From positions 79,663-143,662 of the forward strand of contig JALKBU010000013.1 in NCBI GenBank assembly GCA_023091735.1: a DNA stretch of 64,000 nucleotides, given 5' to 3'. Each line of letters begins with the position of its first letter. Positions within the stretch are counted from its first letter, which is position 1. The notes under the pieces were generated by a model. That model searched no databases. It was not told the origin of the DNA and worked only from the letters and a program-made list of their open reading frames with translations. The position numbers and the translations under genes are program-made. Source of the stretch: Trichomonas tenax. Its lineage: Eukaryota > Parabasalia > Trichomonadida > Trichomonadidae. This document shows, piece after piece, positions 1 to 64,000 of the stretch.

Positions 1-1379
1 TGCATTTGTTGCTGTTGCAGCTGTTGTAATTGCACCTGCTGTTGCTGAAGCTGCTGCATTTGTTGGAATTGATGCACCTGTTGCTGGAACTGTGGTGGCT
101 GTTGCGTCTGTTGTTGAAGATGCTGCAGTTGTTGTTGCAGCTGTTGCTGCAATTGTGGCTGCTGTTGAAACTGTTGTTGATACTGCTGATACGTGAGTTG
201 CGAATACTGTTGCTGCGACTGCTGCTGCATTTGCTGCTGAGTGTATTGCTGTTGTGTCTGTTGTTGCACATATTGCTGCTGCGATTGTTGCATCTGTTGT
301 TGTGTGTATTGCTGTTGTTGCATTTTCTTTTGTGCCCTCTGCGTGCTGTACTGCTGAGGAGACTGCCCCTGGTGCGGCTTCTGTGTTGCCTGTTGCGGCT
401 GTTTGTAGTTTTGTGCTGATTGAGGTATTGTGTACTTCGATGGTATATTTGTCGTTTGCACTGAAATTTGTGGCATTTGCACAGGGCTCGGTGAATGCGG
501 AGCACGCTGGGTTTCCTTTTGGACAGGTGTAGATGGCCGAGGAACCTCTGCTTCGGGGGATGGAAGCGTAACAAAATCTGATATATTGATTTTCGGTTTT
601 GGAGGCGGTGGTATGTACGGAGGCACATTAATTTCTGTTGGTTTGGAGAATTCCGTGTATGACATCTGTTCTTCGACAATTGGAAAATCGATCTTATTAT
701 ATGTTCCGGATTGATTGGAAGAAAGTAGTTCTGAGTCAAATTTTAGTCTATTTTCTATATATTCCTCTTTCGAAGCGTAAGTTTCCAGAAAGTTTCGCGT
801 ATTTTTGATTATTTGATCTGCAGAAGGCGCCCAAGAGCCCACAACCGTGTTAATCTTGCATTTTCCGCGTGATTCTAATAGTTCCTTCTGTAATTCGAGT
901 ATGTTTTTGTCTAATTGAATATTTTTATATTCGAGTTCTTGAATCTTTGACTTCGCTTCGATAGATTTTTGTTGCTTTTTATATTCGAAGGCTTCATTGT
1001 CTAGCATGAGCTTTTTAAATTGATTATAAATTGATTCTGTTTGTTTATTGAAATTTTGTTTTGTTTTCTCGATTTCTATTTCGATGTTGTTGTTTTTTGC
1101 GCGCATTTCTTCAAGTGCTCGCATCTCTTTATTTATCAAAAGGTTCAGATTCTCATCTGAAGAATTTATCTCTTTGAAACCGAGAGATTGGGTCTCGATA
1201 TTCTCCTCCATCGTCGAAGAAAGCAAATCGAATAACATTCGTTGTTCTTTGAGATCAAGTTGAGTTTTAAGTGGACCTGATTTGTCCATTATATCAACTT
1301 GACAAAGAAATGATAAAAATTTACATTGTTCATCTTCACCATTGAAAATTTTCTCAAATTTACTCTCAAATGGCCTCAT
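1..1379 (-). CDS. Q-rich coiled-coil protein, C-terminus off the left edge
   Basis: Reading the minus strand from the ATG at 1379 gives an uninterrupted frame of 459 codons that runs off the window, so only the N-terminal part is seen. It begins MRPFESKFEKIF. Residues about 75-180 are charged and heptad-like, consistent with a coiled coil. Residues about 240-330 are rich in proline and serine. From about residue 350 to the edge the protein is almost all glutamine with scattered M, T, Y and P, encoded by mixed CAA and CAG codons, so the tract is not a pure triplet expansion. I see no catalytic domain. Q-rich tracts of this kind are common in transcriptional or scaffold proteins, but the function is unknown. 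Open frames on the plus strand here are mirror images of the CAA/CAG repeat. Confidence 0.8.
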   Translation of the reverse strand, partial: MRPFESKFEKIFNGEDEQCKFLSFLCQVDIMDKSGPLKTQLDLKEQRMLFDLLSSTMEENIETQSLGFKEINSSDENLNLLINKEMRALEEMRAKNNNIEIEIEKTKQNFNKQTESIYNQFKKLMLDNEAFEYKKQQKSIEAKSKIQELEYKNIQLDKNILELQKELLESRGKCKINTVVGSWAPSADQIIKNTRNFLETYASKEEYIENRLKFDSELLSSNQSGTYNKIDFPIVEEQMSYTEFSKPTEINVPPYIPPPPKPKINISDFVTLPSPEAEVPRPSTPVQKETQRAPHSPSPVQMPQISVQTTNIPSKYTIPQSAQNYKQPQQATQKPHQGQSPQQYSTQRAQKKMQQQQYTQQQMQQSQQQYVQQQTQQQYTQQQMQQQSQQQYSQLTYQQYQQQFQQQPQLQQQLQQQLQHLQQQTQQPPQFQQQVHQFQQMQQLQQQQVQLQQLQQQQM

Positions 1380-2490
1380 TATCGCTCAAAAAGAAAATCA
1401 AAAAAAATGTAAAGAACTATAATGATCTATTTTATTCATATTTTTGGGTGTACTATATCTTGTATATAATATAACTCTGTTTAAAATACTGAAAATCTTA
1501 AAATAAATTTTATGAAAATTTAAAAATTAATAATCCGCTCTTGTGAATATATGGAATATGCTACACTACTCCTATATATGGCATCGATATATTCCTGGAT
1601 AGTGATAGCGTTGATATAAATTATCACTTTATAAAATGAGATTTTTTGTGTATTTATAAAATGGGATATTCTAGCATCATGTGATGACGTAGAACTTCCA
1701 TGGCAAATGCTCAATAAGTCAGGTCTTTGGTAGAGAAGATAAATATTGCAACCAAGAAATTCCCAAAATGCTCTATTGAGATTTAATCCAATCATGCCAA
1801 CACAACCTACGCGTAATTTCAGATCCTAGCAAGTAAAAACCAAAAAAACAACGATGAATCGAAATCAATTTGCATAGAAAGAGTTTACTAAACAAAATCG
1901 CAGCCTTTTTGTGCAACATTTTTATAGGAGGAATCGAAATAAAGCATTATTCTTGCATTTTTTGTTGCAAAAAACTGCAGAAAAAATTTAAATTGGATTA
2001 TTGCCTTTAGTGCAGTATAATATACATATATTTTTGAATGTTAATCAAAAATTGTGGGAACAAAACGAATTTTATTACCTATCAAAATTGCGTATTCACA
2101 TATTAAATGAAATATCAACTTTTGATTTTTAATTGAATTAATTTTGAATATATCCATAGAAGAATTTGATTAGTTTACATCAACAAAACCAATTATTCAA
2201 TATACAGGAAATATTTAGTACATCCTTATTTAGAAGTTTGTCGAATTGAATGGGTAGTAAAAGTAGAAATATGGGCATGCTATGCGGTCGCCAGTTTTAT
2301 TATCCTAATTTTTTTGAAAAGCTCACAAAAGTAGAAATATTGAATTTGTCTGATAGCATTCATATTTTAAAGCAGGAATTTTATTTTAAAAAAACGTATT
2401 ATTTTACAATTTATTTTTGTTGCTAAAATATGTTTCCTGGCCATAAAGCAGCAAGTTGTTCCAAATTTTGAATGGACGTTATTTTGAGCC
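1380..2490. other. Intergenic spacer, 1.1 kb
   Basis: AT-rich spacer upstream of both the Q-rich gene (minus strand) and the ankyrin gene (plus strand). Short open frames occur, for example on the minus strand at 1520-1795, but they show no recognisable domain or coding bias. No RNA gene or repeat was recognised. Confidence 0.5.
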
Positions 2491-3520
2491 ATGAGCATCA
2501 ACTATAGACAAGTTGCAAATGACATTGGTAACAAACTGGAGAACCACACGTTCGTGGAGTCTTACAATGTGCAAGATAATTGCAAGATTTTGGAGCTCGC
2601 GACATTAACAGTGTCACGAGCGATTAATTTATTCGAAGACTCATACTTCAAGTATGATCCGATTAACCCGTTTAAGATCTTCCAGTACCCAAAAGTCGAA
2701 CTTAGCCATGATTATGATCAAGGTACTTCATTCAACAGTCAAGGATATGGCAGATTCAATATCGGCCAAAGATACACAACTCCTTCAACTTCGCAAGGAA
2801 ATTAATGACATGAAGGGCAATAACCAGAATCTACTAAGCAGAAAGTCAATGTCAACAGCTAACGTTGAGATTGTCAAACAGCAAGAAGCTATCGAGGCAC
2901 TCAAAAATGAGATTGAAATGCTCAAAGAACAATCAATCATTGCTGCGCCAACAACCAACACAATTCACATTGAAAACCTGAAGCAGTTCGTCGGAATTCG
3001 CGATAAGTTCGAAAGAACACATGAGTACGTTAAGGAAGAAGTTTTCTATAAAGTCTATGATATCTTAAGGAACATCGCTGATGAAGGTGACCGCATCTCA
3101 ATGAAGTATGCCGCAGAAAACAGATTCCACGAAATCAGAAGAGGATTTAATATGTTCTTATATGCTGCTTCTAAGGGCAATCTTCTACTTGTTAAGCTTC
3201 TTGCCGAATGCGGTGCAGACATTGCATGTACTAACACTATCAACAAATGGACAGCACTTCACCACGCTTGTTATTGGGACCCCCTTCCTGTCGTTCAATA
3301 CCTTTGCACATTGAATAGCTTGGACAACAACTCGAAGAACATCGGTGGTGATACTGCTCTCCACAAAGCTTGCGATCACTGCATAGTCGAGATCGTCAAG
3401 TTATTGACAACAGTAAAGGGAATCAAGCTCAGCGAAAAGAACAACAAGGGTAAGACACCATTCCACAGCACCAACAACAACGATATCAAGACCCATCTCA
3501 GAAACTTAGGTACAACATAA
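2491..3520 (+). pseudogene. Ankyrin-repeat protein gene with one frameshift
   Basis: The gene starts at the ATG at 2491 in one frame (MSINYRQVAND...) and continues in another frame from about 2725. There the second frame reads VLHSTVKDMADS and runs to the TAA at 3518-3520. The first frame stays open for about 80 nt past this point but loses protein-like character. The N-terminal region resembles the conserved non-ankyrin head of trichomonad ankyrin proteins. A short coiled coil follows, then three or four ankyrin repeats, with signatures such as FLYAASKGNLLLVKLLAECGAD and WTALHHACYWDPLPVVQYL. I see no intron-like GTATGT...ACTAAC..AG structure at the junction. A one-base frameshift, by mutation or sequencing error, therefore explains it best. 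Confidence 0.7.
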
Positions 3521-3844
3521 TCAAGTTTATGTTATTTTTTGATAATCTATGTGTTAATAAATCCATATGTGTCCAATGCATGATATATTTACGTGAAATA
3601 ACACTATAACTAATCAAATCTATTTTCATAAATTAAATTTAGCTATTTCGAATGAATATATTTTAGACACATTGTAAAAATTGAATCTAAATGTGAATGT
3701 ATTGCTCTTATAGGCTGACTATCAACAATTGAAAAATATTTTTATAATAAAGCAAAAAAGTGTTTTTGGAAACGATTACGTTATAAATTATGTTTATTTG
3801 TGTATACAATATATGGTGGCAATGTTTACAAACATAAATTTTAA
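3521..3844. other. Intergenic spacer, 324 bp
   Basis: AT-rich spacer between the ankyrin gene and the large HEAT-like gene. No gene, repeat or clear initiator was recognised. Confidence 0.5.
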
Positions 3845-6358
3845 ATGAGTGTCTTTGATCCACTGAACATATTCAAAGCAAAATTGGATTTGTTCAAACT
3901 TTCAAGGGAAGAGACTGTTAACGCAATTGTTGAAATTGTTGTTACCGAAATCCTCAATGACCGCAAAAATAACGAATTATTGAAAAGATTGACGGCAGAA
4001 CAAGATATAACTGTGAATTTTCAGATATTATTCAACTCCTTATATTCTATACGTGCCAATGATGTACTTTTAATATTCAAAGAATGGTTCCTTCATCCAC
4101 CATCGACAATTCCGGACAAAAGAATTAATGAATTGATTCGTGTTTTCTTCGATCATCTTCCAGATGCTATAACTAACAAGAAAAACAGTAGAGAAATAAG
4201 TCTTAATATTATTTACAATATTAAAGAATTATACGACAACTTAAGCAACAAAAAAGTACCATACGAAGTCGAACCTGAGACTTTCAAGAAGCTATTTTAT
4301 ACAATTCTCGATTTAGTTGAAAAGAATACAGAGAAAACAATAATAACAGATTTATTGAACTTTTTCAGCCAGCATTTCCTTGATAATATCATTGACATGG
4401 ACACAGTCGGCAATTATCTCGATAGATACGCACGAAATGTCGAATATATTCATGAAGATAAAGTTTGGAAGCAACTTTTCTCGTATGTCATTGCACAGCT
4501 ACTTAGATTCAAGAACACCGAAACACTTCTCAAAGTATTTTATATAATCAAAGACAGATTCGTTAAACAAATTTCATTGTGGGCATTGGTTGTAGTTGAG
4601 ATCGAAAACAATGTTCAGCAGGATTCCGGTTTGTTCGTTAAAGAATATAATGGAACAAACATTCTCAGTATCTTTGGAGATTTGGCATTTACTACTCAAT
4701 TGATTCCTGAAGAGATTTCGCCTCATTTCACATTGATTATTGATTTCCTTTCACATGCAGACATCACACAGGAATGGATAAATATATTCGTTAGCTATAC
4801 AAAATATATGATTCAAAAGAATCCAGTTGAACTTCCAAAGATTATAATTGAAAGCTGTCTTCCTTTGCTTTGCAACAAACCACTTGTTTTAAAGGAACTT
4901 CTTTCTTGTCTTCTCAGCTCAATGGAAAAAGCTGATTTAAGTTATGAAAGATTTTCAACAAAATGGTCTGATTTCTTATATTCTGTTAATAACCTTATGC
5001 AGTATGGATATTTTGAGCAATATTCACAATTTGATAATTTCATTGAAACAATTTCTTCTAGATTAATCTATTCTTCACAAAGATTAATCATTCACATGTT
5101 GCTCAACAATGGAAATGGATTCAGAGACGACTTTGAGACAAACTTCTTGAAATTAACTAATATTACCGAAATTAATCAGTATATTATTGCATTATGCGTT
5201 GCTCCATATTTCATTTCAAAATCTGTTTACACTAAGAGTGTCGTGAAGATGTTAATTCCTTGGTTCCTCGAAAAACTGAATGGAAATGATACAAACATGC
5301 AAATTGGAGTTTTGATTTGTTTATTGGAACTGAACAAGAACAATATCTCTGTCAACAACACACAGATCCTCGACACACTGGTAAATCTCGGGAAAAGAAA
5401 TAATAAGTCGCAAACAGTCAATAAACTTGCATCAATTGTATTAACGAGTATCACAACACCACTTGTTTCTCACATCGATAATGACGAGGATGCGGAATCA
5501 TATGTTCTTCAGGATAGGATATTCTCATTCAATCCAAGTACTAAGATGATGATTATCAGAACGAATTATGGCAAGAATTCATTCCATATCACCGAATCAT
5601 GGAACTTAAGTGCCAATTATGATCTTCCAAAGGTTGAGCTCTCAGCAACAGACCTCCGGCTTAAAAAGAATCAAACGAAACTGAGCGAAATTGTTCCAGA
5701 AAAGGATCCTAAATTCAATGTTCTCAAGCATGTCAAAGAGCAACCAGTTAAATCAGAGGCACTCAAGATACTCTTTGCAATGGGATTAGCGAATTGCACA
5801 AGCATTCCAAGGAAAGTTGAAGGAGCAGATTTCTCCGAATATGATTCTGTTTGCGTTCCATATCATTTCCAAGTTCTCGTTTCAAGCATCAATTCTAGTG
5901 ATAACACAATAGAAGGAGAACCGAAACAATCCAATCTCTTTGATGTATTCAGAGCTGATTTAGGCAAAGGAATTGAATTCACATGCTTCGGATTAAGTTT
6001 TGAAACTAAATCTTTTGAAAACTATGATGGCATTGGCGTCTTATTTGTTAACGGAAGTAACTTCACAAACGAGATAAAGACAAAGATGCCGGTATTATTA
6101 ATAGTATCACCTATCTTAGAACAAGGCAAGAGGCTTTATAGACTTGATGTTCAAGTATCTGATTCGACAAGATCGAATTCGTTAATATGGCCAACAAACA
6201 AAAATATGAGAGTTGTTTTGTGCGAGAAACTCGCATCAACAATTGGTGTTATTATATTCTCCTACATGATGGTTAACTTTGAGGAGTCTGTCATCGTAGA
6301 AAAGATCTTAGGAAGAGTCCAAGAAAGAAAGACTGCAATTGAAAAGTTCTTCGTTTGA
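3845..6358 (+). CDS. Large helical (HEAT-like) protein, possible degenerate tuberin/RalGAP-like C-terminus
   Basis: This intact frame encodes 837 residues. About the first 560 residues are a helical, leucine/isoleucine-rich array without clear sequence motifs, resembling the HEAT-like body of Ral-GAP alpha or tuberin proteins. The last 250 residues contain segments that recall the end of Rap/Ral-GAP domains. One is VLLIVSPILEQGKRLYRLDVQV, comparable to the 'IVV...YRL.V' strand. It is followed by a W-P-containing stretch and a closing helix at about residues 780-837. The expected catalytic GAP helix with Asn and the FHV..LMP motif are not evident. If it is a GAP it is divergent or inactive. 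That relationship is my inference and is weak; reality of the gene is not in doubt. The ATG at 3845 is the first in frame. Confidence 0.85.
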   Translation: MSVFDPLNIFKAKLDLFKLSREETVNAIVEIVVTEILNDRKNNELLKRLTAEQDITVNFQILFNSLYSIRANDVLLIFKEWFLHPPSTIPDKRINELIRVFFDHLPDAITNKKNSREISLNIIYNIKELYDNLSNKKVPYEVEPETFKKLFYTILDLVEKNTEKTIITDLLNFFSQHFLDNIIDMDTVGNYLDRYARNVEYIHEDKVWKQLFSYVIAQLLRFKNTETLLKVFYIIKDRFVKQISLWALVVVEIENNVQQDSGLFVKEYNGTNILSIFGDLAFTTQLIPEEISPHFTLIIDFLSHADITQEWINIFVSYTKYMIQKNPVELPKIIIESCLPLLCNKPLVLKELLSCLLSSMEKADLSYERFSTKWSDFLYSVNNLMQYGYFEQYSQFDNFIETISSRLIYSSQRLIIHMLLNNGNGFRDDFETNFLKLTNITEINQYIIALCVAPYFISKSVYTKSVVKMLIPWFLEKLNGNDTNMQIGVLICLLELNKNNISVNNTQILDTLVNLGKRNNKSQTVNKLASIVLTSITTPLVSHIDNDEDAESYVLQDRIFSFNPSTKMMIIRTNYGKNSFHITESWNLSANYDLPKVELSATDLRLKKNQTKLSEIVPEKDPKFNVLKHVKEQPVKSEALKILFAMGLANCTSIPRKVEGADFSEYDSVCVPYHFQVLVSSINSSDNTIEGEPKQSNLFDVFRADLGKGIEFTCFGLSFETKSFENYDGIGVLFVNGSNFTNEIKTKMPVLLIVSPILEQGKRLYRLDVQVSDSTRSNSLIWPTNKNMRVVLCEKLASTIGVIIFSYMMVNFEESVIVEKILGRVQERKTAIEKFFV

Positions 6359-7038
6359 AGAATTATTATTTATTCAGATTGTAAACAAAACATTTGTACT
6401 TTATATGTAAATGCCGCTGTAATATTAACCATTAGCATCTATTGCCACAAATAAATCTATCTTCAAATGCTTATTTTAATGAGTTATGATAAAATTATTG
6501 AAAATAATACTCTATCCGACAGTAAGGTAAACAATATCAAACATCTGGTCTATAAATTAAGGCATAAAAATATTAATTCTAACAAATGAGAAAGATGTAT
6601 GAAAAATCAAAAAAAAAAATGATAATAGAATGTAATTGATAAGATGAATATATTGACAATGTTTACATGATATTAATTGAATGATAATCAAGATCATAAT
6701 CATATATTTAATAATGACATAAAAAGAGTTGCAATGATTATTTAAGCTACAGAAAGACGATCACCAAATGGATATTCTTGTGAATATAGAATATATTAAT
6801 CATAACAAAAATTTTTGTTAGTTTGTATTGCGAAACAGTATGGAATCAACAGATATTATCGTTTTAAGTGGAATGATGTGATATAATACAAATGAAATGC
6901 AAAATTCGAGGAGAAATGAAAATGATGATATTATTAATTGACATTTTGTCATTTCGCTTTCTTAAAATTTTAATGAAATATGAAATCAACGAGTTTAATG
7001 ATTTCATTTATAATTTTATTTTTGTCAAATTTCAAATA
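6359..7038. other. Intergenic spacer, about 0.7 kb
   Basis: AT-rich spacer. It includes an upstream in-frame extension of the next gene, with an ATG at 6892 that I consider unlikely to be the start. No gene or repeat recognised. Confidence 0.45.
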
Positions 7039-7893
7039 ATGTTTTTGTTTTTGATTTATTTTAAGAACTGTGAGTACAAATACGATTTACTGCAATTCGA
7101 TCGATGCAGAGTCTCGCATAACACAACTTGGCAGTCCAGTGAAGAAAGTTTCACCATTGGAATTTATCTTCACAGAAAATCGAAATCTGTTGTTACTATC
7201 ACGACTCAAAACAAAACGGAGTACAAAGCCAATCCAGGAAAAGGCATAATCATTAGCAATCAGAATGCAACAGCAACGTGTAATGGCAAAGATTGCGATA
7301 TTACGTTTTGGTTCTCAGATATTCAAGGCACTCACGCATACATCATTGCTGATTCAACGGGTGTTTCGTACGCAATCCAAAATGCGCAATTAACTACGAG
7401 TCTTTTGACTTATGTAGATTTTGGCGAAAATGCGCGAATAATGGTTAACAACATAACACATCCGAAGAAATACCCAATGGGGCTATATACAACAACATAC
7501 GTCAATGACACGATTAAATACAAACATAAAAACTTGAGGTCGCGAGAAAAATACAATTTCACGCATCCTGCGATCATCGAAATGTCTCCTGCACCATTCG
7601 ATAAGATCTCTTTCAACTATGTTGTAGGCTCAACTTACATCAACTCTGAAGAGTTTGCACAAGATGGGAAAACAATCGAGTGGGATAACATCCGTTATGC
7701 GAAGCATGATATATTCTCACAAATATCTACACAATATGATATGTCGTACTTCAAAATAACGATGTGTATACTATCAGCGATTCCATCGATCTACTCAATA
7801 ATAAATCTTATTGTTGTGTGCAACTGTATCAAACGTAAATTAACCGATCGTCAAGATGACGATGCGAAGACAGAAGTTCCATTGCTTGTCTAG
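7039..7893 (+). CDS. Putative type I membrane protein, N-glycosylated ectodomain
   Basis: The protein is 284 residues from the ATG at 7039; the frame is open upstream to an ATG at 6892 (333 residues). I prefer 7039 because it gives a short hydrophobic start (MFLFLIYF) that could act as a signal peptide. The longer version adds an AT-rich, low-complexity leader. The ectodomain has several N-x-S/T sites and paired cysteines. One transmembrane segment lies near the C-terminus (ITMCILSAIPSIYSIINLIV). It is followed by a short tail with basic and acidic residues (KRKLTDRQDDDAKTE). No family is recognised. A surface or endomembrane location is inferred from topology only. Confidence 0.7.
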   Translation: MFLFLIYFKNCEYKYDLLQFDRCRVSHNTTWQSSEESFTIGIYLHRKSKSVVTITTQNKTEYKANPGKGIIISNQNATATCNGKDCDITFWFSDIQGTHAYIIADSTGVSYAIQNAQLTTSLLTYVDFGENARIMVNNITHPKKYPMGLYTTTYVNDTIKYKHKNLRSREKYNFTHPAIIEMSPAPFDKISFNYVVGSTYINSEEFAQDGKTIEWDNIRYAKHDIFSQISTQYDMSYFKITMCILSAIPSIYSIINLIVVCNCIKRKLTDRQDDDAKTEVPLLV

Positions 7894-8266
7894 TTTTTGT
7901 TATTATATTGTTAAGTAAACTTTATCCATATAGCTAAATGAAACATTATCACTCAATATGAATGAAACCATATTTCACAATTGAAATATCAGATAAAAAT
8001 GAACCTTATTTTACCAAGGAAACTTCATTCAGTAAAGTTCTTACAGCAAGTTATTGGATTTAATTACTCCACATCATATTACTCTACAATACATCTAATA
8101 GTTGTTGAGTAAGCAAAGTTGTATAAAATACCAAAATTATAAAGTTTAATCTGATATTAAAAATGGTTCATTTATATGTTAAACAATACCGTAAATAAAT
8201 TATATGAGCTTTGCGTCTGGATCAGAACATAAAATTGATATCAATAGCTCAAAAACTCTGTTTCCT

Positions 8267-8318
<52 letters not shown>

Positions 8319-8421
8319 TAAAAAAAAAATAAAAAAAAAAAATTTTTATTAAAAAAATAATTTTTTATTTTTTTTTTTTTTTTTTTATTTATTTAAAAAT
8401 AAAAAAAATAATTTTAAAAAA

Positions 8422-8457
<36 letters not shown>

Positions 8458-9685
8458 TAAATTGGCAATTTTAAAAAAGTCAAAAAGATGAAAACGATTG
8501 AAAAAACATATTCTATTATGCCTGTATATGCCAAATTTTAAAAATGGGATCATTATGGTCCAAAGAAGATTCTTAAGAGCGATTTGACTTAAAATAATAA
8601 TATAAAATCTTATGGTCTATCTAAAACTATAATAATTTTCGTAGTGTTAAAAACAGTTATAAAAAGTTAAAAATATTTTAAATACAAATATGCAGCAATA
8701 TGAAGAATTAGTGGACAAAAGATTGTTAGTTGTGAAGAAAATCGGTTAGAACGAGGCAAATTGACATTTGAAACATTACAAAGAAAATTGGAAAAAAACA
8801 AAAAGTGAAATGGCGGTTGAAAAAAGTGAATGACAATTAATATCTGACTCCTCCATATGCATGTATAATGATATTTACAACAAAATGATTTTTTGTCGGA
8901 AACCGCTTCGTAGAAAACAATCCGGTGAGAAAATGAATTGCAAAAAATTGCTATAAATCGATACTCCGTCATATGCTATATCTAAATCCAAAATCGTTTT
9001 GTGAAAATAGAAAATTTCATCGGAAAAAAACCGCATTGTAAAGTGGAATCTAAATTTCATGAAATTTTAATCAGTTGTTGCTAATTTTCAGTCGGGGGCA
9101 GAAAATGTTGCGTAAAATTTGCTTTTCTTGACAGAAGAAGATGATGCCTGCACTGAGAAGGTCGGGTTCAAGCTGTTCCGAAACATTGAGAAGCCTAGCG
9201 CTTCGAAAAATATCGATTTTTGTAGTCGACTTGATTGTTCCATATTATAGATCTACAAACCTATGGTTTCACTTTTTGAAATATAACATCTATGTAGTTC
9301 TAAGTTGTCATTACTCATTTCATATGAATCAATTCTCTGTCATGTAACTAAATTTATTTGTCAAAGCAACAAAAATGATTTTCATTCTGTATTTTTTCAA
9401 GTATTATATTATTATCATTAGCTGAAATAATGAATTTCAAATATCCTTGTCGGGTTCTATATAACATATATTTTGAGTTCATGTTCAAACTTGAAAAAAC
9501 AAAATATAATTAAATTATCTTTTCTTATTCATCAAAACAATGACATATGATATGAACATATGTAGTTGGAATATGTACACTATCCGTACTATGAAATAGA
9601 ACATTTGATAACAAATAAATTGGTATATTTAAGTCCATCTCTTAACAATACATATTTATAATTATTCGGTTGTTTCTTGCTTCTT
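7894..9685. other. Intergenic spacer, 1.8 kb, with homopolymer block and degenerate repeat
   Basis: This long spacer holds the T/A homopolymer block at 8268-8456. It also has a loose direct repeat in which a stretch near 8850-8935 and another near 8960-9050 share ordered words (CATATG, TCGGAAA, CCGC..TGTA/GTAGA). A slightly GC-richer patch lies near 9140-9215. The short open frames in this area lack coding character. Confidence 0.4.
8268..8456. repeat. Long poly(T)/poly(A) low-complexity block
   Basis: A run of 49 consecutive T (8268-8316) is followed by alternating A and T runs and a final run of 31 T (8426-8456). No other homopolymer in the window comes close to this length. It may be a genuine simple-sequence tract, a poly(A) scar of retroposition on the minus strand, or an assembly or sequencing problem. 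No retroposed gene was recognised next to it. Confidence 0.85.
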
Positions 9686-10549
9686 CTATTCACCTTCTTT
9701 CTTATTTTCCTCTTCTTTTTCAACTTCGAAATTATATTCAAAATCTAGTGGGAAGTATAAATGCCTCATTCTGTTATACACAGCGACATCACGTCTTTCG
9801 AACACAACAAATATGATTCTGTCTGTTTTCTCACGATTTTCTGGAATTTCCAAGAATTTTCGAACTGTTTCTAAAGCAACTGGAGTTGCATGTTCAATAG
9901 GATATCCGTAAATACCAGTTGATATACAACAAAATCCGATTGATCTTATTTTTTCGCCATCAATACATTGAAGAGTTGTTTCATAAGCTTCACGAAGCTT
10001 TTCTTCATCTTCACCGATCGGCCCAACTGTGTGTATGCAGTATTTTGCTGGTAAATTATATCCAAGTGTAACAGAACATTTTCCAGTTGGCGTATAACCA
10101 ATTTTGTAGCATTCTTCGGCCATTTCATCACCAGCAGCATCGTGAAGTATACCACAGATGCCACCACCTGGTACTAAGTGAGCGTTTGCTGCGTTAATAA
10201 CAGCGTCACACTCTAATTTTGATGAATCTCCTCTCATCCAGAATGAAACTTTCTCGTTTATCTCTGTGTTGGCTTCGTGTAATGGTTCAAACTTCTTTAT
10301 CGTCTGATCTTTAAGTAATTCCGGACCTTCTTTCGCCCATGTCGGTAATTTCTCGAGAGTCATTATTGTCGGATTTGCTGTTGACTGCTTTTCCTTTTCT
10401 GGGCATTCAGGGATTCTCAATTCCCATGGTTCCTTCAATTCTTCGTAATTATACTCTTCTTCGAAGTCCTCTTCAGCATATTCCTCTTCATACTCAGATA
10501 CTTCGATCTTTTGTTCTTCTTCATGATGAATTTCTTCTTTATTTTCCAT
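9686..10549 (-). CDS. Macro-domain protein, likely ADP-ribose binding/hydrolase
   Basis: The protein is 287 residues when started at the ATG at 10549 (MENKEEIHHEEEQ). An in-frame ATG at 10585 would add 12 residues, but an initiator-like TCACTTTT lies between the two, so 10549 is preferred. Residues 10-60 are very acidic. The macro domain spans about residues 95-260. It includes AVINAANAHLVPGGGICGILHDAAG, the Asn- and Gly-rich ADP-ribose loop typical of MacroD-type hydrolases, then CYKIGYTPTGKCSVTLGYNLP, YCIHTVGP and CCISTGIYGYP. These motifs match the family that removes mono-ADP-ribose or O-acetyl-ADP-ribose. Activity itself is inferred. Confidence 0.92.
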   Translation of the reverse strand: MENKEEIHHEEEQKIEVSEYEEEYAEEDFEEEYNYEELKEPWELRIPECPEKEKQSTANPTIMTLEKLPTWAKEGPELLKDQTIKKFEPLHEANTEINEKVSFWMRGDSSKLECDAVINAANAHLVPGGGICGILHDAAGDEMAEECYKIGYTPTGKCSVTLGYNLPAKYCIHTVGPIGEDEEKLREAYETTLQCIDGEKIRSIGFCCISTGIYGYPIEHATPVALETVRKFLEIPENREKTDRIIFVVFERRDVAVYNRMRHLYFPLDFEYNFEVEKEEENKKEGE

Positions 10550-10552
10550 TCT

Positions 10553-10560
10553 AAAAGTGA
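10553..10560 (-). promoter_or_regulatory. Initiator-like element TCACTTTT of the macro-domain gene
   Basis: The minus strand reads TCACTTTT with the A of TCA at 10558, 9 nt before the ATG at 10549. It matches the Trichomonas Inr pattern TCA(+1)Y(T/A) and supports the shorter start. Confidence 0.5.
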
Positions 10561-10735
10561 ATGAGGAAGTAAATTTACACGACAATTTTATCTCAATTTT
10601 AAGAATTTACGTGGCATATTTATGATTATGGTAATTTCTTCAACCCTCAATGGTTGTATAGATAGTTTATGATGTAGCTAAGAGTTTCGTGAAGAGAAAT
10701 CTAATAGAAAGTAACACTTTATTAATAAAAACTAA

Positions 10736-12046
10736 TCAGTAAGCACCTAAGAGGGCTGTACTATTAAGCATATCTGACTCTGTTGATTTGCCATTCCTTC
10801 TGCAGAATATAAAAACAACCAAAATGATTGCTAATATAACGGTAATAACAATGGCAATTATTACAAAGATCCAGGTCATGTTTGTGCCATAGAAGTCTGG
10901 TGGTGAAATTTGATCAATAATTGCACCGAGAGTCCAACTAGAAGAGATTCCATTAATATTTTCAGTACGTAAGAAGTTTATGTCAGTACCAAATTTGTAC
11001 CCATTGTATATCAAATGGTATTGAAGTACTCCGTTCAAACAATAATAAGTTCTAAATGAATCGTCTTTTGCAATTGCGTCCATTTCTTCTTTTGTAAACG
11101 AGCAAATGTGTTTTGCTGCTTCGAGCGCTTGTTCGTATGTAGCATTTATCGATATATTTGCGAAAGTAGCGTAATTTGAAAATCCGCCCAATCCATAGAA
11201 TTGATTTATTTTCGTAGAACGACTAGGAATCGACGCTTTGGTGACTTTTGGGAGTAAATTTGCTTTAACTGCAGCTGAACACTGCTCAAAATTCGAGGAT
11301 CCTAAAGCAGGAAGTCCATCGATGTAAACTAGATATCCTTTGTTCAAGCAGGGGAAATCTTCAGGCTGACTTTGTTCTTTTACGAATGTTTTTCCGATTG
11401 CATTGAAATATTCAACGATTCCTAAACCTAAAAACGAATGAACGTAAACGTGATGTTTGTTGTCGTGATATTTGAAGGTTCTATATTTAGGTGATTTATC
11501 TCTGTTATCTGTTTCTTGAGCGATTTGTACAGATGCACCTCCTAATTCTGTAATTCCGACGGAAGCAGGTGTGGTAAAATTGCTCGCGAGACTATTTACT
11601 GACAGCCAAGCAAAATAAGCCTCATCTTCACCAGTAATAACGCGAACATTCGAATCTACAAATCTAAAATCTGTCGTAGAACGAAGTTGTTTTAGAGTTT
11701 CTTGGATGATTCTGTCCTGTTCGGACTGAGGTAAAAGTCTCATACCAGCAGTTGCGTATAAAGTAAATTTAGAAGCGCGAATTTCGTCATATGAAATTCT
11801 CTCTTTTACGAATCTTTTAATATTTTGCACTAAAGATGGAATAATCGAAGTATTGTGTTCAGCGTCTGCAAGTTTTATTGGGAATTTCTCTGAATAGGTG
11901 GGAAATTCGTAACAAGGACGAACATTTGGCCACTTTTGGCTCGAATCCCAGCTATATATGTAAATTCTACTTCCTGTACTTCCGCAGTCAATACTTACTC
12001 CGTACGACATCAATGCGGAAACACCAGAAATGAAGAATTCGAGCAT
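10736..12046 (-). CDS. GDA1/CD39-family nucleoside triphosphate diphosphohydrolase (apyrase)
   Basis: The enzyme is predicted to hydrolyse extracellular or lumenal NTP/NDP. Started at the ATG at 12046 it has 436 residues and a hydrophobic N-terminus usable as a signal peptide or anchor. An upstream in-frame ATG at 12127 would add a lysine-rich leader and is less likely. Apyrase conserved regions are clear: SIDCGSTGSRIYIYSW (ACR1, about 18-33), YATAGMRLLP (ACR2, about 97-106), GEDEAYFAWLSVN (ACR3, about 139-151) and ITELGGASVQIA (ACR4, about 165-176). A C-terminal transmembrane helix (WIFVIIAIVITVILAIILVV) and a short cytoplasmic tail follow. In parasitic protists such enzymes take part in purine salvage and lower host ATP; that role is inferred. 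Confidence 0.93.
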   Translation of the reverse strand: MLEFFISGVSALMSYGVSIDCGSTGSRIYIYSWDSSQKWPNVRPCYEFPTYSEKFPIKLADAEHNTSIIPSLVQNIKRFVKERISYDEIRASKFTLYATAGMRLLPQSEQDRIIQETLKQLRSTTDFRFVDSNVRVITGEDEAYFAWLSVNSLASNFTTPASVGITELGGASVQIAQETDNRDKSPKYRTFKYHDNKHHVYVHSFLGLGIVEYFNAIGKTFVKEQSQPEDFPCLNKGYLVYIDGLPALGSSNFEQCSAAVKANLLPKVTKASIPSRSTKINQFYGLGGFSNYATFANISINATYEQALEAAKHICSFTKEEMDAIAKDDSFRTYYCLNGVLQYHLIYNGYKFGTDINFLRTENINGISSSWTLGAIIDQISPPDFYGTNMTWIFVIIAIVITVILAIILVVFIFCRRNGKSTESDMLNSTALLGAY

Positions 12047-12789
12047 ATTTTTTTGATAACCGATCTTATTGATTTTCCAAATTGTGATTTTATTTTTTAT
12101 TTGATTTTTGGATAGGAATTTCCACATATATTCGATCTTGCTGTTGAAAATTGAAAAATAATCAGAGAATTGTTCAATTACAACATATTTTTCGCCAATA
12201 ATTTGGATTCATATTAACAACACTCAATGCTATCTATGTCTCGATTATTGAGGAAATTTCAAAATCAAAATAGAAAAAAAAAATAAATCTAAATTTGTGT
12301 AATTTTTTTAAGTTTACTTTGAAATTTTAAAACTTTAAAAATCTAAATTTTGGACATTGCTTTATAATTGAAATGACTTCTTATTTACACTAATCTGGAA
12401 AATGAAACTTCAATTTTCATATAAAAAATCTTGGATATTGTGATTTAACTTATGGCATAGCATAAAATATAACAAACAATGCATTGTAGCAATATAACAT
12501 AAAACAATTTAGCTAAAACACATTAAAAAAGTTTGATGTGTCAATATTCATGATTAAAACTAAGATTCAGCTTTAATTAACGGGTACATATGCAAATATC
12601 TCATATTTATTATCGAGTAACGAGAGATTTTAACCTCGTTTCGCCTTTTGAAATTTCATGCAATTATAAATTATAGGATTCACTGATCAAATTGTTCAGA
12701 TTCGTCATCAATGGCACAGAGAAACTCATGATGCTGTTCAAAATATTCATATTAATAAATCAGCCTTGAATTCGAATCAATTCAAACAG

Positions 12790-12965
12790 TTATGAACGAG
12801 ATACAGCTTCCATCTCTCGCGCACGAGTCCGCATGCATGTTGTCAGGCTCCCAGGCTAGTGACCTAATGAATTTATTTGCCAAATAGGTTTTAGTCACTT
12901 TTTATGTTGGTCGAGCGTTTTGCATATAAAACGCATCTCCATGTACCACGTCTGGAAAAGAGAGA
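12790..12965. other. GC-richer island with hairpin potential (possible ncRNA)
   Basis: Within very AT-rich spacer this stretch has markedly more G and C. It contains complementary pairs: GCGTTTT and AAAACGC flank GCATAT near 12915-12935, and GTGAC and GTCAC enclose about 35 nt near 12860-12900. No known ncRNA signature was identified (no tRNA boxes, RNase P, SRP or snRNA core). It is a candidate only, and the strand is unknown. Confidence 0.2.
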
Positions 12966-13949
12966 TAAAAAATTGCTTCAAATATTTGAAAGAAATTGGG
13001 AAAACACAAATCTCAAAATTAATTTTCCTCCAAACACTTATAATTCTTTTTCAATTCTCGAAACATAAATACTGAAGAAGTTTCAATGATGATTGGGTAA
13101 TTCTCAAATAAACGATTATTTAGAGGTGTATTGACTTGAAGTGTCCACAGACAACATTACAAGTATGATCAATATGCTTCAGTGACGATAGGAATACACA
13201 TTATCTGGTTGGATATTACTATTGCCGCTTATGTTGATCCACAATTTACAATTTAGCAACAAATTACAAATTAAATCAACAAAAAGAAAACAGATGGTAT
13301 ATACGTATCATTGTATTCCATTCAGTGATGTGTCAGTAGTATATAAAATGATATTTAAAAATATAGATATTTTCTTATTTATTATTATGAGTTAAAATGT
13401 ATTATTAGAAGACAGTTCTGTCCGGCTGTGAGTGCACTTGAATAGCTTAAGCTTGATTGACCAAGAATATAACCAAAAATGGAAGGCAAAATTCAAAATA
13501 AATCCAAACTTTACAAATTATTTCAATTTTAAAAATTTAATATATCATTGCCAACACATTCTCATTCATATACAGACGATAAGTGCCAAAAAATTGATAC
13601 AAAAAGTGCCTCTAACCGTTTGGTCGGGTAACTAAAGGCATCTGTATATATCGCACATACGTATGACATTCTGAATTCACCAATTTTAGTCGCCAAATTC
13701 CAAAAAATTGAGTCAATACACTTCGGCATCAAAAATAACCTCGTTGAAGTCGCGATTTTTTCTCGAACTAATACTTCTAGGCAAGAAGGCGAACTATTCG
13801 TGGCGGATATCGGAATTATTTTCTGTGCTGCATCTGTTTCAATTGTCAAACACATAGTATACCCTCTACGTCACTTAGAGAATTTTAATATTACTTTCAA
13901 AATATGTGTTTGATACTTAAATTTTAGCAAATTATATTGCTGAACAATC

Positions 13950-13998
13950 TCTTATGTCATTGGTCGATATATTTATGTACTGTTTGATAGCAATTATA
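13950..13998 (+). repeat. 49-bp direct repeat, copy 1
   Basis: An exact copy of this 49-bp block lies 165 bp downstream at 14115-14163. This copy lacks the flanking 11-bp duplication seen at copy 2, so it is probably the source. Confidence 0.85.
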
Positions 13999-14114
13999 AA
14001 CTACGTTTCCTTATTTTTCCGGCAGTTACTCTCAATGCACTAACGTACACTTTCAAACTCATAGAATTTTTTCTTATAGCGGAAAACTTATGAAACAGAG
14101 TTTAGATGTAAATT

Positions 14115-14163
14115 TCTTATGTCATTGGTCGATATATTTATGTACTGTTTGATAGCAATTATA
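14115..14163 (+). repeat. 49-bp direct repeat, copy 2, flanked by an 11-bp duplication
   Basis: This block is identical to 13950-13998. It is flanked on both sides by TAGATGTAAAT (14103-14113 and 14162-14172), as expected if a nearby template was copied into a staggered break. Confidence 0.8.
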
Positions 14164-14317
14164 GATGTAAATCGAATGAAATATTTACACTAGAAAAGCA
14201 CTTCTCAAAATTTTCAAAATTACAATATTTGAATATAAAGTACCATTATTGGAAGAAACTTTTTAAAGGTTTTTCTCTATTTTCGTCTGAAAAAATACAA
14301 TTCTTTCTTTTTTATTG

Positions 14318-15436
14318 ATGCTGTGGTTTGTGACTCTCACACAGGAATGTAATTTGATATGCAAGTACTACGGAAGTGACAAGAACGAGGATATCGAGGG
14401 TATCATGGCTATTCCAAGGATATCGTCTACGACATCAAAGCTCTCGAAAACTGAAGAAAGATCCAGAGCTTGCTCTCTGCTTCTATGGTAGTGAACCACT
14501 CCTTCGTATAGACAGAATTCTTGAGATTATGGAGCTCCTTCCACACGCCAAGTTCATCCTTCAGACAAACGCAACATTGATGCACAAGCTTCCAACAGAG
14601 AATCTCTTGAAGCTCGACACAATCCTCGTCTCCGTCGATGGAGACTCCCATCGCACAAACACAAACCGTGGCAAGGGCACATGGGAGAGATCAATCTCCA
14701 ACGCTCGCGATGCTCGTGACCACGGCTTCAAGGGGGATATGATCGCTCGTATGACAGTCGGCCCACAGTCACACATCTACGAGGATGTCATGTACCTCCT
14801 CACGCTCCAGCACGGTGATAGACCCCTCTTCGATCACGTCCACTGGCAGCTCAACGTCGAGTGGTACACACCGCCATACCATGAGTACGAGCAGGAGGAA
14901 GGAATGAACTTCTTCAGATGGCGTGATGAGAGATACAATCCAGGTGTCACCAAACTCATCGATACTTAAGTCGAGGCCCTCAAGGAGAACCGACAGCTTG
15001 GTATTGTCCCATTCCAGGGCATCTTGTGGTCATATATGACCGGCGAAAAGTATGAAACAGTTCGCTGCTCGTCCGGCTGGGAATCCTTCAATGTCACAAC
15101 ATCACAGCTTGCCCAATTACCACAGAATACAAGTCTCTCAGCGATATTACAAAGATTGATACTCCATTCCAATTAGCTCACATCGAAAAGGTCGGTGCCC
15201 AGTGCAACACATGCGAAGTTCTCTCTGAGTGCGGTGGTCCTTGCCTTTATTGCAACCAGACACAATGGTGGGATGAACAAGGCCTTCTTGAGGTCTGCGT
15301 CATCATCAAGCACCTCCTCAACCAGATCAAGACAAAGATCCTTCCTCTCGCTCTCGAGAAGATAAAGAACAGAGAGGTCAAACTCGAAGTTTTCCACTAT
15401 CAACCATACGACAACTCTACAGAGATCATCCCATAA
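14318..15436 (+). pseudogene. Decayed radical SAM enzyme (peptide-modifying/SPASM-like type)
   Basis: Coding pieces in three frames reconstruct one protein family. It opens MLWFVTLTQECNLICKYY from the ATG at 14318, the position where radical SAM enzymes carry CxxxCxxC. The third cysteine is here Tyr (TAC at 14369). The frame shifts near 14418 and again near 14450, after which DPELALCFYGSEPLLRIDRI continues. A TAA at 14967-14969 interrupts the frame, and another shift occurs near 15110. The tail CNTCEVLSECGGPCLYC resembles an auxiliary 4Fe-4S cluster region. The body resembles archaeal/bacterial-type putative peptide-modifying radical SAM proteins; the exact subfamily is inferred. Three frameshifts, one stop and a lost cluster ligand make it non-functional. 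Its codons are far GC-richer than the surroundings. Confidence 0.88.
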
Positions 15437-15838
15437 AGTAACTATTGTAATTCGCAAATTATTTAACAGATCTTTTTAAAAAACTGGAGAGGTATAATCT
15501 ATGTTACTATATTTTCACTTTTTGCAATATAATAATACGAAAATATCAAAGATTTGAATATATTTTTTGGTTTTGGCTCGGAATAAAGAAATGAAAAGCA
15601 TTGGAGCTACAGAATTCACTTTAGCATTTACAGGGGAAGATCTTTCAAGATCAAAATTTTGACATTTTCATTTTCGATTTTATGTTAAAATTTATTACAC
15701 ATCAAATTCAATTTATTTTCACAGTATTTTTCGCTAATAAGGTTTTAATGGCTCCACTTTTTTTCTCGTTGACCTTTTTGAGTTTTGCGATTTTTAACGA
15801 GTAACCCCCTTCCTGGACGAATCTGATGAAACATTTAC

Positions 15839-16343
15839 GTGCTTTTTGGGGGTGCTGATTCTAGTGGTGCAATCTGTTTCATGATCTTAGCAAGGTATTA
15901 CTTAATCAAGATATGATTACAAACAGAAACCCATTACAAATCATTAATGGGCTTCTGTTATGAATCTCTTTGATGATTATAACAAATACATCTCACTATT
16001 ATAGCGTTCGCTCGCTTATTTTTGCTAGAGTTCCAGTCGAAAAATCAAAAAATAGAAAAGAAAAAATACGCCACGCGCAGGAGTCAAACGGCATTCCTTT
16101 GCTCATACATCGAGCATACCTAACGTTATGCTACCTCAAGTCCACATAAAATTTGCTCATTGGTAACATTACATATCAAATTTTCGACATTACATGACAA
16201 ATATCAGATAATAAATGTCGAAAATGGTGACTTATGTTATTTTACATGTCAAAATTCGCTGAAATCTCATGGAGGCATGGAGATCCTCAAGTTAAATAGA
16301 CAAGCAAATGCTATAAACATACTCAGCACCCCCTGAAAAGCAC
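15839..16343. mobile_element. About 505-bp block with terminal inverted repeats (MITE-like)
   Basis: The left end (15839-15858) reads GTGCTTTTTGGGGGTGCTGA. The reverse complement of the right end (16323-16343) reads GTGCTTTTCAGGGGGTGCTGA. They are identical except for T versus CA at one place. These G/C-runs stand out in AT-rich spacer. Inside are a near-perfect 14-bp-arm hairpin at 15923-15958 (13 of 14 paired), a GC-richer core near 16070-16145 and two TTACATG-type motifs (16190-16199 and 16241-16250). There is no coding frame and no certain target-site duplication. A non-autonomous DNA element is the simplest reading. Confidence 0.45.
15923..15958. repeat. Perfect-looking hairpin inside the TIR block
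   Basis: Two 14-nt arms (15923-15936 and 15945-15958) pair at 13 of 14 positions around an 8-nt loop. Confidence 0.7.
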
Positions 16344-16910
16344 CAATTTCTTATTAAAATAAATGAAAATACTAAATAAGTTAAATTATTGCTTTTTTAA
16401 AAATACAAAAACAGAGTCTCATATTCTTAAAATAATAATCTATAATCACACTGTTTATGAATGTATTAATTATAATTGATTTTGTTAATATATTTATAAA
16501 TTCTGCGATTTAATAAAGGCTACATCTATATTATTAACATGCAGTTATACCTACAATAGATAAGATAAGAGAAGAGCTTCCATCATCTTCCAATACAAGA
16601 TAGTATTTGTTTAAGCAAAATCATATTGGATTAGCGGCTTGGTCTTTGTTTGCAGAGATATTATTGATACCACTGTAAACAGAACCCCAGAAAGGCACGT
16701 AAATGTTTTATCAGATCTGATCTATAGAGGGTCACTCGTTAAAAATCGCAAAACTCAAAAGAGTAAACAAGAAAAAAAAAATTCAAGGGGTTTTAATTAT
16801 TTCATTACTAAAATCACATCATAGACAATATAAAGTATGTATATTGAGATTTGACATTTTACAATGACATTTTTTGTGCATCAAAAAATAATTAATTTTT
16901 CTTTACATAG

Positions 16911-19900
16911 ATGCAAGAATTGATCCCTCTGCAACATCTGTGGGGAAAAATTCTTGCAATGGAGAACGATAGCAACTCAAGCATCCCGCAGATACAGAAA
17001 TTACTGTCTTCAAATCAATTTCCGACGTTTTCGAGTTCTGAAATTGAAGAAATTACAAAAAAATGCGGAACTATCAACGATGCCATCGAATCCATGAAAC
17101 AGCATAACTACCCGTTTGTTTTTAAAGTGGATATGTTAACACAGCTGATGAAATATTCCGATGTAGAAGAAATGGCTCCAGATTTCATTATATCATACTT
17201 CTTGAACTCGGTAATAGCATGGACAATCAATTTCAGTGAAGGAAAATCAGTAGAAGAGTTTAAAACATTGCTAGATGCTTTAAATTTCTTAATGGAATCA
17301 AAAAACGAAATTGTACTCAGCAAATCTAAAGTTATGGCATCATCTACATTCTTTCACATATTTACATATTTCGTAAATGAACTTCCAGACTCAAATTTCG
17401 AAACATTATTCCCTCCTGTACAAGATTTTTTCTTATCAAACAAAAATGTCTCCGACAGTTACTACGATCTAATCGTTAAGCTTGCAGCGATAGTTATTGG
17501 ACCAAATTCTACAGAAATTAACCCTCAAGGTGCGATTTTTCTTGCGGGGTTAGGAGAAATGCTTGAATCAAACATCAAATTTCCGCAAAGTATAGTGATT
17601 AGTATACAAAAAATTCTCGAGAATTCTTTTTTAAACCTTGATAAATCATCTCTTAGTTTTCACTTAAGATTTTATGAATCGCTCAACATAGATGCGCTCT
17701 GTGAGTCTATGGAAGTCTTTCCTGACAAGATTGATGAAATATTTCGTAGAAGAGATACATCATTAAAAATTCCGGAACCTTCACCTATAATTCCTTTAGA
17801 CAGTGGAAAACCAGAGCAATTCACACAAATGGAATGGGTTTCATACAAAACATTTGATGATGACATGCTGATTCCAACATATCCCGAGGAATTAGAATTA
17901 GGTGATCAGAAATGCTTAGATATTATTGACAGAGATCTCGGAAATAGGTTTATGATGTTATCAGAGTTCATTCTTCTCAATACTGATTTAACAAATATTT
18001 TCATTTCTTCTTGGGTTAACAAAATTTGCAACGGAAGTCAATCATACCAATATTTTGATGTATTTGCAGCTTTCATCATATTGTTAGAAAGAACAAAGCT
18101 TGATTTCGATTATTCACCTGCCATCACTTCATTATTATTATCACCTTTATTCAAAGACAATGTTTCTCTTTTCAGCAATTCTCCCATCTTTCAAAAGATT
18201 AACATCATGAGACAGAATGTCATTAACTTCTTCTTCGAGATGCCAAAAGTCTGCGATATTTTGTTTTCGACTTTATTGATTCTTGTTCCTCAACCTTTAA
18301 TTTTGTCTGAAATAATTTTCACAATAATGCATAATCAAAAATGTTTCTCATTGATTCCTAAGTCATTTCCAAATAGACTAATGAGGCTAATTTATTTATA
18401 TCAAGGCTACAAAGGTGATGATGAGTTGGTAAGAAGGAAGATTTCAATTGCAAGATCAACATTATTTTATGCAATCGAGCTTTATATCAAATCTCCAGAA
18501 ACTTCAGACAAACTTTTCAATGATATAGAGTTCGTAACAAACTTGAAAACATTAGCTTATGAAGACCCTGTTCGCTGGTTTTCTTTGAAATACTTGTTCT
18601 TGAACAGAAATCACAAAATTGTTGTCGATGCTATTCATGAATTATTCCAGTGTTTCTTTATAGTTCAGCCACTTCCTGGAATGACAAGAATGGTTTTAGA
18701 TATGCTTAATTTCTGGCAAATACTCACAGAAGAAGAAGAAGATGAAAACACATTTTTGTCTGATTTACCTTTATTGATCAAATGGACGAAAAATATGCAA
18801 CAATCGGATTATTCTAACAGAGCCATTCTTGCTGTTATTAAGATCATCAGGAACACATTACGTGAAAATATAACAAAATCAATAAGAACAGATATTTATG
18901 AAATAATTACAAAAGTTTATCAAAAATATGACTTTGAGTTATTATTCACATTATTCACAGTTGTTGCAACCAAAGATTTTGATCGAACTCAGCATCTTTT
19001 CGATTTTAAATTCCCAAAGTTTTTGTTCACTATGCTGAAAATATTCAAAGATACACACATCCAAAACTTCCTGAGAATCATTTACGACAATTGTATGGAG
19101 TCGCAAGTTAAAAGAATAATGTTAAGAAATATTCAATTTGATATCGCTCTTGCTGATGTTTTACTTGAATGGATCGATAATAACACTCACAATAAAGTTG
19201 ATGTCAACTCAATGCTTTATACATTAGATTATATCAACACTGGAGGATGTTCAGGAACATTTGTTTCGAAATTTATTTCATTTATGTGTCCAAAAGATGA
19301 AAAAACAAGACCTCCATTCTTCGACATTATTTTCAATTTCTTTGAGTATTTCGTTAACAGATATGCTTTTGAACCAGGTCCATATATCCCTCTTACATAC
19401 AAAACTATTGTTTCATGCTTCGGTATCGAAAAGTCTGTTATTTGTGATGGCTTTACTGTTGCTTTCTGGATTTACATTGAAGACAAAGGTTCTAATGTTT
19501 TCAGAATTTTTACTATCGAAGATATGTCAGCAGAGAAGTTTTGTATTGGCGTTTCAAATAAGCACATGTCCGTCGAATACATGAAATCCAAGTTTGATGT
19601 TGATTGCAAGTTTTCACTCTTGCATTGGTTCCATTGTGCATTTGTTTTTCACAATGATATGATACAGTTTTATTATAATGGGCAATTTCATTCAGAAGGA
19701 CCTTTCACATATAATAAGAACAGTGAAAGATATGATATGATTTTCAGCAATCCACCATTCGAAGCAGATTTGTTCGATAATGCTGCTCGACACGGACAAA
19801 TTGGCGTTTACTCAGTTCTTGAACCACAAGAGATTGAAGAAATTTATAAATTAGGTTCAAGGCATATCTGGGAAACACCAAAGGCTGTTTTAATCGGAAT

Positions 19901-22900
19901 GCCTGAAATGAAGAAGAATGGAACAGTATCTGTTAAATTTAAACTTCGCGAAAAGATACAAGGAAAGTTTGTACCGACATCCGCAACAAGCAACTTAGGT
20001 TTGATTCACACTCTAAAGACCACAAATGGTTTGACGATATTGCTTCCATTATTGAAGTATGCGAGAATTGGAGGTGATGACTATTTTGACAGAATCATCA
20101 GCATTTTCATCCAACTGATGACAACTGGATTCGAATTCGAAGAAGAATTCGCCAGAAGTTTCGGTTTTGGACAAATGGCAGCGATATTGATTCATGAAGA
20201 GAAGTTAGATTTTACATTATACAAGAAATTTGTTGATCTTTTACCATTCTTCAAGAATCAAAAATTAATCGCAAATCTCAGCGACACAATTCTATTCAAT
20301 ATTGATTTGTGGATGAAATCATCGACAGAAGATGTTAAAAAGATTGTTCAGTTGTGGTTTGATATGAAGCTCAAAGTTCCACTTTCATCTTTGATACACA
20401 TGATTCGTTGCTATTTCTACCAACGTCCAATCGAGAAAGAGTTTTTGAAGTTTGAAGAAGTTCCGAGAGATGAAAACATTTCAGAAATCAGACAAATCAT
20501 CATCAAAATGATCAAGAAACGTGCAGCAAAGTTCGTTAATAATGTCCAACTGCAACAAATGGTTGGAATTGCGATGACCGGATTCGATGTTTCTTATGCA
20601 AAAGAAATAATATCAATCATCAAACACATCTTCAGTTTTGTCGTCGACAAGCAGAACATCAACATCTTTGCATGCATTATCACTCTCACATACATCATTG
20701 GATGCGGCGATGAAGAACTTGAATTCGATATCATTTCCATCTTCTGCAAAGCTCACAACATGAACATGATGAACAACATCGATCCATACGAACACTTCAC
20801 AGCATTGTCTCTTGAATTGAAGCCAGGATATGGATCTAAAAACATTGTCCAGCAGATGCTGAACATGAAAGAGTTGATGCTTATGCCATTGATATTCATC
20901 ATGGCACACAACTCAGGATGCATCGATTTAGTTTTGGACACAATTGAATTGAAAGGGAAGAGACTGCCGCATCTTTGGAATTTCGTTCCAATATTGGTCT
21001 TCATGAGGGAGAACTCAAAGAAGACATTGATCAAAGCATCAAATTTCTTGATCAAGACAGCGAATAATCTCGATAAACTCGTCAAAGACATTGACGCCAT
21101 TGGAACGATATTCGGCGGCCATGAAAAGTTCTTCAACATCTTCTTGTTGGAATTGACAGAATACACAGATCGGAAGAACGACAAAGAACTTATGGCAATT
21201 GTTATCAAGTGCTTCGTTAACACATTCCTATGCAAACCAGCCAATCGATTCTCATGGGAATTAAAGAAGCTTGCAGAAGAAACGTATGGCCCTAAGAAGA
21301 GGAAAGAAGAAAGTAATTCATATGGATTCATCCACGCTAATGAGATGCGATCGAAGTGTTCATTGTACAATCGTCCAGCGAACATCAGGAAGACACAAGG
21401 TCTTATGTCTCTCAGTTTCACGTCATGGCTTTTCCCATTCGACAATGACACAGATAGCGGTGACAATTTTGATGATATTCTCAAGCGCGGTTTGAAGAAG
21501 CATCCTCAGAAAGTCTTCGGTCTTTACTTGAACCGAAATGGCGAATTCATTGCATTGAAGCTATATGAGAGGTTCTCAAAGAGTCTTTTATTGTTTTACG
21601 AGATTTTGAGTCCGCAGTTCAAGCAGCGTCCTTACATGGAGCAGCAGCGACAATACGAATTCATCACACACAAAATGACATTCGATCCAGATGTCACATC
21701 TTTCAACAGGATCAAAGAATACATCGACAAGATCAAATCTGCATCAAGCATCATTTCAAAGTCTCTTTCTCCATCGGAGGACATCTGTGTCTTCTCCACG
21801 AGACTGTGCATCAAATTCTTGGATGGCGTCAAGAAGGATCTTAATGAGCAAGACACTCTCTGGAAGAGGCAGTGGAACTTGTTCACAGCGGATGCCGCTC
21901 CTTGGGCACGCGCAGCACTGGGAACAGACGGTGTCATGAAATACAAACGTGATGACATCCTTTCACACGGTTTGATTCCTGTTCGAAACAGATGCAATTT
22001 CAGGTTCAACACATACGAGCAGCAGGAGAAAAAGAAACCAGAAGAAAAGAATCAACGATTGATCAAGATCGATGGCGGCAAAGTCTTCAAGAAGAAGCAG
22101 CAGCCATTCGACGAACCAGTCGAGGAATTCGAATGCGAAATCATCACACTGAACAAGATCAAGCAGGGATTGGTTTCGATCTCAGAGGATACATTCACAA
22201 TTGCGAGGAACGACATCCCTCTGAAGCAGCTCAGATTCACATCAATTCAGTCTGTCTTCCTTCATTCATGGGACCAACGACCAACAGCGATCGAGATCAT
22301 CCACATCGACGGAACATCTTACATGATTAACTTCACGACAACGTCCGCTCTCAGCTTCCTCATGAAACTCGAATCTCGGAAGTTCCCTAATGCTAAGATT
22401 TTCATGCAGTCATACTTCTCGACATTCATCGCTGAATCCGATCTCACGAAGAAGTGGCTGCATCACTCGATATCGAACTTCGAATACCTCCTCTATCTCA
22501 ACTTCGTCTCAGGGAGAACGTTCAGCTGCCTCTCTCTTTATCCTTTCATTCCGTGGGTTCTTAAAGACTACAGCGCTCCGCTTGATATCAAGAATCCATC
22601 GTTGTACAGAGATTTCAGTCGTCCTATTGGCAACCAAGATCCGAGCACAGACGAAAAGCTCGATGCAGACTTCAACCGTCTGAAGAACTTCGGCGTGAAG
22701 CCATATCACTACAACTATGCACCAATCCATCCTCGAATCATCTGCAACTGGCTTGTTCGTATGGAGCCATTCACTACGATGCACGTCAAGCAAGGATCGA
22801 ATGTTTTCGACGATCCGATCTACATCTTCGAGAGCGTTGCGCGTGCGCGGAAGCCGACAGACTTCCACGAGTGCATCCCAGAATTCTTCTTCCAACCAGA

Positions 22901-24206
22901 GTTTTTGACAAACGAAAACGGTTTCAACTTCGGGGAAGTCAACGGGAAGCAGATCACAGACGTTGTTCTTCCTCCATGGGCATCGACGCCGTTCGACTTC
23001 ATCTACAAGCACAGGCGCCTTTTGGAGACGAACCACGTCCGACAGAACCTTCACAAGTGGATCGACCTCATATTCGGATACAAACAGAAAGGCGAAGCAG
23101 CGATCGAATCACGGAACGTCTATCTTCCAGAGATGTACCCAGAGATCTGGGACGATCCAAATGCCGACAAAAATCTTATCCGAACTGTTCATGAGACAGT
23201 TGGCCAGATGCCGCAGCAGCTGTTCACGAGTCCTCATCCACAGGCACCAATCGTTCCTATCAGACGTCACGAAGGAACATGGGAATACGGTCTTGGGCAG
23301 AACGTCACTCTTCACATGGGTCACATCGCGATCACGAAGGGCCACGCTGTCGTCAATTATCTCACGACGAAGGGTGTCGGCAAGTTCTTCCGCGTCAAGA
23401 TATTTCCATCAGAGAAGGAAGATCATTTTATGATCTGCGAGTTCAACTTCGAACTGAAGCTCCCCGACATTTGGTGCTATCATCCACACGGATTCCTCTA
23501 TGCGTCAAACATGATGACAATCACACTTTTTTCCACGAAGACGAAGAAGATCGAAACGTGTTACGTCCACTCGGCCCAAATCACAGCGATGCACTGCGAC
23601 TTCCAGAATGTCGTTGTTGCAGATGCAGACTCAAACCTCCTCGTCTTCAAGGCGACGTACATGAAGGAGCCTCGATGCATCATCAAGTGCTACAGGACAA
23701 CAATCCACTCAGTATTCGTTCAAACTTCGGTCAATGCGATCAACGCCGTTATGAAGAATGGTATCGTTGTCCAAGCGAATATCCACACGAAGGTCGTCTC
23801 ATCTTCGAGCAAGGTCGAGAACAAGAAAGTCCTCACATGCGTCACTCCAATCTGGGGATTCACTATCATCTGCGAATCAAAGCAGATCATCATCATCAGT
23901 GTCAACGGTGAAGTTGTCAAAGCAGCTCCATACGACAAAAGGTTCATATGCATCACATCAGGACGAACGCCAGACTTCTTCGATGTTGTTGTCGCAGTCG
24001 ACGAAGACCTCAGCATCTGGTCGTTCGATGCATATATGCCAGAGTTCATGGTGTTCGTTTTAAAACTTAAGTCAAAACCAGTTTCGATGGCCGTTTCTGG
24101 AGAAGATTCATATTTCGTTATTCTTTGTGAAGATGGCATCATTCGTGGTTTCCAACTTCCACCACGAGCTCTATATCCGAACGGCGTTTTCGATGTTGAT
24201 CCATAA
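16911..24206 (+). CDS. BEACH-WD40 domain protein, 2431 residues
   Basis: BEACH proteins act in vesicle fusion/fission, lysosome size and membrane traffic. The N-terminal 800 residues are a helical (ARM-like) array. Residues about 844-935 form a concanavalin A-like lectin domain (GFTVAFWIYIED, WFHCAFVF). A further helical region follows. A PH-like domain lies at about 1735-1830. The BEACH domain spans about 1842-2110, with hallmarks WLHHSISNFEYLLYLN, YPFIPWVLKDY, FSRPIGNQ, HYNYAPIHP and LIFGYKQKGEAA. WD40 repeats fill about 2130-2425. This order is the full family architecture, so the gene is intact. The start may be 16911 or the second ATG at 16959 (MENDSNSS). From about 21500 to 24060 codon endings switch from A/T to C/G, and the last 140 nt revert. 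Confidence 0.95.
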   Translation: MQELIPLQHLWGKILAMENDSNSSIPQIQKLLSSNQFPTFSSSEIEEITKKCGTINDAIESMKQHNYPFVFKVDMLTQLMKYSDVEEMAPDFIISYFLNSVIAWTINFSEGKSVEEFKTLLDALNFLMESKNEIVLSKSKVMASSTFFHIFTYFVNELPDSNFETLFPPVQDFFLSNKNVSDSYYDLIVKLAAIVIGPNSTEINPQGAIFLAGLGEMLESNIKFPQSIVISIQKILENSFLNLDKSSLSFHLRFYESLNIDALCESMEVFPDKIDEIFRRRDTSLKIPEPSPIIPLDSGKPEQFTQMEWVSYKTFDDDMLIPTYPEELELGDQKCLDIIDRDLGNRFMMLSEFILLNTDLTNIFISSWVNKICNGSQSYQYFDVFAAFIILLERTKLDFDYSPAITSLLLSPLFKDNVSLFSNSPIFQKINIMRQNVINFFFEMPKVCDILFSTLLILVPQPLILSEIIFTIMHNQKCFSLIPKSFPNRLMRLIYLYQGYKGDDELVRRKISIARSTLFYAIELYIKSPETSDKLFNDIEFVTNLKTLAYEDPVRWFSLKYLFLNRNHKIVVDAIHELFQCFFIVQPLPGMTRMVLDMLNFWQILTEEEEDENTFLSDLPLLIKWTKNMQQSDYSNRAILAVIKIIRNTLRENITKSIRTDIYEIITKVYQKYDFELLFTLFTVVATKDFDRTQHLFDFKFPKFLFTMLKIFKDTHIQNFLRIIYDNCMESQVKRIMLRNIQFDIALADVLLEWIDNNTHNKVDVNSMLYTLDYINTGGCSGTFVSKFISFMCPKDEKTRPPFFDIIFNFFEYFVNRYAFEPGPYIPLTYKTIVSCFGIEKSVICDGFTVAFWIYIEDKGSNVFRIFTIEDMSAEKFCIGVSNKHMSVEYMKSKFDVDCKFSLLHWFHCAFVFHNDMIQFYYNGQFHSEGPFTYNKNSERYDMIFSNPPFEADLFDNAARHGQIGVYSVLEPQEIEEIYKLGSRHIWETPKAVLIGMPEMKKNGTVSVKFKLREKIQGKFVPTSATSNLGLIHTLKTTNGLTILLPLLKYARIGGDDYFDRIISIFIQLMTTGFEFEEEFARSFGFGQMAAILIHEEKLDFTLYKKFVDLLPFFKNQKLIANLSDTILFNIDLWMKSSTEDVKKIVQLWFDMKLKVPLSSLIHMIRCYFYQRPIEKEFLKFEEVPRDENISEIRQIIIKMIKKRAAKFVNNVQLQQMVGIAMTGFDVSYAKEIISIIKHIFSFVVDKQNINIFACIITLTYIIGCGDEELEFDIISIFCKAHNMNMMNNIDPYEHFTALSLELKPGYGSKNIVQQMLNMKELMLMPLIFIMAHNSGCIDLVLDTIELKGKRLPHLWNFVPILVFMRENSKKTLIKASNFLIKTANNLDKLVKDIDAIGTIFGGHEKFFNIFLLELTEYTDRKNDKELMAIVIKCFVNTFLCKPANRFSWELKKLAEETYGPKKRKEESNSYGFIHANEMRSKCSLYNRPANIRKTQGLMSLSFTSWLFPFDNDTDSGDNFDDILKRGLKKHPQKVFGLYLNRNGEFIALKLYERFSKSLLLFYEILSPQFKQRPYMEQQRQYEFITHKMTFDPDVTSFNRIKEYIDKIKSASSIISKSLSPSEDICVFSTRLCIKFLDGVKKDLNEQDTLWKRQWNLFTADAAPWARAALGTDGVMKYKRDDILSHGLIPVRNRCNFRFNTYEQQEKKKPEEKNQRLIKIDGGKVFKKKQQPFDEPVEEFECEIITLNKIKQGLVSISEDTFTIARNDIPLKQLRFTSIQSVFLHSWDQRPTAIEIIHIDGTSYMINFTTTSALSFLMKLESRKFPNAKIFMQSYFSTFIAESDLTKKWLHHSISNFEYLLYLNFVSGRTFSCLSLYPFIPWVLKDYSAPLDIKNPSLYRDFSRPIGNQDPSTDEKLDADFNRLKNFGVKPYHYNYAPIHPRIICNWLVRMEPFTTMHVKQGSNVFDDPIYIFESVARARKPTDFHECIPEFFFQPEFLTNENGFNFGEVNGKQITDVVLPPWASTPFDFIYKHRRLLETNHVRQNLHKWIDLIFGYKQKGEAAIESRNVYLPEMYPEIWDDPNADKNLIRTVHETVGQMPQQLFTSPHPQAPIVPIRRHEGTWEYGLGQNVTLHMGHIAITKGHAVVNYLTTKGVGKFFRVKIFPSEKEDHFMICEFNFELKLPDIWCYHPHGFLYASNMMTITLFSTKTKKIETCYVHSAQITAMHCDFQNVVVADADSNLLVFKATYMKEPRCIIKCYRTTIHSVFVQTSVNAINAVMKNGIVVQANIHTKVVSSSSKVENKKVLTCVTPIWGFTIICESKQIIIISVNGEVVKAAPYDKRFICITSGRTPDFFDVVVAVDEDLSIWSFDAYMPEFMVFVLKLKSKPVSMAVSGEDSYFVILCEDGIIRGFQLPPRALYPNGVFDVDP
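24192..24206 (+). repeat. 15-bp direct repeat at the BEACH stop codon
   Basis: The last codons and stop of the BEACH gene (GATGTTGATCCATAA) recur exactly at 25872-25886. Both copies are followed closely by TTTTGTTGTTT. This marks a duplicated unit. Confidence 0.7.
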
Positions 24207-24600
24207 CATATTTTTGTTGTTTATTTTTTGTTTAAATTTTCTTGTTTGATATTTATCTTTTATATATTCTAAATAACATAATGCAATAGGATTGCTTTTG
24301 ATTTGCTCTGCATGAATACAAACATTTCGCTTTCTATAAATCATTTCACAATATATTAAGTCAACATCGCTGCTTTTGCATAGTATGAATATCATTTAAT
24401 TTTCATTCAACAACAAACTGGAACAACTGATGTGTTAAAAATATTTGTTGCAGAAAGTGAGATTCTTTTTTCCTGTGTTGATTGAATATTCAATATTAAA
24501 GAAATCATTCAATAGAAGAAAACAAATAACTTTGAGAAAGATAAAATAAAAAATAGTTTGAGTTAACATTCACTTTAATATATTAAAATGATATAATCGT
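24207..24600. other. Intergenic spacer, 394 bp
   Basis: AT-rich 3' flank of the BEACH gene, converging with the downstream minus-strand pseudogene. No further feature recognised. Confidence 0.5.
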
Positions 24601-25594
24601 TTAGGAACATTTTATTTCAGCAAATGCGCATATAAAGAGGGAGTGAGAGAACTGTCTTAGAAGCAACGCAAAAAATGTCATGAAGATATTCGTGTTTTCT
24701 GATGTTTGTGATGATGTTTCGATCTTTGATTGAACAAAATAAAACAATATTACAAAGTTCAATTGAGATTTGTTGCGGAACTGTTTCAATTAGTGAAACT
24801 ATTTCATTAACTTTTAATTCATCAATGAAACTGTTTTTTACTGTTCCATAACCATTTCCTTGATGAATAGTGTATTGGCAAATATTGTTGAAAATGTTGC
24901 AGTTTTCAATGTGAATTGGATTCAATGCGGAAATTAATTCTTTAGTGATATTATTTTCGAAAACATTTGTGTATGTGAATTGATAAGAATAAGAACCAGA
25001 ACGGAGATTGGAATTAAACAAGCAATGATCATATCCTGTGTTTCCTTTGATATAGCAAAAGCTGATGTTGACGTTTTGTGATGATTGATAAGTGTAATAA
25101 GCAGATGACCAATATCCTTTATTGTTGCTGCAATTCGTGCATATATAACGGACGATGCCATAACATTGATGTGTTGTGTAATGTTTATCACTTCCTCCAC
25201 ATTCTGACAAAGAACTTTCGTCAATAAAATTATAAAATGGAGATTTATAAGCTAAATGACAATAGCAATGTTGTCCATCTGATGAAGAAGTAGATTTGAT
25301 AGAACAAAATCGATGTTGAACAATAGAACTGTTTCCTTTAACGCAAACAGGTCGTGTGTTGTCAGAAAATGTGCATTCGCTGTGGAGGATTTTGATATTG
25401 TACGTAGATATGTTGATGCTTTGTGTTGTGGATTCGAATTGACTCCGGAAAACGAAGATTTCAGACGCTGAAACGACTGTTGGGTTATGTGCAGTGATAG
25501 CAGAAGGAGGAGAGTTGCCGTAGTAAAGCCGCCAAACATCGCGAGGGGGATTATCACAGTGAATCACAGAAAGAGAAAATCAACGTTTTCTCAT
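24601..25594 (-). pseudogene. Secreted/surface protein family, tandem copy 1 (broken)
   Basis: From the ATG at 25594 the frame reads MRKR, then meets TGA at codon 5. It continues with FSLSVIHCDNPPRDVWRLYY through about 300 residues to near 24725. There a frameshift moves the C-terminus into another frame that ends with a hydrophobic segment (IFMTFFALLLRQFSHSLFIC) and a stop at 24601-24603. The protein is rich in Cys, Asn and Ser with many N-x-S/T sites. Recurring short motifs (NISFCYIKG, NIFNN, HIENC) suggest a parallel beta-helix surface protein with a C-terminal anchor. The neighbour at 26036-27007 is a paralogue. The premature stop and frameshift make it a probable pseudogene. The family's function is unknown. 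Confidence 0.75.
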
Positions 25595-25615
25595 TTTTAT
25601 GGCAAAAAATTTATT

Positions 25616-25645
25616 TTACGTGTCGAGATTTTGATTTACGTGTCA
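25616..25645 (-). promoter_or_regulatory. Paired TTTACGTGTC motif upstream of copy 1
   Basis: Two TTTACGTGTC words (starting 25616 and 25635) lie 22-51 nt upstream of the copy 1 start. The same pair and the intervening GAGATTTTGA are conserved upstream of copy 2, suggesting a retained promoter. Confidence 0.45.
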
Positions 25646-25871
25646 GATAAATAATTGAAAATAAAGAAATTCTTTCGAACTAAATTGCAACATCATCTAG
25701 ATCGACAAATTTAAATATTATTTGTTCTCCAATGCCAGACAAACAGGAGATTTATTGTTCTTCATCTATAAACTCTTCTGAAAATGAATAATCAAAAAAC
25801 AAATATCAATGAAATTATTCAATTCTACTTTACTTTGCTGATGAGAATTACATCAACAATATGATACTTAT

Positions 25872-25886
25872 GATGTTGATCCATAA
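25872..25886 (+). repeat. Relic of the BEACH 3' end between the tandem copies
   Basis: GATGTTGATCCATAA is identical to the BEACH terminus at 24192-24206 and is followed by similar TTTTGTTGTTT. No further BEACH coding sequence precedes it. Confidence 0.65.
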
Positions 25887-26035
25887 TAAATTTTGTTGTT
25901 TGTTTTAGGATCAACACTTAAGCATTGCATAAACAGAATGCGAAAATCTCAAAGCCCGATTTCTGTTTTAATTTTGGAATGAGCTCAAATACAAATTTCA
26001 ATTGAAAGTACTCATTTTCATAATTTAGAAAATTC

Positions 26036-27007
26036 TCAGATAAAGTGAGCAACCTGACTTAGGAACAAACCAACAACTGCCAAGAACATATTCATGTTAT
26101 CTGAAGTCGTGATGACGATGTTTTGATCTTTGGTTGGACAATGTATGACAATATTGCAAGATTCAATTGAGATTGGCTGCGGAACTGTTTCGATTGTATT
26201 AACATTATGAACATTGAGTTCATCATCAATAAAAGAATTGCTAACTTTTCCGTAATCATAAGTATCTATATCTTGGTAAATCATGTATTCACAAGTGTTA
26301 TTGAAAATGTTGCAGTTTTCAATGCGAATTGGATAAGTTGCATAAATTAATTTTTCAGTGATATTATTTTCTAAAACATTCGAGAATACTAATTGATAAG
26401 AAAGTCTAGTACTAGCTAGATTATTGTGACGCAGGCATTGATCATTTCCTTCGTTTCCTTTGAAATGACAAAAGCTGATGTTGACATTTTGTATTGATTG
26501 AGTTGTGTGATAAGCTGATCCTAAATTCCCTTTATTGTTGCAGCGGTTCGTGGATGCGTATCGGCAAATGCCATAATATTGATATGTTGTGTGAAATTTA
26601 TCGCTTGTTCCACATTCTAACAAAGAACTTTCTTCAATATAATTAATCATTGGGGAGTTTTTTAGCTAATTCACAATACGAATGTTGCCCATATGGATAT
26701 AATGAAGAAGTAGAATTGATGGAACAGAATCGATGCTGGACAATGGAACTGTTTCCTTTAACGTAAATCGGATGTGTGTTGTTCAAAAATGTGCATTCAC
26801 TATGGAGGATTTTAATATCGGTCGTAGATATGTTGATACTTCGTATAGTTGATTCGAGTCAACTCTGTAAAACGAAGATTTCAGATTTAAAAGAAATTGT
26901 TGGGTTATAATCAGTAATAACTGAAAGAGGCGATCCATCGTAGTAAAGTTGTCAAATTTCGCGAGCAGGAGTGTCACTGTGAACTTTAGGCACAAAAAAA
27001 CATTCAT
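26036..27007 (-). pseudogene. Secreted/surface protein family, tandem copy 2 (broken)
   Basis: This is a paralogue of the 24601-25594 pseudogene. Alignment by eye from the ATG near 27007 gives VHSDTPAREI, then a stop, QLYYDGSPLSVITDYNPT, another stop, and later CTFLNNTHPIYVKGNSSIVQHRFCS. A frameshift in an A-run near 26660 leads to the intact distal part, MINYIEESSLLECG to the end at 26036. The C-terminus keeps the hydrophobic anchor MNMFLAVVGLFLSQVAHFI, which copy 1 lost from its main frame. A second frameshift in a T-run separates the ATG from the body. Multiple lesions make it a pseudogene. Confidence 0.78.
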
Positions 27008-27027
27008 TTGTATGGCAAAAATTTTAA

Positions 27028-27058
27028 TTTACATGTCGAGATTTTGATTTACATGCCA
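27028..27058 (-). promoter_or_regulatory. Paired TTTACATG(T/C)C motif upstream of copy 2
   Basis: TTTACATGTC (starting 27028) and TTTACATGCC (starting 27048) have the same spacing and intervening sequence as the pair upstream of copy 1. Confidence 0.45.
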
Positions 27059-27304
27059 TATAATATGTCACATTAATTAAATCGAAAAATTTTTAAAATT
27101 ATGAGTCTCCATCTATTGCAAATGATAATTATATCAAAATATCGAATTTTGGTTTTTTTAAAAATTCTTCCAATTTGACTTCGAAATTTTGGGCTATTTA
27201 CTGAGTAAAATCTTCCCATATTTTTATATATTATTTTATATTATATGGAGTATCTATTTATTTGATTATTCGTTATTTATGCAATTATTAGGACTATTTT
27301 GACG

Positions 27305-27312
27305 TCATTTTT
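27305..27312 (+). promoter_or_regulatory. Initiator-like TCATTTTT
   Basis: The A of TCA lies at 27307, 12 nt before the ATG at 27319. It fits the Trichomonas Inr pattern TCAY(T/A). Confidence 0.5.
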
Positions 27313-27318
27313 TTTATA

Positions 27319-28296
27319 ATGAGTTTCAACAATGCTTGCGAACTTATTACGCAATTCCAAGCGTTAATTCACAACAATTACGATGTAGAACAGTACCTTT
27401 TAGGCAGAGAAAACATTGATCCATTAACCAGTCTTCTTTGTTGGTTATTGAACCTGGAAATATTGCAATTTGGTAATCCTTTGAAATTTTCGCTCAAAAT
27501 TAAAATGATAAAGGACAAATTCAACAAAGAATATAGCAATAACATTATTGGCCACGGAAATTTACCAGATATCGAAATTGAAACATTTAATACAGAATTA
27601 CATCAAATTCTTGAAAATTGGGATTTGGTAGAATCTCTTTCTAACATTGATTCATCAATTTTCGAAGAATCGGCACGAAAAATCGTTATTTTCGCGTGCA
27701 GAAGATATAATATTCTTTTTAGAAAAGGATTTTTGACAGCTTTCTTAAGTATTTACTCTATAGTTTATCCAATTGGATTCTTAGCAGAAGACACTCCAAA
27801 TGATTTAACAGAAGCAATAACTTATTATTTATTTGTTGAAATCGTACGCTTAGTCAATATCGTTGTTAACGAGGTGGATAGCGATTCCTTAACTAAGTCT
27901 GTTTTACGCTTCGCAAGGCAGAAAAATATCAAAGAAATATACAATTATCTACAAATAGAGAATATCACATATGCATTGTTATTTAATGACTTCAGTAAAT
28001 TCAATCCAACTGATTTCATCCTTTTATGGAATCAAATTTTAATCAGACCCAATTTTTCACGAGAATATTTGATAAACCTTATTTCTGTCATTATTCAGCA
28101 ATGCTCAAACTATGAGACATTGCTTTCATGGCCAACACGTTATGGTACATCATCAACATTTCAATTAACAGACGGCATTGAAAAAGTTGTTACATATAGA
28201 ATGAAGAGGAGATCAAGAGCCACCAGACACTTCACAATGCTAGCAATGACTATTATTGGAATATATTCATTTGTCAGAAATTATTATTATGAATAA
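27319..28296 (+). CDS. Putative tail-anchored helical protein, 325 residues
   Basis: The frame is intact and has a good initiator 12 nt upstream. The body is all-helical. The stretch LLFNDFSKFNPTDFILLWNQIL (about residues 215-236) faintly resembles the late helices of TBC/Rab-GAP domains (LPF..vl.LWD.il). I do not see the catalytic Arg and Gln fingers and do not call it a GAP. A basic stretch (RMKRRSRATR) precedes a C-terminal hydrophobic segment (HFTMLAMTIIGIYSFV) with a very short tail, which fits a tail-anchored membrane protein. The function is unknown. Confidence 0.78.
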   Translation: MSFNNACELITQFQALIHNNYDVEQYLLGRENIDPLTSLLCWLLNLEILQFGNPLKFSLKIKMIKDKFNKEYSNNIIGHGNLPDIEIETFNTELHQILENWDLVESLSNIDSSIFEESARKIVIFACRRYNILFRKGFLTAFLSIYSIVYPIGFLAEDTPNDLTEAITYYLFVEIVRLVNIVVNEVDSDSLTKSVLRFARQKNIKEIYNYLQIENITYALLFNDFSKFNPTDFILLWNQILIRPNFSREYLINLISVIIQQCSNYETLLSWPTRYGTSSTFQLTDGIEKVVTYRMKRRSRATRHFTMLAMTIIGIYSFVRNYYYE

Positions 28297-28987
28297 ATGT
28301 TTACAATGACCTTTATAGAGTCCTCACTTACCAGCGCATTACTGTATATTAAAGTTCATCTATAGATAATTTCAAAATTGTTTTAGTTTATTTAACCATA
28401 TTGGAATAAGTATATGAGAAAAGTGAAGCAGTTTTAAGTTTTTTCAGTCATTCTTGAGCATTGGTTGGAATGTGAAAATGAAAAAAATGCAAATTTGTTT
28501 TATTATAATTTTGACCATAACACACTTGACTTTTCATAGACTCATCAAGTGTATTCTGATGTTTATAGATTAGATGATATATTACAACTTCAAAAGTTAA
28601 TCAGTTATTTTCTTCCAAAAAATTGTGTTTCTGGTTTGTAACTTATGTAGTTGTTATCAGCTCAAATATGCATTAATTAGTTTGAAGGAAATAATGTTAT
28701 ATAACAACACTTTTGTAGAATATCAAGCAAATTGAACAACAATACTCCAAATGTTTATTATTACTCAATAATTAGAATCAGATACGATAGTATAGTAAAT
28801 GTTTAAATAACTAAAGGCTATAACACTGATATTTTTCTCTTTTCATATCTCAATTATTACAATATGTGCATTTCGGAGAGAAAAAATTAAACAGGAAGCA
28901 AAGAAACACAAAAAACAGCAATTTTTAAACAGTAGGATAGTTTTAAAATAATATAAACAATCATGAAATCGTAAAAAGACATAACAA
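28297..28987. other. Intergenic spacer, 691 bp
   Basis: AT-rich spacer between convergent genes. Only a small inverted repeat (ACACTTGA/TCAAGTGT near 28522-28555) was noticed. No gene. Confidence 0.5.
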
Positions 28988-29647
28988 TCATTCCTTTGAG
29001 TCTGGTTGCTTTTCTACTTCGTCTGGAGGATCATTAAGCTCTTCATCATTTAATCCTGCGTATTCTCTAAGTTTTTTCCTGATTTCAGCCCAGTTAGCGT
29101 TATTGGTCTCCACTATCTTCCTGAATTCGTCCTCATCACCACCGTGATTATGAAATATTTTGAATAATTTTTTTCCTTCTGGAGGAAGACTTTCAAAGTA
29201 TTCACCTTCGAGTGGATCAGACTCCGTAAAGTAGTCCTCCGAAGCATCGGTCGGTAATTCTTCATCCATGTTGCTAGAATCGTAATCATCAACAGAATCT
29301 AAAACGAAGTGATTACCATTGTCAGACATGTTAATGTCCATTCCATAGCCATGTCTGATTCTAGGCTTGCGATCGTAGTCTCTTTTTCCTGAAGAATGTT
29401 TTCGCGGTTCGAGAATATTTGCGCCATTGACTTGTTTATGAAGTACAAGATAATCATTAGGCTGTAAATTAATATTCGCAATGATTTGTTCGTCATGAAG
29501 AATTTTCCTTCTAAATATAAAATTTATTTGTTTAATATCTAGTTGTACTTTGCCCTCAATAAGCATCTTGAGGGCAGCTATGTTTTGCGTGGGCTCGATT
29601 TCTATCTCATATGTTTGGTTTGCTATAGTTTTTATAGTGACTTTCAT
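28988..29647 (-). CDS. Ubiquitin-like domain protein
   Basis: From the ATG at 29647 the protein has 219 residues. Residues 1-72 form a ubiquitin-like fold: MKVTIKTIANQTYEIEIEP, then IAALKMLIEGK, FRRKILHDEQII and LQPNDYLVLHKQ. The ubiquitin C-terminal Gly-Gly is absent, so it is a fixed UBL domain rather than a conjugated modifier. The rest is acidic and polar, with a helical tail near residues 160-200 (KKLFKIFHNHGGDEDEFRKIV). No UBA or XPC-binding domain is evident, so I do not call it Rad23 although the N-terminus fits that type. It may be a proteasome or ubiquitin-pathway adaptor. Confidence 0.85.
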   Translation of the reverse strand: MKVTIKTIANQTYEIEIEPTQNIAALKMLIEGKVQLDIKQINFIFRRKILHDEQIIANINLQPNDYLVLHKQVNGANILEPRKHSSGKRDYDRKPRIRHGYGMDINMSDNGNHFVLDSVDDYDSSNMDEELPTDASEDYFTESDPLEGEYFESLPPEGKKLFKIFHNHGGDEDEFRKIVETNNANWAEIRKKLREYAGLNDEELNDPPDEVEKQPDSKE

Positions 29648-29927
29648 TTTCAATAAATAAATGTCACCTTTTTCCGCGAAAATGGGTCACTTTTTATAAT
29701 GAATTTTCGTAAATTATTTTGTCACGTAAAGGTTCGATTTCGTCAAATTTGTTTTGAAAAAATAATTTGCAAACAATTATTTGTCGAATACTCTTGTAAG
29801 CTGTCAAATATTTATTGTAAAGCTTAATTGCCGGATTTCTATGTAAAATGTCAGTAACAGCCTTGAAAAACAATATGTAAAGTACCAATTTTCAAAAATT
29901 AAAAACTGAACAATAGTTTATTTATTT

Positions 29928-30962
29928 TCAAAACAATGGCTTTGGTGCTTTTCCATGGCTGATGCCTAGTGACCCTATAAGCCGTTTCTTTGGCTTAACA
30001 TATATTTTGGACTTGAGATATTGCAAAATGAAAATGATATATGTCACAATCATATACATTGGATATGCTGCGCAGACAGTGAGATAAGATGCTCTGAACA
30101 ATTTCCTGATGAGTGAGTCATCCCACCATGAATATTTGATTGCGAGAGTCTTATCAATGAAGAACAATGTGATCGTCATTAGTGTGACAGGAATGAGAAT
30201 TTCTGGAAGATAATATGCTGTTATAAATGCTGAAATCAGCACAACGATGTATATTTTGAGGCGATCTATGTGATTGACAAGAATATGCATCAGAAATGAT
30301 ACATCTCCGATGTTGTTTTGGAATGCAACCATCTTCGTATTTATTAAATCAATCGAGTCTTTGCCTTCTTGAAGTGTGACACTGATGTTCTCTATAGCTT
30401 TTTCTAGACTTTGAGATGACTCATTGAACTCTATTGTTAAGTTTTCGATGACTGCAGCGGATTCAACAGTCTTCTTGAATAAAGTTAAAAGTTGTTCAGA
30501 AGTTCTTGCATTGAACGCTTCACCGTGTGCGAAATAACAAAGGTTTGTAATGTGATGGTCAAAAGTCAAGTAAACGCTGTATGTTGATTGAGTCATTTTT
30601 GATGTATCTAAATCATAAGGAAATTCGTGTAGACGACGTGATATTTTGTAGAAACACTGTGTAAAACGAAGAGATAGGTTCTTTCTAAGTTGTTCATTCT
30701 GTTTTTGTTCGATTGTGTTGCAATTTACTTTCATTTCTGATACAGTATCTGAATAACAATCTGATTTAGAGACATCGATAGTTTCTATAAGACTTGCTAT
30801 TGGAATTACAGCCGGATATTTGCTCTTTATAGAATCAAAATCGAATAATTCTGTTACTTTCTTTCCAGCACTTATTTGTTCAGACAAAGCCTTAGGATTG
30901 AACTCTTTTAGTACATCTACAGACTTTGTATGAGGCAAAAACAAACCTATACCTAAAAACAT
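29928..30962 (-). CDS. KAR5: Candidate KAR5/GEX1/Brambleberry-type nuclear fusion protein
   Basis: The protein has 344 residues with a short hydrophobic N-terminus that could be a signal peptide. Residues 69-142 carry a cysteine-containing domain. It runs DCYSDTVSEMKVNC (Cys69, Cys81), then NLSLRFTQCFYKISRR (Cys103) and YLTFDHHITNLCYFAHGEAF (Cys142). This order and these words match the conserved N-terminal domain of KAR5/GEX1 proteins (DC...NC, LAL.FT.C, .T....H..N.C.F). A coiled-coil-like region (about 155-225) and three hydrophobic segments (about 236-252, 255-270 and 292-315) follow, also as in that family. KAR5/GEX1 proteins act in the nuclear envelope during karyogamy. A sexual role here is inference from the family. 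Confidence 0.6.
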   Translation of the reverse strand: MFLGIGLFLPHTKSVDVLKEFNPKALSEQISAGKKVTELFDFDSIKSKYPAVIPIASLIETIDVSKSDCYSDTVSEMKVNCNTIEQKQNEQLRKNLSLRFTQCFYKISRRLHEFPYDLDTSKMTQSTYSVYLTFDHHITNLCYFAHGEAFNARTSEQLLTLFKKTVESAAVIENLTIEFNESSQSLEKAIENISVTLQEGKDSIDLINTKMVAFQNNIGDVSFLMHILVNHIDRLKIYIVVLISAFITAYYLPEILIPVTLMTITLFFIDKTLAIKYSWWDDSLIRKLFRASYLTVCAAYPMYMIVTYIIFILQYLKSKIYVKPKKRLIGSLGISHGKAPKPLF

Positions 30963-31280
30963 TCTAAAAATTTAATCCAAAAGTGCACGTTTACAATTAA
31001 AAATAAAATTCAGATTTTTCTTAAAAATTTGTATCTATACAGAGAATGTAATTTGGATGTTAAAGAAATAAAAGATTCGAAAAATTATGACATTTACATG
31101 ACATATCAAATAATTACATGTTAAAATACTTTTTACGAGTCAAAAATATTTTGAGGAGTTTACATGACAAAATTTTTTTGCTCTGAAAAATTAGTTTTAC
31201 ATGACAGAAATCAAGACAAAAATCAAATTTACATGACATTGAAATGTCAAATCTGACCACATCAAAATTGATTAATTTTG
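30963..31280. other. Divergent intergenic region, 318 bp
   Basis: It separates the minus-strand KAR5-like gene from a plus-strand coiled-coil gene and carries four TTTACATGACA motifs on its right half. Confidence 0.65.
31093..31238 (+). promoter_or_regulatory. Cluster of four TTTACATGACA motifs
   Basis: TTTACATGACA occurs at 31093, 31159, 31196 and 31228, all in the same orientation, just upstream of the ATG at 31281. The density is far above chance even in AT-rich DNA. It could serve the plus-strand gene, the divergent KAR5-like gene, or both. Confidence 0.5.
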
Positions 31281-31592
31281 ATGTCATTCGCTCTAAACAC
31301 TCAAAAAAGTGATACGGAGAATACAATTCCATCACTTGAAAACGCGATAAAGATGGCCGCGAAGATGAAGTTATCAGACAAACTCGAAAAGTTCGCTGTT
31401 TCCGATGAAAAGATAATCAATTCATTACAAGATGAAAATAACATAGATAAGCAGATAATATCTGCTGAGAATCAACTAAGAGACCTTCTGGTATGGTTCA
31501 ATGACAAAAATGATGAACTGATGAAGCTAACTGATCAATATAACCAAATTAAGGCAAAAGCAAACCAGTTATTTGACTTGAAGCTGGAATAA
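31281..31592 (+). CDS. Small coiled-coil protein, 103 residues
   Basis: It starts at the ATG at 31281 (MSFALNTQKSD). The sequence is highly charged and helical with heptad spacing from about residue 20 to the end (KIINSLQDENNIDKQII, NQLRDLLVWFNDKNDELM). There is no signal or membrane segment. It lies divergently to the KAR5-like gene and shares its upstream region. No family is recognised; small coiled-coil subunits of cytoskeletal or tethering complexes look similar. Confidence 0.7.
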   Translation: MSFALNTQKSDTENTIPSLENAIKMAAKMKLSDKLEKFAVSDEKIINSLQDENNIDKQIISAENQLRDLLVWFNDKNDELMKLTDQYNQIKAKANQLFDLKLE

Positions 31593-31665
31593 TTGAAAAG
31601 TTGTCAATTAGTAATAATCAATAAACTTACAAATTTAATAGAAAAATAAAAAACTCAAAAAATAA

Positions 31666-32394
31666 TTAATTAGTATTTGTGGTTGTCGTCGTCGAAGACT
31701 TGTCTGTAACATTGCTTGTACTGAAGGACTGAGAATTTAATTCATCGCCAAGCTTTGCTACATGATATAAGAATATTGTTAAAAACCTTTTCAACTCCGC
31801 ATGATCATGACATTGAAATAGTAAATCAGAGCCCTTTTGCTTTGTTGCCTTTACAGCCATCTCGAAGCAAGCGCCCTGTCGCGTGTCAAACCGAACTGGG
31901 CGGATATAAACAACATCCGAAAATTTATATAACGTAGATTCTGTCTGAGATTTATTTGTTTTGAATCCTATAGGCGAAAGATGACACTCTACATTACGCC
32001 CGGCAAAGAAGCCGAGATTTTTATCTTTGAATGATGATTCGAATGTTGTTACTGGTAATTCTGTTGACAATACAGTATTCCATGCTTCTTTTCCTTTAGT
32101 GAGTGCCTCGTAAAAATCTAGTATTTCGAATCTATTGTTCGTTGTTATAACAATTTGCCATTCGCCAATCGGACCACCTGTAGTTATTACTAACGAGTTA
32201 ATGGGAAGCGATTCTTTGGGAGTTCCAGGACGAAATGTAACATAACCGAGATGAATAGTGATTAATGGTGGTTCTACCGGCCTCATAGATATTTCAAGCC
32301 AGTATTCGTTGACAGTAACCCACCGCAGTGTGGGTTTCTGCTTCGATTTCTTTAAGTCTGTAGGGGTATTCATGTACCATCCAACCTGAAACAT
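31666..32394 (-). CDS. Putative PH-like domain protein
   Basis: From the first in-frame ATG (32394) the protein has 242 residues. It begins MFQVGWYMNTPTDLKKSKQKP, followed by TLRWVTVNEYWLEI, the opening pattern of a PH domain (G-W ... RW..v). The region has alternating strands and the helix-like stretch NRFEILDFYEALTKGKEAW. A second strand-rich half ends with a helix (DHAELKRFLTIFLYHVAKL) that could close another PH-like fold. The C-terminus is Ser/Thr-rich. Lipid binding is inferred only. GACATGTAAA, the reverse of the TTTACATGTC motif, lies just upstream of the start. Confidence 0.65.
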   Translation of the reverse strand: MFQVGWYMNTPTDLKKSKQKPTLRWVTVNEYWLEISMRPVEPPLITIHLGYVTFRPGTPKESLPINSLVITTGGPIGEWQIVITTNNRFEILDFYEALTKGKEAWNTVLSTELPVTTFESSFKDKNLGFFAGRNVECHLSPIGFKTNKSQTESTLYKFSDVVYIRPVRFDTRQGACFEMAVKATKQKGSDLLFQCHDHAELKRFLTIFLYHVAKLGDELNSQSFSTSNVTDKSSTTTTTNTN

Positions 32395-32866
32395 TCTTCT
32401 GACACTAGTTTTACATGTCGAAAATCCTTTTTTTATTGGCAAAATGCAATTTCGAATCTCCTGACTTTCAGCATCATTTTTCTGATATAGACCAAGCTGT
32501 TCGCATCCATTTTTAAACTTTTTAAACCAAAATTGGCAGTTTAATTTTTATATGGAATTTAATTTTTCATTATCAAGCAAAATATTATGAACACTTAACC
32601 AATACTTTTTGAGCGTAAGTGGAACGTACAACAAATAGTGTTCAAAACAATTACTAATTGTATATGAAAAATATTTTTAATGATATTAATGTCATTTATC
32701 ATAAATATATACTATGTTGGATGTGTATATACTGTTGTGATGATTAAAGAGGAAGATAATTATGATTTAATAGAATTTTTAAATTATCATTTTTTTGTCG
32801 ATCTAATTAAAGCAAAATTATTATTAACACAAAATCAAATAAATATACATATAAAACACACATATA
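32395..32866. other. Intergenic spacer, 472 bp
   Basis: AT-rich spacer between two minus-strand genes. A TTG-initiated extension of the PH-like frame and a short plus-strand frame are judged spurious. One TTTACATGTC motif (from 32410) is present. Confidence 0.5.
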
Positions 32867-34327
32867 TTAGAGCCCATATTCCCAGACACAGACTAAGCCT
32901 TCACCGGAACAGCTGAGGAAGATGTTCTTTGACGGGTGGTGAGCGATGGAGAAAACTGTATTCTTGTGTGCATCGATATCAAACAGCATAGTTCCCTTCT
33001 TGTAGTCCCAGCCACAGACCATTTCATCTTTGGAACCACTCAAGAGCAGTGGTCCATCGTGCTTGAATGCCAGAGCAAGGACGAGGTTACAGTGTCCACT
33101 GAGTGTATTCTTTTGTGTCAGTCTTGTAGAAAGACCCCAGATCTTGATCAAAGCGTCGTTTCCACCTGTGGCAATAGAACTGTCAAACGGAGAAATGGCG
33201 ATATTCATAATGCTGACGTCGTGTGCTTTGAATGGAAGCATTGGCTCCTTGAAATTAACATCGTAAATTCCAATGTTTCCTTTCATGAAGCCAACAGCGA
33301 TGAATGTTTTATCGGAATCGACCGCTATTGATACGATCATATCCTCCGGTTGATCGGTCTGGTTTGTGATCTTATTGACTAATGAGAAGTCTTCGAGGTT
33401 CCAAACGCAGATCAAGCAGTCATAACCTGCAGTGACCATGTATTTGTTATCGTTTGTGAAAATAATCGAAGAGATATTTCTTGTATGTTGCTTCAATGTC
33501 TTTACGTGGTTGCCCGTGGATACGCTAAATACGAGGATATTCGCCTCGTCGTGGCCGAGAACTATGAAACGGCCATCGGGAGTGAAGCGGAGGCAACGAG
33601 GATGAAATTCGTTAATTCCAGGCTCATAGAGCATGTTAATTTTTGTGTAAATCGAGCCGTCCTCTGTGTTGATGACGAAGATTGTTTTGGTATTTGTAAA
33701 AGCGAATTTCGAACCATCACTATTAAATGCAACTGAGCAAACGACAGCGTTGGTACTGAGTGCATATTTAAGCTTCATATGATCAGAGTTGTAAGCAGGA
33801 TCATTTGCATGAATTGTATATTGCGGGTTCACCGGATTCAATGCAGTTGTGTCTTCTGGTTTCTTTGTTGGTGTTGGCGGTGGATGAGAATGCTGCGGAG
33901 GTGCCGATTCCTCCATATATTGGAGTGGGATCTGCTGTAATGGCGGTGTTTCTTGAATTTCAGTTTTAACGAGATTAGGTTTTTGTGGTTGTATTGGCAT
34001 TTGCTGAGGCACCTGTTGGATCTGTTGGGTGTTTTTCATTGGTTGACCCATCATCTGCATCGGCACTGGAGCTGGTTGTTGCGGCTGAATTGGCGGATGC
34101 ATCTGGATTCCGTATGTGAGATACTCTTTGTACTTCCTGTACATCTCGTGGAGAGCATCATAATCGTTTTTGTACTGCGCTAAATGGATGATTGATAAAT
34201 ACTTGGCCGTTTGGAGTGCGCGGAGCTCTTCCTCTAACCTGCGAATCTCATGGGATGTCTCTTGCAGAGCGTTATATATCTTGTCCGTGGATTCTTTGAT
34301 ATGTAAATCAGAAACACTTTGCTCCAT
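32867..34327 (-). CDS. TUP1: Tup1-like WD40 transcriptional corepressor
   Basis: The protein has 486 residues. Residues 1-75 form a coiled coil (TDKIYNALQETSHEIRRLEEEL) like the Tup1 N-terminal tetramerisation domain that binds Ssn6/Cyc8-type partners. Residues 76-165 are Pro/Gln-rich. Residues about 185-486 hold seven WD40 repeats, with clear ends such as DCLICVWNLED, NDALIKIWGLS, DEMVCGWDYKKG and GEGLVCVWEYG. This architecture is that of Tup1/Groucho-type corepressors. Strict orthology to yeast Tup1 cannot be shown from the sequence alone. The upstream region has a TTTGGCGGGA element about 20 nt before the start. Confidence 0.75.
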   Translation of the reverse strand: MEQSVSDLHIKESTDKIYNALQETSHEIRRLEEELRALQTAKYLSIIHLAQYKNDYDALHEMYRKYKEYLTYGIQMHPPIQPQQPAPVPMQMMGQPMKNTQQIQQVPQQMPIQPQKPNLVKTEIQETPPLQQIPLQYMEESAPPQHSHPPPTPTKKPEDTTALNPVNPQYTIHANDPAYNSDHMKLKYALSTNAVVCSVAFNSDGSKFAFTNTKTIFVINTEDGSIYTKINMLYEPGINEFHPRCLRFTPDGRFIVLGHDEANILVFSVSTGNHVKTLKQHTRNISSIIFTNDNKYMVTAGYDCLICVWNLEDFSLVNKITNQTDQPEDMIVSIAVDSDKTFIAVGFMKGNIGIYDVNFKEPMLPFKAHDVSIMNIAISPFDSSIATGGNDALIKIWGLSTRLTQKNTLSGHCNLVLALAFKHDGPLLLSGSKDEMVCGWDYKKGTMLFDIDAHKNTVFSIAHHPSKNIFLSCSGEGLVCVWEYGL

Positions 34328-34891
34328 TAATTTTTTTCTTTAAATCTCCCGCCAAAAAATCATAACGATAAAAGTGAGGCATTTCTTGCATAAATAGACT
34401 CTACATATTATATATTTTATTTCAAATTGATTATTAACAAAATGAGGATTAGTATTATCATAACTCTATATTTCGTATTTTTGGTTAAAATATTGGAGGT
34501 TATTTTTGATTCCTTTTTGAATTTGAATTTTTTTGTTAATTAAAACTTGATTTTGAGCGCTGATTCGTTATTTCCCTCGAACTGAAGAGGGAATATCATA
34601 ATAATGGGCAACAATTTTTCCCACCATTTTTTCACTTTTTCGATACGTTATATCATATATTTTAGTTGGATTTGGAAATTGCATTGTCAAACATTTCTTA
34701 TTTTTAAACTTTTTGAATCCTAATAACATTTTTTCAAAGTTATTGAATATGATAGATTGAGAATTAGACATTATAAAGCAGAGGATATACTTCAAACACA
34801 AATAGAAGAAGTTTTGTCAATATCCTTATGATGATAATAATTTTTTTTGCTTTTACGTAGGTTGAAAGTGTACAAGATGTTGAATGTGTGC
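34328..34891. other. Intergenic spacer, 564 bp
   Basis: AT-rich spacer between two minus-strand genes. It holds an E2F-like TTTTTTGGCGGGA word (minus strand, about 34348-34360) close to the Tup1-like start. Open frames here look spurious. Confidence 0.5.
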
Positions 34892-35869
34892 TTAAGATGA
34901 AGATGAGAAAGAGCTTCCTGAGCTAGAACTCTTGGATTCTTTCTTCTTCTTCTTGCAGCAGCAGCAGCAACACAAGATGATCAAAAGGATGATGATAAGG
35001 ACGACGAAGACAGCAGCTGTGATGTAGCCCCAGACTGGAATGTCAAATGGACCAACAACTGTTGCAAAATTAACAATGGCGTCCTGATTCTTGAGAGCAC
35101 CAATGAAAGCCTTAGCGTATGATGGCTGAGCATCCATCTTCCACTTGATGCTTGCTTTAGCTTCACCTGCATCAGATTTATTGGATGCTGGTTCAACAAT
35201 AATATGGAATGGATCATCATAATTTTCAAATGAGCCCTCTTTAGCTGTTGAGCCATCTGAAAATAAACCACCTGCAGAAATGTTACCTGTGTTTCCGGAA
35301 TATTTAACGGTGGTATTTGTGCCAAATGGAGTTAAGAGCATTTTAACAATCTTTCCCTTATTGCTGCTATCAATGTTGTAACTAATTGGCCACGAGAAGC
35401 TTCCAATAGAAGAATAGTAGTTTCTCACTGATAATCCTGATATTGTCTCGAAAGATGGCATTGCAACTGTGAGCAAAACATGCGTATCGGAACTTCCTGT
35501 GTTGTCAATTCTGACAATTGATGGTTTCTTTGGTGCAAGAACGTCAGAGTTAGCAACTGTAGAAAGCTCGGACTTTGTTGTCACACCAACAAAGAATGTG
35601 GATTTTTCTGGTTTTTTATAACTGTCTCCATCTGGGAAAGCAACAGTAATTTTCAAGTTTTCACCGAGAATGATGGCAGACTGAATTGCAAAGCACTTGA
35701 AATCCTTACTCTTGATTTCGAACTTGGCTGAATATCCTTCATAAAGAGATGAAAAATGTTGTACTGAAGTGCATCCATCAATTGGAGGACTGTCAGCAAG
35801 TTTAAGAGGATCTGCAAACAAAGCTGGGTTTGGACCGAGTATACTTAAAGCGAGAAGTGTAATTAACAT
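34892..35869 (-). CDS. Type I surface protein with Cys-rich juxtamembrane tail
   Basis: The protein has 325 residues. The signal peptide is MLITLLALSILGPNPALFA. A beta-rich, Ser/Thr-rich ectodomain of about 250 residues has several N-x-S/T sites. One transmembrane helix follows (VWGYITAAVFVVLIIILLII). It is directly followed by a run of cysteines and lysines (LCCCCCCKKKKK) and a Ser-rich end. The Cys/Lys run is typical of palmitoylated juxtamembrane segments. Such single-pass proteins with short basic tails are common on trichomonad surfaces. No ligand-binding domain is recognised. Confidence 0.85.
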   Translation of the reverse strand: MLITLLALSILGPNPALFADPLKLADSPPIDGCTSVQHFSSLYEGYSAKFEIKSKDFKCFAIQSAIILGENLKITVAFPDGDSYKKPEKSTFFVGVTTKSELSTVANSDVLAPKKPSIVRIDNTGSSDTHVLLTVAMPSFETISGLSVRNYYSSIGSFSWPISYNIDSSNKGKIVKMLLTPFGTNTTVKYSGNTGNISAGGLFSDGSTAKEGSFENYDDPFHIIVEPASNKSDAGEAKASIKWKMDAQPSYAKAFIGALKNQDAIVNFATVVGPFDIPVWGYITAAVFVVLIIILLIILCCCCCCKKKKKESKSSSSGSSFSSSS

Positions 35870-37075
35870 TGTTATATGTTAAAAAAATATTGAGAACAAA
35901 TCAAAATTTCATATCGAGCAAATTCATATTCACATGATAAACATAATTATAAGGTAATCAACTTAACGAAAAGTGACATATTAAGTTTTTCAAAGGATTT
36001 CATTTATTTAAAATTTTATATATGTATTCTACACAGAGTTAAATTTTTTGTAATGTCCGAAATTTTATCTAAAAGTGACACTTAAGCATTTTTGAATTAA
36101 AAGTGACAACGAAATATCAAAAAGTGACAATTTTGAGTTAAACATGACAGCAAATTAAGAAAAGTAACGTTTTTGAGTTATTTTTCCCCTTTTCAGTAAC
36201 TGAAGAATAAGGTATGCAACACCACAGAGTATTAAAACACACATGAATTTGTCTGTTATCTGTTTGTTTACAAGGAATTTCATTTCCTCGAATTACAAAT
36301 TGAAGTCTAAACTTTGTTTTTCCTATGCAAATAACTTCTTTACAGCAAGTATATTTATTTCTAAATGTTCTTTCCTTCCAATATCATTCCTATGCTTGTA
36401 ATATTCGAAATAAACTTAATATGCTGTTTCTAACCTCCAACTCCTCGTACATAAATTAAAGAACACGAGTTCGGTTCATTTGCACCAAAGAGAACCCATT
36501 ATGTATTAAATCATAAATTTCTTCCACAAAATATCAAACAAAACACCCTCAAAATATCAAAAATATGAAAGAACACAAAATGGCCTTTTCGCTGTTATAG
36601 TTATGAAGGTTATCTTATTATCTAATCATAAGAAAACTTAGCAAAAGTGACAAATATCAACTTTCACTTTTTATCCTAACTTTGTTATTTCGAGATCCAA
36701 GCAAAAGCAGTCCACAAATTGCATTTTTGTCCCCTTTAGTCTACAGCGGTTGGGCATTTACTAATTAATAACTCACTATTTTTAATCCTTGTTTTTCAAA
36801 TATAGTCTTTTAAAGCTAAATATATCACCGCATCACATTCCATTCGATTTTGCAATTTGACCCAACAACTCATGTTTTATAAATCGTAAAATTATTATCA
36901 CGTACATTTTTATTAGCTTTTAAACAAGGAAAATATACTTAAACACAAGATAAAGGAAATTGCGATTATAATACAATGATAAAGAGAAGATTCGTGAGAT
37001 TAATTAAATTGTATCGTGAAGAGAAACATGTTTTTGATTCAACGATATAAAATTTGTTGTCGTTTTGTTTCCTGA
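35870..37075. other. Intergenic spacer, 1.2 kb
   Basis: The portion nearest the surface-protein gene (35970-36190) has repeated AAGTGACA and CATGACA words. The rest is AT-rich without recognisable features. Confidence 0.5.
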
Positions 37076-38380
37076 CTATAACAGAGCACATGGAGTGTTA
37101 GAACCAGAAACGAATGAAATTCGCGTTTTGTTCATATTTTTCAAAAGATTAGTTTTGTCATTGACATAGTTAACATCGTTATAAAATTCTATGCTGGAAA
37201 GTAACGGACATGTTGTCATGTCAACGTAGTTGTTTGAAAAATTGAATAATGCAACAGATGTTGTCGGGAATATGATTTGCTCTAAATTTCGATTATTATT
37301 ATTAATTGCATTCGTATTTATTATCAAAGTATCCTTAACCATTGAAATTTTGATAGTTTTCAAGAAAACATTTGATGTTATTCCATTGGATTTAATCAAT
37401 GCAACACTTTGTGGGATTTCTATAGAGCTATATAAATATAAATTGAACAAACCTTTTTGAATAATTTTTAGATTAGCAGGTAAGTGAATAGGAACTGCCG
37501 TCGGATAGAAACAACTACCACTTTTGTTAATATATTCAATGCTATCATCAAATACGATACATTTGGCTTTGAAAGCAATAAATGCTGAAACCCCCAAGAA
37601 TTTTATTTTTGATGAAATATATAATTGATTGCTTATTGTGACAGCTCCTAAACAACCTGAATGGAGATATGAGCAACTTGGATGAAAAGTAATTTCAGTT
37701 ATGAATGTTGGAGGTATCCAATATAATTCAATGGAGTCATACGAATAGAGTATTTAATTATAAATTTGGTGATTTCTATTTTCCGGATGAATTTTAATCT
37801 CTTGCAACGATCTTATAGCTGAAATAGCAAATCTTTTCAATTGAACATTTTTTGGGAGATAAAAGGAAGTTATTTTCGATGATCCCATTATATTTTCCTC
37901 AACAGTCTCAAGAAGACTATTTTCTGAAATATTTATTGATATCAAATATTTGCAATTCAAACAGTAGGGATAAAGTTTCTTAACAATAACAGGAATATTA
38001 ATAGAAGTTATCAATGTTTGAGCAAAGCAACTTGATCCAAGAACTTTAAGTTTTCCATTTTGTGGTAAAATAATTGTACTTAATGGTGTTTGATTAAATG
38101 AACTGCTATCTATTGTAATCAGTTCTAGGCAATTAGATAAATCTAGATGAACAAGTTTGGACAACTTGAGAAATGTTGAAATACCTATGTTTATAATTTT
38201 AGAATTGGGCTGGAAAGATAGGTTTGTTAGTACATTGGCACAGTCAATGAGTGACTGATTTACAGCCACACCCGAAACAACTGTAGCGTTTTTGATGCAT
38301 TGAACCTCTGCGGGAATTACGACACCAGGGGTAGAATTGATGTATTTTAATACAACACCAATTGGGTTATCTTCATACAC
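37076..38380 (-). pseudogene. BspA-like leucine-rich repeat protein remnant
   Basis: Two open stretches in the same frame (38380-37757 and 37753-37076) are separated by a single TAA at 37754-37756. The intervening codons stay protein-like (SIELYWIPPTFITEITFHPSC). Repeats of LRR_5/BspA type are clear: LTNLSFQPNSKIINIGISTF, LVHLDLSNCLELITIDSSSF and LSTIILPQNGKLKVLGSSCF, with about 23-residue spacing. BspA-like proteins form a very large trichomonad surface family. There is no ATG at the 5' end and no signal peptide, and the frame begins after a stop near 38412. The C-terminal anchor is also missing. It is a truncated, interrupted copy. Confidence 0.8.
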
Positions 38381-38675
38381 AAACTGCTTCTTACTCAGGG
38401 AGATATTTCTTTATATTATGTAAATTTGATTTCTGATAAAGATTTTGAGTAAATTCGCTTCTGTGAGGAATATATTTTATAATTTTTCATGAAGATCGAA
38501 ATTAACCAAAAATATAATGAATACAAAGCATAAAAATAATCAATAAAATAGCGATGATAAAAAAAGGAGTCATAATACTTCATGTGAGATGATATTACTT
38601 TTTTTTGCGTCATCGAGTTCAGAAAAATCGAGAATATTCGTTAAGGTTATTTTTAGATTTTAGTCTTTCAAAAAA
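38381..38675. other. Intergenic spacer, 295 bp
   Basis: AT-rich region between the BspA-like remnant (minus) and the bZIP gene (plus). It holds no recognisable 5' exon for the former. Confidence 0.5.
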
Positions 38676-39074
38676 ATGATGCAATCATTGCCTGCAAACA
38701 GTATTTTCCCAGGAATGAACGACGCCATCGATTTTCGTAGCACGTTGATGAACATGATGCCTCCTTTGAAACGCAGAAACAATTTAATTGTCCCAACAGC
38801 ACAACAGACACAAAATACGCCTGAACAAACAGAGAAAATGCAATCTCCAGCCAAACTCGATCACAAGGAGAGGAACAGATTGGCAGCACAGAAGTGGAGA
38901 AAGAAAAAAGATCAATCTTTGTCACAATTAGAGGATGAGAATGATCACTTGAGAAAGAGTGTCTTCGATCTTCAGAGTCAGGCCTTACAACTTAGTGTTG
39001 AAAACAAAGTTTTAGAATCTGAACTTCAATATTTTCAACAAATCATGTCTAAGATTATGAGTGTTGCACCATAA
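38676..39074 (+). CDS. Small bZIP transcription factor
   Basis: The protein has 132 residues. The basic region KERNRLAAQKWRKKKDQS (about residues 66-83) follows the N-x2-AA-x-(K/S)-(C/W)-R pattern of bZIP DNA-contacting helices, with Trp in the usual Cys/Ser position. A leucine zipper follows, with heptads LSQLEDENDHL, LQSQALQLSVEN and LESELQYF. The N-terminal 60 residues are low in complexity. It should bind DNA as a homo- or heterodimer in the nucleus. Targets are unknown. Two adjacent ATG codons begin the frame; the first is taken. Confidence 0.9.
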   Translation: MMQSLPANSIFPGMNDAIDFRSTLMNMMPPLKRRNNLIVPTAQQTQNTPEQTEKMQSPAKLDHKERNRLAAQKWRKKKDQSLSQLEDENDHLRKSVFDLQSQALQLSVENKVLESELQYFQQIMSKIMSVAP

Positions 39075-39466
39075 TCTCACACATAATTGTTTTGTACGTT
39101 CTTTTTTATAAATTTATGTTAGTATTTTTTCGAAATTTTATAACATTGCATTTAATAAAAAATTACATGATAATATCCATCACATAAAGAATTTATAAAT
39201 TGGAGTTAAATAACTCAGATTAATTTTCCATTTTTAGAAAATATTTTTTAATTTTTGGGAATAAATCATTATAATGTTTGAATATCTTTAAAAACACATT
39301 ATGCTTAATATATATTTTGTACATTCACATTGTATTATGAATAATTATCTTGATTTTAACTTCATCTGTCACATTTTTAGAGAGTCGTAATCTTACAATT
39401 TTCCAACTTTATTTTTTGGGTTAAAAATATTGAATCAGATTTCAAAAAACAATACATTTTAATATT
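39075..39466. other. Intergenic spacer between convergent genes, 392 bp
   Basis: Very AT-rich; no feature recognised. Confidence 0.5.
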
Positions 39467-41326
39467 TCAAATAAACATCGGATCAGTATCCGGGAATGTC
39501 TTCGAGCTGCAGCGAGATTGCTTTAGCGAAGATGTTAGACGAGAGAACAAACGAAGATTTGGGAGTTTCAAGAGTTGATTTGGCGTTGTTGCTAAGTCAG
39601 GCATAACTTTTGTTGTCTTGCTCAAGTTCTGTGTTTCAGATTGCTTTATTTCTCTTGATTCTGTAGTAACGTTAGAACGGCTCGAATTTGGTGTTGTTTG
39701 TGGACGATTAGAAGCCTTTAATTTATCTTCTAATGCTCGAATCTTATTTTTATGTGCTTCCATTTCTTTGATCTTCTTACGTTCGAGATCGCATTTCTTC
39801 TTTTCATAAAGAGCAGCAACAAGCTTTTCATCTGTTTTATATTTAGCCTTTCTCTTCTTGACCGCATTTTCATAATCAACCTGCATCTTCTTCATTGCTG
39901 ACTCTGTTTCTGCTTTTTCCATTTCAGCAGCTTCGTTCGCGACTTGTGTTGCCTCTATGAATCTTTTCTTCTTCAGCAATTGCTCACCAAGCTTTCTCTT
40001 CCTGATGAGTTCTGCACTTGGCTTTGCATACTAGTTCTGAATCTTTGGAGAGGACCATATTTCATCAAGTAAATCGAGATCTGTCTGACAATTTAAGTCT
40101 AATTGTTGTAATTCTTTCTCCATTTCACTTTGCAGTGTTATCTCTTTTGCGTGATACTGTTTCTCGCATTCTTCACTTTCTTGTTTAGCTTTATCGAGTT
40201 TATCTTGAAGGATTTGCTGTGGAGTTGGCTGATCAGTGCCAGCAAGCTCGTTAAATCCCTGTTTGTTGGATTCGATAATATCAGAGATATACTGACTTTC
40301 CATGATATATCCGTTCTTTATGCATCTGTTTAAGTATTTTTCTAATGTTCTCATCGTCTTTTGATAAGATTTCTTTGTGTATCCGACAATGCTGACTTGA
40401 CACATTGCTAAATATGTTAAACTCTCCTTTGGCACATTATCGAAATCTAACATTTCTTTAATTCTTTCAGGAATTCTTGAACTTCCTTGTTCACTGTCAT
40501 ATCCTTGTCCTTTAGAGATTTCACCGAGTTGTAAATGATATTCTTCTGGTAAACCATCCATTTCTTCTTCAGCTTCAGATAAATTATCCATATATTGGTG
40601 ATTTTCTTCTTTATCGCCTGGCATTTCGATTTTGAGTTGGTGGTTAGATGTAAATAGTGTTCCTGTATGTGCTAAATGAAGCTTATCGTTGTTTGTAGAA
40701 AAAACGTTTTGACTTTGAGATAATTGTTTTGGCGCTAAAATTGTTTCTGTGATGCGGAAGTTTTGGTAAGAACAGTTCTTAACGAAGTTATTTTCTGGTT
40801 CATATCCAATTTCTTTCCATCGCTGTGCGTTTCTTGCTGCAAGTTGATTAACGAGTCGATTATCGTTGTTATTTTCCTCATATATGATTGTTGGAATGTT
40901 GTTAACCGGAATGTCACCCTTTAGAATATGATTCGCTTCGTCTAATTGAGAAAATGACGGCTGTCTGTAACCAAGCGAGATTCCGCCTGATTCTGGTTCC
41001 TCATCATCCTCCTCTTCCAAAATTTTGCGAATATTGTAATTTACTGATGAAGAAGATTGATAAACTGCCGATGAAGAAGATTTTGGATCAGTAAACACCG
41101 CTGTTTGCTTTCCAGTGTGATATTCATCCACAGAATGAAGTGTGGTACTGCTAACTTGGCCCTTTGGTATCATATGTCCTGTTAAATTTGAATATGACGG
41201 CTGTCGAACAGATAATGATATAGTTTCGCCCTCATCTTCATCCTCATCGTCCTCGTCGAGCTTTGAGGTGACGTTTGTGCTTTTATTCAATAAGTTCATA
41301 AGAATATCGTCATCTCTTTCATCCAT
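39467..41326 (-). pseudogene. Coiled-coil protein gene interrupted by one in-frame TAG
   Basis: A frame from the ATG at 41326 encodes 431 residues and ends at the TAG at 40031-40033. The same frame then continues for about 188 codons to 39467 with unbroken coding character (YAKPSAELIRKRKLGEQLLKK...). The first half is acidic and disordered and contains a repeated motif (SLSVRQPSYSNL, SLGYRQPSFSQL). From about residue 375 a long coiled coil begins and runs across the TAG. The codon is one transition from CAG (Gln), which would suit the local sequence SPKIQN-Q-YAKPS. It could be a recent nonsense mutation, a sequencing error, or readthrough. The last 25 residues may be out of frame, since an alternative frame reads AKAISLQLEDIPGY. 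Function unknown. Confidence 0.7.
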
Positions 41327-41968
41327 TTTAGGACGATATAACGTACAAAATACTTTTCAACTTTACATTTCCAATAAATGTGTTAAAATTTGTGCTGCAA
41401 ATGGTAAAAGGAACCTGAGTTTTGGCTATTTTTGGCTTAATTTGATTTTGAATTTTTTTCATCAAATTTTATAATGCACGTGGTATATTTTTTATCATCC
41501 CAAACACCTATAGTTGGTCGCGTGATAATATATCTACCTTTAAATTGTTTCACTTATAATAATTGGAAAAACGAAAAATTATGTCACGTAATCTTCAGAA
41601 ACTGATTAAAATTTGCCATGTAATTATCCACATAAATCAAATTTCAATTCATTTAAGATATGTATAAACATAGTCTATGCTATAAAGATTTCACTTTTTC
41701 TCATATAAGTTATACTAATTCTTGAGTTTTTTCAAACTTATCAAAGAATCAAAATGAAATAGATCCGACTATGCATAACGCTCAAAGCATTTATACTTAT
41801 TATACTGCTGATGTTTTAGATTTCAAAATTAGTTTCCCTTCTCTCGATTTCATTATTTTGACAATGTAAATAGTTGTCAGATTTGTATTTTACCTATAAA
41901 TATAAATCTACATGTTATGCAGTAAGTACTTTTCATATTATTTTGATCTGACAGTGTCATATTTTTAA
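41327..41968. other. Divergent intergenic region, 642 bp
   Basis: AT-rich region between the coiled-coil gene (minus) and the Rictor-like gene (plus). It contains TGTCACGTAA and GCCATGTAAT words near 41583 and 41617, and the initiator-like site at 41957. Confidence 0.5.
41957..41964 (+). promoter_or_regulatory. Initiator-like TCATATTT of the Rictor-like gene
   Basis: The A of TCA is at 41959, 10 nt before the ATG at 41969, matching the Trichomonas Inr position and pattern. Confidence 0.5.
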
Positions 41969-44854
41969 ATGATCACTTGTCGGCCGGCGCTGCTTCTCAA
42001 AAGTGTCGTCGATTCTGACTACGATGATATTACAATTGTTAATCTCGTCATTGCTATCGAAAAACTCTTTCTAAATGAAAATTACGAAAATCTTCCGATG
42101 GATTTCATTGCTATTCAGATCCATCAGCTTTACACTTTCAATTCAACATCAATAAAATGCATAGTTCTGACGCTTTGCATGACTTTTGAGCAGATGGCGC
42201 CGGATTCGATCACAGAAAAGTGCCATTTCGACTATTTAATCGCTAATTCCCTCAGCAAACCAGTCCAAGAGACCGCAAATAACATTGACAAAGAGAAAAT
42301 CGTTGCTATTTCGTATACTCAGCTCTTATATGAATATCGCGGAATTTGTCCAGATTCGATTGTTCGTGCATTAGTTTCAGCATTTCAGCTCAATAGGAAC
42401 AGATACCACGAATATTCAGCGTTTTTACTCTGCAGCATTTTGACTTATGTTCCAGATATCGCAAGAATTCCAGAAGTTTGCCAAATTGTTTTCGATTATC
42501 TATTGGATTCAGGAAAACCGCAAGTTGCCTCTCTTATTGCACACGCTATCGAAAAAAGACAAAGATTGATTTCAAATCACAGTTTATTATACAGTTTGTT
42601 TGCGAATATCGCAGGAAATTCTCAAGTACAGTCTCCAAATGGTCTAATTTCATTATTGCGCACATGGCCTGGAATTATTTATTTAGGTCTTCAAAGAGAA
42701 GGTTTATCATCGATTTTAATGTGCATGTCAAATCAAACGGAGACAGTTGTTGAGATATTGAAGAGCTTATTGTGTCTGTCAGCACCCAATGACAGTGTTA
42801 TCATTCCATACTGTCTTTTTGTTTTAGAAAGATTGATTCCTTTGAATATCGTTAAAAAACTCGATACAGTTAAATCGCAAAACGTTTCTGCTGAGAAACT
42901 TCTTACAGACTTAGTTCCAATGATAGGGATTCATCTAAGGGATAACTTCACTGTTCAAAAATTACATCAAAGGCTGAAGCCACCGCCGGCTTATGTTTCA
43001 TCGCCTCCTCCACAGCATCCGATAATGTCTGTTGCAGAATTGAACTTGACACAAGAGCCAAGTCTTTGGGATTGGCCCAGCATTCAGTTGATATTAACAA
43101 TAGTTTTGCCACATTCAGAGATCGATGCAAATTCAACACCAGCTCGTGCTTTTTATGCAAAATTATTCGATTTCTTCTCCGGACCATTCTTGACTGTAAG
43201 TGTAACAAAAAGCGGTCCTCTCAGCCAAAGTCTTCTTTGCTTGATGCAGTTATTAATGATGTGGCAGTGGGGCTTCCAAATCATCGAATCAAGTGTTCCG
43301 TTCAGGAAAGCTGTTGCAATGGTTATTGATGAAATATGCGGTGAAACACCTATCGACAGACAGAGCCCAATGTGGGTTGTTTTCCAAGCTATTGCTGCTT
43401 TAATGTGTCATATTGGTGGCGTCACGGTTCTTTCCAAATGGGGAATTTTGCCTTTACTACAGAAACTCGGATCAACATGCAGAAACATATCTAACGCTGA
43501 AACAATTTTGTGCCACATTTCTTTGTATCCTGATCCAGAACTCTCTGTTGCTGTGTTCGCGAAGTTCCTTTCTTTAACGAAGGACGACAAAATGCACAAA
43601 GCAGCACTCGATGAGTTGAGAGCAAAGCAAAAGTCACCAGGAAACTTTTGCCAAAATGTTTTCAACGGAATTATAATGCCACACTGCAAAGAGGCCTTTG
43701 CAACATCACCGGACTCCGCTAAACTTAAGCGAGTTTTGCAATTACTCGCTGAAGTTTTAGAATCAGATGCTGATTGTCTCAAAGCTGCTGCATCTGACGT
43801 TCAGTTACATCAAGTTTTGAAGAGCGCAAATAGAAGAATATATTCGATTCTTCTTTCCCAGGATGACGCTTTGCAGCATGTTGATGTTGAACAAGAAGTT
43901 GATTGGTGGATTGAAGAAGGCAATAATGAGTATGTTTTGATTCTCGATCAGGCTGTTACTGCATCATTTACAGGAACAGTTGATGAAGTTGTTTCCAAGT
44001 ATCCTGAAATAAGAAGGACAGGAGAGAAGCACGCAAGGCCACCACCACATTTGTTCTGTGAGTTGGCAAAGAGCAAGAAAGGAAGAGAAATATTATCAAA
44101 GAAGATACAGAGAGCGATCGAAAAGTGCCAAAGTGATTCTGTCAAAGAGCGCCGCGGCGCTGTTTTAGCTCTTGCAAGTTTCTGCTCACTTAAGGAAACT
44201 GTTTCCATTGCTGATGAGTTAAAGATTGTTGAGCATGTTATCAACTCATCAAATCGTTTATCATACAACTTATTTGGTACAATTATTACTTCATTATCGA
44301 TGTTCTATATCACGCCATACTTCATGCAGGCGATATCAAAAAACGGCTTTAAACTGGTAAGAAGTGATGATAGATCAGCAATTCTTCCTCATAATACTTT
44401 GGAAATGCTCGAAGATCAAGAAAGCATCAGTGAAACTTATGCTCCGCATGTTACTGTTCCTGAGCCTTTGAAGGAAGTCTATAACTTGATCATGCAGATG
44501 CCAAATCAACTCGTTACAAAGGAAGCGAGAACGAATCTTAATGCTCTAATCAAGAGCGGAAATTCTCCATTCCTTGATCCAGGACTTGCTTTCATATTGA
44601 ATCAAATGATGTCGCAATGTACAATTGCAGCAGATATAAGAATCCAGATATACTCAATTCTTGAAGGAACTCCTCTTCTCCGCATCAACCACGATGAAAT
44701 CAATAAAGCAGATATGAAGTTATTTCATCTTTTGGTTGAGAAAGCATCAGTTATGCAGAAACCAGACTTTAACGCAGTCGAAGTCACCAATGATGAAATC
44801 GAAAGCTTTGGACTTAGCAGCTGTTCAAGTTTTGACTGTAGTCCACTATCTTAA
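41969..44854 (+). CDS. RICTOR: Rictor-like TORC2 subunit
   Basis: The protein has 961 residues and is an all-helical ARM/HEAT-type protein with features of the Rictor/Ste16/Pianissimo family. The N-terminal third has the conserved ordered segments around LLYEYRGICPDSIVRALVS and a LLRTWPGIIYLG block. A middle block LWDWPSIQLILT matches the Rictor 'W.W..I..LL' region, followed by FYAKLFDFFSGPF. A late segment, ERRGAVLALASFCSLKETVSI, equals the 'kRaAlWALG.igss..G' motif, and FMQAISKNGFKLV comes after it. Rictor is the scaffold of TOR complex 2, which controls actin and AGC kinases. Length is below that of animal Rictor but suits protist forms. Family assignment is by motif reading, not by search. 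Confidence 0.7.
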   Translation: MITCRPALLLKSVVDSDYDDITIVNLVIAIEKLFLNENYENLPMDFIAIQIHQLYTFNSTSIKCIVLTLCMTFEQMAPDSITEKCHFDYLIANSLSKPVQETANNIDKEKIVAISYTQLLYEYRGICPDSIVRALVSAFQLNRNRYHEYSAFLLCSILTYVPDIARIPEVCQIVFDYLLDSGKPQVASLIAHAIEKRQRLISNHSLLYSLFANIAGNSQVQSPNGLISLLRTWPGIIYLGLQREGLSSILMCMSNQTETVVEILKSLLCLSAPNDSVIIPYCLFVLERLIPLNIVKKLDTVKSQNVSAEKLLTDLVPMIGIHLRDNFTVQKLHQRLKPPPAYVSSPPPQHPIMSVAELNLTQEPSLWDWPSIQLILTIVLPHSEIDANSTPARAFYAKLFDFFSGPFLTVSVTKSGPLSQSLLCLMQLLMMWQWGFQIIESSVPFRKAVAMVIDEICGETPIDRQSPMWVVFQAIAALMCHIGGVTVLSKWGILPLLQKLGSTCRNISNAETILCHISLYPDPELSVAVFAKFLSLTKDDKMHKAALDELRAKQKSPGNFCQNVFNGIIMPHCKEAFATSPDSAKLKRVLQLLAEVLESDADCLKAAASDVQLHQVLKSANRRIYSILLSQDDALQHVDVEQEVDWWIEEGNNEYVLILDQAVTASFTGTVDEVVSKYPEIRRTGEKHARPPPHLFCELAKSKKGREILSKKIQRAIEKCQSDSVKERRGAVLALASFCSLKETVSIADELKIVEHVINSSNRLSYNLFGTIITSLSMFYITPYFMQAISKNGFKLVRSDDRSAILPHNTLEMLEDQESISETYAPHVTVPEPLKEVYNLIMQMPNQLVTKEARTNLNALIKSGNSPFLDPGLAFILNQMMSQCTIAADIRIQIYSILEGTPLLRINHDEINKADMKLFHLLVEKASVMQKPDFNAVEVTNDEIESFGLSSCSSFDCSPLS

Positions 44855-45133
44855 AAGATGTATTTGTTTGTATTAGTTAAAATGAACGTTTTATCATTTA
44901 TTTTAAAATTCATGAATATCAATTTATTTAAATACTCAATGATTTCATTTTAGCACTTTCTTCATTTTAATATGGTACTCAAACTTCTGGAGTTGATGTT
45001 GTTGTCATGAAAAAGTGATATTATCTGACACGTAAACATGAATATTTGACAAATAAATATTTACGTGGCATGTGATTATTAATGATTATTGGAAGAATGA
45101 TATCCTATATTTGTTTAAATTTACTTTGAAAAG

Positions 45134-45316
45134 AAAAATTAAGTGCTTCATTGGCACTGGTAGCCAAAATGCTAGCAATCCAGTCCACAGTTCTTCCTTT
45201 CAGACTCGATTTTCGAAATAATCAGCGATTTACTCTCCAGAATGCTTCTGAAAGGAAGAACTGTGGACTGGATTGCTAGCACCTTGGCTACAAGTCCCAA
45301 TCAAGCATTTAATTTT
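45134..45316. repeat. Foldback: 69-bp inverted repeat with about 44-bp loop
   Basis: The left arm (45134-45203) and the right arm (45248-45316) are reverse complements with about six mismatches in 69 positions. The inner 34 positions pair perfectly. The arms are GC-richer than the spacer. RNA from either strand would form a long hairpin. Neither strand has a coding frame spanning it. Confidence 0.85.
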
Positions 45317-45370
45317 GCTCTTCAGAGGCATTCTGAAGTGGAAATCTTTGATTTCTTAATGATGGCGTAT

Positions 45371-45465
45371 GAAAGGAAGATCTGTGAGTTTATCTACTAA
45401 CATGCGTGGTACCTGTGTCAATGTAGTCCCCAGCTCTTCCCATCAGACGCGATTTTGAAATAAAA
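45371..45465. repeat. Degenerate second copy of the foldback unit
   Basis: GAAAGGAAGATCTGTG (from about 45371) resembles the right-arm start, and CAGCTCTTCCCATCAGACGC with the following GATTTTGAAATA (to about 45465) resembles the left-arm end plus loop. The order is arm-spacer-arm again but with many differences. Confidence 0.5.
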
Positions 45466-45764
45466 ACTAAAACATAATTTGAATGATTATAGGACTTTAC
45501 ATGTCAAAAATATCAATATTTTGACACATAAAACTAGAGATTCTGACAACTTTACATGTCAGTTAATACCACTTTTTTATCACTTTTCGTGGCAACTTTC
45601 GGTACGTGACAGATGTAATCCTTTTCACAGCCAAAGATTTAAAAGATGGCATGAATTAAAAAAGATTTTTACAAATCCAGACAAACTTTACAAATCATTC
45701 ATTTCATTTTTAAACTAAATTTAAAATAATCAATAAATTTATTACTGAACAAAATATAATAATA

Positions 45765-48017
45765 TTATTGGATGATCTTAATTGATCCATTCTCAGTGGC
45801 AGCAATTAGTCGTCCTGTTGATGGATTCCATTGAAGCCACATGACAGCAGTGCCTCTGAATTCATCTTTGATTCTCTGAACGCAAGTTCCCATTCCGAGA
45901 TCCCATATTTCAACACCAAGTCTCTCTGTTCCGATAGCGACAAATCTAGAGTCTGGACTGAAGCAAACACCAATCTTTGATGTTCGAGATCCAGCAACAA
46001 TTGTTCTTTCACATCTTGCGGACCTTAGATCCCAGAGCCTGCATGTTTCGTCAAACGCAGCGGAAAGAGCCAAAGAAGGAGTCTCAGGCATTCTTGGAGT
46101 GAACATTCCTCCAAAGTTTGCAACAACAGTATGAATTGGACGTTCATGTTGTGTATCGATTTCAATAGTCTTCGCGCAAGTGTAGAAATCAACAGCAGAA
46201 ACATTCTTTGCAGCATTGGCGTAAAGAACAATTGGCGATTTCGGGAGGTTTGAAGCTGCGAGAGAAACAATCTTTGATGATCCTGTGTTAACTGTTGAAA
46301 CGCATTTGTATGTTCCTGTCTGATGCATCTCTTGGATATCTTTTGTTGAAAGATTTGGAAGCTTGTAACCAAACAAATAGATGTTCTGACCACTTGCTGC
46401 GACAACAAACTTATCATTCCACAAGAAGCTGCAGCCAGTTAACTCGTCAGTGAACTTTGGACCTTTTCCATCGCTCTTTGTTGTGTCGATAGTTAAAAGT
46501 GGATCCGGCCTATCGATATCCCAAAGTTTGATTGTTTTATCAATGCTGCAGCTGCAGAAGTTCTTGTCTGTAGACCATCCGAGACCGGTGACTTGTTGCG
46601 AGTGTCCGAGATATGCAGGGAAACTTGTTCCTTTGATCTTGACATAAACGATTGTTCCTGAGCCATCAGCAGTGATCAATCTCTTTCCATCCGGTGACAA
46701 AGCTGCATTCATCACTGGAGAATCATGCGGTTGACTCGATGTCGCGACAGCTGTTGGTGCTTTGAAAGATTTAACTTCTTTTTCTTCTTTATCACCTTTC
46801 TTAGTTTTATCTGTTTTCTTTGTTTTGTCTGTCTTCTTTGCCAATCTGTTGGGTGGCGCTTGAGGCTTTGCTGCGTATCCACTGCTCTTTATCTTCTTGT
46901 GAAGTGTGGCTATCGGTGTTGCTTGTTTTGTCTTCGGTTGGATTTCAACATTCAAAACGCTGTCTTCTGGCGGTGCTTCTGATGGAAATAAATCTGTTCC
47001 AAGCTCAGGAAGTATTCCTAAAGCTAATCTTTTAACAGTGATATCTTTAGTTAACTCAGACTGCGATGCAACGATTGTATCATAGAAAGAAGCCTTTTCG
47101 ATCGCATCATCGAATGTGTGAATAACTGTTCTTTCCAATGTATTGATATTAAAGCTGATAACGGAATTCGCTGTTGAAACTAACATAAACTCTCTCTGTC
47201 CGCTTTGACAAACACCAGTTGAAACGATCGCTGGAGCCATTCCTGCAGTCACTGGTTCATCTTTAGGAATCAATACTTTTGAAGGTTTGTTTTTAGAAAT
47301 AACAATAGTTTCTTCTTCCTCTTCTTCGAAGTCTGTGAGTTCAACACGTGTCATATTTATTGTTTTGACGAATTTCACTGATGGTTTCGAGTTTAATATT
47401 GGAGATGCATCGTAAATTCTAACAAATCCATCTTCGAAAGCTAAAGCGAAGTTTTGGTTAGTTTTGAATGTAACGATGCCTTTTATGAAGTAATTCGACT
47501 CAATTGGTGATTCGTAACAGTGACATCTGCGATTTAGATCCCAGACGTAAAATCTGCTGTCTTCACTGCATGTAATAAGCAGGTGTTCGTAGCTGTCGTA
47601 TGTCATGAAAGCACATTTAAGAATATTCGCTTCGTGGCCTTCTAAAACTGCAATTAAAGCTTTTTCGAGAGGTTTCGATAAATCATATACCAAAGCAACG
47701 TTACCTGTAGCAGCAGCCATAAGCGTGTTAAAAGCGTTGAAAGAAACAGCTGTTGGAGAGTTTGATTCCATTCCAACAGGAAAGAAGTATTGTATCAGTT
47801 TTCCGTTCGGTTGAACGACGATAATCGAGCCATTGAAGCCAATCGTTGGATAAGTTCCTTCACCAATGAACGTTATTTGTGTATTTAAATCGTAATTTTG
47901 TTTGACAATCATTTCGACGTCCAAAATTTGGACATTATTTCTATATGATGTTATTATTGATCCCTCTTCATCTGCAACGGCAAAATTCGAGGATTTAATT
48001 TTTAAAACTCTTTTCAT
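45765..48017 (-). CDS. WD40-repeat protein, WDR27-like
   Basis: The protein has 750 residues in two WD40 blocks: about 1-330 and about 420-750. They are joined by a Lys-rich linker with KTDKTKKTDKTKKGDKEEK. Repeat ends such as DSRFYVWDLNRR, DKTIKLWDIDRP, DETCRLWDLRS and RLGVEIWDLGMG are clear, giving a likely double propeller. The segment SFLWNDKFVVAASGQNIYLFGY and the following order of repeats resemble WDR27, a protein associated with cilia and autophagy. That assignment is tentative. An initiator-like TCACATTT lies 18 nt upstream. Confidence 0.85.
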   Translation of the reverse strand: MKRVLKIKSSNFAVADEEGSIITSYRNNVQILDVEMIVKQNYDLNTQITFIGEGTYPTIGFNGSIIVVQPNGKLIQYFFPVGMESNSPTAVSFNAFNTLMAAATGNVALVYDLSKPLEKALIAVLEGHEANILKCAFMTYDSYEHLLITCSEDSRFYVWDLNRRCHCYESPIESNYFIKGIVTFKTNQNFALAFEDGFVRIYDASPILNSKPSVKFVKTINMTRVELTDFEEEEEETIVISKNKPSKVLIPKDEPVTAGMAPAIVSTGVCQSGQREFMLVSTANSVISFNINTLERTVIHTFDDAIEKASFYDTIVASQSELTKDITVKRLALGILPELGTDLFPSEAPPEDSVLNVEIQPKTKQATPIATLHKKIKSSGYAAKPQAPPNRLAKKTDKTKKTDKTKKGDKEEKEVKSFKAPTAVATSSQPHDSPVMNAALSPDGKRLITADGSGTIVYVKIKGTSFPAYLGHSQQVTGLGWSTDKNFCSCSIDKTIKLWDIDRPDPLLTIDTTKSDGKGPKFTDELTGCSFLWNDKFVVAASGQNIYLFGYKLPNLSTKDIQEMHQTGTYKCVSTVNTGSSKIVSLAASNLPKSPIVLYANAAKNVSAVDFYTCAKTIEIDTQHERPIHTVVANFGGMFTPRMPETPSLALSAAFDETCRLWDLRSARCERTIVAGSRTSKIGVCFSPDSRFVAIGTERLGVEIWDLGMGTCVQRIKDEFRGTAVMWLQWNPSTGRLIAATENGSIKIIQ

Positions 48018-48528
48018 ATTTTTTATATAAAATGTGACAATCAGATTTTTAACAATTTACATGACAAAAATATTTTTAACAATCAAATTTTATTACAAAC
48101 ATTAATATAATATGGATTTTTGCTAATAAATTCGCAAAAATTGTAAGATTTGGAAATCAATATAAAATCAATAATTTTCTTTTTCGATAGTAATGAACTT
48201 TGGAATGTGTCAATAAATTTAAATCGACAATGAATATGAACTGATAAATGAAAAACTTATGATTTTGGGCCATTTGATACTTATTTGCAAATCGATGATA
48301 AAACTCTCTGTAACTTAAAGATGTTAATATTCGCATTGAATTCTCCTATATGTGCATTTTTCCGCAGTGATTTCTTATTAAAAGTATCTTTGTTTCAAAA
48401 ATATTATATTCAAGAATGAAAAATAGCTTGTTTGGAAACATAGTTCATCCACAAATATAAGATCGTTATTGCGAATATTTGTGAGCTCATGTTAATAGAA
48501 AATATTCTTTCTAGTTAAATATTTTGAG
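48018..48528. other. Intergenic spacer, 511 bp
   Basis: AT-rich spacer between two minus-strand genes. Apart from the initiator and one TTTACATGACA motif near the left end, nothing was recognised. Confidence 0.5.
48030..48037 (-). promoter_or_regulatory. Initiator-like TCACATTT of the WDR27-like gene
   Basis: The minus-strand A of TCA is at 48035, 18 nt before the ATG at 48017; it fits the TCAY(T/A) pattern. A TTTACATGACA motif starts at 48055 (plus orientation). Confidence 0.45.
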
Positions 48529-51500
48529 TTATTTTTCGTTTGAGTTGAATGATGGTAAAGGAGCGTTCTTTGCATCAGGGAACAATTCATCGTATTTTGC
48601 AATAACTTGTTCTAGTGATGGTCTCTGCATCTCTTTCCTCTTGAGCACGAAATCTAAGAATATTTCAATGTTATCATTGCATCCGAGTTCTTTGAGCTCC
48701 TTTCTATCGACATCATCCAAAACCGGTCTTTCTCCAGTGACTCTTGTGTAGAAGTAGCTCCAGTCTGTAGTTGCAAACAAGAAGTGGCCTGTTAATAACT
48801 CGAATAGCAAACATCCAATACTCCAAATATCACTTGGAGGACCAGCACCAACTTTCTTACGTCTGTCAAACTTTGGATCAGCTAATGTAGAAGTGAGAGC
48901 AATGGATAACATTTCGGGCGATTTGATCCATTCAGTGCCTTTATTGAGTAATGTGGAACTATTAGTTTCTCTCTTGTAGCACATTGATTCACCGAAGTCA
49001 GCAAGTGCAGGCATTCCATCAGAGTCAAGCATTACGTTATCGCACTTAATATCGAAATGGTTGATGCATCTGTCTCTGAGGACTGTTGCAGCATTAAGAA
49101 ATTCCCTGTATACTCTAAACATTGTGTTAACAGGTGGATTTTCTGTGAATGACTTTCTCCATGCTTTCAATGTATATGGATAAAACTCCATAACAATGTA
49201 ATATGAAGTGGTTGTGCAACCGAAGTCGACTAATTGTGTGACTCTTCTATCTCCTCTGCAAATATCTAAAATAGAAACTTCCGAATAGACTTCGAACAAG
49301 TGTGGATTTTCAAATTCATTCATTGACTTCTGGAGAATTTTCACGGCAACAGATCTTTGTCCTTCACCAGGAGCTTTCATAACGACACCAAAGGCACCAC
49401 TTGCGATGTGTTTTCCATTTGAATACTTCTTTGGCTCGAACATACACGGCATTGTCAATCTAAGCAATCTCATGTAATCCATCTTGTTGAGAATCGTGTT
49501 TTTACGTCTTTGTCTCAAGAAGTTCGGCATTTCTGAATTAATTGTCATTGTTGATGTCTCAGACAAATGAAGAGATGGAACTTCAATACTGGATTTTTGC
49601 GTATTTGTCTTTAAAGCGGAGAAACTTGACAGAAGATTAACAGCGAACAATGAAATGTTGTCTCCACCATCATCAGGTTCACCGAGACTTGGTGGAGCTG
49701 TGAATTCATCGACTAAATCTTCCATTAAGAAACTATTCATGTGATTCTCCATGTGCTTCATAACTGGAAACAGAACATTCGATCTTCTGTTAACGTGTGG
49801 GAATGGATCACAGAATTTAACATCAAACTTGTGAAGATGATGATCAATAATGATTGAAAATATCAATTCAATGATTGAGACGTGAATATCATCTGATATA
49901 TAGACTGGTTTCAATTTTCGTTTAGCTAAGTATTCTTCTTCATTCAAGTTGTTATTTGCATTAACTTGCTCTGCGTTATTTTCATTCTTAGGCTGGAAGT
50001 GCAACTGAAGTTTGGGGTTATCAAAGTTTAATGAAGGAATGACAGTTTCTAGTTTGAGTGTTGGAATATCTTTCATCGAAACGTGCTTGTTGATAACTTT
50101 AGGTCTGTTGTTGAATATTCTTCCATTTGGATAAGCTTCCAATTCGATGTTATATAGCATATTTGGAAGAATGAATAACTTGTTCATTTGATTGATAGTG
50201 AATCTATGTCGTCCTTCAACAATAGATCTGATGACATTTAATGTCGTGACGATAATTATTGGATTGAGATTTTCTTTTGCAAGTTCTTTAACTAAAACGT
50301 GGAAGAAAATTGCAAAGTGCCAAGAAACAGATTCTTCGTCAATGAGTTGTATAGCAGATGAAAAGAACCTGAAGCATATACTATAGTTTGTTTCAAAGTC
50401 TCCACACAATGATAGAAATCGCAACATCATTGAAGTAGATAAATTATGAACTGATAATGTTTCCAAGAACGACATCGGAGTGTATCTTGCCAAAGAGAAG
50501 AGATTTAAGAGCTTAGATTGCTCGCTCTTGTCAATGGGAGCATTTGCATGAATCTTGAAGTTTTCACCAACAATCGATAACAATTTCTCACTTAAATCTG
50601 TTGATTCCGTGATTTCGAACAAACTCGAGAATAAAGCCGCCCAGCTGCATTTAAGAAGACTGTCTCCTTCTAATTGATTTATGATATCTGAGAAAAATGT
50701 TTTTACCATTGTAATGATCGAAGCAGAGTTATTGCATAAATCGGCGAACAAAAGCAAATCTCTTGTTATCCAACAAGCAACAACGTTGTCTTTCTCGAAA
50801 ACTTGCTGAAGGAAATTTGTTATATCTTCTAATTCGAACTTTTTGTCGAAATTGGAAATCAACGATTCTCTTGATGAAATGAAATCTGAAAGTTTTCTAT
50901 TAATCTTCACAATTTCTTGATCATTATAAACCAACAAAGAAAGCTGTTCGCGATTTTCTGTATAAACTTTTTCGAGCAATTTCAATATCGTGTGCAAGCC
51001 ACCATCAACGGCATCAGTTACTTCTTCAGAAGGCTCTTTATAAGTGAATTCGGGCTCTCGCATTTTTGAAATTGATTTTGTGTATTTAACGAGTGATGAT
51101 GAGAATCTATCAACAAATATATGTCCAACCATTCTTCCGAGAACACTCATTTCTTTGTCAATCTCTGATGATTCTTCGTCTCTTCGAAGTGTTGAAAGTG
51201 CTGAAGCATATCTTCTCATTGTTCTCGATCCAAACACAAATTGATTCTGTTGCAAGTTGAGTGTAGGAATGTTATCGAATCTTACTGTCTTTTGCTCCTT
51301 CGGAGAAACCTTTTCCTCTTCTTCTGGTTCATCGGATTGAATTGGAATTTGTGAAACTCTCGAAGAAGCAATATCAACAATGTTTTGAAGATCAAGTAAA
51401 TTATTTCCTGTTGCATCCTTCTTTGTAAGCTTTCTGTATATCCTTGGAATCATTCTATTGAAATCATCGCGTGTTTTAGACATTTCGAGCTTTAATTTTT

Positions 51501-52251
51501 GTAATTCAAGAATTGCGATATGCTTTTCTTTTAATATCTGTAATAATCTTGATTTTTCGGTCCCTTTTATATTTATTTCATCTTTAACTGCGTTGATTCG
51601 TTCTTCAAACAAAAGTTGAAATCCTAATAATTGCTTTATATCTTTTTTGAGCTGTTTTCGTTGTTCAAAAACTTCCTCTATATCCTCAGGAATCGATGAT
51701 CCGAACTTCATTGTTAAAATATCAATCGAATGCTTGAGATCTGAAACAAAATTTAAATTAGGAAGCGTATTTTTCATATTTCTTAATGCAGTTCGACTTC
51801 TATTCTGTCTTGGAGTCTGTATTACAGGTGTATTGTAAAAATTAGAAAAATTTGTTTGAGGTCGAAAATTATTTTCTTGAATTTGAACTGTATTTGTCGG
51901 AATTTCGCCATTATTCATGATTTTTTCTAGTTTTTTGTAGATTTTCATTAATTTTTCTGTTGATTCTAATCTTTGATTCATTTTATCTAACTGTGAAGAT
52001 GATTTTTTGAACTGTTCTTTCGTTTGATTCCTCACAGGGTTTATAATTCGTTTATTGATTTGGAAAATCTCCAGCTGCAAGTCAGTATTCTTTTGTCTAA
52101 TTTTGCTCAGCTTTCCCTGTAATCCCTGCATTTTGCCACGAAGATTCGCCACACTTTTCTGCGTCGTTTTCAGCGAGGAATCATCTCTAAAAACTGGTGT
52201 GACAAAATTCGCAAAATACATGATTTTATGTACGTTACAAATGTTCAACAT
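48529..52251 (-). CDS. Large protein kinase with N-terminal coiled coil
   Basis: The protein has up to 1240 residues. The first 10 codons precede an alternative ATG (MYFANFVTP), and the choice of start is uncertain. Residues about 25-290 form coiled coils with a disordered insert. Residues about 300-800 form a long helical region of unknown type. The kinase domain covers about 935-1220. It has a glycine loop ASGAFGVV, VAVKILQ with the ATP-binding Lys, the catalytic loop INHFDIKCDNVML (HFD instead of HRD), and ADFGES. It also has a P+1 region KGTEWIKSPEML in place of APE, and DIWSIGCLLFELLTG. Key Lys, Asp, Asn and DFG are kept, so it is probably active. The HFD variant removes the usual Arg that coordinates activation-loop phosphate. 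No named subfamily is recognised. Confidence 0.92.
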   Translation of the reverse strand: MLNICNVHKIMYFANFVTPVFRDDSSLKTTQKSVANLRGKMQGLQGKLSKIRQKNTDLQLEIFQINKRIINPVRNQTKEQFKKSSSQLDKMNQRLESTEKLMKIYKKLEKIMNNGEIPTNTVQIQENNFRPQTNFSNFYNTPVIQTPRQNRSRTALRNMKNTLPNLNFVSDLKHSIDILTMKFGSSIPEDIEEVFEQRKQLKKDIKQLLGFQLLFEERINAVKDEINIKGTEKSRLLQILKEKHIAILELQKLKLEMSKTRDDFNRMIPRIYRKLTKKDATGNNLLDLQNIVDIASSRVSQIPIQSDEPEEEEKVSPKEQKTVRFDNIPTLNLQQNQFVFGSRTMRRYASALSTLRRDEESSEIDKEMSVLGRMVGHIFVDRFSSSLVKYTKSISKMREPEFTYKEPSEEVTDAVDGGLHTILKLLEKVYTENREQLSLLVYNDQEIVKINRKLSDFISSRESLISNFDKKFELEDITNFLQQVFEKDNVVACWITRDLLLFADLCNNSASIITMVKTFFSDIINQLEGDSLLKCSWAALFSSLFEITESTDLSEKLLSIVGENFKIHANAPIDKSEQSKLLNLFSLARYTPMSFLETLSVHNLSTSMMLRFLSLCGDFETNYSICFRFFSSAIQLIDEESVSWHFAIFFHVLVKELAKENLNPIIIVTTLNVIRSIVEGRHRFTINQMNKLFILPNMLYNIELEAYPNGRIFNNRPKVINKHVSMKDIPTLKLETVIPSLNFDNPKLQLHFQPKNENNAEQVNANNNLNEEEYLAKRKLKPVYISDDIHVSIIELIFSIIIDHHLHKFDVKFCDPFPHVNRRSNVLFPVMKHMENHMNSFLMEDLVDEFTAPPSLGEPDDGGDNISLFAVNLLSSFSALKTNTQKSSIEVPSLHLSETSTMTINSEMPNFLRQRRKNTILNKMDYMRLLRLTMPCMFEPKKYSNGKHIASGAFGVVMKAPGEGQRSVAVKILQKSMNEFENPHLFEVYSEVSILDICRGDRRVTQLVDFGCTTTSYYIVMEFYPYTLKAWRKSFTENPPVNTMFRVYREFLNAATVLRDRCINHFDIKCDNVMLDSDGMPALADFGESMCYKRETNSSTLLNKGTEWIKSPEMLSIALTSTLADPKFDRRKKVGAGPPSDIWSIGCLLFELLTGHFLFATTDWSYFYTRVTGERPVLDDVDRKELKELGCNDNIEIFLDFVLKRKEMQRPSLEQVIAKYDELFPDAKNAPLPSFNSNEK

Positions 52252-52623
52252 CGAGATTTCTCATTTGATATTATCATTATATCAATCACATTTCACTTTT
52301 TGTTAATAAACATATTCAAAATTCTCAATATTTACCATAAAATCTTCAAAATTGGCTTTATTTATATACTATATAATATAAACTGTTAATCTTATCAAAT
52401 ACAATTCTCATTTACAGCACATATCTCTTTTGTTTTTGTATCAATAAGAGTTAATATTTTTTTAATAAAAATAAATATTTTGAAGAAACATTAAAAGGCA
52501 ATTCGAATTTTATATCTGAGTGTTGAAATTTGTATGAATAAATAGTTGGCTTTGAAAAATCAATCTATTTATTTTGTATATCAAAATGTCGAATAACAAA
52601 CATTAATATTTGAAGCACAAGTT
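52252..52623. other. Intergenic spacer, 372 bp
   Basis: AT-rich spacer between two minus-strand genes; nothing recognised. Confidence 0.5.
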
Positions 52624-52809
52624 CTATTCAGCTTGCTTAGCTTTCTTAGTAAGGAATCTATCGTCCAGAATTGCAATTGCTAATGGATATAATAAAATCA
52701 AGGCTGAGGTGCCAACAGCCCACGCGATATTTGTTGTTCCATTGAAAAACGGTTTAATGTACTTGATAATTTTCTTGTAATTATTTTGTACTGCGTTGTT
52801 CTGTTCCAT
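52624..52809 (-). CDS. TOM22: TOM22-like tail-anchored outer-membrane protein (hydrogenosomal)
   Basis: The protein has 61 residues from the only ATG (52809). An initiator-like TCATTTTG lies 12 nt upstream. The sequence has a short polar N-terminus (MEQNNAVQNNYKKII), then IKPFFNGTTNIAWAVGTSALILLYPLAIAIL and a charged end DDRFLTKKAKQAE. The pattern 'AW.vGTsALiL..Pl....' with a Pro inside the membrane helix and a short following tail resembles Tom22/TOM9 proteins, central receptors of the TOM complex. The acidic cytosolic domain of Tom22 is nearly absent, as in plant TOM9. Trichomonad hydrogenosomes have a divergent TOM complex, so the outer hydrogenosomal membrane is the likely location. The call rests on one short segment. 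Confidence 0.5.
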   Translation of the reverse strand: MEQNNAVQNNYKKIIKYIKPFFNGTTNIAWAVGTSALILLYPLAIAILDDRFLTKKAKQAE

Positions 52810-52815
52810 CAATAG

Positions 52816-52823
52816 CAAAATGA
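52816..52823 (-). promoter_or_regulatory. Initiator-like TCATTTTG of the TOM22-like gene
   Basis: The A of TCA is at 52821 on the minus strand, 12 nt before the ATG at 52809. It matches the Trichomonas Inr and supports the reality of this small gene. Confidence 0.5.
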
Positions 52824-53904
52824 TTTTTGCTACTTTACATTTGTAAAACAATATTTTGACATTTATTTGTCATATGCTAATTAATTAGCAACCAAACTCA
52901 ACATAAATTCGAATTGATGGTATTTCTGCAATACATATGTCACATAGATGGCTCCATTTCATCCTCATCGATATTTGACAGTTGAAATATTAATTGACGA
53001 GATTTTTCGATTTGTTATCAACTCGCAGCATGAATAACCACCAAAATGATGTGCTCTGTATGGAGTATATGTATAACGCTTATCAAAACATCACAGAAAT
53101 ATCACACACAAAAGCAACAAAAATCGTTTTAGCCAAAGATAGAAATTCTTATTCATATAGATCCGCTACTGTGTATAGAAGGATTTTGTAGCGTTTATAT
53201 TGATTTATTGGTAGTCACCTTAGAAATTGAACAGAAAATCATGAAAAATTGTCGTTAATTCCCAAAAACTGAGAGAGGATATTATTCTCTACCTAGAGAA
53301 GCCATTGAAAATGGACTTTTCAATGAATTATTTTCCTCACTTTTCACTGTGAATATTTTCACTTTTTATGCATATTATGCTAAATAAAACAAAAATATGC
53401 ATAATTTGTCACTTTTGAGAAAATCGAAATCTCTTTAATTTTAATCCTTACATCGAAAGGCAGATATTTTGGATAATTGATAAAAAACAATTTTCAAAAT
53501 TAAGAAATATTGATATATTTATAATCCTCATATTATACAGCGTATAATTTTATCATAATATAATATCATATAATGATATTATGATATTGTGAAAATTTAA
53601 AACACGAATATTTAGAATGCCTTTAAAAAGATAAGAATAATTTTTCCATTTGATAAAAATATTTTTCGCACTTTTGAGAAAAGATTTGATCGACCAATAA
53701 CGAACAAAGTTTGGCTATTTTGTTTATTATCGAAATCCATGTATTTTAGAACCATTAGCTATAAAACAACGTTTGGCGAAACGCAAACAAATATCAATTG
53801 AGATTTGGCGATTATAAAACAACTTTAGACATTATAAAAAATATATTGTCTTTGAAAGATAATTGAATAGAAGATAATCGTTTGAAACAATATTTATTCT
53901 AATA

Positions 53905-54168
53905 AGTGGACCAGTCCTTCGTATTGTTGATCCTTCTGTTCTCGACAGGATGCACCAGAGTAGAGTTCAGACGGCTGACACCGCTCCACAGCCAAATAGC
54001 AACTCGTCTTCGAAAATTGAACCTGTTGTGCTGCCAAAGCCACAAATAAATAAGGCTAAGTCCACTCACGAGTTGAGGCTCGCCGTTCTTAAGGCGCTCA
54101 ACCAGAAGAAAGGCCTCTTATTTAGAAAAAATTGGCAAATTATATTAACGGTTACACAATGTCCTTAG
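53905..54168 (+). pseudogene. Isolated GC-richer coding remnant
   Basis: The frame reads SGPVLRIVDPSVLDRM upstream of the ATG at 53950. It continues with TAPQPNSNSS and THELRLAVLKALNQKKGLL to about 54115, after which the sequence becomes AT-rich and ends at 54168. Composition changes abruptly at both ends. The segment looks like a fragment of a larger gene, perhaps a mobile element or duplicated host gene, but I do not recognise the parent. Confidence 0.4.
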
Positions 54169-55967
54169 TTTGCTCTATAAATGTTTGTAAAGCTTGAATT
54201 CTATTGATACAGTATCTCCTTATCTTTACTTTTTACGACTATATTTTCAATTTTTCCGACTATTTCAATAACCTCAAAAATATTAGCAAAATATGAGCCA
54301 TAGCCCTCCGCAGTTGATGGCTCTTCACACTCGCAATTTCTAGGCTTAATAATTGTATCACAAAAAATAATCCGAAAATAAAGGCTTTACTACAATTGAA
54401 TAACATATACTTTATGTGCTAATTATGGGAACTGTGCAGAAAATCGATAAACCCACTGTATGATCAAGTCCAATATTGATCATGAAAAAGAACGTGAAAT
54501 GTGACTCTGTTATTGTCTATATATGGAAGAAAAATGGTGGTTAAAATGTCAGACCTCGATTTTGAAATATATATTTATTGAATTTGATAAAACGCAAAAT
54601 AAAACTTATTTAGTATAATAAATCGATAGAAATAGTTTAGTTAAATCATTCTACATAGAGCTTATAAAGATATAAGGCTAATAAAATATACAAGAAAAAA
54701 TCATTTTATGCAATACTCACTCCAGAGTCTAGCAACAGATATTCTATTAAGAGTGTTTGATGATGGTATGATATATGTGAAGATAAAATGATAATTGTTA
54801 TTTTGAAATATTCATTATAAGCGATAACCTTTAGATTAGATCAAAGAAAATGATGTTTTGTGAGGAATGTTTTATAGATTTCATATAGATTTGGAATGAT
54901 TTTGTTTCTAAAAAGATAAAATAATGACAAGGTGTCCAACTCTCGAAATCAGGCTATATTCTTAGTTATTGCATCCATTGCTTCTACACATTGAGGGTAT
55001 ATCCACCGTAGTACTTGCAAAGGCTTTCAGTAAATTCAACATGAGATTAAGTTTAATATTTGATCAAAAAGTCATAAAATAAGTTTGCTGTAATGTGCAT
55101 TGAAGTACACATAAGAAATATGTGCTTATTATCTACATTAAATACAATGTAAACAACTCTACATTCATATTATAATAATATCTTTCGTTTTATTTTAGCA
55201 ATCATATCTTTGAGCCTAAAGCATCGAAAATATGTTCTATGTGTATTCAAACAATTGAATTACAAATAAAAAGTTGCATAAAAAAATTTCTAATTTAAAT
55301 ATCATCAAAATATGAAAGGTCTCAAACGGCTATAATAAAAAACACTGATTTGTCTGTAACGAATGTCGAATTTATGTATTGAAATGAACTGTCGTCCAAA
55401 TAACAAAATTTTGGTCGAATATGAGTTTGTTAGTGGAATAAAGTGTATCGTAATCGGAGAGAAGCACTTAAATGAACTCTGACGATTAGTTATTAGGACT
55501 GGGTTTTAAAGTTAGGACGAAATCGAAGAAAGATTCATGAAAATGTCACTTTTCTTCAAATTTTTATTGCCGTTGTGATCTCGAATATATGTAGAGAACA
55601 TATTATTAATCCATTTATTCAATTTGATTTCTTAAAATATTCAAAAAGAGAAACACGAAAATCGTTTTTGAACAAAATTTTCTACAAAATTTGTTCATTT
55701 TATTCTTATTGAAAAAACATTATTTTCCAGAATTATTTTGGTTTTATTCACGGGAATTCATCTTACATATAGGATGTATAGCAGAAAAAGTCCGATCAAA
55801 CCTCCGTCACGTTTTGCAAATTGAACTAGTGTGTTTTGGCACCCTTCTTCACTTCTGGGTGTATATAGATTCATTACTATATGGGGATACTATTTTTCAC
55901 ATTTAGAACAAATAAGACATATTTTTCAGAGTTGGACGACGTGTAAATAATGCTCAACCAAAATTTG

Positions 55968-55975
55968 TCACTTTT
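55968..55975 (+). promoter_or_regulatory. Initiator-like TCACTTTT of the large coiled-coil gene
   Basis: The A of TCA is at 55970, 31 nt before the ATG at 56001. It fits the TCAY(T/A) pattern but at a longer distance than the others. Confidence 0.4.
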
Positions 55976-56000
55976 ATAAAAAGCGAACGTTAATTAAAAT

Positions 56001-58877
56001 ATGGATCCCAATGTTACGCTTTATAACATGTGTAAAAAGATTGCACAGCTGTATAAAGTCGTACAGTATATCTCCGCGCATTTAGAGGAGAGAGCTTTTC
56101 AAACAGATGCTTTGCAAAGACAGTATTTTGCTGATATTGACAAAGTTATCGCACTACATGAGAAAAACGCAACGAAATTCTTAAACGAGTTGGATCCAAC
56201 AGCGAGATACGAAAGTGTACAAAAGAATTTAGCAAGAAAACATGATATTTTGCAAACCGCGCTCAAACAAACAGAATTGGATATCAGAAAAGCGACAGAA
56301 GAGAAAGAGGTTGTTCTTTCTACAGGAATAAGACCAATTAAACTTGCTTTAAGTCAAATTAACGAAGAATTAAAAGTTCAAATCGAGTATTTATCGAAGA
56401 AAGTCGTTGACGATAATACACAAATGGTCACCGCTATTAACAATATGGTTAAAAAGCATAAAAGAGATCTTTTAGACTGTGATAACGAATCTGAAGCGAA
56501 ATATCAAGAGCTAAAACAGATAAATACAGACAAACTAAAAAGCTTACAGGAAGAACATAAAATTCACATGCAGCAAGTCGTCGAAGAACAAAAGTCTCTT
56601 GCAAATACGCCCGTTGACATCAAAGCACTGCGAAATGGAAAGTTAAAACTTCAAAATACGCGTGAATTTCTTGTACAGACCAATACAAAAACGCAAGATA
56701 TGATAAAACAGTATTTAGAAATAATGTCGAATATTCAACCGAAAGTTGTCCAATTTACGAAGCAAATCATTGACTATTCGAAAGAACATGAACAGGATAT
56801 CACACTGAACGATCAACATTACGAAATGGTTGATAATGAATGCAAAGAAGAAATCGAAAAAGTTAAAACACAACGTGACCAAGTTTTGAAGAGCCAAAAC
56901 ATGCAACTTGAACTTCTAAGGAATGAATTGACTTCTCTAAAGAATTCATTCAAAGTCGAACTCGAGAAAGCAGAGAAAAACATAAAAGATATCGAATTGA
57001 ACATAGAAACAATCATTAAAACACTCAGAAGCACTCATTTCAAGGAAGAAGAAGAACGAAGAAAGATGATTGCTGCTGAAAGAGATGCCAAGGAAAGATA
57101 TATGAATATATTAATGAGAGATCATCAACTAAACATGGATGACTTGAGAGCGAACATTGTCAAGTCAAATGATGAAATCGATGATGAAAGATTGATCCTT
57201 CAGAAAGCAATTGATTCTGAAAATGAACGATTCGAGAATCAAAAAAGATATTTAACTGCATTGCATGAAGAATCTTTGGCACAAAAAGGAAAAGAACTCG
57301 AAGCTTCATCAGCACTTGAATCAAATTACAGAAAAGCAGATCAAGAACGAAAATCACAGAAAACAATGCTCGATACGTTAATAAGGATATTCAAGACTTC
57401 AATGGAGAATATTGAAGTCTCTGAGAGAGATGAAATAAGACAATTAGAGTTAAATTACGAGAAAACAAGAAATGAAATTCAAACTAATTGCGACACGGAA
57501 TACAACGCAAAGAATGGATTCATTTCTGTTTCTATCAATGATTTAAATTCACAGTTCGATGAAGAAATATCATCAACAACATCAGAATCACAGAAAAACA
57601 TCGACGCTGAAATAGAATCAATTCAAAATGAATTCTATGAATTAAAATCTGTTGAAGAAATAAGAAATAACTATGAAGAAGAATACAGCAAACTTCTCGC
57701 AGAACTCGAAAGCTTCAGTGATGAACCTGTTGCTAATGAAAAATATTCTGAAAAGCATCTCAATGAAATGATTCAAATGAAATCAACGACTGTCGACAAA
57801 AACAGTCGTGAAAAGCAAAAACTTCTCGAGAAATATCAAAATGATTTTAACACTGAACAGCAGAGACATGAAACGAAACTTCTTTCATATATAACTCATA
57901 TGAATGATCATTTGGATGTTGATACTGAACTTCAGAAAATTAGAGAACGCAAATCTGTTAAAATCGTCAAATACACAAATCAAATTGCAGAATTTTCCGA
58001 GAAACTCAAAGAATTACAATACGAATTTAAGCCAGCAACAGGTGATGCTGCTGTTGATTGTCCTGAAATCCAAGAACTTAGAAATCAGTTGTCGTTGGCA
58101 ATGAAAAATCAAAAGGAAACTTTGGATAAAGCAAGAAGCGATTGCGATTCTCAAATTAAAGCTTTGAAGGAAGAAATCAAGAAACAAGAAGATTTTAATG
58201 AAGAATCATACAAAAATTTGGAGAACTCATTAGAATTCATTATATCACAGATCAAAGAAACTATTCAATCAGATCAAGACAAAAAGAAGAAGAGAAAGAT
58301 TGAAGTTGAAGAGATGGCTGTTTTTCTTGCAAACAAATATGAGCAAGACAAAATTGCCTCTCTGGATGCATTCGAACAAAATCGAACTGATCTCTTAAAC
58401 GAACTTGACATACAAGATAAGAATCTCAATAATCAGATCGTCGATGATTCTGAAATTGAGCAAAATAATGCAATGGAATTCAAGAAGAAATTGAAAGATG
58501 AACAAAAGTTGATGAAATTGGACATTCTCAAATATAAAGATGAACTTAATAACATCAATCCAGAACTTGATGCTGCCGTTGATGATGCATACAGAAAGAG
58601 AGATGCTACTAAACATGCATTCGATACGAAACCAATAAGAGATCAAGAAAAGGCGATTTTGCTGAATCTCTCTGAGATATTGTATCACAAGACTTCATAT
58701 CTTTATACTATTGGTCGCGATCTTCTCGAATACAGAGCTCGAATTGTTGCTCAGGAAGAAGAAGTCAATAGTAGATTCGGAAGAGACTCCCAGATTGGTG
58801 TGATGAGGAGTCAACCAGCAAGGCCAATGACTGCTGTCGTTAAGAAGAGAACACCAAGATTAACCACACCAGTATAG
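56001..58877 (+). CDS. Long coiled-coil protein, 958 residues
   Basis: The frame is intact. After a short head (MDPNVTLYNMCKKIAQL) nearly the entire protein to about residue 910 is coiled coil, rich in E, K, Q, L and I, with only minor breaks. The C-terminal 50 residues are basic and Pro/Ser-rich (RSQPARPMTAVVKKRTPRLT), which could bind microtubules or be phosphorylated. There is no ATPase head, so it is not an SMC protein. Trichomonads have striated fibres (costa, parabasal fibres) built from long coiled-coil proteins, so a cytoskeletal role is plausible but inferred. Confidence 0.9.
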   Translation: MDPNVTLYNMCKKIAQLYKVVQYISAHLEERAFQTDALQRQYFADIDKVIALHEKNATKFLNELDPTARYESVQKNLARKHDILQTALKQTELDIRKATEEKEVVLSTGIRPIKLALSQINEELKVQIEYLSKKVVDDNTQMVTAINNMVKKHKRDLLDCDNESEAKYQELKQINTDKLKSLQEEHKIHMQQVVEEQKSLANTPVDIKALRNGKLKLQNTREFLVQTNTKTQDMIKQYLEIMSNIQPKVVQFTKQIIDYSKEHEQDITLNDQHYEMVDNECKEEIEKVKTQRDQVLKSQNMQLELLRNELTSLKNSFKVELEKAEKNIKDIELNIETIIKTLRSTHFKEEEERRKMIAAERDAKERYMNILMRDHQLNMDDLRANIVKSNDEIDDERLILQKAIDSENERFENQKRYLTALHEESLAQKGKELEASSALESNYRKADQERKSQKTMLDTLIRIFKTSMENIEVSERDEIRQLELNYEKTRNEIQTNCDTEYNAKNGFISVSINDLNSQFDEEISSTTSESQKNIDAEIESIQNEFYELKSVEEIRNNYEEEYSKLLAELESFSDEPVANEKYSEKHLNEMIQMKSTTVDKNSREKQKLLEKYQNDFNTEQQRHETKLLSYITHMNDHLDVDTELQKIRERKSVKIVKYTNQIAEFSEKLKELQYEFKPATGDAAVDCPEIQELRNQLSLAMKNQKETLDKARSDCDSQIKALKEEIKKQEDFNEESYKNLENSLEFIISQIKETIQSDQDKKKKRKIEVEEMAVFLANKYEQDKIASLDAFEQNRTDLLNELDIQDKNLNNQIVDDSEIEQNNAMEFKKKLKDEQKLMKLDILKYKDELNNINPELDAAVDDAYRKRDATKHAFDTKPIRDQEKAILLNLSEILYHKTSYLYTIGRDLLEYRARIVAQEEEVNSRFGRDSQIGVMRSQPARPMTAVVKKRTPRLTTPV

Positions 58878-59058
58878 AATATATTACTTTGTTTATATTA
58901 AATTGTTTGTATTTATCGATGTTAATTGAAACAAATCTTTTCATATGATTCTACAGAAATTATTTAAATATATATATATCTTAAACAAATCTAAAAACAA
59001 TAACACTGATGCAAATTGCTAAGCAGATCAAGAAATGAAATAGTGAGAAATATCCCCA

Positions 59059-60221
59059 CTACGATTTGAACATGAAAGTCGAAATGAATAAAAATGTTGG
59101 AATAAGAAGAGACATCAACATATATGAAATGTCACCAATTATATCAAAGATGTATGAAAATTTATCATTATAATACAATGATAACAAAGAGGCAAAGCAA
59201 ATGAAAATAATTGAAGCTGCAGCTCTTGAAATCTTTGATGATGAATCGCTGAACATAGAAATAAACTCTTGTGCCCCAACAATAACGTATCCACTGTTTG
59301 TAATGATGTAATTTATCAAAGAACTGATTATTCCTATCCATGTAACTGTTTTGTTTCTTGGATAAAAACCCAAAATATCTTCAAAGTCAGTGTTTCCCCA
59401 AAAGTAGAAATGTGAAGTTATTGCTATCGCATAGTTGACAATTCCAAATATTATTGGTGATACTACAATTGTATTACGTAAGTATGATACAGATGCTTTC
59501 TTCATTTTGTGTGCGATGTTGCACAAGAATGGCTGTCCCCAAAATAATGTTGTGAACAAAGCAAACACTTGAAACATTGTTCTATAATCCTTTGAATGCT
59601 TAACTGAGGATTTCTGTGGATCAAAAACATCTGCTTTAATAGAAATCACCATAAAGTATGCTGACGAAATCAAAACCAAAAGCAAAGCGATGTTTCCAGC
59701 CAAAAAGTAATGTTTGAGATCGACAAATTTTTCAACAATGATGAATAGAATTATACAAACTATTATCACAACGCAGTTCACGAACCATGAAGAGCTCAAA
59801 GCAGGTAATTTCGGAAATTCCTTTGAATCATTTGACAATATTCATGTATTGATGTGAAACTACATACAGATGAATAAAGCAGTGCAACGATGTATATGAA
59901 CCTTATTGTCTTCTTTCCTTATCCGAAAATGTCTTTAAAGAGCTCTGGATAGTCTGAAACTCCATTAAATATCCAAGAGCGAACGAATAACGAAGTAGAT
60001 AAGATATTTAAGACCATTGCAATGATGAAAACTATCGTAACATTAATAATTCCGCATTTAAACAAAGCATCGAAAATATTTGCATCATTTGAAGACATCA
60101 TGCAAACCAAGATGTTAATTGCCGAAAACATCGATATGAGATGATGATCCGGTACAAATAGAGTCCTGTCATTGCTGTTGGGGATCTTGAAATCCTCGAG
60201 AATGAGATCTCCGCCAATCAT
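59059..60221 (-). pseudogene. Amino acid/auxin permease-type transporter, broken
   Basis: The 5' part from the ATG at 60221 (MIGGDLILEDFKIPNSNDRTL) ends at a TAA after KDIFG (59919-59921). The same frame continues with KKTIRFIYIVALLYSSVCSFTSIHEYC, a good membrane segment. A frameshift near 59825 then leads into the frame NDSKEFPKLPALSSSW... that runs to 59059. Together they give about 385 residues with roughly nine membrane helices. The segments FWGQPFLCNIAHKMK and YIFDIIGDISYMLMSLLIP and the helix spacing resemble AAAP-family transporters, which are numerous in trichomonads. One stop and one frameshift indicate a pseudogene. Confidence 0.65.
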
Positions 60222-61257
60222 TATTATTGAATGTTATTATCTTCACAAATATTTGAAATGCGATCACTTTAACGAAAAATGTTGACCTATTCATTGTATA
60301 TGGACTGTTTGTATCATTATTTTGCATGTTATCAAATTAATTTGAATGTCGAAAATAAATTTCCAAAAACATAAAATTCGGTTTAAAAACATAACAGAAA
60401 TCACAACAACAATTTATTCACTCAGATCGCAATTTTTTTCAAAATTGGTTTTATCTGATTCTATACAATCACTACTATATATTAAACGATTCGAAATTTA
60501 CTGCATTCAATCTTTTCAATTTTTTGCGAGTGTACGTAAAATCGATACTGCATCTATCATTGTTTAGTAAAAACGCGAGGATAACGAATTTTATGACTGT
60601 ACATCGAATGGATCACATTCAAAGATGATTCAATGTATAGCATTTTCCTATTCTGACCAAAATGCACTTTTTCTTTCAAAAAAAAATTTACATTGTTGTA
60701 TGCATCATATACTGTGTCCTGAACAAATTAATTTTGACTTGGAAAACTTTATGAATTTTTGAGGGTCTAAAAAAGAAGATCCGGCCAATGGAACTCTACT
60801 GCTTGTTCACTATTCGAAAGCAAAATATTAACCATTTGTACCGTAAAAGATATTTAACATGTATCCATTTACAAAGTGGAAAAATTGACATGTAACGATA
60901 TTTTACATGTCAATAATTAATATGTTTAGCAAAAATTACTTTATAGTAGTTTTTGAGCATAACTATATTAGCAAAAAGTGAAATTTAAATATGATATCTT
61001 GTAGTTTTTCGGTATTATTACAAATTGATGAAAATAATTTTCAAGATCGAAATTCCTTCTGTAAAAATTAAAATTATCAATGCTTTTAGATGATGAATCC
61101 ATTAGATGTGTTGTGTTCTATATGCTTATCTGTTTAAAAGCTTATTATAATGGGAAAATGACGAAATAATTAGTGTGGAACGACAGCGTAAAAATCACAG
61201 AAATAATAAAAATAAAGAGGGTCTAACAATTAAAGAGGGGGTATTACAAAATAAATA
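60222..61257. other. Intergenic spacer, 1.0 kb
   Basis: AT-rich. A divergent pair of motifs, GACATGTAA (60887-60895) and TTTACATGTCA (60902-60912), stands near its middle. No gene or RNA was recognised. Confidence 0.5.
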
Positions 61258-63012
61258 ATGTCAAGACAACAAGCAGATCCAGCTTTTGTCCTTAACTTTT
61301 TCACAGAGGAACTCAACAGCGACAACATTCACCACAGGCTTTTCGCCGCCAGCAATATCACTCTCGTTGCTGCTGCAATGGGGCCTGAACACGCAAGGAC
61401 TGACTTAGTGCAATTTCTGATGAACGCAAACCAATTGGACGGCGAAGTTCAGATGATTCTCGCCGACAACATGGGAAATCTCGTGAAATACGTCGGTGGA
61501 AATGAATACGCGAGCTCACTGCTCGGCCCTCTTAAGATATTGGCTTCTGCTGAGGAAGCAATTGTTCGCGACAAAGCGGTCGACTCAATGAACTCTGTTT
61601 GTAATGCCATTCCATCAGCTTCTGCTGATAATTTTTTGATGACGACAGCAAGGGATCTCGATACAGCAGAATTTTTCACAGCACGCGCATCAGCATCTGC
61701 ATTTATCGTTAAAGTTTACGACAAATTAAGCGAAACAAATAAAACCACTGTTAGACAAATTTATAAATCACTCGCTAAAGATGAAACACCGATGGTAAGA
61801 AGAAGTGCGTTAAAGTACCTTCCACAACTCTGCGAAGCATTAAATGCAAACATAATCGTTTCAGAAATTGTAAAAGATATTTTAATGAGCTCTGTTAACG
61901 ATGATGAAGACTCAGTACGTCTTCTTTTACCTTCTTCTTTGTCAGTAATATCAGGAAAGCTTGGAGATGCAGATCGTTTGAGATTAATTATTTCTCTTTC
62001 AAAAATCATTGTGAAAGATGGAAGCTGGCGTGTTAGATCTGCTTTCGCCACAGAATTACCGGCAATTGCTAAACCATTTGCACCAGATGTCATAATATCT
62101 GAAATTTGCCCAATTTTATTCCGTTTATTGCACGACCCAGAAGCCGAGGCTAAAACTGCTGCAGTTAAAGCAACAAGTGGAATGCTTCCTCTCCTATCAA
62201 AGCAAGAGAGTTATGTAGTAGAAAAAATTATTCCAGAATTATCTCTTTTAACAAACGATGGATCTCCATCTGTTCGCCGTGAAGTTGCTCTCCACATTAT
62301 GGAGCTTGCACCAATTATTGGAAAACAGCATGTTTCAGCATCGATTGTTCCACTTTTTGGACAAATATTGCACGATACTGATAATGAAGCTTCTGTTGCT
62401 CTCCTTACATCACTTCTCCAGCACGTTGATGAAGTTGACATGGCCAGCGTTGTTCCAGCTGTTCTTCCAACGATTCTCGAGAAAGCAGCAGATTGCCATT
62501 GGAGAGTTACTGTTGCTATTATCAAACTCGTTCCAAGCTTTGGCTCTGTCATTGGTCCGGACGAGTTTGGCAAGAAACTCCTTCCACTAGTTCAGAATTG
62601 GCTTGTTCACATGATCTTCTCTGTTCGCGAAACAATGACGCAACAACTCGGTGAACTCGTGCAGCAATTTGGACAGGAGTGGGTTGCGCAAAACTTAGTG
62701 CCATATATATTAAGCCTCAAGTCTCATAACAACTATTTGATAAGACAAGTTACATTAATTTCTATTTCACGATTGCATGGTTACATGCCAATCAATCACA
62801 TCGTGAAATACTTCCTTCAAGCAGTTCTTTATATGTCAAATGACAGAACACCGAATGTTAAGTTCCTTGTTGCGAAAACACTTCTTTTATTCCTCAATGC
62901 TAATGACACGAAAGTTTCTCAACAGATCAGCGCATGTTTGAAGCAATTGTCTAGCGATCCAGATCCTGATGTTAAGTATTACTCCTGCATGGCACTACTC
63001 AAATGCCAATAA
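61258..63012 (+). CDS. Protein phosphatase 2A scaffold subunit A (PR65)
   Basis: The protein has 584 residues, matching the usual 580-590 of PR65. The whole protein is a HEAT-repeat superhelix of about 15 repeats with the typical inter-helix signatures: MVRRSALKYLPQL, SWRVRSAFATELPAIAKPF, SVRREVALHIMELAPIIG, HWRVTVAIIKLVPSFG and FSVRETMTQQLGELVQQFG. It holds the PP2A catalytic and regulatory B subunits together. GC content and codon use are moderate, as for a well-expressed gene. The ATG at 61258 is the first in frame. Confidence 0.96.
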   Translation: MSRQQADPAFVLNFFTEELNSDNIHHRLFAASNITLVAAAMGPEHARTDLVQFLMNANQLDGEVQMILADNMGNLVKYVGGNEYASSLLGPLKILASAEEAIVRDKAVDSMNSVCNAIPSASADNFLMTTARDLDTAEFFTARASASAFIVKVYDKLSETNKTTVRQIYKSLAKDETPMVRRSALKYLPQLCEALNANIIVSEIVKDILMSSVNDDEDSVRLLLPSSLSVISGKLGDADRLRLIISLSKIIVKDGSWRVRSAFATELPAIAKPFAPDVIISEICPILFRLLHDPEAEAKTAAVKATSGMLPLLSKQESYVVEKIIPELSLLTNDGSPSVRREVALHIMELAPIIGKQHVSASIVPLFGQILHDTDNEASVALLTSLLQHVDEVDMASVVPAVLPTILEKAADCHWRVTVAIIKLVPSFGSVIGPDEFGKKLLPLVQNWLVHMIFSVRETMTQQLGELVQQFGQEWVAQNLVPYILSLKSHNNYLIRQVTLISISRLHGYMPINHIVKYFLQAVLYMSNDRTPNVKFLVAKTLLLFLNANDTKVSQQISACLKQLSSDPDPDVKYYSCMALLKCQ

Positions 63013-63168
63013 TAAATATATTATTTACTATGTTTAAACGTCATGTTTATTTACACGAATACTTTCCACTTTATATAACGAAGCAGTCAGTGAACAAAAC
63101 AAAAGATTGCAAGATAATTATCACTATATGTTTTTGTTTTTTGATATGTTAAAAATTATGATCTGTGA
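63013..63168. other. Short spacer between convergent genes
   Basis: AT-rich 3' flank shared by the PP2A-A gene and the glycine-rich gene remnant. Confidence 0.5.
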
Positions 63169-64000
63169 TTATATTAATTTAATGTGAGGAGGCATGCGCC
63201 TACAACTACATGTTTCTGGAATATTAAATAACTTGAAAACATTATCTATAGCTGTAAATCTGTATATAAATTCTTCTGATGAAGAAAAGAAATCTCTTGC
63301 AAATATTTTCATCTCATGATAACCGACAGATAAGTTGACTGTATCATAGTTGAATTTGAACGGATACCAAACATTAGTATATGTGTTATTACGGATTTGT
63401 TTTGTAAGATTAACACCATCAATGGTTGTAAAAACACATATTTGTCCTTCTCCGTCGTCATCATGAAATTGGCCTGATATTTCAATAGGTTTGTGTAATT
63501 TAACTGCATAAGAAAGATAAGGAGTGAGTTGAATTTGTGGTTCTAAATGTGGAACAATTAGATAATCAAATCTAATAGTTTCTGATCTAAAATCATAACT
63601 ATCTATTGTTCACCATTTCCAAGTGTGTTGACTTCAAAACTAATGGAAAAAACGGGACCTTGATCATATCGATCGGAGATCGTTGTAGTGTTCTTAAGGA
63701 AGTATCCAAGAGATGTGATTCTGGCAGTGCCGTGGTCTGGATTGCCCATTGTTTGGGTACCATTTAGCAAGGTGATGGTTTCGTTGCTTGGGATTGATGA
63801 TGCTGTAACATCAAGAAATGATGTAACGCCACTAATGTATCCTGAACCACCACCAGCATGGGCACATGATTCGCCAGCACGGCCGCCATAATAACCACCA
63901 ACTCCCCCACAGGAGGGATTATAAAAATATATTATTCCTTTCTCGCATTGCAATTTAGAATATCCTGATGTTTGATCGGCTGCATGATATATATTATCAC
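63169..64000 (-). pseudogene. Glycine-rich surface protein gene, frameshifted, 5' part off the right edge
   Basis: The frame enters from the right edge (DNIYHAADQTSGYSKLQCEKG) without a start codon. It contains a glycine-rich block, PSCGGVGGYYGGRAGESC followed by AHAGGGSGYISG, like the Gly-rich domain of trichomonad surface proteins related to the ALK-type region. It ends at a TAG at 63603-63605 after NTLGNGEQ. Directly afterwards another frame carries a coherent continuation (DSYDFRSETIRFDYLIVPHL, later HDDDGEGQICVFTTIDG) to a TAA at 63169-63171. One frameshift near 63600 thus breaks the gene. It lacks a visible transmembrane segment. Confidence 0.65.

What the first reader, a model, noticed from the sequence alone, without database searches (positions are those of the whole stretch)
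29928..30962. Candidate KAR5/GEX1 karyogamy protein in a trichomonad
The ordered cysteine domain (DC..., NC, LSLRFTQC, ITNLCYF), the coiled coil and three C-terminal membrane segments match the ancient KAR5/GEX1/Brambleberry nuclear-envelope fusion family. Trichomonads are regarded as having no observed sexual cycle, so an intact karyogamy gene beside housekeeping genes would be meaningful. The motif match is what I see; a role in nuclear fusion is inference from the family.
Basis: partly seen in the sequence, partly recalled or inferred. Interest (0 to 1): 0.88.

Follow-up and report, generated by a model that had tools for sequence, protein, structure and literature searches.

The report
Divergent nuclear-fusion-like proteins in a trichomonad
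A single-celled trichomonad, not known to have sex, carries a gene resembling the protein that fuses nuclei at fertilisation in yeast and plants, with two of its six signature cysteines missing and three sister copies, which gives a concrete handle for testing whether these parasites fuse nuclei.

Summary
The ORF is real: 29928-30962(-), 344 aa, intact. The same genome holds three more relatives (43, 23, 17 % identical; E 2.6e-69, 1.8e-9, 0.0018). All four keep four cysteines in one order, the first pair 12 residues apart as in yeast Kar5, and C-terminal hydrophobic segments. Searching the genome with that GEX1's cysteine domain returns one place, the paralogue L003, E 3.7e-4; the window gene itself was not returned. 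So the KAR5/GEX1 lead holds as homology of the cysteine domain. It is not a textbook member: the family is defined by six cysteines and the middle pair is absent in all four. Pfam Tht1 does not match, nor does it match the typed GEX1. Spo11-type, Hop2, Mnd1, Dmc1-type and SUN matches are present; HAP2 was not found, inconclusively. Gex1 in metamonads is in print in general terms (PMC8516963). A karyogamy role is inference. Verdict: new variant of a known kind.

The parts
29928..30962 (-). Whole coding sequence, 344 aa, single open frame, intact
   Evidence: found again in the whole genome at 100 %
30921..30962 (-). Short hydrophobic N-terminus (residues 1-14), possible signal peptide
   Evidence: Sequence; the four proteins start with a short hydrophobic stretch, but none passed the 19-residue hydropathy threshold
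30498..30779 (-). Cysteine domain, residues 62-155, with C69 (30756-30758), C81 (30720-30722), C103 (30654-30656) and C142 (30537-30539)
30258..30509 (-). Long helical stretch (residues about 152-235), possible coiled coil
   Evidence: AlphaFold2 helix 152-251, low confidence; the profile's weak PDB matches lie mostly in this region
30192..30260 (-). First membrane segment, residues about 235-257
   Evidence: Hydropathy peak 239-257
30144..30200 (-). Second membrane segment, residues about 255-273, following the invariant P253
   Evidence: Hydropathy peak 255-273; P253 invariant
30015..30086 (-). Third membrane segment, residues about 293-316
   Evidence: Hydropathy peak 294-312

Best explanation
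The gene encodes a divergent homologue of the GEX1/KAR5/Brambleberry nuclear-envelope proteins, one of four in this trichomonad genome. Predicted at low confidence: a long helix between them. Inferred: the protein enters the ER and nuclear envelope, the cysteine domain lies in the perinuclear space and is held by two disulphides instead of three, and the helix and membrane segments bring or hold the envelope membranes together so that two nuclei can fuse. It would act rarely, in a cryptic sexual or parasexual step or in stress-induced multinucleate cells.
For: Paralogues in the same genome. Invariant C69, C81, C103 and C142. First pair 12 apart in all four and in yeast Kar5 C56/C68. Profile of the four against typed AtGEX1: 34.4 bits, E 1.3e-9; best of 2000 shuffles and 67 other window stretches 6.3 bits. 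Cysteine-domain alignments: 0 of 3000 shuffles reach the observed score for each of the four; with cysteines kept in place 0, 0, 0 (query, L002, L003) and 1 (L004) of 3000. Whole-genome search with the typed GEX1 domain: one place, L003's gene, E 3.7e-4. hhalign probability 90.7. Second codon positions differ least in 6 of 6 gene pairs, and third positions most in 5 of 6, e.g. 0.328 against 0.617 for query and L002, which fits selection on the protein. Meiotic-recombination families and a SUN-domain match are in the genome; yeast Kar5 localisation near the spindle pole body depends on Mps3, listed as a SUN protein.
Against: Only four of the six defining cysteines. No Pfam Tht1 match. With cysteines masked the similarity to GEX1 is clear only for L003 (0 of 3000); query 31, L002 233, L004 910 of 3000. 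The genome search with the GEX1 domain returned L003 only, not the window gene, L002 or L004 (one candidate scored). The C-terminal region does not align above chance (query 158 of 2000). No HAP2 found (no control rang). Signal peptide unproven. No expression or localisation data.
Confidence: 0.55

Rival explanations
1. It is a true GEX1/KAR5 homologue but has been repurposed: four diverged copies without the middle cysteine pair serve another nuclear-envelope or ER membrane task, such as remodelling in closed mitosis or in cysts and multinucleate stress forms, with no nuclear fusion.
For: Four copies that have diverged to 17-43 % identity with the query. Middle cysteine pair absent in 4 of 4, while in yeast the conserved cysteines are essential for fusion and C105A and C116A (and also C91A) lose spindle-pole enrichment. 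HAP2 not found (inconclusive). Multinucleate T. foetus cells are reported under alkaline stress.
Against: Meiotic-recombination families are kept, and little linkage disequilibrium is cited for T. vaginalis populations. Loss of a cysteine pair can be neutral if those two pair with each other.
Confidence: 0.3
2. It is an unrelated trichomonad membrane protein family with a chance resemblance in cysteine spacing.
For: No Pfam Tht1 match. Low-confidence model with no significant PDB fold match. A four-cysteine pattern plus weak similarity, measured against one remembered sequence.
Against: Profile, genome-wide and hhalign comparisons support relatedness. L003 remains similar with cysteines masked (0 of 3000). 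The order of parts agrees with the printed plan.
Confidence: 0.12
3. It is a relic of an ancestral sexual cycle, no longer functional.
For: [quoted passage not shown]
Against: Four open frames at deep divergence with the cysteines kept and second codon positions constrained.
Confidence: 0.03

Closest known systems
Plant and protist GEX1
   Different: Four of six cysteines; 291-344 aa against 590 aa as typed for AtGEX1; shorter stretch between cysteine domain and membrane segments; C-terminal region not alignable above chance
Yeast Kar5 / S. pombe Tht1 (PF04163)
   Same: First two cysteines 12 apart; the third follows after 23 in Kar5 (C68-C91) and 18-22 here; lumenal cysteine domain, coiled coils and C-terminal membrane segments in Kar5
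   Different: Kar5 has C105 and C116 between the third and last cysteine, two membrane segments and two coiled coils; no Pfam match here
Zebrafish Brambleberry
   Same: Named in print as of the same family, sharing the cysteine domain (passages of PMC7586128 and PMC4291462)
   Different: No Brambleberry sequence was compared here; printed as having two membrane segments

Membership tests
GEX1/KAR5/Brambleberry | Cysteine domain with six conserved cysteines | tested here: not met
   Four of six in all four proteins; the two middle ones (Kar5 C105, C116; typed AtGEX1 C121, C130) have no counterpart
GEX1/KAR5/Brambleberry | Sequence relatedness of the cysteine domain | tested here: met
   Profile 34.4 bits against at most 6.3 for decoys; whole-genome E 3.7e-4 for L003 only; hhalign 90.7.
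GEX1/KAR5/Brambleberry | N-terminal signal sequence | tested here: inconclusive
   Short hydrophobic start in all four; none passed the hydropathy threshold
GEX1/KAR5/Brambleberry | Coiled coil after the cysteine domain | tested here: inconclusive
   Long helix in low-confidence models; no coiled-coil predictor was run
GEX1/KAR5/Brambleberry | Two or three C-terminal membrane segments | tested here: met
   Hydropathy: in the query a double segment (232-275) and another (293-316); in the paralogues two hydrophobic blocks (229-274 and 291-314; 209-249 and 252-281; 206-252 and 249-280), the exact number of crossings not settled
Pfam Tht1 (PF04163) | Score above the family cut-off | tested here: not met
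   No match for the query, three paralogues, the cut-out cysteine domains of query and L003 or the genome (no control rang). The typed AtGEX1 has no match either
GEX1/KAR5/Brambleberry | Nuclear-envelope localisation, reproductive expression, nuclear-fusion defect on loss | not testable with these tools
   No expression, imaging or genetics available here

The most novel reading that the evidence does not exclude
Trichomonads keep a compact, two-disulphide GEX1 machine of four members in two subfamilies (query with L002; L003 with L004) that act as partners in nuclear-envelope fusion during a hidden sexual or parasexual cycle; if they work, the middle cysteine pair that is essential in yeast is dispensable for the family's mechanism.
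Probability: 0.3. Interest if true: 0.75.

Novelty: new variant of a known kind. Interest (0 to 1): 0.52.

Why it matters
Whether trichomonads have sex is open: meiotic genes and recombination signals are in print, but PMC8516963 says that no sexual process has been directly observed in metamonads. A nuclear-envelope fusion candidate, in four copies, gives a direct cytological marker and a removal target. The natural loss of one cysteine pair would also show which part of the cysteine domain the fusion mechanism can do without.

Tried and rejected
Pfam gave only sub-threshold, unrelated hits for the query and paralogues. PDB by sequence: one match, E 1.6; with the profile 57 weak matches, mostly in the helical region, best E 0.006. 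Fold search: 263 matches at E <= 10, none at E <= 0.001, as expected for a model of mean pLDDT 65. Relatives in the viral and prokaryote collections: none confirmed (118 pattern matches). The membrane region as extra evidence of homology was rejected: 158, 415, 820 and 1499 of 2000 shuffles (query, L002, L003, L004) reached the observed score, and 184, 626, 878 and 1644 of 2000 when hydrophobic positions were kept. A fifth copy at L009 (E 0.02) was not accepted: none of the four ORFs listed there looks like the family; L010 and L011 (E 0.12, 0.23) were not opened further. HAP2: no match, but no control genome rang either, so absence is not shown. Upstream stretches were printed and not interpreted. 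Rfam over the window: no match. Genome-size passages for T. foetus and Histomonas did not identify the species.

What I saw of papers: passages found by term in PMC8516963, PMC7423146, PMC4291462, PMC7586128, PMC9324357, PMC10609895, PMC2488364, PMC5748591, PMC9198077, PMC13353863, PMC13332039, PMC12428144, PMC8529796, PMC12188315 and PMC4413856 (15 papers); search listings only for all others. Paper searches that ran. Of 6 papers holding GEX1 and Trichomonas I looked into 4; of 3 holding Kar5 and Trichomonas vaginalis into 1. Supplements could not be read. Ning et al. 2013 and Speijer et al. 2015 are not held; what they list for Trichomonas is unknown to me.

Full report
What is there. The ORF at 29928-30962 on the minus strand is intact and codes for 344 aa. 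The window lies in a 53.4 Mb assembly of 1528 contigs. One uL3 copy of this genome matches PDB chain 5xy3_B over 414 residues with 917.6 bits, against 466.7 for the next sequence, and by my own count 11 of 414 residues differ. That 5xy3 is the T. vaginalis large ribosomal subunit is recalled, not from a call. On that basis the organism is a close relative of T. vaginalis; the species is not identified.

A family of four. The protein finds three further places in its genome: L002 (43 % identity, E 2.6e-69), L003 (23 %, 1.8e-9) and L004 (17 %, 0.0018; that match ran over one TAA, which is the end of the ORF or beyond it, the ORF itself being open). Starting from L003's protein the same four come back, plus three weak places with E 0.02 to 0.23 that I did not accept. 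All four are single ORFs: 344, 335, 298 and 291 aa. They lie in different contigs beside other genes, for example a protein-kinase-like ORF next to L004 and a long dynein-like ORF near L003 (names from my reading of the translations). The closest pairs are query with L002 (43 %) and L003 with L004 (25 %). Second codon positions differ least in 6 of 6 pairs and third positions most in 5 of 6; in L002 against L004 the first position is marginally higher than the third, 0.668 against 0.661. This fits selection on the protein; no formal test was run.

Shape. Invariant across the four are, among others, C69, C81, C103, P115, C142, Y143 and P253 (query numbering). The first two cysteines are 12 residues apart in 4 of 4; the next gap is 22, 18, 18 and 18, and the last 39, 43, 43 and 43 (positions). 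Hydropathy gives strong segments only in the C-terminal third. AlphaFold2 with only the four sequences gives mean pLDDT 65.2 for the query and 68.5 for L003, helical throughout apart from loops, with one helix of about 100 residues leading into the membrane region. These models are weak and coordinates were not read.

Relation to GEX1/KAR5. From PMC4291462 (passages): Kar5 has a signal peptide, a lumenal domain with six essential cysteines named C56, C68, C91, C105, C116 and C141, coiled coils and two membrane segments, and all six cysteines are said to be conserved in every orthologue. From PMC7586128 and PMC9324357 (passages): plant GEX1 has the same plan with three membrane segments and six cysteines. 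The four proteins here match the first, second, third and last cysteine and lack the two between. It agrees with the printed plan in its six clustered cysteines and N-terminal hydrophobic stretch, but only one C-terminal segment passed my threshold where three are printed. It was typed after I had seen the paralogues, so bias in recall cannot be excluded.

Results against it. BLASTP in a two-sequence space, with composition correction and masking off, gave E 1e-6 for the query, 0.001 for L002 and 1e-8 for L003; the L004 result was cut from the output. In the cysteine domain 0 of 3000 shuffles reached the observed score for each of the four; with cysteines held in place 0, 0, 0 and 1; with cysteines masked 31 (query), 233 (L002), 0 (L003) and 910 (L004) of 3000. 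So similarity beyond the cysteines is clear for L003, modest for the query and not shown for L002 and L004. A profile of the four scores typed GEX1 at 34.4 bits, E 1.3e-9, in a set of that sequence, 2000 shuffles of it and 68 window stretches; apart from the query's own frame (403.4 bits) the best other score is 6.3 bits. Searching the whole genome with the typed GEX1 cysteine domain gives one place, L003's gene, E 3.7e-4; one candidate was scored, and the window gene, L002 and L004 were not returned. hhalign aligns query residues 62-155 with probability 90.7 and E 1.2e-6. The C-terminal regions do not align above chance. Homology is therefore claimed for the cysteine domain only; the window gene is tied to it through its paralogues as much as by itself.

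Pfam. PF04163 (Tht1) does not match the query, the three paralogues or the genome. The typed GEX1 does not match it either, so the negative says little. The rule that a failed defining feature bars filing as a member applies to the six cysteines; I therefore call it a divergent variant and not a member.

Setting. In the same genome: Mnd1 family, 2 places over cut-off; TP6A_N, the domain of Spo11 and of topoisomerase VI A, 1 place (it rang in four archaeal controls, so Spo11 is not proved by this match alone); Hop2/TBPIP, 2; the Dmc1 model, 3 over the cut-off of 447.7 bits at 495.6, 455.6 and 449.1 and 2 below it, so Rad51 is not separated from Dmc1 for the weaker ones; SUN domain, 1 at 30.7 bits. 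HAP2: none, with no control genome ringing. A meiotic toolkit in T. vaginalis has been in print since 2008 (PMC2488364, passages), and little linkage disequilibrium in its populations is cited in PMC4413856 (passages).

What is known and what may be new. PMC8516963 states that its surveys confirm key meiotic proteins in metamonads including Hap2 and Gex1, and lists T. vaginalis among its genomes (passages); which species carried Gex1 is not in the passages I saw and supplements could not be read. So a GEX1 in a trichomonad may already be tabulated. In the searches I saw no description of a four-cysteine form or a four-gene family, but I opened only some of the papers listed. The statement that sex was never directly observed in metamonads also sits beside Cleveland's reports of fertilisation in Trichonympha and other flagellates, reviewed in PMC5748591 (passages).

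How it may work. Inferred: lumenal cysteine domain, two disulphides, a helix and membrane segments joining the envelope membranes at nuclear fusion. In yeast the missing positions matter for enrichment at the spindle pole body (C105A and C116A, as also C91A, which is kept here), which predicts that the trichomonad proteins either dock differently or have changed task. Multinucleate T. foetus cells under alkaline stress (PMC13332039, passages) are one place to look.

Noticed in passing
G000 C884:54549-54728 and C1005:34739-34918; C201:10870-11046 and C1461:68124-68300 (outside the window): Mnd1 and Hop2/TBPIP domains each occur at two places over the curated cut-off, while PMC2488364 lists one Mnd1 and two Hop2 for T. 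vaginalis.
   Followed up: no
G000 C333:113647-113949 (outside the window): A single SUN-domain match of 30.7 bits, a possible nuclear-envelope partner.
   Followed up: no
window 34892-35869 (-): 325-aa ORF with a hydrophobic stretch near the C-terminus followed by a run of cysteines, lysines and serines; only a sub-threshold Pfam hit.
   Followed up: no
window 9686-12127 (-): A macro-domain protein next to a GDA1/CD39 nucleoside phosphatase.
   Followed up: no
window 27319-28296 (+) and 31666-32394 (-): Two ORFs of 325 and 242 aa near the gene with no Pfam match at E 0.001.
   Followed up: no
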